43,620 nucleotides of DNA. It comes from Methylovulum sp. (GTDB lineage Bacteria > Pseudomonadota > Gammaproteobacteria > Methylococcales > Methylomonadaceae). Position 1 is the stretch's first letter; every line of letters begins with the position of its first letter. The notes under the pieces were generated by a model. That model was given only the letters and a program-made list of their open reading frames with translations, ran no database searches and was not told the DNA's origin. Below are positions 1-43,620 of the stretch, in pieces. The DNA lies in the NCBI GenBank assembly GCA_030653435.1, contig JAURZI010000056.1:1-43620 (forward strand), given 5' to 3'. The position numbers and the translations under genes are program-made.

Positions 1-123
1 GAAGCGTTGACCGAATTATTGAAAGAATTGGCGGAACGCTTTACCTACGGTTGTTCGCTGAACTCAAGAAAAACCAAGCCCAACACATCACAACGCTTTG
101 ATATAGGCAGTGCTTTTTTCTAA
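1..123 (+). CDS. 3' end of an unidentified protein (partial)
   Basis: The first frame is open from the window edge to a TAA at 121-123 and gives about 40 residues with mixed charge and no clear motif. I do not recognise the family. The frame stops only a few bases before the start of a TonB-receptor remnant, so this may be the end of a mobile-element gene or of any gene joined here by a rearrangement. Only the C-terminus is visible and coding status is uncertain. Confidence 0.3.
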   Translation, partial: EALTELLKELAERFTYGCSLNSRKTKPNTSQRFDIGSAFF

Positions 124-129
124 AGTTGA

Positions 130-969
130 TGCCTATGGGGCGGCTTCCGTTACGACTGGGTGGATAGGTCTCAAAATCTGGGTAATTTTTGGGATAACCC
201 GGCAACAGCGGATAACGAGGGGATCGACTCCCGCAGCGATGACTACGTTAGCCCTAGGTTCGCTCTCCTGTACGAGGCAACAGATTGGTTGTCGGTGTTC
301 GGCAGCTTTAGCGAGTCCTTTGGCCCTGCCTTCGATTATGACAGTGGCGGACCCAAACTTTACGCCCTCTTTCCAGCGACACAATTTGAAGGCGGCCTGA
401 AAGGGCAATGGTTTGACGGCAAACTGAACGCCAACTTGGCCTATTACGATTTGGAACGGACCCAATTCGTCAATAATGGTGTTGGCGACCCGTTTTCGTC
501 GACGCCTTTCAAGGGCCACAGCAACGGCGTTGAATTGGATGTGCAAGGACAAATCTACGAAGGCTTAAGCCTGATCGGCACCTATGCGTACACCCATACT
601 GAAATTTTGGAGGATATTGCCAATTCAGCGAACGTCGGCAACCGTTTGCCTTATGCGCCAGAAAATCAAGGCAGCGTTTGGTTGAAGTACGACTTTAACG
701 GTGGCCTGTTAAAAGGCTTTATGCTAGGCAGCGGGGTGTATGCGTCGGGTGAGCGTTTCGGGGACAACGCAAACACCTATACTGACGATGCATATGCCCG
801 CTTGGACTTGATGGCGGGGTATAAAATGAAATTGGGCGGTAAAACCTTGACCACTCAACTGAATATCAACAATGTCAACGATGCCGAGTATTTCATCTTA
901 CGGCGGGCACGCGGCAATCTGCCTGCTGAGCCGCTAATGGTGATGGGTTCTATCAAACTTGAATATTAA
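130..969 (+). pseudogene. TonB-dependent siderophore receptor, 5'-truncated remnant
   Basis: The frame encodes the C-terminal part of an outer-membrane TonB-dependent receptor beta-barrel, including strands such as GGFRYDW, LNANLAYYDLERTQF and a final VMGSIKLEY with a terminal aromatic residue. Receptors of this family usually have 650-820 residues, but only about 280 remain. Signal peptide, plug domain and the first part of the barrel are absent. An in-frame TGA at 127-129 and the end of another reading frame at 123 mark the broken side. A GTG at 160 could start translation, but the product could not form a gated barrel. The C-terminus is paralogous to the intact receptor at 3439-5901. A strong hairpin follows at 994-1031 and a PepSY iron-uptake gene comes next. 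Confidence 0.8.
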
Positions 970-993
970 TCTACTGAAAAAACCTCGTATAGC

Positions 994-1031
994 CATAGCT
1001 TGGGTTGCCCCAGTCTGCAACCCAAGCTATG
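994..1031 (+). terminator. strong hairpin after the receptor remnant
   Basis: A perfect 15-bp stem (994-1008 with 1017-1031) encloses an 8-base loop, 25 bases after the receptor stop codon. There is no long T-run after it, so it is either an intrinsic terminator with a weak tail or a mobile palindrome. It separates the remnant from the PepSY gene. Confidence 0.6.
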
Positions 1032-1090
1032 CAAATCCCTATGCTGATCAGACAAACTACTTAGCCTCGTTTCACTTCAAGCACTAGCGA

Positions 1091-2344
1091 ATGACCACAT
1101 CTATCTCTAACAGTTCGCCCTCCCATTTGCGACTCCAAAACCGCCGCAAACGCTGGCTTCAAGTCCATTTGTACTTGGGGCTATTTGCTGGAGCTATCTT
1201 GGCTGTTGTCGGCTTAACCGGCAGCATCTTGGTGTTTTACGAAGAGTTGCAAGAAATCCTCAATGCCGAACAAATCGTTATTTCAGTTCCGCCTGAAAGC
1301 CAACGCCAAATGCTGCCTTTGGATCAACTCATTGCTTCGGCAGAAACGGCAAAGCCTAAAGGCAGTCAATTTTATTCGATCTATTACCCGCGTGAACCTG
1401 AATTCGCCTACAAGTTTCAGTATCGGGTGCGGGCACCGGAACAGGATAATAACGGCAACGGTTACTATATTTTTGTTAACCCCTACACCGCAAAAGTCAC
1501 AGGGGTGCAATTTTGGTTTTTTAGGGATGGCAAGCGTTACTGGGGCATTCCCTTCGTCAGCTTCATCATGCAATTGCATTATTGCTTGCTGTTGGGCGAT
1601 ACCGGTGAAATGGCGGTGGGCATCTTGGCGGCGTTGTCGATTATTTCGGTATTATCTGGGCTGATTCTGTGGTGGCCGTTAACAGGTAAATTCAAACAAG
1701 CGTTAACGTTTAAACGCCACGCCAGTCCCGTGCGTTTCAATTTTGATTTACACAAAACCGTCGGTTTCTACCTGACTATCGTGTTATTGCCGGTGCTGTT
1801 TTCAGGCGTGTATTTCAATTTTCCGGATCGGGTGAATGTTGTGCTTAAACAGTTTTCGCCCATCACCCGCGATAATCCTTGGAGCGGTTTGGGGATGTCG
1901 CAATATAAAGCCACACCACAACAAGGACAAAAGCCCGCACCGTATGCCGCCATAGAAGCCGCCCTGCAAAGTGCTTATCCAACGGGTAAATTATGGCATT
2001 TATATGCGCCCAAGAATGAAACCGGTGTTTATATTTTACAGAAACGCGATGCCGATAATCTCAGCCCGTTTATCGGCTATCGGGATTTTGTCATCGATCA
2101 ATACAGCGGCAAAATCCTGGCAAGCTACCCATCAGGAACCGGGAGTGCTGGCGATGTGTTTCTGGATTGGCAATGGCCTCTCCATTCAGGCCAAGCCTTC
2201 GGATGGACTGGACGAATACTGGTTTTTTTGAGTGGCCTTGCTTGTCCAATATTGTTTGTGACCGGATTTATCCGTTGGTTACAAAAACGCAAAGCTGAAC
2301 ACTTGCACAACATCAAACAAAACCGAGTACTGCAACAGTCCTAG
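1091..2344 (+). CDS. PepSY-associated TM helix protein (iron-uptake membrane protein)
   Basis: This inner-membrane protein of 417 residues belongs to the PepSY_TM family, which is often encoded beside siderophore receptors and is thought to act in iron uptake or ferric-siderophore reduction. Predicted membrane segments lie near residues 24-50, 168-196, 222-242 and 374-396. Soluble PepSY-like stretches lie between them, for example YYIFVNPYTAKVTG and FVIDQYSGKILAS. The N-terminal RRKRWLQVHLYLGLFAG and the WWPLTGKFK region are typical of the family. It follows a truncated TonB receptor in the same orientation, which suggests they once formed one unit. A second, decayed copy of its C-terminus lies at 9220-9345. 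No strong ribosome-binding site precedes the ATG. Confidence 0.85.
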   Translation: MTTSISNSSPSHLRLQNRRKRWLQVHLYLGLFAGAILAVVGLTGSILVFYEELQEILNAEQIVISVPPESQRQMLPLDQLIASAETAKPKGSQFYSIYYPREPEFAYKFQYRVRAPEQDNNGNGYYIFVNPYTAKVTGVQFWFFRDGKRYWGIPFVSFIMQLHYCLLLGDTGEMAVGILAALSIISVLSGLILWWPLTGKFKQALTFKRHASPVRFNFDLHKTVGFYLTIVLLPVLFSGVYFNFPDRVNVVLKQFSPITRDNPWSGLGMSQYKATPQQGQKPAPYAAIEAALQSAYPTGKLWHLYAPKNETGVYILQKRDADNLSPFIGYRDFVIDQYSGKILASYPSGTGSAGDVFLDWQWPLHSGQAFGWTGRILVFLSGLACPILFVTGFIRWLQKRKAEHLHNIKQNRVLQQS

Positions 2345-2399
2345 TTTCTTGCTGACTAGCTGCATAATGTAATCATCAATAATCATAAGGCAAATATGA

Positions 2400-2485
2400 G
2401 ACGGGGTTTGTAATCCCGTCCGTAATGTTTCGCGTTGGGTAAGGTGGTTTAAATCGTTTGGGTCGGGGTTGCAAACCCAGATCCG
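2400..2485. repeat. paired REP-like palindromes, copy 1
   Basis: Two palindromic units lie downstream of the PepSY gene. The first (2400-2420) has GACGGG and CCCGTC arms around TTTGTAA. The second (2461-2485) has GGGTT-GCA-AACCC at its core followed by AGATC. The same two units, in the same order on the plus strand, recur at 9102-9195 next to the PepSY remnant. This is the pattern of a dispersed REP/BIME-type family. Confidence 0.6.
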
Positions 2486-2594
2486 CTCGTGCCGGTTAGC
2501 GACAACATAGCCACGACTAACCCGAATAAAAACACCAACATTGGGTAGGGGCCAGCAGCCAACTTTAGCCATGTGCAGAACCGCCAGGAATTGA

Positions 2595-2713
2595 GGTCGC
2601 ACCCCTTGAAAAAATAACGCGATGACCATGCCAACCAGACAATCCATCCGCGCCTTGTTCCAGCGGAAGTGTTGGTTTAGCATAATCGATAGCTCGTTGA
2701 AATGTGGCATCAT
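2595..2713 (-). pseudogene. possible IS4-family transposase N-terminal remnant
   Basis: On the minus strand an ATG at 2713 (or 2710) opens a frame reading PHFNELSIMLNQHFRW and then NKARMDCLVGMVIALF. This resembles the N-terminus of IS4-like transposases, in which a short helical region of the type 'L..HF.WNKAR..CL..LI.AL' precedes the catalytic domain. The similarity then fades and no DDE domain follows. The fragment is probably the 5' stump of a lost insertion sequence. The assignment rests on memory of the family pattern. Confidence 0.4.
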
Positions 2714-2755
2714 GTTTTATTTCGCAAAATTCAGTATTTTGCCACATTTTCAACG
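2695..2755. repeat. inverted repeat, possible IS end or hairpin
   Basis: CGTTGAAATGTGGCA (2695-2709) pairs with TGCCACATTTTCAACG (2740-2755), with one bulged base, around a loop of about 30 bases that itself has GCAAAAT/ATTTTGC arms. It overlaps the start of the IS4-like remnant and could be a terminal element of that IS or a structured leader. Confidence 0.5.
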
Positions 2756-2830
2756 GGTTATTTTTTTGTCATGTACAGAGATTTACGAGTCAGAACGCCC
2801 AGCGAAGCAGCGGGCTTGGCGGTTGTTAGT

Positions 2831-2843
2831 AGCCCCAAGGGCT
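2831..2843 (-). repeat. small hairpin 3' of tnpA, candidate IS200 right-end structure
   Basis: An AGCCC stem closes with GGGCT around a 3-base loop, 15 bases beyond the tnpA stop. IS200/IS605 elements carry subterminal hairpins recognised by TnpA. In addition, a 12-bp inverted match, GGGCTTGGCGGT at 2812-2823 with its complement at 3320-3331, brackets the gene and may mark element sequence. The true ends are not resolved. Confidence 0.35.
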
Positions 2844-2858
2844 GCCAAAAATCACCCC

Positions 2859-3302
2859 TTAAAAATTACCTTTCTCATCGTAACCTTTGCTGTCCAACTG
2901 CTCTTGGTTTTGGTTTTGGATGTACGCACGGATCTTCGCTTCTTCAAAACCAACCGTTGAGACAGCATAGCCCCGCGCCCACAGATTTTCCCCATTAAAA
3001 TTCCGTTGCCTGCCGCTAAACTGCCTGGCAACAGAAATGGCGCTTTTCCCTTTGATGTAGCCCACTACCTCAGCGACCGAATACATTGGCGGTATGCTTA
3101 TCAGCATATGGACATGATCTTGTAACATATGCCCTTCCAGTATCTTGCAGTTTCTCTGTGCGGCTAGCTCATGTAACAATGGCCCCAGATATTTCCGTAT
3201 CTTGCCATACAGTTCCTTTTTCCTGCATTTGGGGATGAACACAATGTGGTATTTGCAATCCCATTTTGAATGACTTAAGCTTTCGTAAGATGATGTTGTC
3301 AT
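2859..3302 (-). mobile_element. tnpA: IS200/IS605-family transposase TnpA (Y1 HUH)
   Basis: This is an intact 147-residue single-strand transposase. The HUH metal-binding pair is visible as DHVHM (His63, His65), and the probable catalytic tyrosine is Tyr127 in IRAYIQNQ. The N-terminal KYHIVFIPKCRKKELYG and the LWARGY segment are typical of the IS200 group. Such elements insert without target duplication and use subterminal hairpins. No tnpB partner is present, which fits an IS200-type element. It lies between a REP-like and IS-remnant zone and the 3' end of the TonB receptor on the same strand. Nothing suggests inactivation. Confidence 0.92.
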
Positions 3303-3403
3303 GATAGTTGCTCCTTGTGACCGCCAAGCCCAAGGCCAAATTACAACATCATCTCTTTCCTCGCTATCTCAAACACTGAATCTAAAGGCCAAGCCTTGAA
3401 AGT

Positions 3404-3422
3404 CCACTAGTCAAACTAGTGG
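3404..3422. terminator. hairpin between receptor 3' end and IS200 element
   Basis: CCACTAG (3404-3410) pairs with CTAGTGG (3416-3422) around a 5-base loop. It lies 17 bases beyond the receptor stop on the minus strand and about 100 bases upstream of tnpA. It could terminate the receptor transcript or be the left-end hairpin of the IS200 element; the sequence does not decide between them. Confidence 0.4.
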
Positions 3423-3438
3423 CTTACCTGTCAACGAG

Positions 3439-5901
3439 TTAATATTCAACCTTGACCGAACCCATAAACGTGCGAGGTGCGCCGTAGTTACTTGGCCCGT
3501 AACTGTAAATGGCCGCGATATAGTTTTGATCAAACAGATTATCAATATTCAGTTGTGCCGTAACGCGGGCATCGCCCATTTTCCAGAGTTTGCTGCCCAT
3601 CAGGTTAGCGGTTACATAACCCGGTGCCTGGGCGGTTTCGTTATAGCCAATTTGACGCTCATCCACGGCTTGCATACCAGCACCCAGTTTGATGCCGTGC
3701 AATGGTTCGTGCTGGAATTCATAAGTCGTCCATAAGCTGCCGTTATGCTCAGGGGCGTTGTTCAATCGTTTGCCTTCCGTTCCGGCACCAATACTATCTT
3801 TGACGGTTTTGGCGAATGGTGTGTAGGCATAAGCCGCGATGACGTTCCAGCCGGGCAGGATTTCACCGCTCAAGTCCAATTCGATACCTTTGCTTTCAGC
3901 CTCCCCAGCCGCTTTTGTGGTCAGTGGATCCACTTGTATAGCCACGTTCTGCTTCTTCAGGTCGAAGTAAGCCAGTGTGGCGCTGAAGCGACCGTCGAAA
4001 AGCTCGGTTTTGATGCCGGTTTCCCATTGTTGCGCGGATTGTGGCGGCAGGGGTTTTCCTTGTGACCAAAAGTTTGACCCACCGAAGTTTTCGGTATAGC
4101 TGCCATAAACAGATAATTCAGGAATCGGTTGCCATACTAAGCCGCCGCGTGGCGAGACACGGTCTGCGCTGCTATCAGGGAGAGGCGCGGACAGCACTCC
4201 GCCGACCCTTTCACTATTCATAATGCCTTCGGCATTGTCATAACGCAACCCTGCCATAGCATGAAGGTGATAAGGCAGCTCAATTTGATCTTGCACATAG
4301 AGACCGAACCAGGGCACAGTAAAGTCGCCGTAACTGACATCCGTTGGCAAAATCGCAGGAGGGCCAGCCATGTGGGTAGGGTTATAGATATTGGTGGTGT
4401 CGTAATGGTTTGGATTATCGCCGAACCCTGCCATCGTCGAACGATAATCGCTACGGTAATAATCGCCGCCCATTAACAAGGTATGCTTAAGAACGCCAGT
4501 GTTGAGTTTACCTGTCAGTTCCAGCGCGTTGAAAAAGTTATGTTGATAATCGTCGCCATCGGTATTCTGGGCAAAGAAAGCGCGACCGCCGCTACCTGTG
4601 GTAGGGTTTATCCGGCCTCCGTTTATGGCGGACATCGTTAACGTATGATTAGTGAAATTAAAACGGTGGCGCAATTTCCAATCCTCATTGAAGGCATGTT
4701 CGGTATTCAATGACAGCATCACATATTCATCTTCCTGAATATTCCAGGGATCACCCAGGTTTAGCGAGCGCGGAATATTGGCGGGACGATTACCCCCCAA
4801 GATTAAGGGAACCCTGCCAATCGCCTCCTCTTTAATGTCGCTGTATTCCAGCTTAATGGTTGATATTGTCCGATCACTGATATTCCAGCGCAAGGACGGT
4901 GCAACAAACAACCGTTCATTGCCACCAAACTCTTGGAAAGTGTTGTTGCTCTGATAACCCAGATTAAAACGGTAGGCGAAGTCTTCGTTACCTGTCAAGG
5001 GACCCGTGGCATCGACGCTGGTGCGGTAATGGTCAAACGAACCGAATTGCTGGCGTAGGCTGTAGTACGGCGTATCCAATGGTTGTTTGGTGACAAAGTT
5101 GACCAGCCCGCCCGGTTCGGTACGTCCATAGAGCAATGAACCTGGGCCTTTCAGCACTTCAACCCGCTCAACATTCTCAAGGTCTTCGGTGTGCGCCCAC
5201 TGGCTCTGATTCAAATAGCCATCCCGATAAATATTGTAGTTGCCAAAGCCGCGCAGAAAAAATGTTCCGGTACCACCCGCACCAGTGACCGCACCACTGA
5301 CATTTCTAAGGGCTTGATCAATTGTGATGGCTTGCTGATCCTTTAATACTTGCGACGGTACGACTTTTACCGACATTGGTGTTTGCATGAGTGGGGTATC
5401 GGTTTTTGTGGCAGTACTGGCATTGGTGCGGTTGTAATGAGGATTATAAGGATCAGCAGAATCATAACCCTCACTTTTCCCCACCACTTTTACCGTCGGC
5501 AACGTCTGCGGATCAGCCTGATTAAGCCGTTCCGCCGCTAAAGAAACGGTCTGCACCACCTTCTCTAACGTCACCGTACCGTTTGCCGTCGAACGGGCAA
5601 CAATCAAACTGCCACCCAACAATTTCCGCAACGCCTGTTCCGGCGTGTACTGACCGGAAATGCCCGATGATTGCTTGCCTTCAGTCAGTGCTGCCGGATA
5701 ACTCAACTGCACATTGGCGGCATCGGCGTAGGCGTTTAGTGCGCTGCCTAAGGCTTGGGGCGGGATGTTGAAGGTTTGGTTGCGGCTTTCCGCTAATGGG
5801 TTGGTGGTGTGCAGAATAAGCGTGACCGCACAGGCCAACCGGTTTAAAGGGTTTAACGGTTGCCTACCCATACGGCTAGGCGAAAAAAGAAGGGTTGTCA
5901 T
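3439..5901 (-). CDS. TonB-dependent siderophore receptor with signalling (STN) domain
   Basis: This outer-membrane ferric-siderophore transporter of 820 residues is of the FecA/FpvA transducer type. A signal peptide covers roughly residues 15-40. A secretin/TonB N-terminal (STN) domain follows at about 43-115 (FNIPPQALGSALNAYADAAN), which contacts the anti-sigma factor in the periplasm. A TonB-box-like LPTVKVVG lies near 134-141. The plug domain (about 165-290, with VERVEVLKGPGSLLYGR) and a full beta-barrel ending in SVKVEY follow. The ATG at 5901 has a good GGAG ribosome-binding site. FecR-like and FecI-like genes lie upstream on the same strand, so it is probably induced by its own ligand. 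The ligand cannot be read from sequence. It is intact, unlike its relative at 130-969. Confidence 0.93.
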   Translation of the reverse strand: MTTLLFSPSRMGRQPLNPLNRLACAVTLILHTTNPLAESRNQTFNIPPQALGSALNAYADAANVQLSYPAALTEGKQSSGISGQYTPEQALRKLLGGSLIVARSTANGTVTLEKVVQTVSLAAERLNQADPQTLPTVKVVGKSEGYDSADPYNPHYNRTNASTATKTDTPLMQTPMSVKVVPSQVLKDQQAITIDQALRNVSGAVTGAGGTGTFFLRGFGNYNIYRDGYLNQSQWAHTEDLENVERVEVLKGPGSLLYGRTEPGGLVNFVTKQPLDTPYYSLRQQFGSFDHYRTSVDATGPLTGNEDFAYRFNLGYQSNNTFQEFGGNERLFVAPSLRWNISDRTISTIKLEYSDIKEEAIGRVPLILGGNRPANIPRSLNLGDPWNIQEDEYVMLSLNTEHAFNEDWKLRHRFNFTNHTLTMSAINGGRINPTTGSGGRAFFAQNTDGDDYQHNFFNALELTGKLNTGVLKHTLLMGGDYYRSDYRSTMAGFGDNPNHYDTTNIYNPTHMAGPPAILPTDVSYGDFTVPWFGLYVQDQIELPYHLHAMAGLRYDNAEGIMNSERVGGVLSAPLPDSSADRVSPRGGLVWQPIPELSVYGSYTENFGGSNFWSQGKPLPPQSAQQWETGIKTELFDGRFSATLAYFDLKKQNVAIQVDPLTTKAAGEAESKGIELDLSGEILPGWNVIAAYAYTPFAKTVKDSIGAGTEGKRLNNAPEHNGSLWTTYEFQHEPLHGIKLGAGMQAVDERQIGYNETAQAPGYVTANLMGSKLWKMGDARVTAQLNIDNLFDQNYIAAIYSYGPSNYGAPRTFMGSVKVEY

Positions 5902-6015
5902 TAGAATCTCCAGTGATTAAACATTACCTCGGTTGTTGATGAGGTCTAATGAAGACGGCTAAGGTGGATTTTTCCCCAGCCTGGAGGAGATTTTTTGTCG
6001 TGGCAAGTAATCGGT

Positions 6016-7041
6016 TCAGTAAATTACCACCAACCAAGGCGAAATATTGACGATACGGATGGGCAAGGTTTCTTGTAAAGCCTGCAAAGCGTAGTCGGTA
6101 TCGGTAATATCGAAGCGTCCGCTGACCTTCAATCCATTAAGTTTGCTGTTGCTTAGCACAATTGCACCATGGCGGTAACGGTTTAGCTCAACAAGCACGT
6201 CCGGCAATGGCACATTATCGAACAGGGCGTGGCCTTTCAGCCACGCGGCGGCGTTGCTTGCGGCCGCTTGCCGGAAGCTATCGTGCGTTTGCATGCCGAC
6301 ACTAATTTGCTCATTAGCAAGTAATTTTGTCGGCGCTTGAGTTCTACCGCTGACTTCTACCACGCCGCTGATGACCGTGACCGTATCGCTGTGCGGGTTT
6401 TGCCTGACCAGAAATCGAGTGCCTAACACACGAATTGTTGCGTAATGGCTAGCCACCACAAACGGTTTAAGGGGATTGCGTTGCACAGAGAAATACGCCT
6501 CGCCGTGGTCGAGTTCGATGTGCCTGACATTATCAAGATAAGCCACGTTAAGCGCAGTATCGGAATTGAGCGTGACTTGACTGCCGTCCATCAACGACAC
6601 CGTATGGGTTTCGCCGACAGCGGTGCAATAATCGGCTTGCCAACAGTACAGATTAGGCGGGTGGATGCACACCATCAGCAACACAGATGCCGCCATCGCC
6701 AATAACACGGGAATATGCCAACGATCATGTGATTTGGATTTGGTCAGAGCCGCGCTTAATTTTGCTTCACCCAGTAACTCAGTGAAATCGGGATGCGCCC
6801 AAAACGTTTCGAGTTCTCGATAGGCCTGCTGATGTGCCGGATCGGCCGCTAGCCATGCGACAAATTGCGCTTGTTGTTGCTCGGAAGCCGAATCGCTACG
6901 TAAACGGACAAACCAAACCATCGCTTGTTCGGCAACAGCATCGTCAGAGGAAGAAGGCATTTGGGGAATTTTCATGCCGCCATTATAAGTGGGTATCGTC
7001 GTCAAGGTTAGCGTCTCTGGTATTTGAGACGTTTGGGACAA
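6016..7041 (-). CDS. FecR family anti-sigma factor / signal transducer
   Basis: This inner-membrane protein of 341 residues relays the ligand-bound state of the TonB receptor to the ECF sigma factor. The N-terminal cytoplasmic FecR_N (DUF4880) region lies at about 35-82 (AMVWFVRLRSDSASEQQQAQF, then AYRELETFW). One membrane helix lies at about 109-126, followed by the periplasmic FecR domain (about 140-235) and a C-terminal STN-like segment (about 275-341) with LNGLKVSGRFD. The long form starts with TTG at 7041, preceded by TGAGG, which overlaps the sigma-factor stop. An ATG at 6975 is an alternative start. It lies 8 bases after the sigma gene and about 115 bases before the receptor. Confidence 0.9.
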   Translation of the reverse strand: MSQTSQIPETLTLTTIPTYNGGMKIPQMPSSSDDAVAEQAMVWFVRLRSDSASEQQQAQFVAWLAADPAHQQAYRELETFWAHPDFTELLGEAKLSAALTKSKSHDRWHIPVLLAMAASVLLMVCIHPPNLYCWQADYCTAVGETHTVSLMDGSQVTLNSDTALNVAYLDNVRHIELDHGEAYFSVQRNPLKPFVVASHYATIRVLGTRFLVRQNPHSDTVTVISGVVEVSGRTQAPTKLLANEQISVGMQTHDSFRQAAASNAAAWLKGHALFDNVPLPDVLVELNRYRHGAIVLSNSKLNGLKVSGRFDITDTDYALQALQETLPIRIVNISPWLVVIY

Positions 7042-7049
7042 AAAAAGCC

Positions 7050-7562
7050 TCAGTTTTTAAGTGTGGGCAAGAGATGCCCGCCAAGTCGCTTGCGGCAATG
7101 TTTCAAGCCTTTAGTGATGTGCTTTTCCACTGCGCTTTCAGAAATGTCCAGACGCTGGGCGACTTCACGGTAACTCAAGCCATGCAATTTATGCAGGATA
7201 AAAGCATCACGGCAACGCGGTGGCAATTCCGCAATCGCCACACCCAGCAAGGTACGCCACTGGGTTTTGCTGAGTTCCGATTCTATCGAAACCTGTTCTG
7301 GTTCATCATTTGCCGCAATGACTTCCGTATGGCGCATCACCACCTTGTTATGGCGTAAATGATCGAAAGCCAAGTTGCTGGCGGTGCGGTACAAAAAACC
7401 ACGCGGCTGGTTGATCACTTCAACCGATGCCGTGCGGGCCAAAACCAAGTAACTTTCTTGTACCAAATCCTGAGCGGTTTCGTAGCAATTCACCATACGG
7501 AACAAATAATTAACTAGCTCATTGCGGTACAGTTGATAAAGCGCGGTAATATCCAAAATCAT
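7050..7562 (-). CDS. FecI-like ECF RNA polymerase sigma factor
   Basis: This is an extracytoplasmic-function sigma-70 factor of the iron-starvation group. Region 2 is visible as YETAQDLVQESYLVLAR plus LYRTASNLAFDHLRH, and region 4 as LPPRCRDAFILHKLHGLSYREVAQRLDISESAVEKH. An open frame extends upstream to an ATG at 7616, but the ATG at 7562 gives a typical 170-residue FecI protein beginning MILDITALYQLY and has a GGA-type ribosome-binding site, so I prefer it. It heads the sigma / anti-sigma / receptor set and should transcribe the receptor gene. I could not identify a convincing Fur box upstream. Confidence 0.9.
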   Translation of the reverse strand: MILDITALYQLYRNELVNYLFRMVNCYETAQDLVQESYLVLARTASVEVINQPRGFLYRTASNLAFDHLRHNKVVMRHTEVIAANDEPEQVSIESELSKTQWRTLLGVAIAELPPRCRDAFILHKLHGLSYREVAQRLDISESAVEKHITKGLKHCRKRLGGHLLPTLKN

Positions 7563-7616
7563 GAAATTCCAAACCGTGTGCGGGAGGAAATCCTGCATAT
7601 CGGTCATCGGTGGCAA

Positions 7617-8170
7617 TAAATAATACCGTTGTTAAAGCAAATTACATGCCGCTAAATTAACCTATACAAATTCAATATATTACAAAATAAGGCCATAGTA
7701 GAGTAGGGCAAATGCCACAACAAGTGTGTGATACGGCGCACAGTAAGTCTTGGAATTCAAAATCTCTAACTAACAATATTCCGAGGCCTGTGGAAATGAA
7801 AACTGAGTTTCCACGCTATTGGAACACGATCTAAGGCATATGACATAGTTGGCTATGGCATATCCCATACACCAAGGCTAGTTTGAATAACTCATAAGTC
7901 TGCCAATCTTTTTAATTATAAAAATAAACCTACAAATCAATATGTTGATAAATATGGTGTATTTATTGCCTTTGATATTTGAATGATTAAGCCTGCCATG
8001 TTTCATCACGACGCCAAGTAGAAAATCCCGTTATTTCTTCTCATATTGCGGGTATTTTTAGCTTAAAACTAAGGGGGGTATCTCTTACCCGCTTCGGTAT
8101 ACGTATTTGAAATAGCAGACCTTAAGCGTTTGCAACCCAAGACCCTTTAATCTTAACTAGAGATAACACT
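7617..8170. other. AT-rich intergenic region with two hairpins
   Basis: This gap separates the divergent sigma-factor and PfpI genes. I see no convincing ORF. It contains a 7-bp stem GTGGAAA/TTTCCAC (7790-7814) and an 11-bp stem with one mismatch, ATATGACATAG/CTATGGCATAT (7838-7863). It presumably holds the promoters of both flanking genes, but no clear -35/-10 pair or Fur box could be assigned. Confidence 0.5.
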
Positions 8171-9031
8171 ATGTTTATTCGTGCTTTGCTTTTCTCCACG
8201 GTACTTTTATTTTCCTTTACGGCGGCGGCTGATCATTTAGATCCCCATCAGCTCATGTCCTTGGTTCCCGATCCCAATATTAAGCCCACTTATGACGGCC
8301 CTGAAAACAAAACCTATAAATCGGGAGGTATCGGTATCCTTGTTTATGATGGCGGCAATGCTACTGATGCTTTAGGGCCTCAGCAAGTATTCAGCTCGGC
8401 AGGATTACGACCCTTATTGATTTCCGCCAGTAAAAATGCACAGGGGCATTATAAAAGAAAAGTCACTTTCAATAATGGGCTAACCGTATGGACGGATAGG
8501 ACAATAGCTAATACCAAAAACCTTGAAGTGTTGGTTGTGCCTGGTGGTGCGTTTGAAACCATTCAAATGGCTTACAACACCGAAGTGCTGAACTGGATTA
8601 AAGCCATAGACAAAAATACCGTCTACACGACTAGCGTTTGTACCGGATCATGGATACTGGGAGCTGCAGGCTTACTGCAAGGGAAAAATGCGACCAGCAA
8701 CTGGTATCGGGCGGATGAGCTACTGACACATTTCGGCGCCACCCCCCAATCGCTATCGCGATATGTGTTCGATGGCAAACTGGTAACCGCCAACGGTGTT
8801 ACCGGAGGTATCGATATGGCTTTGGCTATCGTCAAAAAAGTGTTCTCACATGATCTCAATGATGGCAAAGATTATACCCAAGCCGTCATGCTGGATCTTC
8901 AGTATGATCCTAAGCCTCCTGTACAAGGCGGTTCAATTGCAAACACAGAACCGACCGTGTTTGAGGCGATGCAATATATGTATGATTTTTACGATCTTGC
9001 CAACACGGTAAAACAGATTCCCATCCAATAA
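8171..9031 (+). CDS. exported DJ-1/PfpI family protein (isonitrile hydratase-like)
   Basis: This 286-residue protein has a signal peptide (about 1-20, cleavage near TAAA-DH) followed by a DJ-1/ThiJ/PfpI fold. The nucleophile elbow is visible as VCTGSWILGAAGLL with Cys157, and the fold is supported by IGILVYDGGNATDALGPQQVF near residue 54 and VVPGGAFE near 122. This pattern is nearest to the isonitrile hydratase/AraC-associated branch of the superfamily, but that branch is normally cytoplasmic. The substrate is unknown. It stands alone, divergent from the fecIR-like genes, and its transcript would run into the REP-like palindrome at 9102. Confidence 0.8.
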   Translation: MFIRALLFSTVLLFSFTAAADHLDPHQLMSLVPDPNIKPTYDGPENKTYKSGGIGILVYDGGNATDALGPQQVFSSAGLRPLLISASKNAQGHYKRKVTFNNGLTVWTDRTIANTKNLEVLVVPGGAFETIQMAYNTEVLNWIKAIDKNTVYTTSVCTGSWILGAAGLLQGKNATSNWYRADELLTHFGATPQSLSRYVFDGKLVTANGVTGGIDMALAIVKKVFSHDLNDGKDYTQAVMLDLQYDPKPPVQGGSIANTEPTVFEAMQYMYDFYDLANTVKQIPIQ

Positions 9032-9101
9032 TTCCAAAATCCGCGTTTAAGCTCTTCGATCTTTGAAAATTTGAACAGCAGCTTTTATATTTCACCAGCC
9101 A

Positions 9102-9195
9102 GACGGGTTTTGTAAACCCGTCCACAGGGATTTCCTTTATGGTTCTAAGAAATATCGACAACATTAAATAGGAACGAGGTTGCAAATCCCGATCT
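9102..9195. repeat. paired REP-like palindromes, copy 2
   Basis: The first unit is a perfect 9-bp stem, GACGGGTTT/AAACCCGTC (9102-9122), with a 3-base loop. The second unit (about 9175-9195) has CGAGGTTGCAAATCCCGATC. Both match the units at 2400-2485 in order and spacing. The first stem may also terminate the PfpI transcript. Confidence 0.6.
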
Positions 9196-9219
9196 GAATG
9201 AGTAACTGAGCGCTTGACG

Positions 9220-9345
9220 CTAATTCCCCCGCCGTTTTTGTAGCCAATCGTTCACGCCCGTGACAAACAATAGCGGATACGCCAAACCGGCCAAAAACAC
9301 CCAAATCCGCCCTGTCCAATCCAATGCCCGCCCTGATGAGACTTT
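9220..9345 (-). pseudogene. C-terminal remnant of a second PepSY-TM gene
   Basis: Read on the minus strand, an open frame ending at a TAG (9220-9222) encodes SSGRALDWTGRIWVFLAGLA followed by YPLLFVTGVNDWLQKRRGN. Across 38 aligned residues, 25 are identical to the C-terminal membrane segment of the intact PepSY protein at 1091-2344. The upstream part of the gene is missing. This is therefore the 3' stump of a paralogue, left by deletion or recombination. The frame has no start codon of its own, so it is easily missed in an ORF scan. Confidence 0.75.
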
Positions 9346-9411
9346 GAAAGTATTCCACCACCCTATCTGGCATTTAAATTCACCTACCTTAGCTATTCTA
9401 AACGCCCCCCG

Positions 9412-9831
9412 CTAAAATTTGTTTTCCTTCAATTTATTTGCTTGCCTAAACCGGTTTTTACCAGCAACACGGAGGAGACGAAGAAATTTTGGACATTCAA
9501 AATGGTTGGGCGCATTGCAGGCCGCTGCGTGACGGAGCCCATCACGCATAGAGGTCAGTTCTTTAATTTTTCTGTCCAACTCATCCGCCTTGGCTAACAG
9601 CAGCGCCCTATTAATGTCATAGCCCTCTGAAGCAAACATTTCGCCAATCTCATCCAGCGAGAAACCGGCACTACGCCCCAAAGCTATTAACGCCAGCCGT
9701 TCTATAACATTGGCGTTGAACTGACGGCGCAAGCCAGTGCGACCGTTTGACCGGATCAGTCCTTTTTCTTCATAAAAACGCAACGTTGACGCGGGTAATC
9801 CCGATGCCTTTGCGACCTCAGCTATATCCAT
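9412..9831 (-). CDS. MerR family transcriptional regulator
   Basis: This 139-residue protein begins with a MerR winged helix-turn-helix (about 1-70: IAEVAKASGLPASTLRFYEEKGLI, then FSLDEIGEMF), followed by a dimerisation coiled coil (about 75-100) and a short C-terminal tail. The tail holds two cysteines, Cys105 and Cys113, in CNAPNHFECP, which could sense a metal, thiol or redox signal. It lacks the four-cysteine cluster of SoxR. It is divergent from tpm and faces a promoter with a 19-bp spacer and central dyad (9856-9886), the architecture MerR proteins untwist. The likely role is activation of tpm and the permease behind it. The inducer is unknown. Confidence 0.88.
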   Translation of the reverse strand: MDIAEVAKASGLPASTLRFYEEKGLIRSNGRTGLRRQFNANVIERLALIALGRSAGFSLDEIGEMFASEGYDINRALLLAKADELDRKIKELTSMRDGLRHAAACNAPNHFECPKFLRLLRVAGKNRFRQANKLKENKF

Positions 9832-9855
9832 TATTCGACCTGTCGTAATTAATGC

Positions 9856-9886
9856 TTGACTTCAAGTTGACTTGAAGTTTTATCCT
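9856..9886 (+). promoter_or_regulatory. MerR-type promoter and operator upstream of tpm
   Basis: A -35 element TTGACT (9856-9861) and a -10 element TATCCT (9881-9886) are separated by 19 bp instead of the usual 17. The spacer contains the perfect dyad ACTTCAAG-TTGA-CTTGAAGT (9859-9878). A long spacer with a centred dyad is characteristic of MerR-family operators, and this dyad is close to the known SoxR box pattern CCTCAAGTTAACTTGAGG. The MerR gene lies immediately to the left, divergently. Confidence 0.8.
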
Positions 9887-9966
9887 AGCCCAGTACATAA
9901 CTTAGTACAACACATAAGCCATTAATTTAGTGGTGATTATTCATACTTGAAAATTAAGGAACTGAT

Positions 9967-10611
9967 ATGGAAGCCAATTTTTGGCATCAAAAATGGGAAC
10001 GCGGTGAGATTGCTTTCCATCAAAGCGAGGCCAACCCATTTTTAGTCAATCATTTTGAAAAATTAAATCTGGCAAAGACCAGCCGTATCTTCTTGCCCTT
10101 GTGTGGCAAGACGCGGGATTTTGCCTGGTTGCTTGCCAACGGTTATCGGGTGGTTGGCGCAGAATTGAGCGAACTCGCTATTAACGAATTGTTTAACGAC
10201 CTTGGCTTAGCACCGGAAATCTCCAAATTTAGGGGATTGTCCCGCTACAGTGCAGACCATATCGACATATTCGTAGGGGATATTTTTGCTGTGTCTTCGG
10301 AATATCTTGGCTCCGTCAACGCGATATATGACCGCGCCGCTTTAGTTGCCTTGCCTGCTGGCATACGTGAGCAATATACGGCACATCTGATAGCCATAAC
10401 CGACGCCGCACCGCAATTGCTGATCACTTATGAATACGACCAACAGCTGATGGATGGCCCGCCGTTTTCAGTTACCGAGGACGAGGTGAGGCAACATTAT
10501 GGTGCCGCTTACCAATTGAAACCTGTTGAAAGCGATAATGTCGCGGGCGTATTCAAGGGGGGAATTGCAGCAATCGAGACGGCGTGGTTGCTCCAAAAAA
10601 CCAATGGCTAG
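9967..10611 (+). CDS. tpm: thiopurine S-methyltransferase family protein
   Basis: This 214-residue protein is a cytoplasmic SAM-dependent methyltransferase of the TPMT family. The start, FWHQKWERGEIAFHQSEANP, is the family signature, followed by LPLCGKTRDFAWLLANGYRVVGAELSE (SAM-binding region, about 43-70) and the YDRAALVALP segment. Bacterial members methylate thiols and have been linked to selenium and tellurium oxyanion resistance, so the natural substrate may be a reduced chalcogen compound rather than a drug. It is the first gene after the MerR-type promoter and its end overlaps the likely start of the TauE/SafE permease by 8 bases, which suggests co-translation. Confidence 0.92.
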   Translation: MEANFWHQKWERGEIAFHQSEANPFLVNHFEKLNLAKTSRIFLPLCGKTRDFAWLLANGYRVVGAELSELAINELFNDLGLAPEISKFRGLSRYSADHIDIFVGDIFAVSSEYLGSVNAIYDRAALVALPAGIREQYTAHLIAITDAAPQLLITYEYDQQLMDGPPFSVTEDEVRQHYGAAYQLKPVESDNVAGVFKGGIAAIETAWLLQKTNG

Positions 10612-11440
10612 CGCAGGCTTATATGCCGGTATGCAGGGCGTTGAATGGATAGCATTGTACCTTGCGCTGGGTGCTTTCGTTGGCTTTATGGCGGGATTAC
10701 TCGGCATTGCTGGTGGTGGCATACTGGTGCCTTGGCTGGTATCCATTTTTACTTACCAGGGTATCAGCATAGGTCATGTCGTCCATTTGGCATTAGGAAC
10801 GTCATTGGCCTGCATGGTCATTTCTTCTACAGCCAGCATCCGTGTACATGCTTCCCGAGGCGCCGTCGTGTGGCAGGCCGTTGGCGGCATGGCCCCAGGG
10901 ATTATTCTGGGCGCCTTTCCGGCTACCCAGATTGCCGCCAACGTTAACCCAACCTACATTGCCGTATTTTTTGCGCTGTTCATGGCCGTTGTCTCAGGAC
11001 AAATGCTTCTTAATTGGCAACCGAAACCCAGCCAGAAACCGGTAAGCTTTCACGGATTAATGGTGGCTGGCGTTGGGATCGGATCGATATCCGCACTTGC
11101 CGCAGTGGGTGGCGGATTTCTCGCCGTTGCCTACCTGGGCCATAAGAATGTGGACATAAAAAAAGCCATTGGCACTTCAGCTGCAATTGGATTTCCCCTC
11201 GCTGTCACGGGTGCTGTCGGCTACCTGATTAGCGGCTGGTCTAAAACATTGGGTAATCCTTATGCCCTTGGATTCATTGATGTGCCGGCATTTTTGGCAA
11301 TATCGCTTGCCAGTTCCATTGCGGCTTCCTATGGCGCTCGCTGCTCCCATAGTTTGCCTGAAGCGCATTTGAAAAAGATTTTCGCCGTTATCTCGCTGGT
11401 TTTGAGTATAAAGATGCTAGTTCCGTTTGTTCAATTTTGA
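10604..11440 (+). CDS. TauE/SafE family sulfite/organosulfur exporter
   Basis: This is a polytopic inner-membrane permease with about eight predicted helices. The duplicated glycine-rich motif is visible: LALGAFVGFMAGLLGIAGGGILVPWL near the N-terminus and SALAAVGGGFLAVAYLGHKN near the middle, followed by KAIGTSAAIGFPLAVTGAVGYL. The family exports sulfite, sulfoacetate and other sulfur anions. The open frame extends back to 10526 inside tpm. I prefer the ATG at 10604, which overlaps the tpm stop; an ATG at 10631 is also possible. Co-transcription with tpm under a MerR regulator suggests a shared role in handling a sulfur or selenium compound, which is inference. Confidence 0.85.
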   Translation: MASAGLYAGMQGVEWIALYLALGAFVGFMAGLLGIAGGGILVPWLVSIFTYQGISIGHVVHLALGTSLACMVISSTASIRVHASRGAVVWQAVGGMAPGIILGAFPATQIAANVNPTYIAVFFALFMAVVSGQMLLNWQPKPSQKPVSFHGLMVAGVGIGSISALAAVGGGFLAVAYLGHKNVDIKKAIGTSAAIGFPLAVTGAVGYLISGWSKTLGNPYALGFIDVPAFLAISLASSIAASYGARCSHSLPEAHLKKIFAVISLVLSIKMLVPFVQF

Positions 11441-11772
11441 ACTAAGCATTTAGGTATTCTTTGGGGATATGTTGATAGCATTTACACCTAAAGACTGGAG
11501 CACACTGTCTTTGGCTCCGCCATCACTGTCAGCTAGTCCAGCCATTTGCGTATAGAGTGCAACCCGCGCCAATCCGGAACCCAGCTCTACAATCGAAACG
11601 GCCCATGGGGGCGGATTTTAAACCAGCCATCATCAATTTCACGCATTCGATACATGATGGGTGGTATTTTTCACGAACCGTTACGGTAACCTATCACATC
11701 CGCCGCCATGTCTTTTTGATATTCTGTACTCGCAGTAAAAACCAACCGTCTACAACAATTGGAGCGTATAAC
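11441..11772. other. intergenic region upstream of the DUF6345-like gene
   Basis: There is no confident gene on the plus strand. On the minus strand, 11450-11617 is an open stretch of about 55 codons without a start, ending in TAA, whose product (VALYTQMAGLADSDGGA is part of it) looks like ordinary protein. A second frame just upstream of it is open and meets it at a run of C residues. This may be a frameshifted gene remnant of unknown family. The promoter of the downstream secreted pair should lie in the right half, but no clear boxes were assigned. Confidence 0.3.
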
Positions 11773-12525
11773 ATGTTTATTAATCAAAAAAAGCTGATAT
11801 CCGGCTTATGTCTACTTACTGTCAGCGCCGTTTCTGTACCCCATGCCATCGCCGCCGACCGGGAAATCGGCGGTTATGTCGACCGTGCGGAAAGCCGGTT
11901 TGTCCGTAATGTCTGGAATTTCGTCAAAAACTTCCAGGGCTTTCAAACTATCGGCCCTAACCGTTATAAAAACGTCCAATACTATTGGGCCGAACCGTTC
12001 ATGTTCGACAGTTCACATGAAAATTATGTGGACAAAATGGATCTGGCATTTTTCGCAGGCCACGGTAGCCCATACTATATCCAAACCAACCAAAGCACCG
12101 GGCAAGGCGTCGATTTACGCACCGTCCCTGCTTACGGTGATTTAGCCAACAAAGGCGATCTGGAATTCATGGTTATCGAATCTTGCAGCACCGTTGCATC
12201 TGCGCCTGATGCTGCGGATTGGTGGACGCCGTTTTCGCCGATGTTCCAAGGCCTGCACCAATTGGTCGGCTTTCGTACCCTCAGTTATTCTGACAACAGC
12301 ATTCCGAACAATTATGCCAATAAGCTAAAAGCAAACGGCGGCGTGTGGCAATCATGGTTTGCGGCCATCAATGAAGAACGTTACTGGGCAGGCAGCTCAA
12401 ACGCCGCTTATCCAGGCATGGGCAGTGCAATCATGTACACGTCCACTGAAAATGACCGGCTCGGCTCTTATGGCGCGGATCCCGCCGGTGGCACAGCAGG
12501 CATGAAAACCTGGTGGCAGTATTAA
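11773..12525 (+). CDS. exported DUF6345-like protein with caspase-like His/Cys signature
   Basis: The 250-residue product starts at the ATG at 11773, which has GGAG eight bases upstream and begins a clean signal peptide (cleavage near AIA-AD, residues 27-28). The frame is open further back to 11557 but that extension has no signal peptide. The mature part has a hydrophobic strand ending in His-Gly, LAFFAGHGSP with His97, and a second hydrophobic strand ending in Glu-Ser-Cys, FMVIESCSTV with Cys138. That is the catalytic layout of clan CD cysteine peptidases (caspase, legumain, gingipain). It resembles, from memory, the family called DUF6345. A likely propeptide-like partner follows 25 bases later. 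Peptidase activity is inference. Confidence 0.7.
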   Translation: MFINQKKLISGLCLLTVSAVSVPHAIAADREIGGYVDRAESRFVRNVWNFVKNFQGFQTIGPNRYKNVQYYWAEPFMFDSSHENYVDKMDLAFFAGHGSPYYIQTNQSTGQGVDLRTVPAYGDLANKGDLEFMVIESCSTVASAPDAADWWTPFSPMFQGLHQLVGFRTLSYSDNSIPNNYANKLKANGGVWQSWFAAINEERYWAGSSNAAYPGMGSAIMYTSTENDRLGSYGADPAGGTAGMKTWWQY

Positions 12526-12550
12526 TTCCAACAATTAACGGAGCACAATC

Positions 12551-13525
12551 ATGAATGCGAAAAAACTTATCTCGACCTTACTTTTAGTAGCCGGAAACAC
12601 CGGCTTTATCGGTAGCCAAGCCTTAGCGGCAACCACCACCGAGAACTTGTTTCTCTACAGTTTTGAAGAAACCCCGGTACTGGATGTAGACACATCGAAA
12701 TCATTGATGAAACAATTTCTGGACGGCGAATCGGCCGATAGGCTTGTCCCCTCCCTGGACAAGACTGTGCGTTATGTCTCCCCTAAAGATCCCAATACCA
12801 CGTTCGAGCATAACCTTAACACCGGCGACATCCGTTTCCACCGCAATTTTGCACGCTACCTGGGTGATTTCAAACCCGAACTCCCTTCTACCGAAGAAGC
12901 GCTAAAAGCAGCGGAAATGTTTCTCGAAGAGAATAAATTGCTGCCGTCTAACCAGGCAGAATTAAAAATCGCGCATATCGGCGGCTTACGCGCCACCAGC
13001 GTCATTGACGGCAAGCAGGCGGGACCTATTATCGACAAGCTGATCACCCTTAATTATGCACGGGAAATTAATGGCTTGCCTGTCATCGGCCCAGGCTCCA
13101 AAATACTTGTGGATATTGGCGAAAAAGGGGAAGTATTGAGCTTGACTAGACATTGGCGAGAATTATCGCCTAAAGCACGGCAAATCAGCCCTGAAGAAAC
13201 TTTTTCTCTGGATGAAGCGCAACGCTTAGCTAAGATACAAATCAGCAAAGAATTTGGTAAAAGGGCGACTTTTGAACTGCTAGGGTCACAGACTGCTTAT
13301 TTCGACAATAATGGTCGGCTGTTACAACCGGTGTATGCCTTTCAGGCTAAAGTTTTCTTGCCCGACCAACAAACTGAAGCGTTCGAATATATCAGTGTGA
13401 TTCCCGTCCTGAGAAAATCACCGGAACTACTGAACCTGACCAAGCTGGATCCCAAAGCATTGCGTACAATAATAAGCACCGATGAAACAACACTGCCCGG
13501 CGGTACAACCAGAAAACCTGACTAA
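12551..13525 (+). CDS. exported propeptide-like protein (FTP/PepSY-like fold), partner of the DUF6345-like gene
   Basis: This 324-residue protein has a signal peptide (cleavage near ALA-AT, about residue 27) and a GGAG ribosome-binding site. The mature part has the feel of the N-terminal propeptides of secreted metallopeptidases. A helical segment (EEALKAAEMFLEENKLLP) is followed by YAREINGLPVIGPGSKILVD and GEVLSLTRHWREL near residues 175-215. Later comes AYFDNNGRLLQPVYAFQAKV near 255-275. In M4-type peptidases such FTP/PepSY units act in cis as inhibitors and folding aids, but no peptidase domain is fused here. It lies 25 bases behind the caspase-like protein and both share the same leader style, so a trans-acting chaperone or inhibitor is plausible. 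The function is unproven. Confidence 0.6.
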   Translation: MNAKKLISTLLLVAGNTGFIGSQALAATTTENLFLYSFEETPVLDVDTSKSLMKQFLDGESADRLVPSLDKTVRYVSPKDPNTTFEHNLNTGDIRFHRNFARYLGDFKPELPSTEEALKAAEMFLEENKLLPSNQAELKIAHIGGLRATSVIDGKQAGPIIDKLITLNYAREINGLPVIGPGSKILVDIGEKGEVLSLTRHWRELSPKARQISPEETFSLDEAQRLAKIQISKEFGKRATFELLGSQTAYFDNNGRLLQPVYAFQAKVFLPDQQTEAFEYISVIPVLRKSPELLNLTKLDPKALRTIISTDETTLPGGTTRKPD

Positions 13526-13547
13526 GTTCTAGTCTTCACCGATAAAG

Positions 13548-13575
13548 GATAGGGTGGCTAAACAGCCTCCCTATC
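13548..13575. terminator. bidirectional terminator between the propeptide-like gene and mltD
   Basis: GATAGGGTGGCT (13548-13559) pairs with AGCCTCCCTATC (13564-13575) with one mismatch and a 4-base loop. It is flanked by an A-rich left side and TTT on the right. The two flanking genes converge here, so it can serve both. Confidence 0.75.
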
Positions 13576-13590
13576 TTTCGTTAGATAAAC

Positions 13591-15276
13591 TCAGGTAGAC
13601 GAGCGGTTATCAACCAATACCTTGAGTTTTTGCCCAGGGCGTATACCTTTGCCAAGCACTTCGATATTGGACTTACGTAAATCATTGACCGGCACATTAA
13701 ATTTTTTGGCGATTTGTATCAAGGTGTCGCCTTTGCCTACCGTGTAATGCACTAGGCGAATCGAAGACGAGGATGACGCAAGTTGCGGGTTAACGGATTT
13801 AATGGCAAGTTTTCGCCCCGGAACCAATGCCGTTTTTAACGTAATCTTATTCCATTCAGCAATGTCTTTAGGGGTCACTGAAAAGCGTTGTGAAATATTC
13901 CAAAACGTATCGCCTTTTTTTACCGTATAAAGCTGATTGCTTGCGATTTGGGTCTTGGTTATGTTGGCGATAAGGCCTGCCGTCTTAGCCTGTTTGCCCA
14001 CGGCAGGAATCTGTAAATACATACCTGAATGCACGCCATTGGCCGTCAAATGATTAGCCTGACGCAGTGTGCTGATCGTAGTATGGGTTCTGCCGGCGAT
14101 AGTCGCCAAACTGTCCCCTGGCTTAACCTTATAGCGGATGGAAGCGTTATAGCCTTCGTCGCGCCTGACCTGAACCGGCTTGGTTTCGCTACGGCGGGCA
14201 TGGGCAACCGTCTCGCTGCGGAGTTGATTTAAATCTATCCGTTCATCAAAGGGCAGCTGGGCCAGGTTTCTTTTAAATGTTTGCGCTTGTGCGACCGGTA
14301 CCAACAAACGATGCGGACCTTGTGGTGCCGTGCAGGATTTATTAAAACCCGGATTCAGCTTTAAAAATTTATCGTAGGGAGTATTAGCCAGCTGTGCGGC
14401 TTTGTGCAAATCCAGCGGCGACTTAATGTCAACCACTTCAAAATATGGCTTATTAGGGATATGCTGCAAGTGGATGTTGTATTCTTCAGCATTAGCAAAA
14501 ATTCTGGCTATCGCCAATAGCCTGGGCACATAATCGACCGTTTCCTGCGGCAAGCTCAGAGACCAGTAATCGGTGGGCAAATTACGGCCTTCATTTTTTT
14601 CTATAGACTTTCTCACCTTGCCTTTTCCGCAATTATACGAGGCTAGCGCAAGCAACCAATCACCATCAAACGTTTCGCTCAGCTCTTTAAGATAAGTGGT
14701 CGCCGCTTTGGTTGACGCATACACATCACGGCGTCCGTCATACCAGGCATTTTGCTGCAAACCGTATTCTTCGCCAGTCGCCGGCACAAACTGCCAAAGC
14801 CCTGAGGCATCGGCATGCGAATAGGCGTTGGCCACAAAAGCACTTTCAACAACCGGTAATAACGCCAATTCACCCGGAATATTCTTCGCTTCAATTTCAT
14901 CGAGAATATGATGCAAATACGGCTCTGCACGCTGCTGTATGATCGCCAGGGTAGCGGGATGTTGCAAATACCAGTTGACTTCCTGGTCAATCCGGTAATG
15001 TTCTACTTCAGGCAACGAATACAATGACAATAGCCTGTCCCATACCGTATTGTGTTGCGTTAATGCCGATTTTGATTTTTGTTTGCCGAACTTGAGGCGG
15101 GAACTGGCATGAGGATATTGCCCATACAGGCCGTCCTGTGCGTCAGCATCCGATTGACCCGGTAACTGGTCGCTAAGACTGAGGGGCTTTTCAGATGTCC
15201 CTGAACAACCTGCAACCAGCAAAGACAGCAAAATTAATGGAAAAGCAACTGACCTGTTAAAATTAACATGCATCAT
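13591..15276 (-). CDS. mltD: membrane-bound lytic murein transglycosylase D with LysM repeats
   Basis: This lipoprotein enzyme cleaves peptidoglycan glycan strands to 1,6-anhydro ends. The ATG at 15276 places a normal 24-residue lipoprotein signal ending in LLVAGC; an upstream ATG at 15345 would give an overly long leader. The GH23/SLT domain carries the catalytic Glu in LALLPVVESAF and the family segment ASGLWQFVPATGEEYGL. Three LysM domains follow near the C-terminus (YKVKPGDSLATIAG, YTVKKGDTFWNISQRF and YTVGKGDTLIQIAKKF) for peptidoglycan binding. At about 561 residues it is longer than the E. coli protein, which has two LysM repeats. It is divergent from a methyltransferase gene, as expected for the mltD-yafS-rnhA neighbourhood. 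Confidence 0.93.
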   Translation of the reverse strand: MMHVNFNRSVAFPLILLSLLVAGCSGTSEKPLSLSDQLPGQSDADAQDGLYGQYPHASSRLKFGKQKSKSALTQHNTVWDRLLSLYSLPEVEHYRIDQEVNWYLQHPATLAIIQQRAEPYLHHILDEIEAKNIPGELALLPVVESAFVANAYSHADASGLWQFVPATGEEYGLQQNAWYDGRRDVYASTKAATTYLKELSETFDGDWLLALASYNCGKGKVRKSIEKNEGRNLPTDYWSLSLPQETVDYVPRLLAIARIFANAEEYNIHLQHIPNKPYFEVVDIKSPLDLHKAAQLANTPYDKFLKLNPGFNKSCTAPQGPHRLLVPVAQAQTFKRNLAQLPFDERIDLNQLRSETVAHARRSETKPVQVRRDEGYNASIRYKVKPGDSLATIAGRTHTTISTLRQANHLTANGVHSGMYLQIPAVGKQAKTAGLIANITKTQIASNQLYTVKKGDTFWNISQRFSVTPKDIAEWNKITLKTALVPGRKLAIKSVNPQLASSSSSIRLVHYTVGKGDTLIQIAKKFNVPVNDLRKSNIEVLGKGIRPGQKLKVLVDNRSST

Positions 15277-15369
15277 CTTAAGCCTAAGGATGTAGTTTAA
15301 ATCATAAGGTTTGTAGTATATCGTGTTTTTCTTGAAAAACATCAACCTAATGTAGTATTGAGTTCAGAC

Positions 15370-16086
15370 ATGAAGCGTAAATTCTTATTTACTTGGTACC
15401 AAACACCCAGAGGCAAGCTGCTCAAAGAGCTTGAAGCTGAGTATTTAAAACGCGCCATTACGGTCAGTTGCCAGCAGACTGTTTTACAGATCGGTGGCCT
15501 GGGCTGGGAAGATGAATTTGTCGATTGTACGCTTTACAAATACTACACCATACTGGATGCCAAAAACCTGGGCTGCGACGCCGCCAGAAAAATTCAGGCG
15601 AAAGCTTTCCGCTTACCGCTGAAAAGCGATAGCGTGGATATGATTATCGTACCGCATTTATTGGAGTTTGATAGCTACCGGTTTCAGACCATGCGCGAAA
15701 TAGAGCGTATTTTAAAACCTGAGGGCATTGTCTTGATTATGAATTTTAATCCATGGAGTATATGGGTCAGGTATCAGTATTTATGGGAAAGAAAAATGGC
15801 TGACTCCTGGCGCGGGCATTTTATCGGCCGCTCCAGAGTATTAGACTGGTTAAAATTATTAAATTTTGAAGTTACCGTATCCTCCGAATTTTATCTGGAC
15901 AACGTCAAGTCTACGCACGGCAAAGTGATAACCAACAGCAGTTCCCTATCGGCCACTGCTTATGCCGTTAAAGCAATAAAACGCCGTTATAATTTGATTC
16001 CGTTAACCCCCGTTAAAGCGGAGGCCGCCCCCATGATACTCGCTAATTCCATTAACCCCTCTGTGCAACTCAACAACCATGAGTGA
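15370..16086 (+). CDS. class I SAM-dependent methyltransferase (YafS-like)
   Basis: This 238-residue protein has a degenerate Rossmann methyltransferase core. [10 protein letters not shown] lies near the SAM-binding loop, [21 protein letters not shown] is motif II/III-like, and [20 protein letters not shown] is the post-core strand. Its place between mltD and rnhA matches the E. coli yafS methyltransferase. The substrate is unknown. The frame is open to a TTG at 15358, but the ATG at 15370 is the more likely start. The last 8 bases overlap rnhA, so the two are probably translated together. Confidence 0.85.
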
Positions 16087-16525
16087 TCCTGTCATTATCT
16101 ACACGGATGGCGCTTGTCGCGGCAATCCGGGTCCGGGGGGCTGGGGTGTCATCCTCAGTTATAAAGGCCACACCAAAGAACTCTATGGTGGAGAACGCAT
16201 AACAACCAATAACCGCATGGAATTAATGGCGGCGATACAGGCGCTGGAAACCTTGACCAAACCTTGTCGCATAGAACTAAACAGCGATTCCAGCTATGTC
16301 TTGAAAGGCATCACCGAATGGCTATCCAACTGGAAAAAACGCGGCTGGCTGACGGCAGCAAAACAGCCGGTTAAAAATGAAGATCTCTGGCGCAGGCTGG
16401 ATGCCGCAATAGGCCAGCATCACATCGAATGGAAATGGGTCAAAGGCCATTCCGGCGAACCTGGCAACGACCGGGCCGATGCCCTGGCCAACCTTGGCAT
16501 TGATACGCTAATACCCTATAAATGA
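16079..16525 (+). CDS. rnhA: ribonuclease HI
   Basis: This 148-residue enzyme cuts the RNA strand of RNA-DNA hybrids such as R-loops and primer remnants. All catalytic residues are present at E. coli numbering: Asp10 ([14 protein letters not shown]), Glu48 (NNRMELMA), Asp70 (NSDSSYV), His124 (VKGHSG) and Asp134 (DRADALA). The basic protrusion [12 protein letters not shown], which helps bind the hybrid, is intact. It overlaps the upstream methyltransferase by 8 bases. Confidence 0.97.
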
Positions 16526-16562
16526 GTGTCATGATCCCGTCACAGTTATCAAAACCAACACC

Positions 16563-18014
16563 ATGAACTTCATGTTATCCCGTCCCGCCAAAATACGCGG
16601 CCTGGCATTCCTGGGCCTGATGCTGATGGCGCTGGCTACTCTCGGCGGCATGATTTGGCGCAATCTCCATCATTTCGATACGGTATTGTCCTATGTGGAT
16701 TATTCGCACAGGGTGCAAAACGTTGCCGTAGGCATGCAACAATCGTTTATTTCTTATCTGACAATAAAAAATCCGCATACCCAGCCCAGCAGCTTAGCTA
16801 AGACATTGACTGAAATAGACGCTTTGATGGCAGATAACAGTTATTTATCGAACTCCACCAAATCCAATCTTGGTGAAGTCAAAGTCATGCTGACGGACAT
16901 CGCGAAACTCGGCAAGCAGGAAAAAAACGACCATTTAATCAAATCCCTGCAAATCATGACCGAGACACTGGACCATGAAGCGCTGCAACGGGAAAAATTA
17001 TTGGAAGACATCAACCTGGATACCCAAACCGAGCTGTACTCCGCGTTATTAATATTTACGACGATATTGCTGGGCGCGATGTTCTTCCTGCATTTTCGCA
17101 TACTGCACCCGCTTAATGACCTCAGAAAGCTGTTGGAACGCCTGACCGAAGAAAACTTTACCCCGATCACGACCGACCATCTGGATCCGCTGTTATTGCC
17201 TGTCTTTAACAGCTATAACGTCATGGTCACCCATCTTGCCGAACTGGAAGCCGCCAAACGGCTTTATGCCCAATCCTTGCAGCATGAAGTGAGGCTGGCA
17301 ACCCAAGCCTTGCTGGAGCAACAACACAGCCTGGCCCGTGCGGAACGGCTGGCGGCCATCGGCGAAGTCGCCGCCGAACTGGCCCATGAAATCCGCAACC
17401 CATTGGCGGGCATCCAGATGGCATTCAACAATTTGCGCCGTGAAATCGACGACCCGCACCAATGCGAACGTATAGAGCTGATCGGCTCCGAACTAAAACG
17501 GCTGGCAGTCTTGCTTAGCGATATGCTAAACCAAAGCAAGCATGTGCCTGAAACCGCGACTAATTTCGACATGAACACCTTGATACGCGATTTGGTTGGC
17601 TTGACCCGCTACCAAATCGCCGAATCGATACAACTGGACATCGATGTCCCTGAGCGCTTAGCCGTGCATTTGCCGGAAAGCGGTATACGCCAGGTGTTGC
17701 TGAATTTGATTTTGAATGCTGCCGAAGCGTTGGAAAGCGATACTGGCTTAATCCGCATCAGCGCCTACGCAGACCATCAAGGCTTACGCATGGACATCAC
17801 TGATAACGGGGGCGGATTTTCCCAGGATATGCTGGACTATGGCATAAGGCCGTTCCGCACCAGCCGCCAACGCGGCACAGGGCTAGGTCTGGCTATGGTG
17901 CAACGTTTCGTCAAAAACATGGGCGGTGTTATCCGCCTTGGCAACCAACAGCCACATGGCGCTTGTGTAACGGTGTTATTACCTAAAGAATGCCTGGTCG
18001 GAGAACCCTCATGA
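16563..18014 (+). CDS. sensor histidine kinase
   Basis: This 483-residue membrane kinase has two membrane helices (about 13-35 and 159-180) enclosing a helical periplasmic sensor of about 120 residues. A HAMP-like linker (about 181-235) and a coiled coil follow. The HisKA domain carries the phospho-accepting His275 in ELAHEIRNPLAG. The ATPase domain has the N box NLILNAAEAL (381-390), G1 DNGGGF (414-419) and G2 GTGLGLA (438-444). Its stop overlaps the start of a sigma-54 response regulator by an ATGA, so the two form one two-component system. The HisKA and ATPase sequences resemble the NtrB/ZraS/AtoS group. The signal is unknown. Confidence 0.93.
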   Translation: MNFMLSRPAKIRGLAFLGLMLMALATLGGMIWRNLHHFDTVLSYVDYSHRVQNVAVGMQQSFISYLTIKNPHTQPSSLAKTLTEIDALMADNSYLSNSTKSNLGEVKVMLTDIAKLGKQEKNDHLIKSLQIMTETLDHEALQREKLLEDINLDTQTELYSALLIFTTILLGAMFFLHFRILHPLNDLRKLLERLTEENFTPITTDHLDPLLLPVFNSYNVMVTHLAELEAAKRLYAQSLQHEVRLATQALLEQQHSLARAERLAAIGEVAAELAHEIRNPLAGIQMAFNNLRREIDDPHQCERIELIGSELKRLAVLLSDMLNQSKHVPETATNFDMNTLIRDLVGLTRYQIAESIQLDIDVPERLAVHLPESGIRQVLLNLILNAAEALESDTGLIRISAYADHQGLRMDITDNGGGFSQDMLDYGIRPFRTSRQRGTGLGLAMVQRFVKNMGGVIRLGNQQPHGACVTVLLPKECLVGEPS

Positions 18015-19402
18015 TAGAAACCCTGCTCATCATTGAAGACGAAAAACTGCTGGGCTCCGAGTTATGCCGACATTACCGACAGCTAGGCTGGGAAGTCGTG
18101 CTAACCAGCAATCTGGCAGAAGCCAAGGCCTTGTTGCTTAAAAAAAATATAGAACCGTTGTTGATACTGTCTGATATGAATTTGCCGGACGGTAATGCGC
18201 TGGACTTCATGGAAGCCATGAAAAAACACGCCGGTTATGCGGAATGGCTGTTTTTGACCGGCTACGGCAGTGTGCCGGATTCAGTCCGGGCATTGCGTTT
18301 GGGCGCTTATGACTTCCTGGAAAAGCCCTGTGATCTGGAGCGCCTTGATCTGGTTGTCGCCAGCGCCTCCCGTAGTGCCGCCATACAACGTCGGGTTATC
18401 GACCAGACCAAACAAGGGCATCGGCGCTATTCGCCGGAAGCATTCGTCGGCCATAGCCTGCAAGCGCAAGGCATACGGCAATTATTGGCCAAGCTGACCC
18501 AAGTCCCGTTCAGCGCCCTGATTATCGGCGGCGAAAGCGGCACCGGCAAAGGCCTGACGGCGCGTATCCTGCATTACGGCGGCCCTCGCGCCCAACAACC
18601 GATGATCGAAGTCAATTGTGCGGCTTTGCCCCGTGAATTGCTGGAATCGGAATTATTCGGGCACGAACCCGGCGCATTCACCGGCGCGTCAGGGCGGCAT
18701 CGCGGCTTGCTGGAACAGGCTGATGGCGGTACGTTGTTCATGGACGAAATCGGTGAAATGCCCCTGGATTTGCAGGCCAAACTGTTAAAAGCGATTGAAG
18801 ACCATAAAGTCCGGCGCTTAGGCGGCGAAAAAGAGATCAGTGTTGACGTCCAGATTGTCGCCGCCAGTAACCGTGACTTGGAACACATGACACGCACCGG
18901 CGGTTTTCGCACCGATTTATACCATCGTTTAAGCGTGTTCCGCGTTATCTTGCCGCCCTTGCGCGAAGCCGTAGAAGATCTGGATGAATTAGTGCCGTTA
19001 TTTGTCGCCGAATACAATGCCAAAGCCGGTAAGCAGGTTAAAGACATTCCCGATGACGTTTGGAAAATGTTGAAAGCCCATTATTGGCCGGGTAATGTCA
19101 GGGAATTACGCAATGTCATTGAACGTTGTGTGCTGTTCTCTGATAGCGCACTGTTCCCTGGACAATGGTTGCAACTGCCCGGCCAGCAAAGCAATGACAA
19201 GACCGCCAATTTAGCCGACGAAGACAGTATTTACTTGCCCTTAGACGGCAGCATGGCCCTGGACGACATGGAAAAATTTATTATCAAAACCGTACTGGAA
19301 CGCTCGGATAATAACTTGACTGCGGCCGCCAGAGTGCTAGGGGCAACCCGCGAAACCCTGCGTTATCGGGTCAGGAAATATAATCTGAAAACTGTGGATT
19401 GA
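18011..19402 (+). CDS. sigma-54-dependent response regulator (NtrC family)
   Basis: This 463-residue regulator starts at the ATG at 18011, which overlaps the kinase stop. The receiver domain has Asp10, the phosphorylation site Asp55 (LSDMNLPDG), Thr83 and Lys105. The AAA+ domain has Walker A GGESGTGKG (about 173-181), the sigma-54 contact loop GAFTGA (221-226) and Walker B TLFMDE (241-246). A Fis-type helix-turn-helix (NNLTAAARVLGATRETLRYR) closes the protein. It activates sigma-54 promoters when phosphorylated by the upstream kinase. No target gene is evident in the window, and I saw no obvious -24/-12 site beside it. Confidence 0.95.
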   Translation: MIETLLIIEDEKLLGSELCRHYRQLGWEVVLTSNLAEAKALLLKKNIEPLLILSDMNLPDGNALDFMEAMKKHAGYAEWLFLTGYGSVPDSVRALRLGAYDFLEKPCDLERLDLVVASASRSAAIQRRVIDQTKQGHRRYSPEAFVGHSLQAQGIRQLLAKLTQVPFSALIIGGESGTGKGLTARILHYGGPRAQQPMIEVNCAALPRELLESELFGHEPGAFTGASGRHRGLLEQADGGTLFMDEIGEMPLDLQAKLLKAIEDHKVRRLGGEKEISVDVQIVAASNRDLEHMTRTGGFRTDLYHRLSVFRVILPPLREAVEDLDELVPLFVAEYNAKAGKQVKDIPDDVWKMLKAHYWPGNVRELRNVIERCVLFSDSALFPGQWLQLPGQQSNDKTANLADEDSIYLPLDGSMALDDMEKFIIKTVLERSDNNLTAAARVLGATRETLRYRVRKYNLKTVD

Positions 19403-19622
19403 ACACCGTAGCCAACCTGCGTTACGTTTGGCGACTTGATACGGGCAAACTTACGCAACAAACCACTTGGGATAAAGCCGATGGCCGTTGATGCCGGGCT
19501 AGCCAGACCGCCCTTACCTGCAGTAAACCCGCAGCACCCATCATATTCAAGTACCTTTAAAACCGGCACTGTTTTATCATTAGCGGATTACTACCCTTCT
19601 GTCTAATAATAAAACTACCATA

Positions 19623-21845
19623 ATGAGCTTCCAATCCGACCGCCGCTTAGCGCTGATAGCCTTATTTGCCGGGACTTTATTTACCAGCGCGTCCTTGATG
19701 TTTGTCCTGCAACCGTTGTTCGGGAAAATTTTATTGCCTTTACTGGGCGGTTCCCCGGCGGTTTGGAACACTTGCATGGTGTTTTACCAAAGCGTCTTAT
19801 TCCTCGGCTATTTGTACGCACACGCCCTCAGCACACGAATGCCCCAACGGCGACAAATCCAGCTGCACTCGGTAGTCATGCTGGTCAGTTTCTTGGCCTT
19901 GCCGCTGGCTTTGCCTGAACATACCGTGCCGCCCACTGACAGCAATCCGACATTCTGGCTGTTATGGACGTTATTACTGGCTATAGGATTACCTTTTTTC
20001 GTGGTGTCAAGCACCGCGCCATTGGTGCAAAAATGGTTTGCCCAGGTCGGCCACCATACCAGCCATGACCCTTATTACCTTTATGCCGCCAGTAATACGG
20101 GCAGCCTGATTGCGTTGCTGAGCTACCCTTTTTTGCTGGAGCCGGCTATTGGCCTGGACGAACAGAGGGCTTACTGGAGCATGGGCTACGGCCTTTTGTG
20201 CGCGCTGATTGCGGCTTGTGCGTGGATGCTGACGAAAAACCGGCAGGCTGGCGATACTGCACAAGAAAATAATCCTGAAGCCGATAACCCCGATTTTAAT
20301 ACCCAACTGCACTGGCTGCTGTTGGCATTTGTGCCATCCAGCCTGTTACTGGGCTTGACTAATTTCATCAGCACCGATATTGCCTCGGTGCCGCTGCTGT
20401 GGATCATTCCGTTAACCGTCTACCTGTTATCCTTTGTTATCGTATTTTCCAAATGGAACAACACGCTGCACCCGATTATGGTCAGGTTGCAAGCGTTTTT
20501 TCTGGTGCCGTTTATCGTCTATGCGTTCATCAATCCTGCGGACTTGCCTTATTGGGCTTATCTTATCCTGCATGTGCTGGCGTTTTTCTTTGCCGTGATG
20601 GTTTGTCACGGAGAACTGGCCAACAGCAGGCCGCACACCAGACATTTGACCCGTTTTTATCTGATTATGTCGTTTGCAGGCATGCTGGGCGGCATGTTCA
20701 ATACTTTTGTTGCGCCATTTATTTTTAATGGCATTTATGAATATCCGCTCATGATAGTCGCGGCGTTATTGTTACGCCCAGGCCTGAAACAATCGCTGCA
20801 TAAGCACATGTTGCTGCAAACTGGCCTCCCTGCCCTGCTGATCGTCGTCGGACTGGCGCTGTATACCTGTATCAGTCATTTGCTCGACTACTTTGATGCG
20901 ATTGTTATCAGTTTAATGGCGTTAACCTGCTTAACTTTTGCGTTCAGGGCACAACCCGTCGCTTTTGCGGCGCTGACCGGCTCGGTTATTTTCCTCGCGC
21001 TGGGCGTACATGGCTTGTCGTCGCATACGCTTTATCAGGAACGTACTTTTTTTGGCGTGTTATCGGTACGGGAAAGTGTATTGACCAATGAGCAAAACCA
21101 ACCCGAAACCTATCACGAGCTTTTTCACGGCACAACCAAACACGGAGCCCAGCGTTTGGCCGCCTCGTTAAGCAGAATTCCGTTGACTTATTACAGCCGC
21201 CCAGGCCCGATGGGACAATTGTTTTCAGCGTATGAGGGCAACGACCAGGCCTGGGTGATCGGCATCGTTGGTCTGGGGGCCGGCGCCTTGACCTGTTACA
21301 GCAAACCCGGTCAGCAATGGACCTTGTATGAAATCGACCCGCTGGTTGTCGATATTGCCGAGAACACCGCATATTTCAGTTATCTTAGCCAGTGTGCCCG
21401 CAATGCGGCTATCGATATAGGCGATGCGCGCTTATCGTTGGCCAATGAACCCAACCATAAATTCGACCTGTTAGTCATGGATGCTTTCAGTTCAGATGCC
21501 GTACCGACCCATCTGTTGACAGAAGAAGCCCTCAAACTCTATTTCAAAAAGCTTAAACCGGACGGCATCCTGGCGTTTCACATCACCAACCGGCATTTAG
21601 CGCTAAAGAAAGTCTTATCCATCCATGCGGAACATTTGCATCTTGCGGCGCTTATTCAAGAATTCAACCCGGAACAGGAACTCCCGTTAGTGGTTGCAAC
21701 CGATTGGATCGTGATCGCTAACAAACCGGAAACACTGGAACCCTTGGTGGTCAACCAACGGGGTAATTGGCAAAAAATGCCCTTATATTTTGACATGAAG
21801 CCATGGACTGACGACTTTACCAATATTGTCAGTATCTGGAAGTAG
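19623..21845 (+). CDS. membrane-fused spermidine-synthase-like protein
   Basis: This 740-residue protein combines a multi-spanning membrane half (about residues 10-450, a dozen or more hydrophobic segments) with a C-terminal Rossmann domain of the polyamine-synthase type. The latter has VIGIVGLGAGALTCYSKPGQ (nucleotide/SAM-type binding loop), TLYEIDPLVVDIA, IDIGDARLSL and LLVMDAFSSDAVPTHLLTEEA. Such fusions are common in bacteria and are annotated as fused MFS/spermidine synthase. Whether they make polyamines is unclear, because the acidic catalytic pattern of SpeE is only partly retained. It is monocistronic with about 220 bases of featureless sequence upstream. Confidence 0.85.
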   Translation: MSFQSDRRLALIALFAGTLFTSASLMFVLQPLFGKILLPLLGGSPAVWNTCMVFYQSVLFLGYLYAHALSTRMPQRRQIQLHSVVMLVSFLALPLALPEHTVPPTDSNPTFWLLWTLLLAIGLPFFVVSSTAPLVQKWFAQVGHHTSHDPYYLYAASNTGSLIALLSYPFLLEPAIGLDEQRAYWSMGYGLLCALIAACAWMLTKNRQAGDTAQENNPEADNPDFNTQLHWLLLAFVPSSLLLGLTNFISTDIASVPLLWIIPLTVYLLSFVIVFSKWNNTLHPIMVRLQAFFLVPFIVYAFINPADLPYWAYLILHVLAFFFAVMVCHGELANSRPHTRHLTRFYLIMSFAGMLGGMFNTFVAPFIFNGIYEYPLMIVAALLLRPGLKQSLHKHMLLQTGLPALLIVVGLALYTCISHLLDYFDAIVISLMALTCLTFAFRAQPVAFAALTGSVIFLALGVHGLSSHTLYQERTFFGVLSVRESVLTNEQNQPETYHELFHGTTKHGAQRLAASLSRIPLTYYSRPGPMGQLFSAYEGNDQAWVIGIVGLGAGALTCYSKPGQQWTLYEIDPLVVDIAENTAYFSYLSQCARNAAIDIGDARLSLANEPNHKFDLLVMDAFSSDAVPTHLLTEEALKLYFKKLKPDGILAFHITNRHLALKKVLSIHAEHLHLAALIQEFNPEQELPLVVATDWIVIANKPETLEPLVVNQRGNWQKMPLYFDMKPWTDDFTNIVSIWK

Positions 21846-22123
21846 CCGGGAAGGCGCAACCCCTGTGCCTTACAGCAAGCAAGCCCCAATGCGGGCGGCA
21901 TTTGCTAACTTTCAATGGCTATACTTAAGATTAGTCACTATAATGCAAGGACTTGTAGGGCGTTGGCGCCATGATTGCGAAACGCCCCCCGGATGTTCTT
22001 GCATAATCAACAGGTTTCAGGACTGCCGTATGTGTCTTGTGTCTGGTGCGATTTGCAGCGGGGGAGGATGGCGTAAATGACGACCAATGCCGTCAAGTAG
22101 TTTTAATGCCAAAGGTTTCGGTT

Positions 22124-22240
22124 TTATTTCTTCTGGCGACAGCATAGCACTGTACTGTTGGCACACACCCCGTCATTGCAGTGAAGACTGTTGACGCCCA
22201 GAATCAGCGTAATCAAACCCAATAGAACCACACGCAACAT
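22124..22240 (-). CDS. small hydrophobic, cysteine-rich peptide (putative)
   Basis: This 38-codon minus-strand ORF lies in an otherwise gene-free gap. It starts ATG at 22240, with an AAGG-type ribosome-binding site about 9 bases upstream, and ends TAA. The N-terminal half, MLRVVLLGLITLILGVNS, resembles a signal peptide or membrane anchor. The remainder is short and polar with four cysteines (Cys21, Cys26, Cys33, Cys34) and a basic tail. I do not recognise the family. It could be a secreted disulfide or metal-binding peptide. Coding status is supported only by the SD, the leader pattern and cysteine content. Confidence 0.4.
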   Translation of the reverse strand: MLRVVLLGLITLILGVNSLHCNDGVCANSTVLCCRQKK

Positions 22241-22354
22241 TGTAGTCGCCTTTTAGGGGCGCTACATCCTAACCCTGTAATCCTGCAAGCGGGCTTACAG
22301 CACAACCGGCTAGTCCGGTCTATCAACCCACCCCCTGAATTTAGGATATGTCTT

Positions 22355-22621
22355 TTGAAACGAATTTTTGTAGGAAACCTACCGAGTGATGCTACCGAAG
22401 CATCTGTTAATGCTTTATTTTCTGAATACGGCAAAGTCCGCTCGATTGAAATAATCTCCGATCTGTTTAGCGGAAAATGCCGGGGCTTCGGCTTTATAGC
22501 CATGGAAGGCCACGAAGCCCGTGCCGCTATCGCGGCGTTGGACGGCAACCTTTATTGCGGCAAACCTTTAAAAGTAAAATTTGAAGAACCCGCTGCCGGT
22601 AAAAATGGCAGACGCCATTGA
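22355..22621 (+). CDS. RNA-binding protein with single RRM domain
   Basis: This 88-residue protein consists of one RNA recognition motif. RNP2 is IFVGNLP near residue 4 and RNP1 is CRGFGFIAM near residue 42, both intact. A short basic tail (AAGKNGRRH) follows. Bacterial and cyanobacterial members of this type are often cold-induced RNA chaperones. The frame begins with TTG at 22355, with AGGA 9 bases upstream. A nearby ATG at 22348 is in another frame and gives only 13 codons, so the TTG start is the better choice. A hairpin with a T-run follows at 22671. Confidence 0.9.
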   Translation: MKRIFVGNLPSDATEASVNALFSEYGKVRSIEIISDLFSGKCRGFGFIAMEGHEARAAIAALDGNLYCGKPLKVKFEEPAAGKNGRRH

Positions 22622-22670
22622 TATAAGTACCCCCCTATCCCGCTCTTGTTAAAGCGCTTAAACATAGCGT

Positions 22671-22688
22671 AAAAACCAGCAGGTTTTT
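22671..22688 (+). terminator. terminator after the RRM gene
   Basis: AAAAACC (22671-22677) pairs with GGTTTTT (22682-22688) around AGCA, which gives a stem ending in a T-run, 50 bases after the RRM stop codon. Confidence 0.5.
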
Positions 22689-22698
22689 AGATAGGATT

Positions 22699-22731
22699 TA
22701 AACCTCCGCGGCGCTATGCCCCGGAGGTTTA
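22699..22731 (-). terminator. hairpin downstream of the TM2 gene
   Basis: TAAACCTCCG (22699-22708) and CGGAGGTTTA (22722-22731) form a perfect 10-bp stem with a 13-base loop. It sits 8 bases beyond the TM2 gene stop on the minus strand, with an A/T-rich flank, and probably ends that transcript. Confidence 0.6.
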
Positions 22732-22738
22732 GAGGAGA

Positions 22739-23152
22739 TTATTTCAACGGCCTACCTTTAGCATCTTTATTGATATGCCCGCCAAAAATCAGCACCGCCT
22801 CAATAAAACCCCATAGCGCCCCGTAACCCACGGTGGCTAAGGTCACGGCTATCTGTGCAAGGCCTATTTTATAGTAGCCTAAGTAAAACCTGTGCACACC
22901 GGCGTAACCCAAAAGCAATCCCAACAACACCGCCAGATATTTATATTTGACCGCTTTGGGCTTTTCCAGATAAGCACCAACCAAGTCTATACCCCTGGCA
23001 TGGGCGTCTTCCTCAGTAAACCTGACATCATCACCCTGTTCCGGCGGCACTTGCGCCATCCAGTCGTCCAAATGAAATGCAAAAGCCTTATCTTCGGCCT
23101 TTATCACACCGGTCTGGCTTTCTGCGTCATAACTTTCAATATACCCAATCAT
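22739..23152 (-). CDS. TM2 domain protein with N-terminal cold-shock-like module
   Basis: This 137-residue protein has two parts. Residues 1-65 resemble a cold-shock-type OB fold (GYIESYDAESQTGVIKAEDKAFAFHLDDW, then GDDVRFTE). Residues 70-130 form a TM2 domain with two membrane helices, carrying the YAGVHRFYLGYYKIGLAQI motif. TM2 proteins are widespread in bacteria and their function is not established. The protein is intact, with an ATG at 23152. The adjacent gene on the other strand is an RRM protein, so two nucleic-acid-related modules lie side by side and converge. Confidence 0.8.
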   Translation of the reverse strand: MIGYIESYDAESQTGVIKAEDKAFAFHLDDWMAQVPPEQGDDVRFTEEDAHARGIDLVGAYLEKPKAVKYKYLAVLLGLLLGYAGVHRFYLGYYKIGLAQIAVTLATVGYGALWGFIEAVLIFGGHINKDAKGRPLK

Positions 23153-23307
23153 TGATCGACCCCGTAAATAAGTAACATTAGTCTCTACCCCCTTCCTGTT
23201 TAAGTTATTGTCTTTTATTTTTGCAGTTTACTTTCTTTTTTACACTATACTGCACAGTACAAGCATAGTCATTGTTCGGCTGCTTTTTTCAAGCTTGAAG
23301 TGGCAAT

Positions 23308-23392
23308 GCCCGAATAATATGCAGGGTTCCCTTGTTAGGCGGGACGACCGCTGTTGAGTTAGCCGCCAACAAGAGCCGCCCGCATATTACCG
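23308..23392. repeat. long imperfect inverted repeat / structured element
   Basis: CTTGTTAGGCGG (23331-23342) pairs with CCGCCAACAAG (23363-23373), with one bulged A. The pairing extends outward through an internal loop to TAATATGC (about 23315-23322) and GCATATTA (about 23382-23389). The whole forms a cruciform of about 85 bases in a 375-base gene-free gap upstream of the K+ channel. It could be a structured 5' leader, a small RNA or a miniature mobile element. Confidence 0.55.
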
Positions 23393-23527
23393 GATATCCG
23401 TTAACAATAGTACCCGGCAAGGCAACAAGCACTGGCACGGCAGTGGCTTAAACTTCATTAAGATTCAACGCGCAGCAGCATACCTGCATGGGTACACACT
23501 AACCCCAATCAACTTCGACCCACTATT

Positions 23528-25132
23528 ATGCTATCCCGACTGCTGGTTTCCCTGGCTTATTTTCTGAAAACATCACGGCGTTACCGGCAGACTAAAGTAT
23601 TTTTTTACAATCTGCTGGAAAACCCGGATAGCCGACTGAAATCGCATTTTGATGTTTTTATGATCGCCCTGGTCATGTCCAGCGTTTTCTTGCTGATTTA
23701 TGAGGTCGATACGCCTTTAACCGCGCTGGATACACTGTTTGAGCGCACCCTGGTCATTATTTTTAGCATTGAATACCTGCTACGGGTATGGCTATATAAC
23801 GACAACCATAAAATTATTCTCAAACACCACGAACAAACCCAATACCTTAATATTCCTTTTCGCCTGGGTCATATTATCAGGATGATAGCAGCAAAAAAAA
23901 TGGAATATATGTTGACGCCTTTAGCTGTGATCGACTTGCTGGCAATTTTACCCAGTTACAGGCCGTTGCGTATGCTAAGGGTTTTCCTTATTTTTCGGTT
24001 ATTTAAGCTGTTCCGGTATTTTAACAGCTTAAAATTATTTACCGAGGTCTTGGCCAGCAAGCGTTTTGAACTGTACACGCTGGGCATGTTTTTGGGTTTT
24101 GTCGTATTTATCGGTAGCACGGCAATCTATTTGTTTGAAAAACCGGCCAATAACGGACAAATCACGCATTTGTTCGACGCGGTTTACTTTACGATAGTCA
24201 CAGTGTCAACCGTCGGTTACGGCGATATAACACCGTACACCACCGGCGGGCGATTGGTGGCTATGGCCTTGATATTAAGCGGCTTAGGTGTGTTTTCGTT
24301 CCTGACATCCATTATGGTTTCAGCATTTAATGACAAAATGCACGATATGCGTGAAAACAAAACCTATACCGAACTAAAACGCTACACCAGTTTTGTCATT
24401 ATTTGCGGGTTTGGGCGGGTAGGCGAACATATCGCGGCCAGACTGGCAAAAGATAAACAACATTTTGTCGTCATTGATGTTGATGAAGAAAATGTGTTGA
24501 AAGCCAAGCATCTGGGTTATCTGGTGATACAGGCCGATGCCAGCAAAAATGCCGTGCTCAAACAGGCCGGTATCAATGGCGGCGCCCGTGCCGTGTTATG
24601 CACGACCGGCGACGATGTCGTCAATGTTTATATTACCCTGACCAGCCGACATTTAAACGCCGAGATCAGGATTATTTCCCGTGCCAACAAAAAAGACAAT
24701 GTTAATAAGCTTTATCAGGCCGGTGCCAATGATGTGATCCAACCGTTTGAAATCGCCGGTATGGTCGCCGCTGAATATATGGGACAACCCGTGGCTTTTG
24801 AGGCTATTTTCGGCATACTTAAGCAGGAAAAACAGTTTATTATGGAAACAATAGAGGTTGCCGCCACGTCTTTTATCGACAACAAGAGCATTGCCGAACT
24901 CAATTTCGGGCTCAGAAAACTGGTGCTGATCGGCGTCATCAGCTCAAACCCTATACATGTCAAACACAAAAACCGCTACCAAGTCAGCCATCAACACTTT
25001 TATTTTAACCCTAGTTCCTATTTTATCCTGCAAGCGGGGGACTTGCTCGTGCTGTTAGGCCGGGATCTTAGCATCGACTATTTCCGCGACCAGGTTGTAC
25101 AAAGCCGCTTGAAACGTGGGCACAAACGATGA
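23528..25132 (+). CDS. voltage-gated-like potassium channel with RCK domain
   Basis: This 534-residue inner-membrane channel has an S1-S4-like region (about 40-170) with an arginine/lysine-rich S4-like stretch (PLRMLRVFLIFRLFKLFRYF). The pore follows, with the selectivity filter TVGYGD at 228-233 between S5 and S6. A cytoplasmic RCK/TrkA-N domain starts near 288 (FVIICGFGRVGEHIAARLA) and runs to about 410, with VIDVDEENV as its nucleotide-binding strand. A TrkA-C domain (about 430-530) ends the protein. It overlaps a separate RCK gene by ATGA, so the channel probably assembles with a second regulatory subunit. The nearest well-known relative is Kch-type. Confidence 0.92.
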   Translation: MLSRLLVSLAYFLKTSRRYRQTKVFFYNLLENPDSRLKSHFDVFMIALVMSSVFLLIYEVDTPLTALDTLFERTLVIIFSIEYLLRVWLYNDNHKIILKHHEQTQYLNIPFRLGHIIRMIAAKKMEYMLTPLAVIDLLAILPSYRPLRMLRVFLIFRLFKLFRYFNSLKLFTEVLASKRFELYTLGMFLGFVVFIGSTAIYLFEKPANNGQITHLFDAVYFTIVTVSTVGYGDITPYTTGGRLVAMALILSGLGVFSFLTSIMVSAFNDKMHDMRENKTYTELKRYTSFVIICGFGRVGEHIAARLAKDKQHFVVIDVDEENVLKAKHLGYLVIQADASKNAVLKQAGINGGARAVLCTTGDDVVNVYITLTSRHLNAEIRIISRANKKDNVNKLYQAGANDVIQPFEIAGMVAAEYMGQPVAFEAIFGILKQEKQFIMETIEVAATSFIDNKSIAELNFGLRKLVLIGVISSNPIHVKHKNRYQVSHQHFYFNPSSYFILQAGDLLVLLGRDLSIDYFRDQVVQSRLKRGHKR

Positions 25133-25821
25133 AGCACATTGCCGTTTTCGGTTACAGCATTATGTCGCTCGAAGTCATGAAACGCTTGCAACAAAGCCAA
25201 GATCAGCTGGTCTTTATCGGCCAGGATGAGGCTGAAGCAGAGCTGATGGAAAAACAGGGATTTATCACACAAGTTATTGATTTCAGGGATGACGAACAAC
25301 TCAAAGCGATAGGCATAGGCAGCCATATCGATATCCTGTTCTGCTTTTACCCTACCGATTCCGATAATGTTTTTTTAACCATTTCCGCACGCGCCATCGC
25401 AAAAAACCTGACGATTATTGCTATTGTTGATGATCCCGAATCGGCGGAAAAATTATTGGCGGCAGGCGCCAATAAAATTATTGACCCTTATGAAATTTGC
25501 GGCAGAAAAACGCATGAAATGTTAACCCGACCGGAGATTTCCAATATCCTGGATAATACGGTGTTCGGGCGGCATGATTTAAACCTGGTACAAATTGAAA
25601 TCCCTAAAGGGTCTTGTCTGGAAGACACTGAAATCAGCGACTTGAAATTAGGCGAAAAACATAACTTAATTCTGATCGGCGTTGTTGATAAAGAATTAGG
25701 CGATGAATTATATTTTGCTGTCGGCGAAAAAGAGCATCATTTGGATGCAGGTGATCTATTGGTGGTTCTGGGGGCTGCTTCAGAGATCAAGGCGTTCAAG
25801 GCCAGCATTGCCTGCCCCTGA
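25129..25821 (+). CDS. stand-alone RCK (TrkA-N/TrkA-C) regulatory protein
   Basis: This 230-residue soluble protein resembles half of a TrkA. Residues 1-120 form a Rossmann-like RCK domain (HIAVFGYSIMSLEVMKRLQ), and residues about 145-230 form a TrkA-C-like domain. The glycine pattern of the nucleotide loop is weakened (GYSIMS instead of GxGxxG), so nucleotide binding may be altered. It starts at an ATG that overlaps the channel stop (ATGA), which indicates translational coupling. It probably forms hetero-assemblies with the RCK domain of the upstream channel; that is inference from gene order. Confidence 0.85.
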   Translation: MKHIAVFGYSIMSLEVMKRLQQSQDQLVFIGQDEAEAELMEKQGFITQVIDFRDDEQLKAIGIGSHIDILFCFYPTDSDNVFLTISARAIAKNLTIIAIVDDPESAEKLLAAGANKIIDPYEICGRKTHEMLTRPEISNILDNTVFGRHDLNLVQIEIPKGSCLEDTEISDLKLGEKHNLILIGVVDKELGDELYFAVGEKEHHLDAGDLLVVLGAASEIKAFKASIACP

Positions 25822-25824
25822 ACG

Positions 25825-25871
25825 CAGCCTTTATGCCAGTGCGGGTTTTGCATGCCGGACACCAAAGGCTG
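25825..25871. terminator. weak inverted repeat between RCK gene and fabV
   Basis: CAGCCTTT (25825-25832) pairs with AAAGGCTG (25864-25871) around a 31-base loop, in the short gap between two convergent genes. It is a possible but weak bidirectional terminator. Confidence 0.3.
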
Positions 25872-25895
25872 TACCTGTTAAGCAGGGCTAGGCTG

Positions 25896-27092
25896 TTAAA
25901 AGTTAGTCGCCACTTGCGGCTCCGTTTCCGCATCATAATCAACACCGGCCAAGCCAAAGCCGAATAATTTCAAGAAATCGTCAGAATAGGCTTGGAAATC
26001 GGTTAGTTGCATTAAATTGGCTTCGGTCACTTGTGGCCAGATGGCTTCCACGCGCGCCTGTACGTCAGCCGCCAATTCCTTGTCATCGACACGATAACGG
26101 TTGTCCTGGTCCAGGCGCGGATTTTCGGCGTACAAACATTCCGTAAACAGACGCTGGATTTGTTCAATGCAATGCTCGTCAGTGCCGTCTTCTTTCATGA
26201 CTTTAAACAAGATGGACAAATATAACGGCATCAGGGGAATCGCCGAACTTGCTTGGGTGACCAAGGCTTTTAATACCGCGACACGGGCGCTGCCCCGCAC
26301 GTCTTGCAGCTTGGCGCTGATCGCCTTGGAGGCACGATCCAAATCTTCCTTAGCCTTGCCAATAGTGGCTTGCCCATAAATAGGCCAGGTCAATTTGTCG
26401 CCCAGATAGGTATAAGCCACGGTTTGCGCGCCTTCCGCGAGCAGATCCGCCTCTTTTAATGCTTCTATCCATAACTCCCAATCTTCGCCGCCCATCACTT
26501 TAACGGTGTTGGCAATTTCCGCTTCCGTTGCCGGTTCCAGCGTGATGTCATGGATTTTTAAGCTGTCCGTATTCAGGTTTTTAGAGGTGTACGCATGGCC
26601 TATGGGTTTTAGCACCGACGTATAAACATCGCCGGTCACCGGATCGGTGCGCCGTGGCGATGCCAAACTGTACACTACCAAATCGACCTTACCGATGCCG
26701 TTTTTCAACAATGCCAGCACTTGGTCTTTAACGCCGCTGGAAAAAGCATCGCCATTAATGGTGTGTGCGTATAAACCTTCGGCAGCAGCGGCATCATGGA
26801 ATGCCGAGGTGTTGTAATAGCCCGGCGACGCGGTTTTGTCGGTAGGCGGCTTCTCAAAACAAACCCCCAAGGTTTTTGCGCCGCAGCCAAAGGCGGCGGT
26901 AATCCGCGAGGCCAAACCATAACCGGTTGAACAACCCAGGATCAATACATTTTTTGGGCCGCTGATGCCCGCTTTGTCACTTAGGCTGCCCTGCGCTTTA
27001 GTGTAGGCGATTTGCTCCTGGACATGAGCCGCGCAACCTTGTGGATGGGCATTAGTGCAAATAAAACCGCGAACTTTTGGCTTAATAATCAT
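25896..27092 (-). CDS. fabV: trans-2-enoyl-ACP/CoA reductase FabV
   Basis: This 398-residue NADH-dependent reductase catalyses the last step of fatty-acid elongation. The N-terminal nucleotide-binding loop is NVLILGCSTGYGLASRI (near 48-64). The FabV-specific Tyr-x8-Lys catalytic pair is Tyr239 and Lys248 in WPIYGQATIGKAK. YSLASPRRTDP near 141 is another family segment. Length matches the family (about 400 residues, longer than FabI). FabV enzymes are known to be comparatively insensitive to triclosan. Upstream, about 300 bases separate it from the divergent oxidoreductase gene. Confidence 0.96.
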   Translation of the reverse strand: MIIKPKVRGFICTNAHPQGCAAHVQEQIAYTKAQGSLSDKAGISGPKNVLILGCSTGYGLASRITAAFGCGAKTLGVCFEKPPTDKTASPGYYNTSAFHDAAAAEGLYAHTINGDAFSSGVKDQVLALLKNGIGKVDLVVYSLASPRRTDPVTGDVYTSVLKPIGHAYTSKNLNTDSLKIHDITLEPATEAEIANTVKVMGGEDWELWIEALKEADLLAEGAQTVAYTYLGDKLTWPIYGQATIGKAKEDLDRASKAISAKLQDVRGSARVAVLKALVTQASSAIPLMPLYLSILFKVMKEDGTDEHCIEQIQRLFTECLYAENPRLDQDNRYRVDDKELAADVQARVEAIWPQVTEANLMQLTDFQAYSDDFLKLFGFGLAGVDYDAETEPQVATNF

Positions 27093-27426
27093 GGGACAAT
27101 CCTGTATGGGTCTGGTCAGTTAACGTCTGCTACGAGTCAATCGAGCTGTTTGATGAATAAACGCTATTATAACCGCATAAGGTACAATAACTCGATAGCG
27201 CGGACGAGGCGCCGGGACGTTTCAGCTTTTTACGCTACCATAAGTATATGCACAAAAAAACCGATACCTTGACCGTTCAGGGTAAGTTGCTTATCACTGG
27301 AAACAGCGCACCAAAAGTCCAGCAGCGCTTTTGAAATAAGCAGTAAAGGCTGCCCAGCGCATTAGGGACCTGCAAGAACAGCTTAGTTTATGCAGGGAAT
27401 TGTCGACACAGCAAACACTTACGCAC
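27093..27426. other. divergent promoter region, no gene seen
   Basis: This gap lies between divergent fabV and the SagB-like gene. No convincing ORF or strong hairpin is present. It must hold both promoters, but I could not assign clear -35/-10 boxes. The frame of the oxidoreductase extends into its right end as far as a TTG at 27400. Confidence 0.4.
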
Positions 27427-29022
27427 ATGCCTACTCCATCAACCACAACTATCCTAAACTACCACAACCGCACGAAACACACTTTGGAGCGCTACGCCAA
27501 AAGCCCGGACACACTGGATTGGGACGATCAACCCGACCCGTTCCGGCGCTTTTCCGGTTGTGAGGTGGTTCCGTTGCCTAGGCCCGGCGCCATGCTGCAA
27601 ACCTTGTTTGCCCAATTTGACACCCCGCATTTGATCCCTAAGCAGCCGCTAAACCGGGCAAGCCTTGGGTTATTACTGGAATTGTCGTTTGGCCTGTCGG
27701 CATGGAAGGCATACGGCCCCAACCGCTGGTCATTGCGTTGCAACCCGTCCAGCGGCAATCTACATCCGACCGAAGCCTATCTGATCAACACCGACGGCAT
27801 GCTGATGAAGCCGGGGCTTTACCATTATGTCAGCTATGACCATCATCTCGAACAGCGTTGCCAATTTGCAGACCCTAGCAACGATGTTGGCCTGCTTATC
27901 GGCTTGTCTTCGGTACATTGGCGGGAAGCCTGGAAATACGGCGAAAGGGCTTACCGCTATTGCCAGCATGACACCGGCCATGCCCTAGGCGCTTTGCGTT
28001 ATGCCGCCGCCACGCTAGGCTGGTCTATAGAACTGGTAACCCGCTATTCCGATGACGAAACCGCATTTCTGCTGGGGCTTAACCGCAGCCACGACTTTAT
28101 TGATAACGAGCATGAGTTCCCTGATTTTATTTGCCGCATCCATACGCGCAGCAATCATGCCCCCTTGCCTGCCCAGGCATTGCTGGAGGCTGCCCGAGAC
28201 GGCGTCTGGTCCGGAAAAGCGGATAGTTTGCGAGCCTACCATCTCTATAAATGGCCGGTTATCGATGAAGTTGCCCATGCCGCAAAAAAATGGCACACGG
28301 CAGATGCCAATTGGCAAGCAGCCCCTCAACACCTGATCAAATCGGTATGCCATACAAGCGCTGTTGATATTATCCGCAGCCGCCGCAGCGCCCAACATTT
28401 TGACGGCACGCTATCGCCACTGCCCAGCAGCGATTTTTATCGGATGCTGAGTGCAGTGCTGCCTGCCGCAAAAATACCTTTCGACAGCTGGCCGTGGTCG
28501 CCCAAAGTCCATTTGTTTATTTTTGTGCATCGGGTTGAAGGCCTGCCATCCGGGCTGTATGCCTTACCCAGAAGCACCGACGTCCTACAAAAATTAAAGG
28601 CCGCAACGCTGGCTGATTTTGCATGGCAAACGGTATCAGACGACTTGCCGTTATATCAACTGTACCCTGGCGACTTCAGGCAAACCGCCAAGACGCTATC
28701 TTGCCGCCAAGCCATCGCCGGCGACAGCGCCTTCAGTTTGGCAATGCTCGCCGAATTCAGCGAGCCTTTGGAAGAACAGGCCTGGAATTACCGCCGCCTG
28801 TTCTGGGAATGCGGCCTGATAGGCCAAGTGTTATATCTGGAAGCCGAAGCAGCCGGTGTACGCGGCACCGGTATCGGCTGTTTTTTTGATGACAGCGTAC
28901 ATGAAATATTCGGCATTAAAGATAACAGCTTCCAAAGCCTTTATCATTTTACGGTAGGTAGGCCGCTAGAAGACCAGCGCTTGCAGACCCTGCCAGCTTA
29001 TGGACATTTACCGGCCTTGTAA
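27427..29022 (+). CDS. SagB/ThcOx-type nitroreductase-fold oxidoreductase, two-domain
   Basis: This protein has about 531 residues from the ATG at 27427; a TTG at 27400 is an alternative. It contains two nitroreductase-like domains in tandem. The first (about 60-280) has LRCNPSSGNLHPTEAYLI, a segment typical of the SagB/ThcOx family, and WKYGERAYRYCQHDTGHALG. The second (about 310-525) has SRRSAQHFDG and EAEAAGVRGTGIGCFFDD. SagB-type enzymes are FMN-dependent dehydrogenases; the best-known oxidise azolines in modified peptides, but many stand-alone homologues have unknown substrates. No cyclodehydratase or precursor gene is nearby. The role here is open. Confidence 0.8.
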   Translation: MPTPSTTTILNYHNRTKHTLERYAKSPDTLDWDDQPDPFRRFSGCEVVPLPRPGAMLQTLFAQFDTPHLIPKQPLNRASLGLLLELSFGLSAWKAYGPNRWSLRCNPSSGNLHPTEAYLINTDGMLMKPGLYHYVSYDHHLEQRCQFADPSNDVGLLIGLSSVHWREAWKYGERAYRYCQHDTGHALGALRYAAATLGWSIELVTRYSDDETAFLLGLNRSHDFIDNEHEFPDFICRIHTRSNHAPLPAQALLEAARDGVWSGKADSLRAYHLYKWPVIDEVAHAAKKWHTADANWQAAPQHLIKSVCHTSAVDIIRSRRSAQHFDGTLSPLPSSDFYRMLSAVLPAAKIPFDSWPWSPKVHLFIFVHRVEGLPSGLYALPRSTDVLQKLKAATLADFAWQTVSDDLPLYQLYPGDFRQTAKTLSCRQAIAGDSAFSLAMLAEFSEPLEEQAWNYRRLFWECGLIGQVLYLEAEAAGVRGTGIGCFFDDSVHEIFGIKDNSFQSLYHFTVGRPLEDQRLQTLPAYGHLPAL

Positions 29023-29181
29023 TCAACAGCTACGCCGGCGCGGACCAAACCCACATGCAACGGAAGGCGCTGGGCGACTGGAATAGGCCATTATTTTTCG
29101 GTTATTGAGATCACTCTCTTAGCCAAGTTTATATTAGACCGAGGCAAGATCCGCGTATCCTTTTAGGCTTAGCCGCACGAC

Positions 29182-29685
29182 TCAATCCGGCTGGTAAAAA
29201 ATATAATCCGCCGAATATGCAATCCGTTTTTCCTGGCCTAAATGGTTGCCGTCACAACCCGTTACCGGCGGCAAGCCGCGCTGAGTATTAATCCGGTTAA
29301 TATAACTGGTTTTGCTGAACGGCCCATCGCCCTTATGTCCGATGATCTCCACCAGCAACCAAGTGATGGCCGAGCCTGGCGACATATCGAACTTACCGGT
29401 TATTTTGCCTTGCACGCGGCTGCCTTCCTTATATTCCCAAACCGGCCCTTCATAATGCTTGCCGATAATCTGGCCTTGGGCGTCGAATAATTGAGCATCG
29501 GGCGCTTGTATCTGCCACGAATAAACGCCGCCACTTAAGGCGCATTGATAAATCTGCTCACCCTTGGCATGCGCCGTCAGCATCGGGTGATGGCCTGACG
29601 GTACTTTAATCACATCCGGTATCGAAACACCGGCATTGGCAATACTGGGTAACAATACCGATAAGCACAGAATTTTTTTTAGCAT
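29182..29685 (-). CDS. exported DUF3455 domain protein
   Basis: This 167-residue protein has a signal peptide (cleavage near ANA-GV) and a single DUF3455 domain. Family features include GEQIYQCAL, WQIQAPDAQLFD, IGKHYEGPVWEYKEGSRV, a conserved YINRINTQRGLPPVTGC and the C-terminal YSADYIFY. The function is unknown. The ATG at 29685 gives a proper signal peptide; a start at 29697 would overlap the SDR stop. It lies directly behind the SDR gene on the same strand, so the two are probably co-transcribed. Confidence 0.8.
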   Translation of the reverse strand: MLKKILCLSVLLPSIANAGVSIPDVIKVPSGHHPMLTAHAKGEQIYQCALSGGVYSWQIQAPDAQLFDAQGQIIGKHYEGPVWEYKEGSRVQGKITGKFDMSPGSAITWLLVEIIGHKGDGPFSKTSYINRINTQRGLPPVTGCDGNHLGQEKRIAYSADYIFYQPD

Positions 29686-29690
29686 AGTTA

Positions 29691-30386
29691 TCACCATGGC
29701 ATAGTCGAGCCGTCGTATTTAACAAAACAGCCTGATTGGTCTAAGGAAAATTTTGCGATGACATCGCGCATGCCGGAAATGCTGTCACAGGCATCAACCA
29801 AAGCATTTGGGCCGCCCATATCGGTTTTGACCCAGCCTGGATGGAATATCAGCACGCCGACAGACTGCGGCTCAAGATCTAGCGCGAGGCTTTTCATAGC
29901 GGCATTCAAGGCGGCTTTGCTGGAACGGTATAAGATACTGCCACCGCTGTTATTGTCCGTCATGCTACCCATTAAACTGCTGATATTGACGATCAGCTTG
30001 GTGTCACTGGCCTTGAGCTGGCTTAAAAAGGCTTCCGCCATTTTCACGGGGGATAACGTGTTGACCCGCAAAGTTTGGCTCCAGGCTTGATAATCCAAAT
30101 GACCAAAGCGGTTTGCCGGGGTGTCGCCGTAAACGCCGGCATTATTGATTAAGACATCAATACTGCGGTCGGATAACTTACGCGCCAGCGCGTCAATCTG
30201 GGTAAATTCGGCAACATCCAAGCCTTCTATCTGAACGACAGGATATTGCCTAGCGAGCTCAAGTAATGCCGACGCTTGTTCAGGTTGGCGGCAACAAGCA
30301 ATGACTCGCCACCCATCTTCGGCATACTGCTTGCAAAATTCCAGACCCAGCCCTCGATTAGCGCCGGTAATTAAAACGGTGGTCAT
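29691..30386 (-). CDS. SDR family NAD(P)-dependent oxidoreductase
   Basis: This 231-residue classical short-chain dehydrogenase has the cofactor loop TGANRGLG (7-14), the structural NNAG (81-84), and the catalytic Ser137, Tyr153 and Lys157 (ISSLMG and YRSSKAAL). The PGWVKTDMGG segment is typical of the C-factor/carbonyl reductase-like group. The substrate is unknown. A DUF3455 gene follows immediately on the same strand. Confidence 0.9.
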   Translation of the reverse strand: MTTVLITGANRGLGLEFCKQYAEDGWRVIACCRQPEQASALLELARQYPVVQIEGLDVAEFTQIDALARKLSDRSIDVLINNAGVYGDTPANRFGHLDYQAWSQTLRVNTLSPVKMAEAFLSQLKASDTKLIVNISSLMGSMTDNNSGGSILYRSSKAALNAAMKSLALDLEPQSVGVLIFHPGWVKTDMGGPNALVDACDSISGMRDVIAKFSLDQSGCFVKYDGSTMPW

Positions 30387-30513
30387 GCATGACTCCTATA
30401 AAATAATCTACAGCACATTGCTGTGTCGGGTTAAGCGGACGCAATTTTAGCATATCCGGGGCAAAACCACGGACTGACGAACGGCGACCGACCGGCCTCG
30501 ATGTTACGGGCAT

Positions 30514-30550
30514 AAAAAAACCTTCTGCATCTTAGTCGATGCAGAAGGTT
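30514..30550 (-). terminator. sodB intrinsic terminator
   Basis: A perfect 13-bp stem (AACCTTCTGCATC and GATGCAGAAGGTT) with a 6-base loop is followed, on the minus strand, by a run of T residues. It lies 15 bases beyond the sodB stop. Confidence 0.92.
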
Positions 30551-30564
30551 ATCAGACAAACAGA

Positions 30565-31146
30565 TTAGGCTGCGAAATTAGCTGCGGCAAAATCCCAGTT
30601 CACTAAGGCCCAGAAGGCTTCCAGGTAAGCTGGACGGGCGTTGCGGTAATCGATGTAATAAGCATGCTCCCACACATCGCAAGTCAATAACGGTGTTTGG
30701 CCTGTAGTCAACGGACAAGCCGCGTTGCTGGTGCTGACCAGAGCCAGGCTACCATCTGCATTTTTCACCAACCACGCCCAACCCGAACCGAAGGTAGTCA
30801 CTGCACATTTGGTAAAGTCTTCTTTAAATTTATCAAACGAGCCGAACGTGGCGTTAATGGCGTCGGCTAAAGCGCCGCTAGGCTGGCCACCCGCGTTTGG
30901 GGCAAGGCTATTCCAGTAAAACGTGTGGTTCCAAACCTGCGCCGCATTATTAAAAATGCCTCCGGAAGATTTCATAATAATTTCTTCCAATGACAGGCCC
31001 TCAAATTCGGTTCCAGGAACCAAGTTGTTCAGGTTTGTCACATAAGTTTGGTGATGTTTACCATAATGGTATTCCAGCGTTTCTTCTGAAATATAAGGTA
31101 TCAGTCTGTTTTTAGCATAAGGCAAAGCAGGAAGTTCGAAGGCCAT
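30565..31146 (-). CDS. sodB: superoxide dismutase [Fe]
   Basis: This 193-residue cytoplasmic enzyme converts superoxide to oxygen and hydrogen peroxide. Metal ligands are His27, His74, Asp157 and His161 ([18 protein letters not shown] and [11 protein letters not shown]). Gln70 in [13 protein letters not shown] is the outer-sphere residue expected for the iron form. Length and spacing match the iron enzyme. The AT-rich upstream region has a -10-like TATACT on the minus strand. Confidence 0.96.
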
Positions 31147-31360
31147 GTGATTATCCTAAGCAAAAGTTAAAAGAAGGGTTAATAAAATCACGGAGTATAA
31201 TTACCCAGTGATTTGATAAGTTATAACTTTAGCATTGCTAGGCACAGAAATAAAGCCGGACTTTACCGCTATGCTTAAGCCGCCCAATATGTGTTTGCAT
31301 CAACATGCCAACACAGTTACCTTATAAGCTGGTACCAAACACTTTAAACGCTATCATGAC

Positions 31361-31624
31361 ATGACGACAAAAATTAACGCGCCCTTACCTGTTGCCGTTG
31401 AAGCCGGTGTAAGATATTCATGGTGCAGTTGCGGCCATAGTCAGGCCATGCCTTTATGTGACCATTCGCACCGGGAACTTTCAGAAAAAAAATCCGTGAA
31501 ATTTATTGCCGCACAAACCGAAACCCTGTTTCTATGCGGCTGCTCCGAAACACAGACACCGCCTTATTGCGACGGCAGCAAGCATTGTGACAAGCCGCTA
31601 AAAGATGCTGATTATGGCTATTGA
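31361..31624 (+). CDS. CDGSH-type iron-sulfur protein
   Basis: This 87-residue protein carries two CDGSH-like [2Fe-2S] motifs in tandem: CSCGHSQAMPLCDHSH near residue 24 and CGCSETQTPPYCDGSKH near residue 65. The first has DHSH in place of the usual DGSH. Tandem bacterial CDGSH proteins are thought to act in redox or iron-sulfur handling. Its stop overlaps the start of a CYTH-domain gene by 11 bases, which suggests one operon. Confidence 0.88.
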   Translation: MTTKINAPLPVAVEAGVRYSWCSCGHSQAMPLCDHSHRELSEKKSVKFIAAQTETLFLCGCSETQTPPYCDGSKHCDKPLKDADYGY

Positions 31625-32084
31625 AATCGAGCATAAATTTTTACTCGCCAGCGAGGAATGGCGACAGCACGTCAGCCACTCGGTCAAGTACCGGCAAGGC
31701 TATTTAAGTTCGGCCGCAACGTGTTCAATCCGGGTCAGGACTAGCGACAAACAAGCATGGCTTAATATCAAAAGCGCCACGATAGGTACGCACCGGCATG
31801 AATATGAATATGAGATTCCCCTGGTTGATGCCCATGAGATGCTCAGTAATCTATGTAATAAACCGTTGATAGAAAAAACCCGCCATTTCGTCTTTGATGA
31901 CGGTAATGTCTGGGAAATAGATGAATTTGCCGGCGTTAACCAAGGCTTGTGCGTTGCAGAGATTGAGTTACCGGAAATTGGCAAGGACTTTAGCAAGCCG
32001 CCTTGGTTAGGTGCTGAAGTCACCAGTGATCTGCGTTATTACAACAACAACCTCGCTATCCACCCTTACTCAGAATGGCAATAA
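31614..32084 (+). CDS. CYTH domain protein (inorganic triphosphatase-like)
   Basis: This 156-residue protein is a single CYTH domain, the triphosphate tunnel fold. The signature ExExK is Glu4, Glu6 and Lys8 (MAIEIEHKFLL). RQGYLSSAATCSIRVRT, YEYEIPLVDA and IEKTRHFV are other family segments. Single-domain members hydrolyse tripolyphosphate or nucleoside triphosphates. The ATG at 31614 is preferred over 31605 because it begins the conserved strand. It overlaps the upstream CDGSH gene. Confidence 0.88.
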   Translation: MAIEIEHKFLLASEEWRQHVSHSVKYRQGYLSSAATCSIRVRTSDKQAWLNIKSATIGTHRHEYEYEIPLVDAHEMLSNLCNKPLIEKTRHFVFDDGNVWEIDEFAGVNQGLCVAEIELPEIGKDFSKPPWLGAEVTSDLRYYNNNLAIHPYSEWQ

Positions 32085-32139
32085 CCCCAATATTTCATTA
32101 GGTTATTAAATACCCCATCATTTGCCTTATATTTAGCTT

Positions 32140-32853
32140 ATGAAAATAATATTTTTTGTCGCTTTATTACTACTCTCCCTGCGCTGTGCAGCAGAGGATT
32201 TACAGGCTGCCCTCAACCGTGTTGAAGCCGAATGGGCAACGATATATTACGACACGCCCAAAGGTCAGCAAGCGTCGGCCTATGCCAAATTACTGGACAA
32301 AGCAACCGAACTCTCCGGGCAATATCCCAAAGATCCCGCCGCTCTATTTTTACAAGCATTGGTCAAGGCAAGTTATGCTGACCACCAGGATCCGGTTTCA
32401 GCACTAGAGGCTATTTATGGCGTCCGCGATTTATTAGGCAAAGTCATTGCAATCAACCCAAACACCATGAACGGCTCGGCATATGTCGTATTGGGAGTCC
32501 TCTACCATAAAGCGCCACCTTGGCCGATTGCATTTGGCGATAACGAAAAAGCCGGCCAATTGCTGCAAACCGCGCTCAAAATCAGCCCTAACGGCATAGA
32601 CAGCAATTATTATTACGGCGATTTTCTATTAGCCAACAACCAGTTGGAAGAGGCCGAAATTTATTTCGAAAGGGCAAGCAACGCGCCAGTAAGGCCGGAG
32701 CAACGTTATGCTGACAGTCAGCTGCAAAATGAAGCAAAGCTCGCGCTAAAAACCACCCGACAAAGAAACAGCAGCGCTACCGGCAGCACCTCATTAACCT
32801 TATTGGACAGCCGCACGCAAGACATACTTGACGGGGCCTCAACAACACAATAA
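32140..32853 (+). CDS. exported tetratricopeptide-repeat-like protein
   Basis: This 237-residue protein starts with a signal peptide (MKIIFFVALLLLSLRCAAED). It is alpha-helical with TPR-like units: DPAALFLQALVKASYAD, SAYVVLGVLYHKAPP and DSNYYYGDFLLANNQLEEAE. The pattern, including the PWPIAFGDNEKA segment, resembles the TatT-like family of periplasmic TPR proteins. It probably serves as a scaffold, and the partner is unknown. The polar C-terminal 40 residues look unstructured. Confidence 0.65.
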   Translation: MKIIFFVALLLLSLRCAAEDLQAALNRVEAEWATIYYDTPKGQQASAYAKLLDKATELSGQYPKDPAALFLQALVKASYADHQDPVSALEAIYGVRDLLGKVIAINPNTMNGSAYVVLGVLYHKAPPWPIAFGDNEKAGQLLQTALKISPNGIDSNYYYGDFLLANNQLEEAEIYFERASNAPVRPEQRYADSQLQNEAKLALKTTRQRNSSATGSTSLTLLDSRTQDILDGASTTQ

Positions 32854-32934
32854 TACTGCGGGTGTTTTATAAAGCCGCTTTCTGCTAAGATACCCGCCCA
32901 TTCACATATCTCCTTAACTATTCAGGAAATCATT

Positions 32935-33258
32935 ATGACTTTTGTAGTCACTGAAAATTGTATTAAATGTAAATTTACTGACTGTGTAGACGTCTGTCCT
33001 GTGGACTGCTTTCATCAAGGCCCCAATTTTTTGGTGATCGACCCGGACGAGTGCATAGACTGCACTTTATGTGAGCCTGAATGCCCTGCCAATGCGATTT
33101 TTGCTGAAGACGAAGTGCCTGAAGGACAAGAAATCTTCATCCAGTTAAACGCCGAATTAGCCAAACTCTGGCCGTCCATTACCGAAGTACAGGCGGCACT
33201 GCCCGATGCTGATGAGTGGAATGGTAAAGAAGGCAAAATCGATTTGCTGGAAAAATAA
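32935..33258 (+). CDS. fdxA: seven-iron ferredoxin FdxA
   Basis: This 107-residue ferredoxin carries one [3Fe-4S] and one [4Fe-4S] cluster. Cysteines lie at 9, 12, 17, 21, 25, 40, 43, 46 and 50 ([12 protein letters not shown]), the pattern of proteobacterial FdxA. The C-terminal extension ending in KIDLLEK is also typical. It has a good AGGAA ribosome-binding site. Confidence 0.95.
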
Positions 33259-33427
33259 AGCCCACACGAGAAAACCAAGCGATGGACAGCAACATAAGCT
33301 GCTGTTCCAAAAGCTGATCCAGGCTTTCAACTTGGCAACAGAAAAAACTGTCTGTAACAGACGGCTATACGTTCAAAGTTGGAAGCCCCGCTAATCACCG
33401 CAAGCCATCACCTAAAAACAACCGCTA

Positions 33428-34042
33428 GTGACCGACACGCTCCCTGTCTTATACAGCTTCCGGCGCTGCCCTTATGCCATCAGGGCGAGAATGGCCATAG
33501 CCTATGCCGATGTATCGGTAACGCTCAGGGATGTGGACTTAAAACACAAACCGGAACACCTGCTGGTCATTTCACCTAAAGCTACCGTGCCGGTATTGCA
33601 GCTTCAAAATGGTGTCGTGATTGATGAAAGCCTGGCTATTATGCAATGGGCATTGGCACAACATGACCCTGATAATTGGCTGTCTAGCCCGCAAGACGCT
33701 TATCAGTTAATCGAATGGAATGACGGGGATTTTAAATATTACCTGGATCGTTACAAATACGCCGACCGCTATCCTGAATTTCCCGCAAGCCATTATCGTC
33801 AGCAAGCGGAACTGTTTTTGTCTGAACTTGAGCAGCGCTTAAGATCTGCACGGCATTTATGCGGCAGTTCGTTTGCGCTGGCGGATGCCGCTATTTTTCC
33901 GTTTATACGGCAGTTTGCCAACGTTGATAATCACTGGTTTGAACATTCACGCTATCCGGCCTTGAACATCTGGCTAAGCCGATTATTAAACTCCGTATGG
34001 TTTAATGCCGTCATGGGCAAATTCCATGCTACTCCCATCTGA
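33428..34042 (+). CDS. glutathione S-transferase family protein
   Basis: This 204-residue protein starts with GTG at 33428. The N-terminal thioredoxin-like domain has SFRRCPYAIRARMAIAYA with Cys14 in a CPYA motif, and the cis-proline ATVPVL followed by ESLAIMQW. The helical C-terminal domain has SFALADAAIFPFIRQF. The CPYA motif points to the redox-active (omega/beta-like) glutathione transferases that reduce mixed disulfides. The substrate is unknown. The last codons and the stop fall inside a long inverted repeat that begins at 34031. Confidence 0.88.
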   Translation: MTDTLPVLYSFRRCPYAIRARMAIAYADVSVTLRDVDLKHKPEHLLVISPKATVPVLQLQNGVVIDESLAIMQWALAQHDPDNWLSSPQDAYQLIEWNDGDFKYYLDRYKYADRYPEFPASHYRQQAELFLSELEQRLRSARHLCGSSFALADAAIFPFIRQFANVDNHWFEHSRYPALNIWLSRLLNSVWFNAVMGKFHATPI

Positions 34043-34225
34043 TCGAAAAAACGTCTAAGTTTTTAATACCGGCAACGCCTACCGTCACACGAAACGTAGG
34101 GCGCGCCGCACGCGCCTTTTCCGGTACCGAGCCGCCGATGGCGCGCACAGCGCGCCCTACGGTGCGAACAGGCTAAATAATGACCTCTGGCAAAAACTTC
34201 AACGCTTTTTGACTCAGATGGGAGT
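34031..34225. repeat. 195-base element with 35-bp imperfect inverted ends
   Basis: The segment 34031-34065 matches the reverse complement of 34191-34225 with the first 12 bases (ACTCCCATCTGA) identical and few gaps after. The left arm includes the end of the GST gene. The enclosed sequence contains a second inverted repeat (34095-34161). The genes on both sides converge, so this can act as a shared terminator; a miniature mobile element is the alternative. Confidence 0.6.
34095..34161. repeat. GC-rich REP-like palindromic repeat
   Basis: CGTAGGGCGCGC (34095-34106) and GCGCGCCCTACG (34150-34161) are perfect inverted ends of a 67-base unit. Its GC content is much higher than its surroundings. 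Similar GTAGGGCGCGC-type units are dispersed in many proteobacterial genomes (from memory). It sits in the loop of the larger inverted repeat. Confidence 0.65.
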
Positions 34226-34253
34226 AAGCCCTGTCCGTAACTGCCCGTCAATA

Positions 34254-35444
34254 TTAACGCTGAGGCAAACCTTTGGATAAATCCTTTTTAATGTCTTCAA
34301 GATTTTCCAGACCCACTGATAACCTGACCAAACCGTCCTTAATGCCTGCCGCCGCCCTGGTTTCAGGCGTTAAGCGGCCGTGCGTGGTGCTCGCGGGATG
34401 GGTGATAGTGGTTTTGACATCGCCTAAATTAGCGGTAATCGACAGCATTTCCGTCGCATCAATCAATTGCCAGGCCTGTTCCTTGCCGCCTGCCAATTCA
34501 AAACTGACGATACCGCCAAAATGGCTTTGCTGACGTTTTGCCAACTCATGTTGGGCATGGGACGGCAATCCGGGATAATGGACTTTGACGACGCCAGGCT
34601 GTTGTTGTAGCCATTGGGCGAGTGCAACAGCATTGTCACAATGCGCTTTCATCCGTAGCGCCAACGTTTCGAGACCCGACAAGAACACCCATGCATTAAA
34701 CGGGCTCATCGTAGCTCCACCGGTACGCAAATAAGGATAAATCTGCTTTTCTATGATCGCATCGCTGGCAACCACAGCGCCGCCTACACAACGCCCCTGC
34801 CCGTCTATATATTTAGTTGCTGAATGGACAATAATGTCCGCGCCTAATAACAATGGTTTTTGCAACGCAGGCGTGCAAAAGCAATTATCGACCACCAGCA
34901 GGCACCCGTGCCGGTGCGCCAAGTCCGCAAGTTCTGCAATATCGGCTATTTCGGTCAAGGGATTGGACGGCGTTTCCAGGAACAGCAAACAAGTGTTGGG
35001 TTTTATCGCCGCCTCCCAGGCTGCCATATCCGTTAAATCGACAAAATCGGTGGTTACGCCGAATTTGCCAAAGTAATTCTGGAACATCAACACGGTATTG
35101 CCGAATACGCCGCGCGAACATACAACATGGTCGCCTGCTTTCAGCAAACCCATGCCGACCGCCATGATGGCCGCCATACCGGAAGCAAATGCCAGACAAC
35201 GTTCGCCTTGCTCCATCAATGCCAGCCGCTCCTGGAACGCACTGACCGTTGGATTCGTGAACCGCGAATAAATATTGCCCGGTTTCTGTCCGGTAAACCG
35301 CAATGCCGCTTCTTCTGCGCTGTTAAATACATAACTCGATGTTGCAAATATCGGCATGCTGTGTTCGTCTTCATGCGTGCGCTTATGCCCGGCCCTGATC
35401 GCCTGGGTTTCTAACGCATAGTCGTTCCAGTTAATATCGTTCAT
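34254..35444 (-). CDS. metZ: O-succinylhomoserine sulfhydrylase
   Basis: This 396-residue PLP enzyme of the Cys/Met metabolism family makes homocysteine from O-succinylhomoserine and sulfide. The PLP-binding lysine is Lys211 in HSATKYIDGQGR, with Asp186 in VVDNCFCTP pairing with the pyridine nitrogen. YSRFTNPT (about 59-66) and ASGMAAI are further family motifs. Its position directly after purF on the same strand is typical for metZ in gammaproteobacteria and supports metZ over other family members. Confidence 0.93.
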   Translation of the reverse strand: MNDINWNDYALETQAIRAGHKRTHEDEHSMPIFATSSYVFNSAEEAALRFTGQKPGNIYSRFTNPTVSAFQERLALMEQGERCLAFASGMAAIMAVGMGLLKAGDHVVCSRGVFGNTVLMFQNYFGKFGVTTDFVDLTDMAAWEAAIKPNTCLLFLETPSNPLTEIADIAELADLAHRHGCLLVVDNCFCTPALQKPLLLGADIIVHSATKYIDGQGRCVGGAVVASDAIIEKQIYPYLRTGGATMSPFNAWVFLSGLETLALRMKAHCDNAVALAQWLQQQPGVVKVHYPGLPSHAQHELAKRQQSHFGGIVSFELAGGKEQAWQLIDATEMLSITANLGDVKTTITHPASTTHGRLTPETRAAAGIKDGLVRLSVGLENLEDIKKDLSKGLPQR

Positions 35445-35470
35445 GTGTTTTCAGATAGTTAAGGCGAGTA

Positions 35471-36979
35471 TTAATCACAATTTTGCATTTCCACAATAAA
35501 GTTCCCTGAATCGCTGTCACTGCGGGCATTGTCGTTACGCAGGGCTTCGATACGATCCAGATAGGCATCATCAATATCGCCGGTAATATATTCGTGGCTA
35601 AAACAGGAAGTATCAAAATGCTTAATATTGGGGTTGCCTTTACCCACCGCAGCAATCAGATCATCCAGATCCTGGTAAATCAACCGGTCAGCGCCAATTG
35701 CCATGCAGACTTCTTCTTCGGTACGCTCATGGGCAATCAGTTCATGAGCTGCGGGCATGTCGATGCCGTACACATTCGGATAACGCACGGGCGGCGCGGC
35801 AGAGGCAAAATACACTTTTTTGGCACCGGCGTCCCTGGCCATCTGGATGATTTGTGCTGACGTCGTGCCTCTTACGACAGAGTCATCGACCAGCAGCACG
35901 TTTTTGCCTTCAAACTCCAGGCCTATTGCGTTTAACTTTTGCCTGACCGATTTTTCGCGCATTTTTTGCCCAGGCATGATGAAGGTTCGGCCGATATAAC
36001 GATTTTTGATAAATCCTTCGCGGAACTTTACACCGAGTATCGTCGCCATTTGCAAGGCCGCTGTCCTACTGGTGTCGGGTATCGGAATAACAACGTCTAT
36101 ATCGTTGTCCGGCCATTCCCTGTGCATTTTCTCGGCCAATTTTGTACCCATACGCAAGCGAGCCTTGTATACCGAAATGTTATCGATAATCGAATCCGGG
36201 CGGGCAAAATAAACGTATTCAAATATACAGGGGCAATGGTCGGTAAATTCTGCACATTGCTGCGTGTGCAATCTGCCGGATTCTTCAATAAATACGGCTT
36301 CTCCGGGCGCGATATCCCTGATCAGCTCAAATCCGCTGACATCAAGCGCGACGCTTTCCGAGGCAATCATGAATTCAGGGCCTGACGGGCCTTTTCTTTC
36401 ACCGAAAACCACCGGCCTGATGCCATGCGGATCCCTGAACCCTAAAATGCCAAACCCTGCGATCATAATAACCACGGCATAAGCACCACGACAGCGCCTA
36501 TGTACACCTGAAACCGCCTGAAAAACATCGTCGACACTTAGATGCAGCTTACCCAGGGTTTGCAGTTCATGGGCAAATACATTCAGCAAAACCTCGGAAT
36601 CCGAATCCGTGTTGATATGCCGCTGATCCTGCACGAACAACGCTTCTTTCAATTCCTCGGTGTTAGTCAGGTTGCCGTTATGCGCCAAAGTCAAGCCAAA
36701 CGGCGAATTGACATAAAATGGTTGGGCTTCCGCAGAACTGGTGCAACCTGCCGTCGGGTAACGGACATGCGCTATCCCCATATTGCCCCTCAACTTCATC
36801 ATCTGGGCATTGGTAAAGACATCACGGGTCAAACCGTTGTCTTTGCGTAAATGTAAGCGCCCTTTTTCACAGGTGACAATGCCTGCAGCATCCTGGCCAC
36901 GATGCTGCAAAACGGTCAGCGCATCATAAAGTTCCTGATTAACGGGTTGATGTGAAACGATAGCAGCAATACCACACAT
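35471..36979 (-). CDS. purF: amidophosphoribosyltransferase
   Basis: This 502-residue enzyme converts PRPP and glutamine to phosphoribosylamine, the first committed step of purine synthesis. It starts [10 protein letters not shown], so Cys2 becomes the N-terminal nucleophile of the glutaminase domain after Met removal. The phosphoribosyltransferase domain has the PRPP motif [14 protein letters not shown] (about 370-385). RGQDAAG near 27 and [11 protein letters not shown] near 305 are also present. It is preceded by cvpA, as in E. coli. Confidence 0.96.
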
Positions 36980-37018
36980 TATATTTTTAACCTGTTCCTA
37001 AGTTGATAGCGGTAGCCG

Positions 37019-37510
37019 TTAACGGAAGTTGACGTTTTTCGTCAACTCTGACGGAAGGCGGTTATGTAACCCTACGACTATGGATTGAAATGGCGGAATC
37101 AGTTTTGATTTTTTCCACCACGGAGATTGGGGCAAAACAGATAATCCAGCCAGCATAACCAACACGGCAACCCAAATGACACCGTGGGCGGCACCAAAAA
37201 CCAGCCCTGCCAGACGTTCGACCAGCGTTAACCCTGATTTTTTAATCAGTCCGCCCAACAGGACGCGGATTAAACCGCCAACCATCAATGTTATCAGGCA
37301 TAAAGCGACAAAAGCGGCCGCCATGCGCGCAGCCGGGTCATTGATAGACGCTTTCAGGAACATTGCAAACTCAGGGCTGAAATTTAAACCTACAGCAACC
37401 GCCAACAACCACCACATCAATGAATACGCCTGTTGGCTAACGCCTTTTATCAGTCCCGCAGTTAACGTCATACACTGCATGCCGATGATAGCAAAATCTA
37501 CCCAGATCAT
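37019..37510 (-). CDS. cvpA: CvpA family membrane protein
   Basis: This 163-residue inner-membrane protein has about four predicted helices, and its N-terminus, MIWVDFAIIGMQCMTLTAGLIKG, fits the family. CvpA is needed for colicin V production in E. coli and is widely found upstream of purF, as here. Its biochemical role is not established. The gap to purF is 39 bases. Confidence 0.9.
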   Translation of the reverse strand: MIWVDFAIIGMQCMTLTAGLIKGVSQQAYSLMWWLLAVAVGLNFSPEFAMFLKASINDPAARMAAAFVALCLITLMVGGLIRVLLGGLIKKSGLTLVERLAGLVFGAAHGVIWVAVLVMLAGLSVLPQSPWWKKSKLIPPFQSIVVGLHNRLPSELTKNVNFR

Positions 37511-37550
37511 CTGAAGAACTTAACGCACAGGCAATAGATTAATGTCTGCT

Positions 37551-38375
37551 TCACTCAGCAACAAGCATAGTCTTGATGTTTTGTTGGTCCAACTTGGACT
37601 TCATTGCCGCAGCCCTTTTCTTGTCCAGCTCAGGGCCTACTTTAAGCCGGTAAAAAGTACCCTTGCCGCCAACCTGAATCGTTTCCAACAGTACCGGCAT
37701 ACCCTGTTTACGGAGATTTTCGGCCAAGGCCAAGGCATTTTCTTTTTTGCTAAAACTGCCGGCCTGGATATACCAGCGTGATGCTTGCGGGTTTGGCTTT
37801 ACCGGTTTAGCCAATTTTTCTACCGACATCACTTCAACAGGGTGATTAGCAACAACAGGCTTCACCGTTTTATTGGCTATTTTTGCCGATGCTAGGGTAT
37901 CGGTTTTTAAAACCACGGGTTTACGCAATAATTGTTTTTCTACTGGTTTTGCTGCTACACCCGGCTCTTCTTCAACAATACCGGTATCTAAAGAGGGCGC
38001 TCGCGTACCGGATTCCAGCCCGGAGATTTTATTATCCACAGGACGCTCTAGGGCTTGCTCCTGCTCTTCTTCGCTGGGCGCCTCAGCCTCCAGTTCGTCA
38101 GTCGACAACACACTGGCGTCTGTACCCTCATCCGATTTGATGTCTTCCATAGGCATATCCATGGATTCGTGGGATGCCGACACGTCAGCAACACTCCCAG
38201 GCAGTTTTTTTTCCGGCTCTTCGACACTGACCGCCGGCTCTTCAGGAATGATCAGTTCACTGACCAGCTGACCACTGTCATCGACAGGATCATCAAACAA
38301 CATAGGAATAAATATAGCCGCCAAAGCGGTGACCACCACTGCACCAATTAACCGTTGTCTTAATTCTTGATTCAT
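37551..38375 (-). CDS. dedD: SPOR domain protein (DedD-like)
   Basis: This 274-residue protein has a short cytoplasmic start and a membrane helix (about 9-27), followed by a long acidic, Pro/Glu-rich linker. A C-terminal SPOR domain (about 198-274, ASRWYIQAGSFSKKENALAL and FYRLKVGPELDKKRAAAM) binds denuded peptidoglycan at the division site. Its place between folC and cvpA matches dedD of E. coli. The linker accounts for its greater length. Confidence 0.88.
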   Translation of the reverse strand: MNQELRQRLIGAVVVTALAAIFIPMLFDDPVDDSGQLVSELIIPEEPAVSVEEPEKKLPGSVADVSASHESMDMPMEDIKSDEGTDASVLSTDELEAEAPSEEEQEQALERPVDNKISGLESGTRAPSLDTGIVEEEPGVAAKPVEKQLLRKPVVLKTDTLASAKIANKTVKPVVANHPVEVMSVEKLAKPVKPNPQASRWYIQAGSFSKKENALALAENLRKQGMPVLLETIQVGGKGTFYRLKVGPELDKKRAAAMKSKLDQQNIKTMLVAE

Positions 38376-38379
38376 TTTG

Positions 38380-39651
38380 TCAACTCATTTTTCCCAAATC
38401 ATTTAAACAATCAGACACCAAAAAGAAGGAGCCAAAAACCAATAACAAATCACCTACTTGCGCGTACTCTTTGGCTGCACTAAAGGCATCGGAAAAGCCC
38501 GTATGACCAAAGGATACATTGGGCATTGAACTTTGTAAAAAAATCTCTCGCATTGCTGTTTCCGACGTTGCCCTAGTGTTCGCCAAGGGCGCAAAAAACC
38601 ACTGAGTAACCACGGGCTTCATAATCTCAAGCACGCCGCTAATATCTTTGTCTTTCATCATCGAAAAAACCGCCAGCACACGCTTGTCGGGAAAATAAGC
38701 CTGCAGGTAATCAACCAGCGTGCTGACGGCTTCAGGATTGTGCCCGACATCAATCAGCACGGGAATGTCGCCGGAAATTAATTGAAAGCGGCCCGCCAAC
38801 TCGACATGTCCGATACCCCGGCCTATCGCCGCCACACTGACTGGCAGCCGTTCGGCCAACAGTCTGATTGCCAGGATAACCGAAGCCGCATTGCGGTATT
38901 GGTGCTCGCCTTTTAACGCCGGGGTCGGCAACTGGCTGATTTGCTCCGCGCCGGCAAACCAATCCCACGTGGTCTGCTGTTTTTGATAACCGAAATCCCT
39001 GCCTATGCAATAAAGTTGGGCGTGCTTCTCGGCAGCGACCTGTATCAATGAGTCGGGCGGCTGCGGGTCACCGACGATAGCCGGTGTCCCCGCCCTGAAA
39101 ATCCCGGCTTTTTCGCGGCCAATCGCCTCGCGAGTGTCGCCCAGCCAATACACATGGTCTATGCCGATGCTGCTGACCAAGGCGATATCGGGGTCGACTA
39201 TATTGACGACATCCAGACGCCCACCCAGCCCCACTTCAAGCAATTGAATATCCAGTTCGGCACGCCAGAATATATCAAGGGCGGCCAAGGTGCCAAATTC
39301 AAAATAACTTAAGGAATTGTTGGCGCGCACCGACTCTATCCGGCTAAACGCTGCACAAATCAGCTCATCCGACACGGGCTGCCCATCAATTTTAATGCGC
39401 TCGTTATATTGTAAAATATGCGGCGACGTATAAGCGCCTACCCGATAGCCTTGCGCTTTATAAATCGCCTCAAGATAAGCGACACAGGATCCTTTACCGT
39501 TCGTACCGGCCACGGTGATCGTCAGCGGTTTAACGCGCCGGGGGTTCAGTGCGGCAAAAACTTGATCCGCCCGTTCCAACCCCAAATCTATTGTTAACGG
39601 ATGCAAACCTTCTTGCCAACCCAACCACCCCTGTAAGGTATCAAAATGCAT
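38380..39651 (-). CDS. folC: bifunctional folylpolyglutamate/dihydrofolate synthase
   Basis: This 423-residue Mur-ligase-fold enzyme adds glutamate to dihydropteroate and to folates. The P-loop is TVAGTNGKGSCVAYL (about 46-60). Other motifs are GAYTSPHILQYNERIKIDG, LLEVGLGGRLDVVN and DVGHNPEAV in the C-terminal domain. It lies 4 bases before the dedD start, which suggests tight coupling. Confidence 0.95.
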   Translation of the reverse strand: MHFDTLQGWLGWQEGLHPLTIDLGLERADQVFAALNPRRVKPLTITVAGTNGKGSCVAYLEAIYKAQGYRVGAYTSPHILQYNERIKIDGQPVSDELICAAFSRIESVRANNSLSYFEFGTLAALDIFWRAELDIQLLEVGLGGRLDVVNIVDPDIALVSSIGIDHVYWLGDTREAIGREKAGIFRAGTPAIVGDPQPPDSLIQVAAEKHAQLYCIGRDFGYQKQQTTWDWFAGAEQISQLPTPALKGEHQYRNAASVILAIRLLAERLPVSVAAIGRGIGHVELAGRFQLISGDIPVLIDVGHNPEAVSTLVDYLQAYFPDKRVLAVFSMMKDKDISGVLEIMKPVVTQWFFAPLANTRATSETAMREIFLQSSMPNVSFGHTGFSDAFSAAKEYAQVGDLLLVFGSFFLVSDCLNDLGKMS

Positions 39652-39676
39652 GATAGCAAGTCACGTCACACACAGA

Positions 39677-40600
39677 TCAGACAGTAGGGGGCGCAAGATC
39701 TTCGACGACAACCGGAGGCAAATCAGCGGCTATCGCTGGCTGCGCCTTGCCTGCCATCAGCATCGCCAGGATACTGGCCATTTTGTCGCGCATCTGCCGC
39801 CGGTCAATAATCATGTCGATGGCGCCGTGCTCTTGCAAAAACTCGCTACGCTGGAAACCTTCGGGCAGTTTTTCGCGCACGGTTTGCTCGATAACCCTGG
39901 GGCCTGCAAAACCAATCAGTGCATTGGGCTCCGCGACATTAATATCGCCCAGCATCGCCAGACTTGCCGAAACACCGCCCATGGTCGGGTCGGTCATGAA
40001 AGAAATATAGGGAATGCCGGCATTGGACAAGCGGGTCAAGGCCGCGCTGGTCTTCGCCATCTGGAACAAGGAAAACAAGGACTCCTGCATTCTGGCCCCG
40101 CCGCTGGCAGTGAACACCAGAAACGGCACGCCTAATTCCAGGCTTTTATTGACACCCCTGACAAAGCGCTCGCCGACTACCGAACCCATAGAGCCGCCCA
40201 TAAAGTTGAAATCAAACGCCGCAACGACAATATCCTGCCCCTTCAACCGGCCTTTTATGACCACCAGCGCATCGTTTTCTTTGGTTTGTTTTTGCGCTAC
40301 GGCAAGTCGTTCCTTGTATTTTCTGATGTCTTTAAACTTTAACGGATCGACCGGTTTAATCGTTTTACCGATTTCTTCCCGCTCACCCTCATCGAGGAAC
40401 ATATCCAGCCTGACCCTTGCAGAAATACGCATGTGGTGTTCGCATTTCGGGCAGACGCTGTAATTTTTTTCCAGTTCCGAATTGTACAGAATCGCATTGC
40501 AACTGGGACATTTGCTCCACAGCCCTTCCGGGACGGTAGTCTTTTTTACTGAGGCTTCTGTCCTGATAATTGAAGGGCGTAATTTTTCAAACCAACTCAT
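39677..40600 (-). CDS. accD: acetyl-CoA carboxylase carboxyltransferase subunit beta
   Basis: This 307-residue subunit works with AccA to transfer carboxylate from biotin to acetyl-CoA. The N-terminal zinc ribbon has Cys31, Cys34, Cys50 and Cys53. The crotonase-fold core has [20 protein letters not shown] and [22 protein letters not shown]. Its start overlaps the trpA stop (ATGA), which indicates translational coupling. This order is common in gammaproteobacteria. Confidence 0.96.
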
Positions 40601-41412
40601 TGCTGTCCCCCCTCATCCATAGCCTGGCGCATGGATGCCAATAAATGACAAATTTCATGTTTGGCGCGAGCCAAATCATCCAGGTTCGCCTCGATTTTAC
40701 TGATTAAAGCACTGCCGACGACCACGCCGTCACCTAGGTCGGCAACCGTTTTGGCGGTTTCGGCATCCTTGACGCCAAAGCCTATACCGACCGGCAATCG
40801 GCTGTGCGTTTTGATTTGCCTGAGCTTGTCTTCGACATCAGCGACATTCAAATGCCCTGCCCCGGTCACCCCTTTCAAAGAGACGTAATAAATATAGCCG
40901 CTGCCTATCGCGTCTATCTTTTTAATACGCTCTTCACTGCTATTCGGCGCCAGCAGAAAAATCGAGTCTATACCCCGTGCCTTAAGTAATTCACGGTATT
41001 CCTGGCCTTCTTCGGGCGGCAAATCAACGGTCAAAATGCCGTCAACTTCTGCGCGTTGCGCCGCATTGGCAAAATCCTCATAGCCCATCGCTTCAATGGG
41101 GTTAAGATAACCCATCAACACCAACGGCGTGTGCTGGTTGGTTTTTCTAAATTCCATCGCGGTTGCCAGCGTGCGTTTCAGGCTCATTTTATGCGCCAGC
41201 GCTCGCTCGCTGGCCCTTTGGATAACCGGGCCATCAGCCATAGGGTCAGAAAACGGCACACCCAGCTCGATCACATCCACACCAGCGTCCACCATCGCGT
41301 GCATCATTGGCACGGTAAAGTCGGGGTTAGGGTCGCCTGCGGTAATAAACGGGATTAATGCCTTGCGCCCTGTCTTGGCAAGCTCTTCAAATGTAGCGGC
41401 TAATCGACTCAC
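40597..41412 (-). CDS. trpA: tryptophan synthase alpha chain
   Basis: This 271-residue TIM-barrel subunit releases indole from indole-glycerol phosphate. Catalytic Glu49 and Asp60 are in place ([19 protein letters not shown]). The phosphate-binding [12 protein letters not shown] and the segment [12 protein letters not shown] are intact. Its start overlaps the trpB stop by 4 bases. Confidence 0.97.
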
Positions 41413-42611
41413 AGCTCTATCCCCTCACGTTTCGCCATTGTTTGCATATCTTTATCGCCGCGACCGGACAAATTCACGATAATGGTCTCGTCCTTGCCCA
41501 TAGTCGGTGCCAGTTTCATCGTATAAGCCATCGCATGGCTGGACTCCAGCGCCGGAATAATGCCTTCCATGCGCGTCAGCGCATAAAAACCATCCAACGC
41601 CTCATTGTCGGTGATATTGACATACTGGGCGCGCCCGGTGTCTTTCAGCCAGGCATGTTCAGGGCCTACGCCCGGATAGTCGAGACCTGCGGAAATTGAA
41701 TGGGTTTCACTAATTTCACCGTCATCATCGAACATCAAATACGTGCGGTTGCCGTGCAACACCCCGGGGCGGCCTGCACACAACGGCGCAGAATGCCGGC
41801 CTGTAGCCACGCCGTCGCCTGCCGCTTCCACGCCGATCAACTTGACTTGGCTGTCTTCGATGAACGGATAAAACAAACCCATCGCATTCGAGCCGCCGCC
41901 TACACAGGCAACCAACGCATCCGGCAAACGCCCGGTCGCTTCCAGGCATTGTTGCTTGGCCTCGCGGCCGATGATGGATTGAAAGTCCCTGACCATTGCC
42001 GGATAAGGATGCGGCCCCGCCACGGTACCGATGATATAAAAAGTATTGTCGACATTAGTCACCCAGTCCCTTAGCGCCTCATTCAACGCGTCTTTCAAGG
42101 TTTTTGAACCCGATTCAACGGCGACGACAGTCGCACCCAGCAGCTTCATGCGGTAGACATTCAAGGATTGGCGGGCGACATCAACCGCGCCCATGTAAAC
42201 GACGCACTCCAGTCCCAGCCTTGCCGCCACCGTCGCCGTGGCGACACCATGCTGGCCTGCGCCGGTTTCGGCGATAATGCGCGTCTTGCCCATGCGCTTG
42301 GCTAACAGCGCCTGGCCTACGGTATTATTGATTTTATGTGAGCCGGTATGATTGAGATCTTCGCGTTTTAAATAAATCTGCGCCCCACCCAGTTCGCGGC
42401 TCCAGCGTTCAGCGTGATATAAAGGCGACGGCCTGCCCACATAATGTTGCAGATCCGCATCCAATTCTGCGATAAATTCAGCGTCATTTAAATAACGTTG
42501 GTAGGCGGCATTCAGCTCCTGAATAGGTGGAATCAGGGTTTCAGCGACAAACATTCCGCCGTAGGGGCCAAAATGCCCCCGATCATCGGGCATATTATAT
42601 TTTTCTGTCAT
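41409..42611 (-). CDS. trpB: tryptophan synthase beta chain
   Basis: This 400-residue PLP subunit condenses indole with serine. The PLP lysine is Lys93 in [15 protein letters not shown]. The phosphate-binding GGGSNAMG and the [14 protein letters not shown] segment are present. The final [10 protein letters not shown] is a family hallmark. It follows trpF by 17 bases and overlaps trpA by 4. Confidence 0.97.
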
Positions 42612-42628
42612 GTTTATTCGATCCAGGC

Positions 42629-43255
42629 TTATTTAACTTCTCTATCATTAACTTCTCTTAAAAACGCAATCATTTTTGCGGTGTCTTTAATGCCTTTTGC
42701 CAGTTCTACACCGCTGCTGACATCCAGCGCATAAGGGCTGACCGCCTGTATCGCCTGTCTTGCGTTAGCGCTATCGAGACCACCGGCCAAGATAATAGGC
42801 AAAGCACACGCCGGAGGTATTAACGCCCAATCGAAGCCATGCCCGGTCCCCCCTTGGGCATCGGCACGATAAGCATCCAGCAACAAGCCAGCCGCATCGT
42901 GATAATCTCTGGCCATTGCGGCAATATCAATGCCTTCCCGCATCCGTACCGCTTTGATATAACGCTTATCATACAATCTGCAAGCGGCAGGCGGCTCATC
43001 GCCATGAAACTGGAGACAATCTATGGTCACCCGCGCCAACACCTCGTTTATCCGTGCTTCCTGCTCATCGACAAACAACGCGACCACTGTGGTAAAGGCA
43101 GGCAAGGCATTGACTATTTTAATCGCCTGCTCAATGCTGACATGCCTGGGACTAGGCGGATAAAACACCAAGCCTATAGCATCCGCGCCCAATCGGGCCG
43201 CTGCAACGGCGTCCTCAACACGAGTAAAACCGCAAATTTTAACGCGAGTTCGCAT
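42629..43255 (-). CDS. trpF: phosphoribosylanthranilate isomerase
   Basis: This 208-residue TIM-barrel enzyme isomerises phosphoribosylanthranilate in tryptophan synthesis. The catalytic cysteine is in the first strand, [12 protein letters not shown], and the catalytic aspartate is in [26 protein letters not shown] and ALDVSSGVE form the phosphate-binding end. The frame is open to 43303, but the ATG at 43255 ([10 protein letters not shown]) is the standard start. It is the first gene of the nine-gene minus-strand block. Confidence 0.95.
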
Positions 43256-43415
43256 AAAGTGATATGAGAATATTAGGATGGTTTGAATAAAGCGCAACAG
43301 CATAGCACAACATAAAGCAACGTTGTGATTTGCCGCAACGCGTCAGCAATTCTCATTATGACCCAAGCTACCCTATTTCCGGCTTTGGGGTCGAACAATT
43401 GGGCTTTTCGGGTGA

Positions 43416-43437
43416 TGTGGCTACACTAAACCGGACA
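43416..43437 (+). repeat. probable left inverted repeat of an IS3-family element
   Basis: The segment begins TG and ends GGACA (TGTGGCTACACTAAACCGGACA), the layout of IS3-family terminal repeats. It lies 37 bases before the transposase OrfA start. The right end is outside the window. Confidence 0.5.
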
Positions 43438-43474
43438 CACGAATTAAAATATCCTAAAAAGAGTGTGAGCCAAA

Positions 43475-43620
43475 ATGAACCAAGAAAAACCTAAAACGTA
43501 CACAGCAGAATTTAAAGCGTCATCGGTCAAGCTAGCCAATGAGTCCGATCAACCCATAGCGCAGACTGCCAAAGATCTAGGCATCAACGTCAATACGTTA
43601 CATACCTGGATTGGCAAGTA
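43475..43620 (+). mobile_element. IS3-family transposase OrfA, N-terminal part (partial)
   Basis: An ATG at 43475, with a GAGTGTGAG purine-rich stretch upstream, opens a frame that runs off the right edge after 48 codons. The product begins MNQEKPKTYTAEFKASSVKLA and continues through IAQTAKDLGINVNTLHTWI, the helix-turn-helix of IS3/IS911-type OrfA proteins. The element has inserted roughly 160 bases upstream of trpF, so it may separate the trp block from its original promoter context. Confidence 0.85.

Follow-up and report, generated by a model that had tools for sequence, protein, structure and literature searches.

A caspase-fold protein of family DUF6345 and its propeptide-like neighbour as a putative zymogen split over two chains

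Legumain (family C13), the caspases (C14) and CHAT represent clan CD of the cysteine peptidases, which are characterized by a caspase-haemoglobinase fold and by a His-Gly and then a Cys placed after successive core strands, the His and the Cys of legumain being 41 residues apart. SpeB and the staphopains, which are secreted cysteine proteases with a specific inhibitor encoded next door, belong to families C10 and C47, neither of which is part of clan CD. The FTP-PepSY propeptides of M4 and M36 metallopeptidases act as inhibitors and as foldases. YpeB and YycI are regulators rather than propeptides: SleB, the partner of YpeB, lyses peptidoglycan, and the target of YycI/YycH is a kinase. Within clan CD, legumain contains a C-terminal LSAM domain in cis (PMC4357240), and the propeptides of the bacterial cell-surface gingipains (C25), also encoded in cis, inhibit the mature enzyme if supplied to it as separate molecules (PMC3677877). 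The gene for SpeB adjoins that for Spi, a propeptide analogue, and staphopain genes adjoin those of the staphostatins (PMC2873492). For PepSY proteins, inhibition through binding to a partner located either on the same protein or on another one has been proposed (PMC2954215), and YpeB may keep SleB inactive until germination begins (PMC13393411). In malaria parasites, the stand-alone propeptide-like protein SUB1-ProM, encoded beside protease genes, is described as inhibiting a subtilisin-type enzyme in trans (PMC6993865).

Here we report on two neighbouring genes, D and P, encoded on the + strand of a 43,620-nucleotide stretch of Methylovulum sp. DNA (GenBank assembly GCA_030653435.1, contig JAURZI010000056.1, positions 1 to 43,620), which is referred to as the window. 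An earlier note on this DNA had described two adjacent genes separated by 25 bases, both with signal peptides and GGAG ribosome-binding sites, and reading of the sequence, together with a helix at residues 3-20 in the AlphaFold model of D, confirmed this arrangement. The features of the pair are the following:

11761..11764, + strand: ribosome-binding site GGAG of D, by direct reading
11773..12525, + strand: D gene, ATG start, 250 aa; exported DUF6345 protein with a caspase-haemoglobinase fold, predicted cysteine peptidase
11773..11853, + strand: inferred signal peptide of D, residues 1-27; hydrophobic N terminus by eye, with helix 3-20 and a core strand from 28 in the model
12061..12063, + strand: codon of D His97, predicted catalytic histidine; 51/51 rows of alignment A4, right behind strand 91-95
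12184..12186, + strand: codon of D Cys138, predicted nucleophile; 51/51 rows of A4, right behind strand 132-137
12540..12543, + strand: ribosome-binding site GGAG of P, by direct reading
12551..13525, + strand: P gene, ATG start, 324 aa; exported propeptide-like partner with PepSY/FTP-type alpha+beta units
12551..12628, + strand: inferred signal peptide of P, residues 1-26, by eye
12821..13360, + strand: P residues 91-270, aligned to FTP and PepSY of metallopeptidase propeptides by family profile comparison

An alternative upstream start, the GTG at 11557, would extend the frame of D, but the ATG is favoured because it is associated with a ribosome-binding site and a signal peptide; the relatives L005, L006, L009 and L012 have their longest open frames beginning exactly at the residue of D's ATG. 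Judged by sequence, the N termini of D and P look like Sec signals. Between positions 11300 and 13700, eight putative promoter sites were detected against 3.5 expected, none of them on the + strand ahead of D, and three terminators against 3.1 expected; the GC content across the pair showed nothing unusual. The surrounding genes in the window encode a TauE-type permease, a TPMT-type methyltransferase and, convergently, a LysM/SLT lytic transglycosylase.

D was assigned to DUF6345 by Pfam (E 7.4e-23). The earlier note had pointed to a His-Gly (His97-Gly98) and a Glu-Ser-Cys (Glu136-Ser137-Cys138) at the ends of two hydrophobic strands, with 41 residues from His to Cys, as the layout of clan CD, and this observation held up: both strands are present in the model, and His97, Gly98 and Cys138 do not vary across the 51 rows of A4, an alignment of the window's D with 50 relatives. 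As His and Cys are, in addition, both kept in 64 of the 66 distinct D loci (window included), the motif cannot be attributed to chance. An AlphaFold model and a fold search confidently predict a caspase-haemoglobinase fold for D, including the caspase-like sheet on which the interpretation of the note depended. According to this model, D would be a clan CD-like protein in which His (then Gly) and Cys end the successive core strands 91-95 and 132-137. The fold match covers residues 25-233 of the 250 and starts directly after the signal peptide, and D is therefore predicted to have no propeptide in cis; the alignment with legumain, residues 28..233, leaves only 17 residues to D's end at 250, and a legumain-type C-terminal LSAM domain is absent from D. 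In the Foldseek search CHAT was the sole match below E 0.001, while unrelated EF-G, WrbA and Rab folds were mixed among the caspases at E values of 0.008 to 0.1. DUF6345 was matched by all 51 D proteins of A4, and the 16 Pfam families listed for these proteins (E up to 1) contained no peptidase family, the sequence model of the legumain family C13 being likewise unmatched. D thus resembles legumain, the caspases and CHAT in its predicted fold and motif and differs from them in having neither a Pfam sequence match to peptidase families nor a prodomain in cis. A single-sequence search with D gave no matches, and designed propeller proteins, the sole matches of D in the PDB profile search (a short HG-containing stretch, best E 0.014), were taken as chance. 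One D homologue (L020:1363-2277) has a Ser replacing the catalytic Cys and is perhaps a natural inactive form; its neighbour matches P only through the eye-seeded profile mentioned below.

The second protein had been regarded in the note as FTP/PepSY-like, a view upheld by family profile, shuffles and fold although P itself matched zero Pfam families, and hence no FTP or PepSY model above the cut-off. The FTP model was matched at E up to 1 by 9 of 50 P relatives (best 2e-4). When compared with FTP propeptides, the P-family profile matched at 95.1 % (E 3.1e-8, 150 columns) and a P profile from alignment A5 alone at 94.7 %, against 0.1 % for a control profile of D, and 100 column shuffles scored at most 16.7 versus 62.6 for the P family. 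Residues 91-270 of P align colinearly to FTP plus PepSY and are preceded by a further N-terminal stretch; the best-conserved part is residues 161-206 (mean column identity 0.59), and the tail is poorly conserved (0.30). Fold matches included YpeB, EUBREC_2869, YycI and the vibriolysin entry 3nqy chain A (174 residues), which we take to be the vibriolysin propeptide. On the basis of profile homology and fold, and with no Pfam match of its own, we place P in the FTP/PepSY propeptide superfamily; by fold it stands as close to YpeB and YycI, PepSY-type regulators built of several units, as to a metallopeptidase propeptide. In contrast to the M4/M36 propeptides, P is a separate chain with a caspase-fold partner and the additional N-terminal stretch, and the lytic enzyme and the kinase with which YpeB and YycI/YycH are associated differ from D. 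No PDB sequence was matched by profile search with P at E up to 10, and the only match of a single-sequence search, a peroxisomal protein (E 0.13), was taken as chance. A stand-alone FTP protein of 193 aa with a lipobox-like start was noted in L102 (L102:1231-1812) and L099, about 1 kb from an M4 peptidase with its own FTP propeptide; it is possibly another trans-acting propeptide.

Co-occurrence of the two genes across genomes, which the earlier note's proposal called for, is apparent at several levels. D loci were gathered by profile search of genome contigs with the closer alignment A3, the wider A1 being too divergent, and the closest named relatives of D belong to Methylococcaceae, Methylobacter and Methylovulum, which makes a Methylococcaceae methanotroph the most likely host. 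Of 50 named loci, 49 have P downstream of D and on its strand; in the remaining one (L044) the contig stops 367 bases past D. The next most widely common neighbour family reached 6 of the 50. The spacing is close, with a median of 27 bases (59 loci, range -109 to 125). Merging of all fetched loci rendered 66 distinct D loci, window included, of which 57 contain P directly downstream and three have it fused with D when P is recruited from the window's P by E value only; L013, L014, L016, L018, L020 and L044 yielded no P in that search. A profile seeded with eye-picked neighbours (including those of L007 and L017-L020) adds L018 and L020, giving 59 adjacent and three fused of 66. No P match away from D was detected among 1016 open frames of the D loci, a set that cannot reveal a P far from D because these loci were fetched as D carriers; distant P genes are covered by the whole-genome search. 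There, 12 of the 301 genomes from the order contained P, each of them one of the 15 that have D, and P without D occurred in none of the 301; the genomes being kin, such pairing counts are not independent events. The other three D-bearing genomes are those of L013, L014 and L016. The whole-genome search, made with A5, did not list the genes next to the second copies of D in G212 and G225 (L017, L018) either. Three further loci stand out: in L016:1-2652 a DUF6345 domain belongs to a very long open frame of 1693 aa, with no P found nearby; L071:1393-3252 is a second, distant D-P pair of Thiorhodococcus mannitoliphagus, in addition to that of L058; and in L004:343-2037 an integrase-core (transposase-type) gene adjoins a D whose 5' part lies outside the open frame, next to an intact P.

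Fused homologues, for which the earlier note had suggested a search, exist in both orders, P-D in L015 and L090 and D-P in L089. L013 and L014 were not counted as fusions because the tail behind their D resembles P weakly (29 %, score 32.6). The D relatives are labelled as six phyla, and their tree needs 11 label changes where the minimum is 5. As genome bins can be contaminated, transfer is likely but not proven. Of 15 orthologous loci in the host genus, three (the window, L104 and L111) have D-P adjoining the transglycosylase gene; in the other 12, among which L115 is cut short on that side, the pair was absent from flanks of up to 1500 bases. In L105 (G082 contig 3), also of this genus, the pair is located about 6 kb from the transglycosylase gene and not beside it, so its place varies within the genus. 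P evolves faster than D (mean distance 0.71 versus 0.50, a relation that holds for 99.9 % of pairs). The correlation between their distance matrices, 0.87, could also result from shared history alone. An origin from phages or plasmids was dropped because no D relative was found in phages and plasmids (protein search) or in viral contigs (A3), and a role in defence was dropped because PADLOC matched neither D nor P.

A joint model of the two proteins was obtained from L023, whose D is 81-82 % identical to the window's and whose P is cut at 288 aa by the contig end. In this locus D and P share one frame, and reading through the single stop makes one chain; the joint alignment of 69 rows combined 19 read-through pairs, counting that of L023, with 50 rows of D or P alone. 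For this single read-through chain, modelled without a decoy control, AlphaFold2 gave a pLDDT of 87.4 and a pTM of 0.85. As a much lower pTM is to be expected for two domains of similar size without a defined mutual placement, the packing of D and P is predicted to be specific and the complex a defined one. In the loops around the active site, pLDDT did not rise from the window's D alone to the joint L023 model, two slightly different proteins, and no docking site is shown by this comparison.

Taken together, the predicted fold, the pairing, the fusions and the relation of P to propeptides give computational support to the split zymogen envisaged in the earlier note; peptidase activity, inhibition or foldase action, a release trigger and a substrate are what we infer from there. 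We regard it as probable that D is a secreted peptidase of the caspase/legumain fold and that P folds or stabilises it and silences it in trans, the two chains together constituting the zymogen. In such a scheme, D would be exported as a cysteine peptidase relying on His97 and Cys138 and lacking a built-in propeptide; P, exported from the next gene, would meet it outside the cytoplasm, where its PepSY/FTP units would act on D as foldase and lid. P would keep D folded or stable and inactive, and its removal or displacement would free the enzyme. D as a protease also fits with the third gene that follows D-P in 6 of 50 loci, all from Bacteroidota, since the six products pass the Pfam cut-off for Kazal inhibitors; those of L045-L047, the three whose sequences were read completely, start like lipoproteins:

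L045:6888-7256, L046:7115-7462, L047:6996-7319, L048:6910-7251, L049:5246-5584 and L050:6910-7263: Kazal third genes, encoding small proteins

A different third gene, with an FGE-sulfatase domain, was seen after D-P in 3 of 3 loci from two Armatimonadota and one Planctomycetota (L052:7108-7950, L053:3561-4565 and L054:7434-8255).

The resulting arrangement is reminiscent of SpeB-Spi and of the staphopains with their staphostatins in that a conserved partner gene lies beside the gene of a predicted protease. D, however, has a predicted caspase fold and no propeptide of its own that P could copy, whereas Spi is a propeptide analogue, and P is a PepSY/FTP-like protein of 324 aa while the Bacteroides inhibitors related to Spi are described as having 116-138 aa (PMC2873492). 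SUB1-ProM shares with P the stand-alone state and differs in protease class, and gingipains share with D a bacterial host and, by prediction, the clan CD type but have their propeptide in cis.

Several other explanations, not all of them mutually exclusive, have to be weighed. P might serve mainly as a stabiliser or membrane anchor rather than as an inhibitor, with D active while bound to P and kept folded and in place, which we consider unlikely. A simple lipobox pattern was found in 9 of 49 P homologues (eight Bacteroidota, one Planctomycetota) versus 2 of 50 D homologues, a sign that some hosts may tether P to the membrane. That pattern is absent in the other 40 and was not seen in the window's P, and the inhibitory as well as folding activity of metallopeptidase propeptides also argues for more than an anchor; the fold match with YpeB, which may likewise stabilise its enzyme (PMC6660665), leans the other way. 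Rather less likely, D could be a transpeptidase or a caspase-fold scaffold, regulated by P and not hydrolytic. A GPI transamidase subunit and the asparaginyl ligases of plants are indeed among the fold matches of D, from which transpeptidation and hydrolysis cannot be separated, and L020 lacks the Cys, but the retention of His and Cys in 64 of 66 loci makes a pure scaffold unlikely. It is improbable that P is a dedicated substrate of D whose cleaved form is the working product: clan CD enzymes are site-specific (PMC12445089) and a substrate gene adjacent to its protease would show the same linkage, yet fusion in both orders and the confidently placed joint model suggest a stable packing, an inhibitory role has been ascribed to PepSY/FTP domains (PMC2954215), and the tail of P is poorly conserved. 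Finally, adjacency by itself would not prove contact, but mere co-transcription of two separately acting proteins is very hard to reconcile with a pair kept across six labelled phyla while other neighbours change, fused in both orders, never reduced to P without D in 301 genomes and modelled jointly at the pTM given above.

Within a limited literature collection, we found no publication on DUF6345 or PF19872 and no pairing of a PepSY protein with a caspase-type enzyme. Proteases accompanied by a separate propeptide-like inhibitor are already known as a concept; what we did not find in that collection is the combination of a caspase-fold enzyme and a partner chain akin to metallopeptidase propeptides and to YpeB, widely kept and fused in both orders. 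Beyond the split zymogen proposed for the window, we tentatively advance, with close to even confidence, that DUF6345 is a peptidase family of clan CD type that has so far gone unrecognised. As a rule, its zymogen would be divided: a catalytic chain lacking a prodomain would be folded and kept silent in trans by a PepSY/FTP-type chain with kinship to thermolysin propeptides, the two genes forming a compact cassette found in six phyla, with fusions in either order in some lineages and a second inhibitor, of Kazal type, joining in one Bacteroidota lineage. Our analysis proposes a testable function for a family of unknown function and, if the proposal is true, the caspase/legumain clan gains a family in bacteria. 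Propeptide-type domains, best known in metallopeptidases, apparently form here a stand-alone partner for an enzyme of an unrelated class. Given how steady the pairing is, structural studies could start from an enzyme and its putative inhibitor as a ready pair, and D-P may provide a natural test of how propeptides turn into trans inhibitors.
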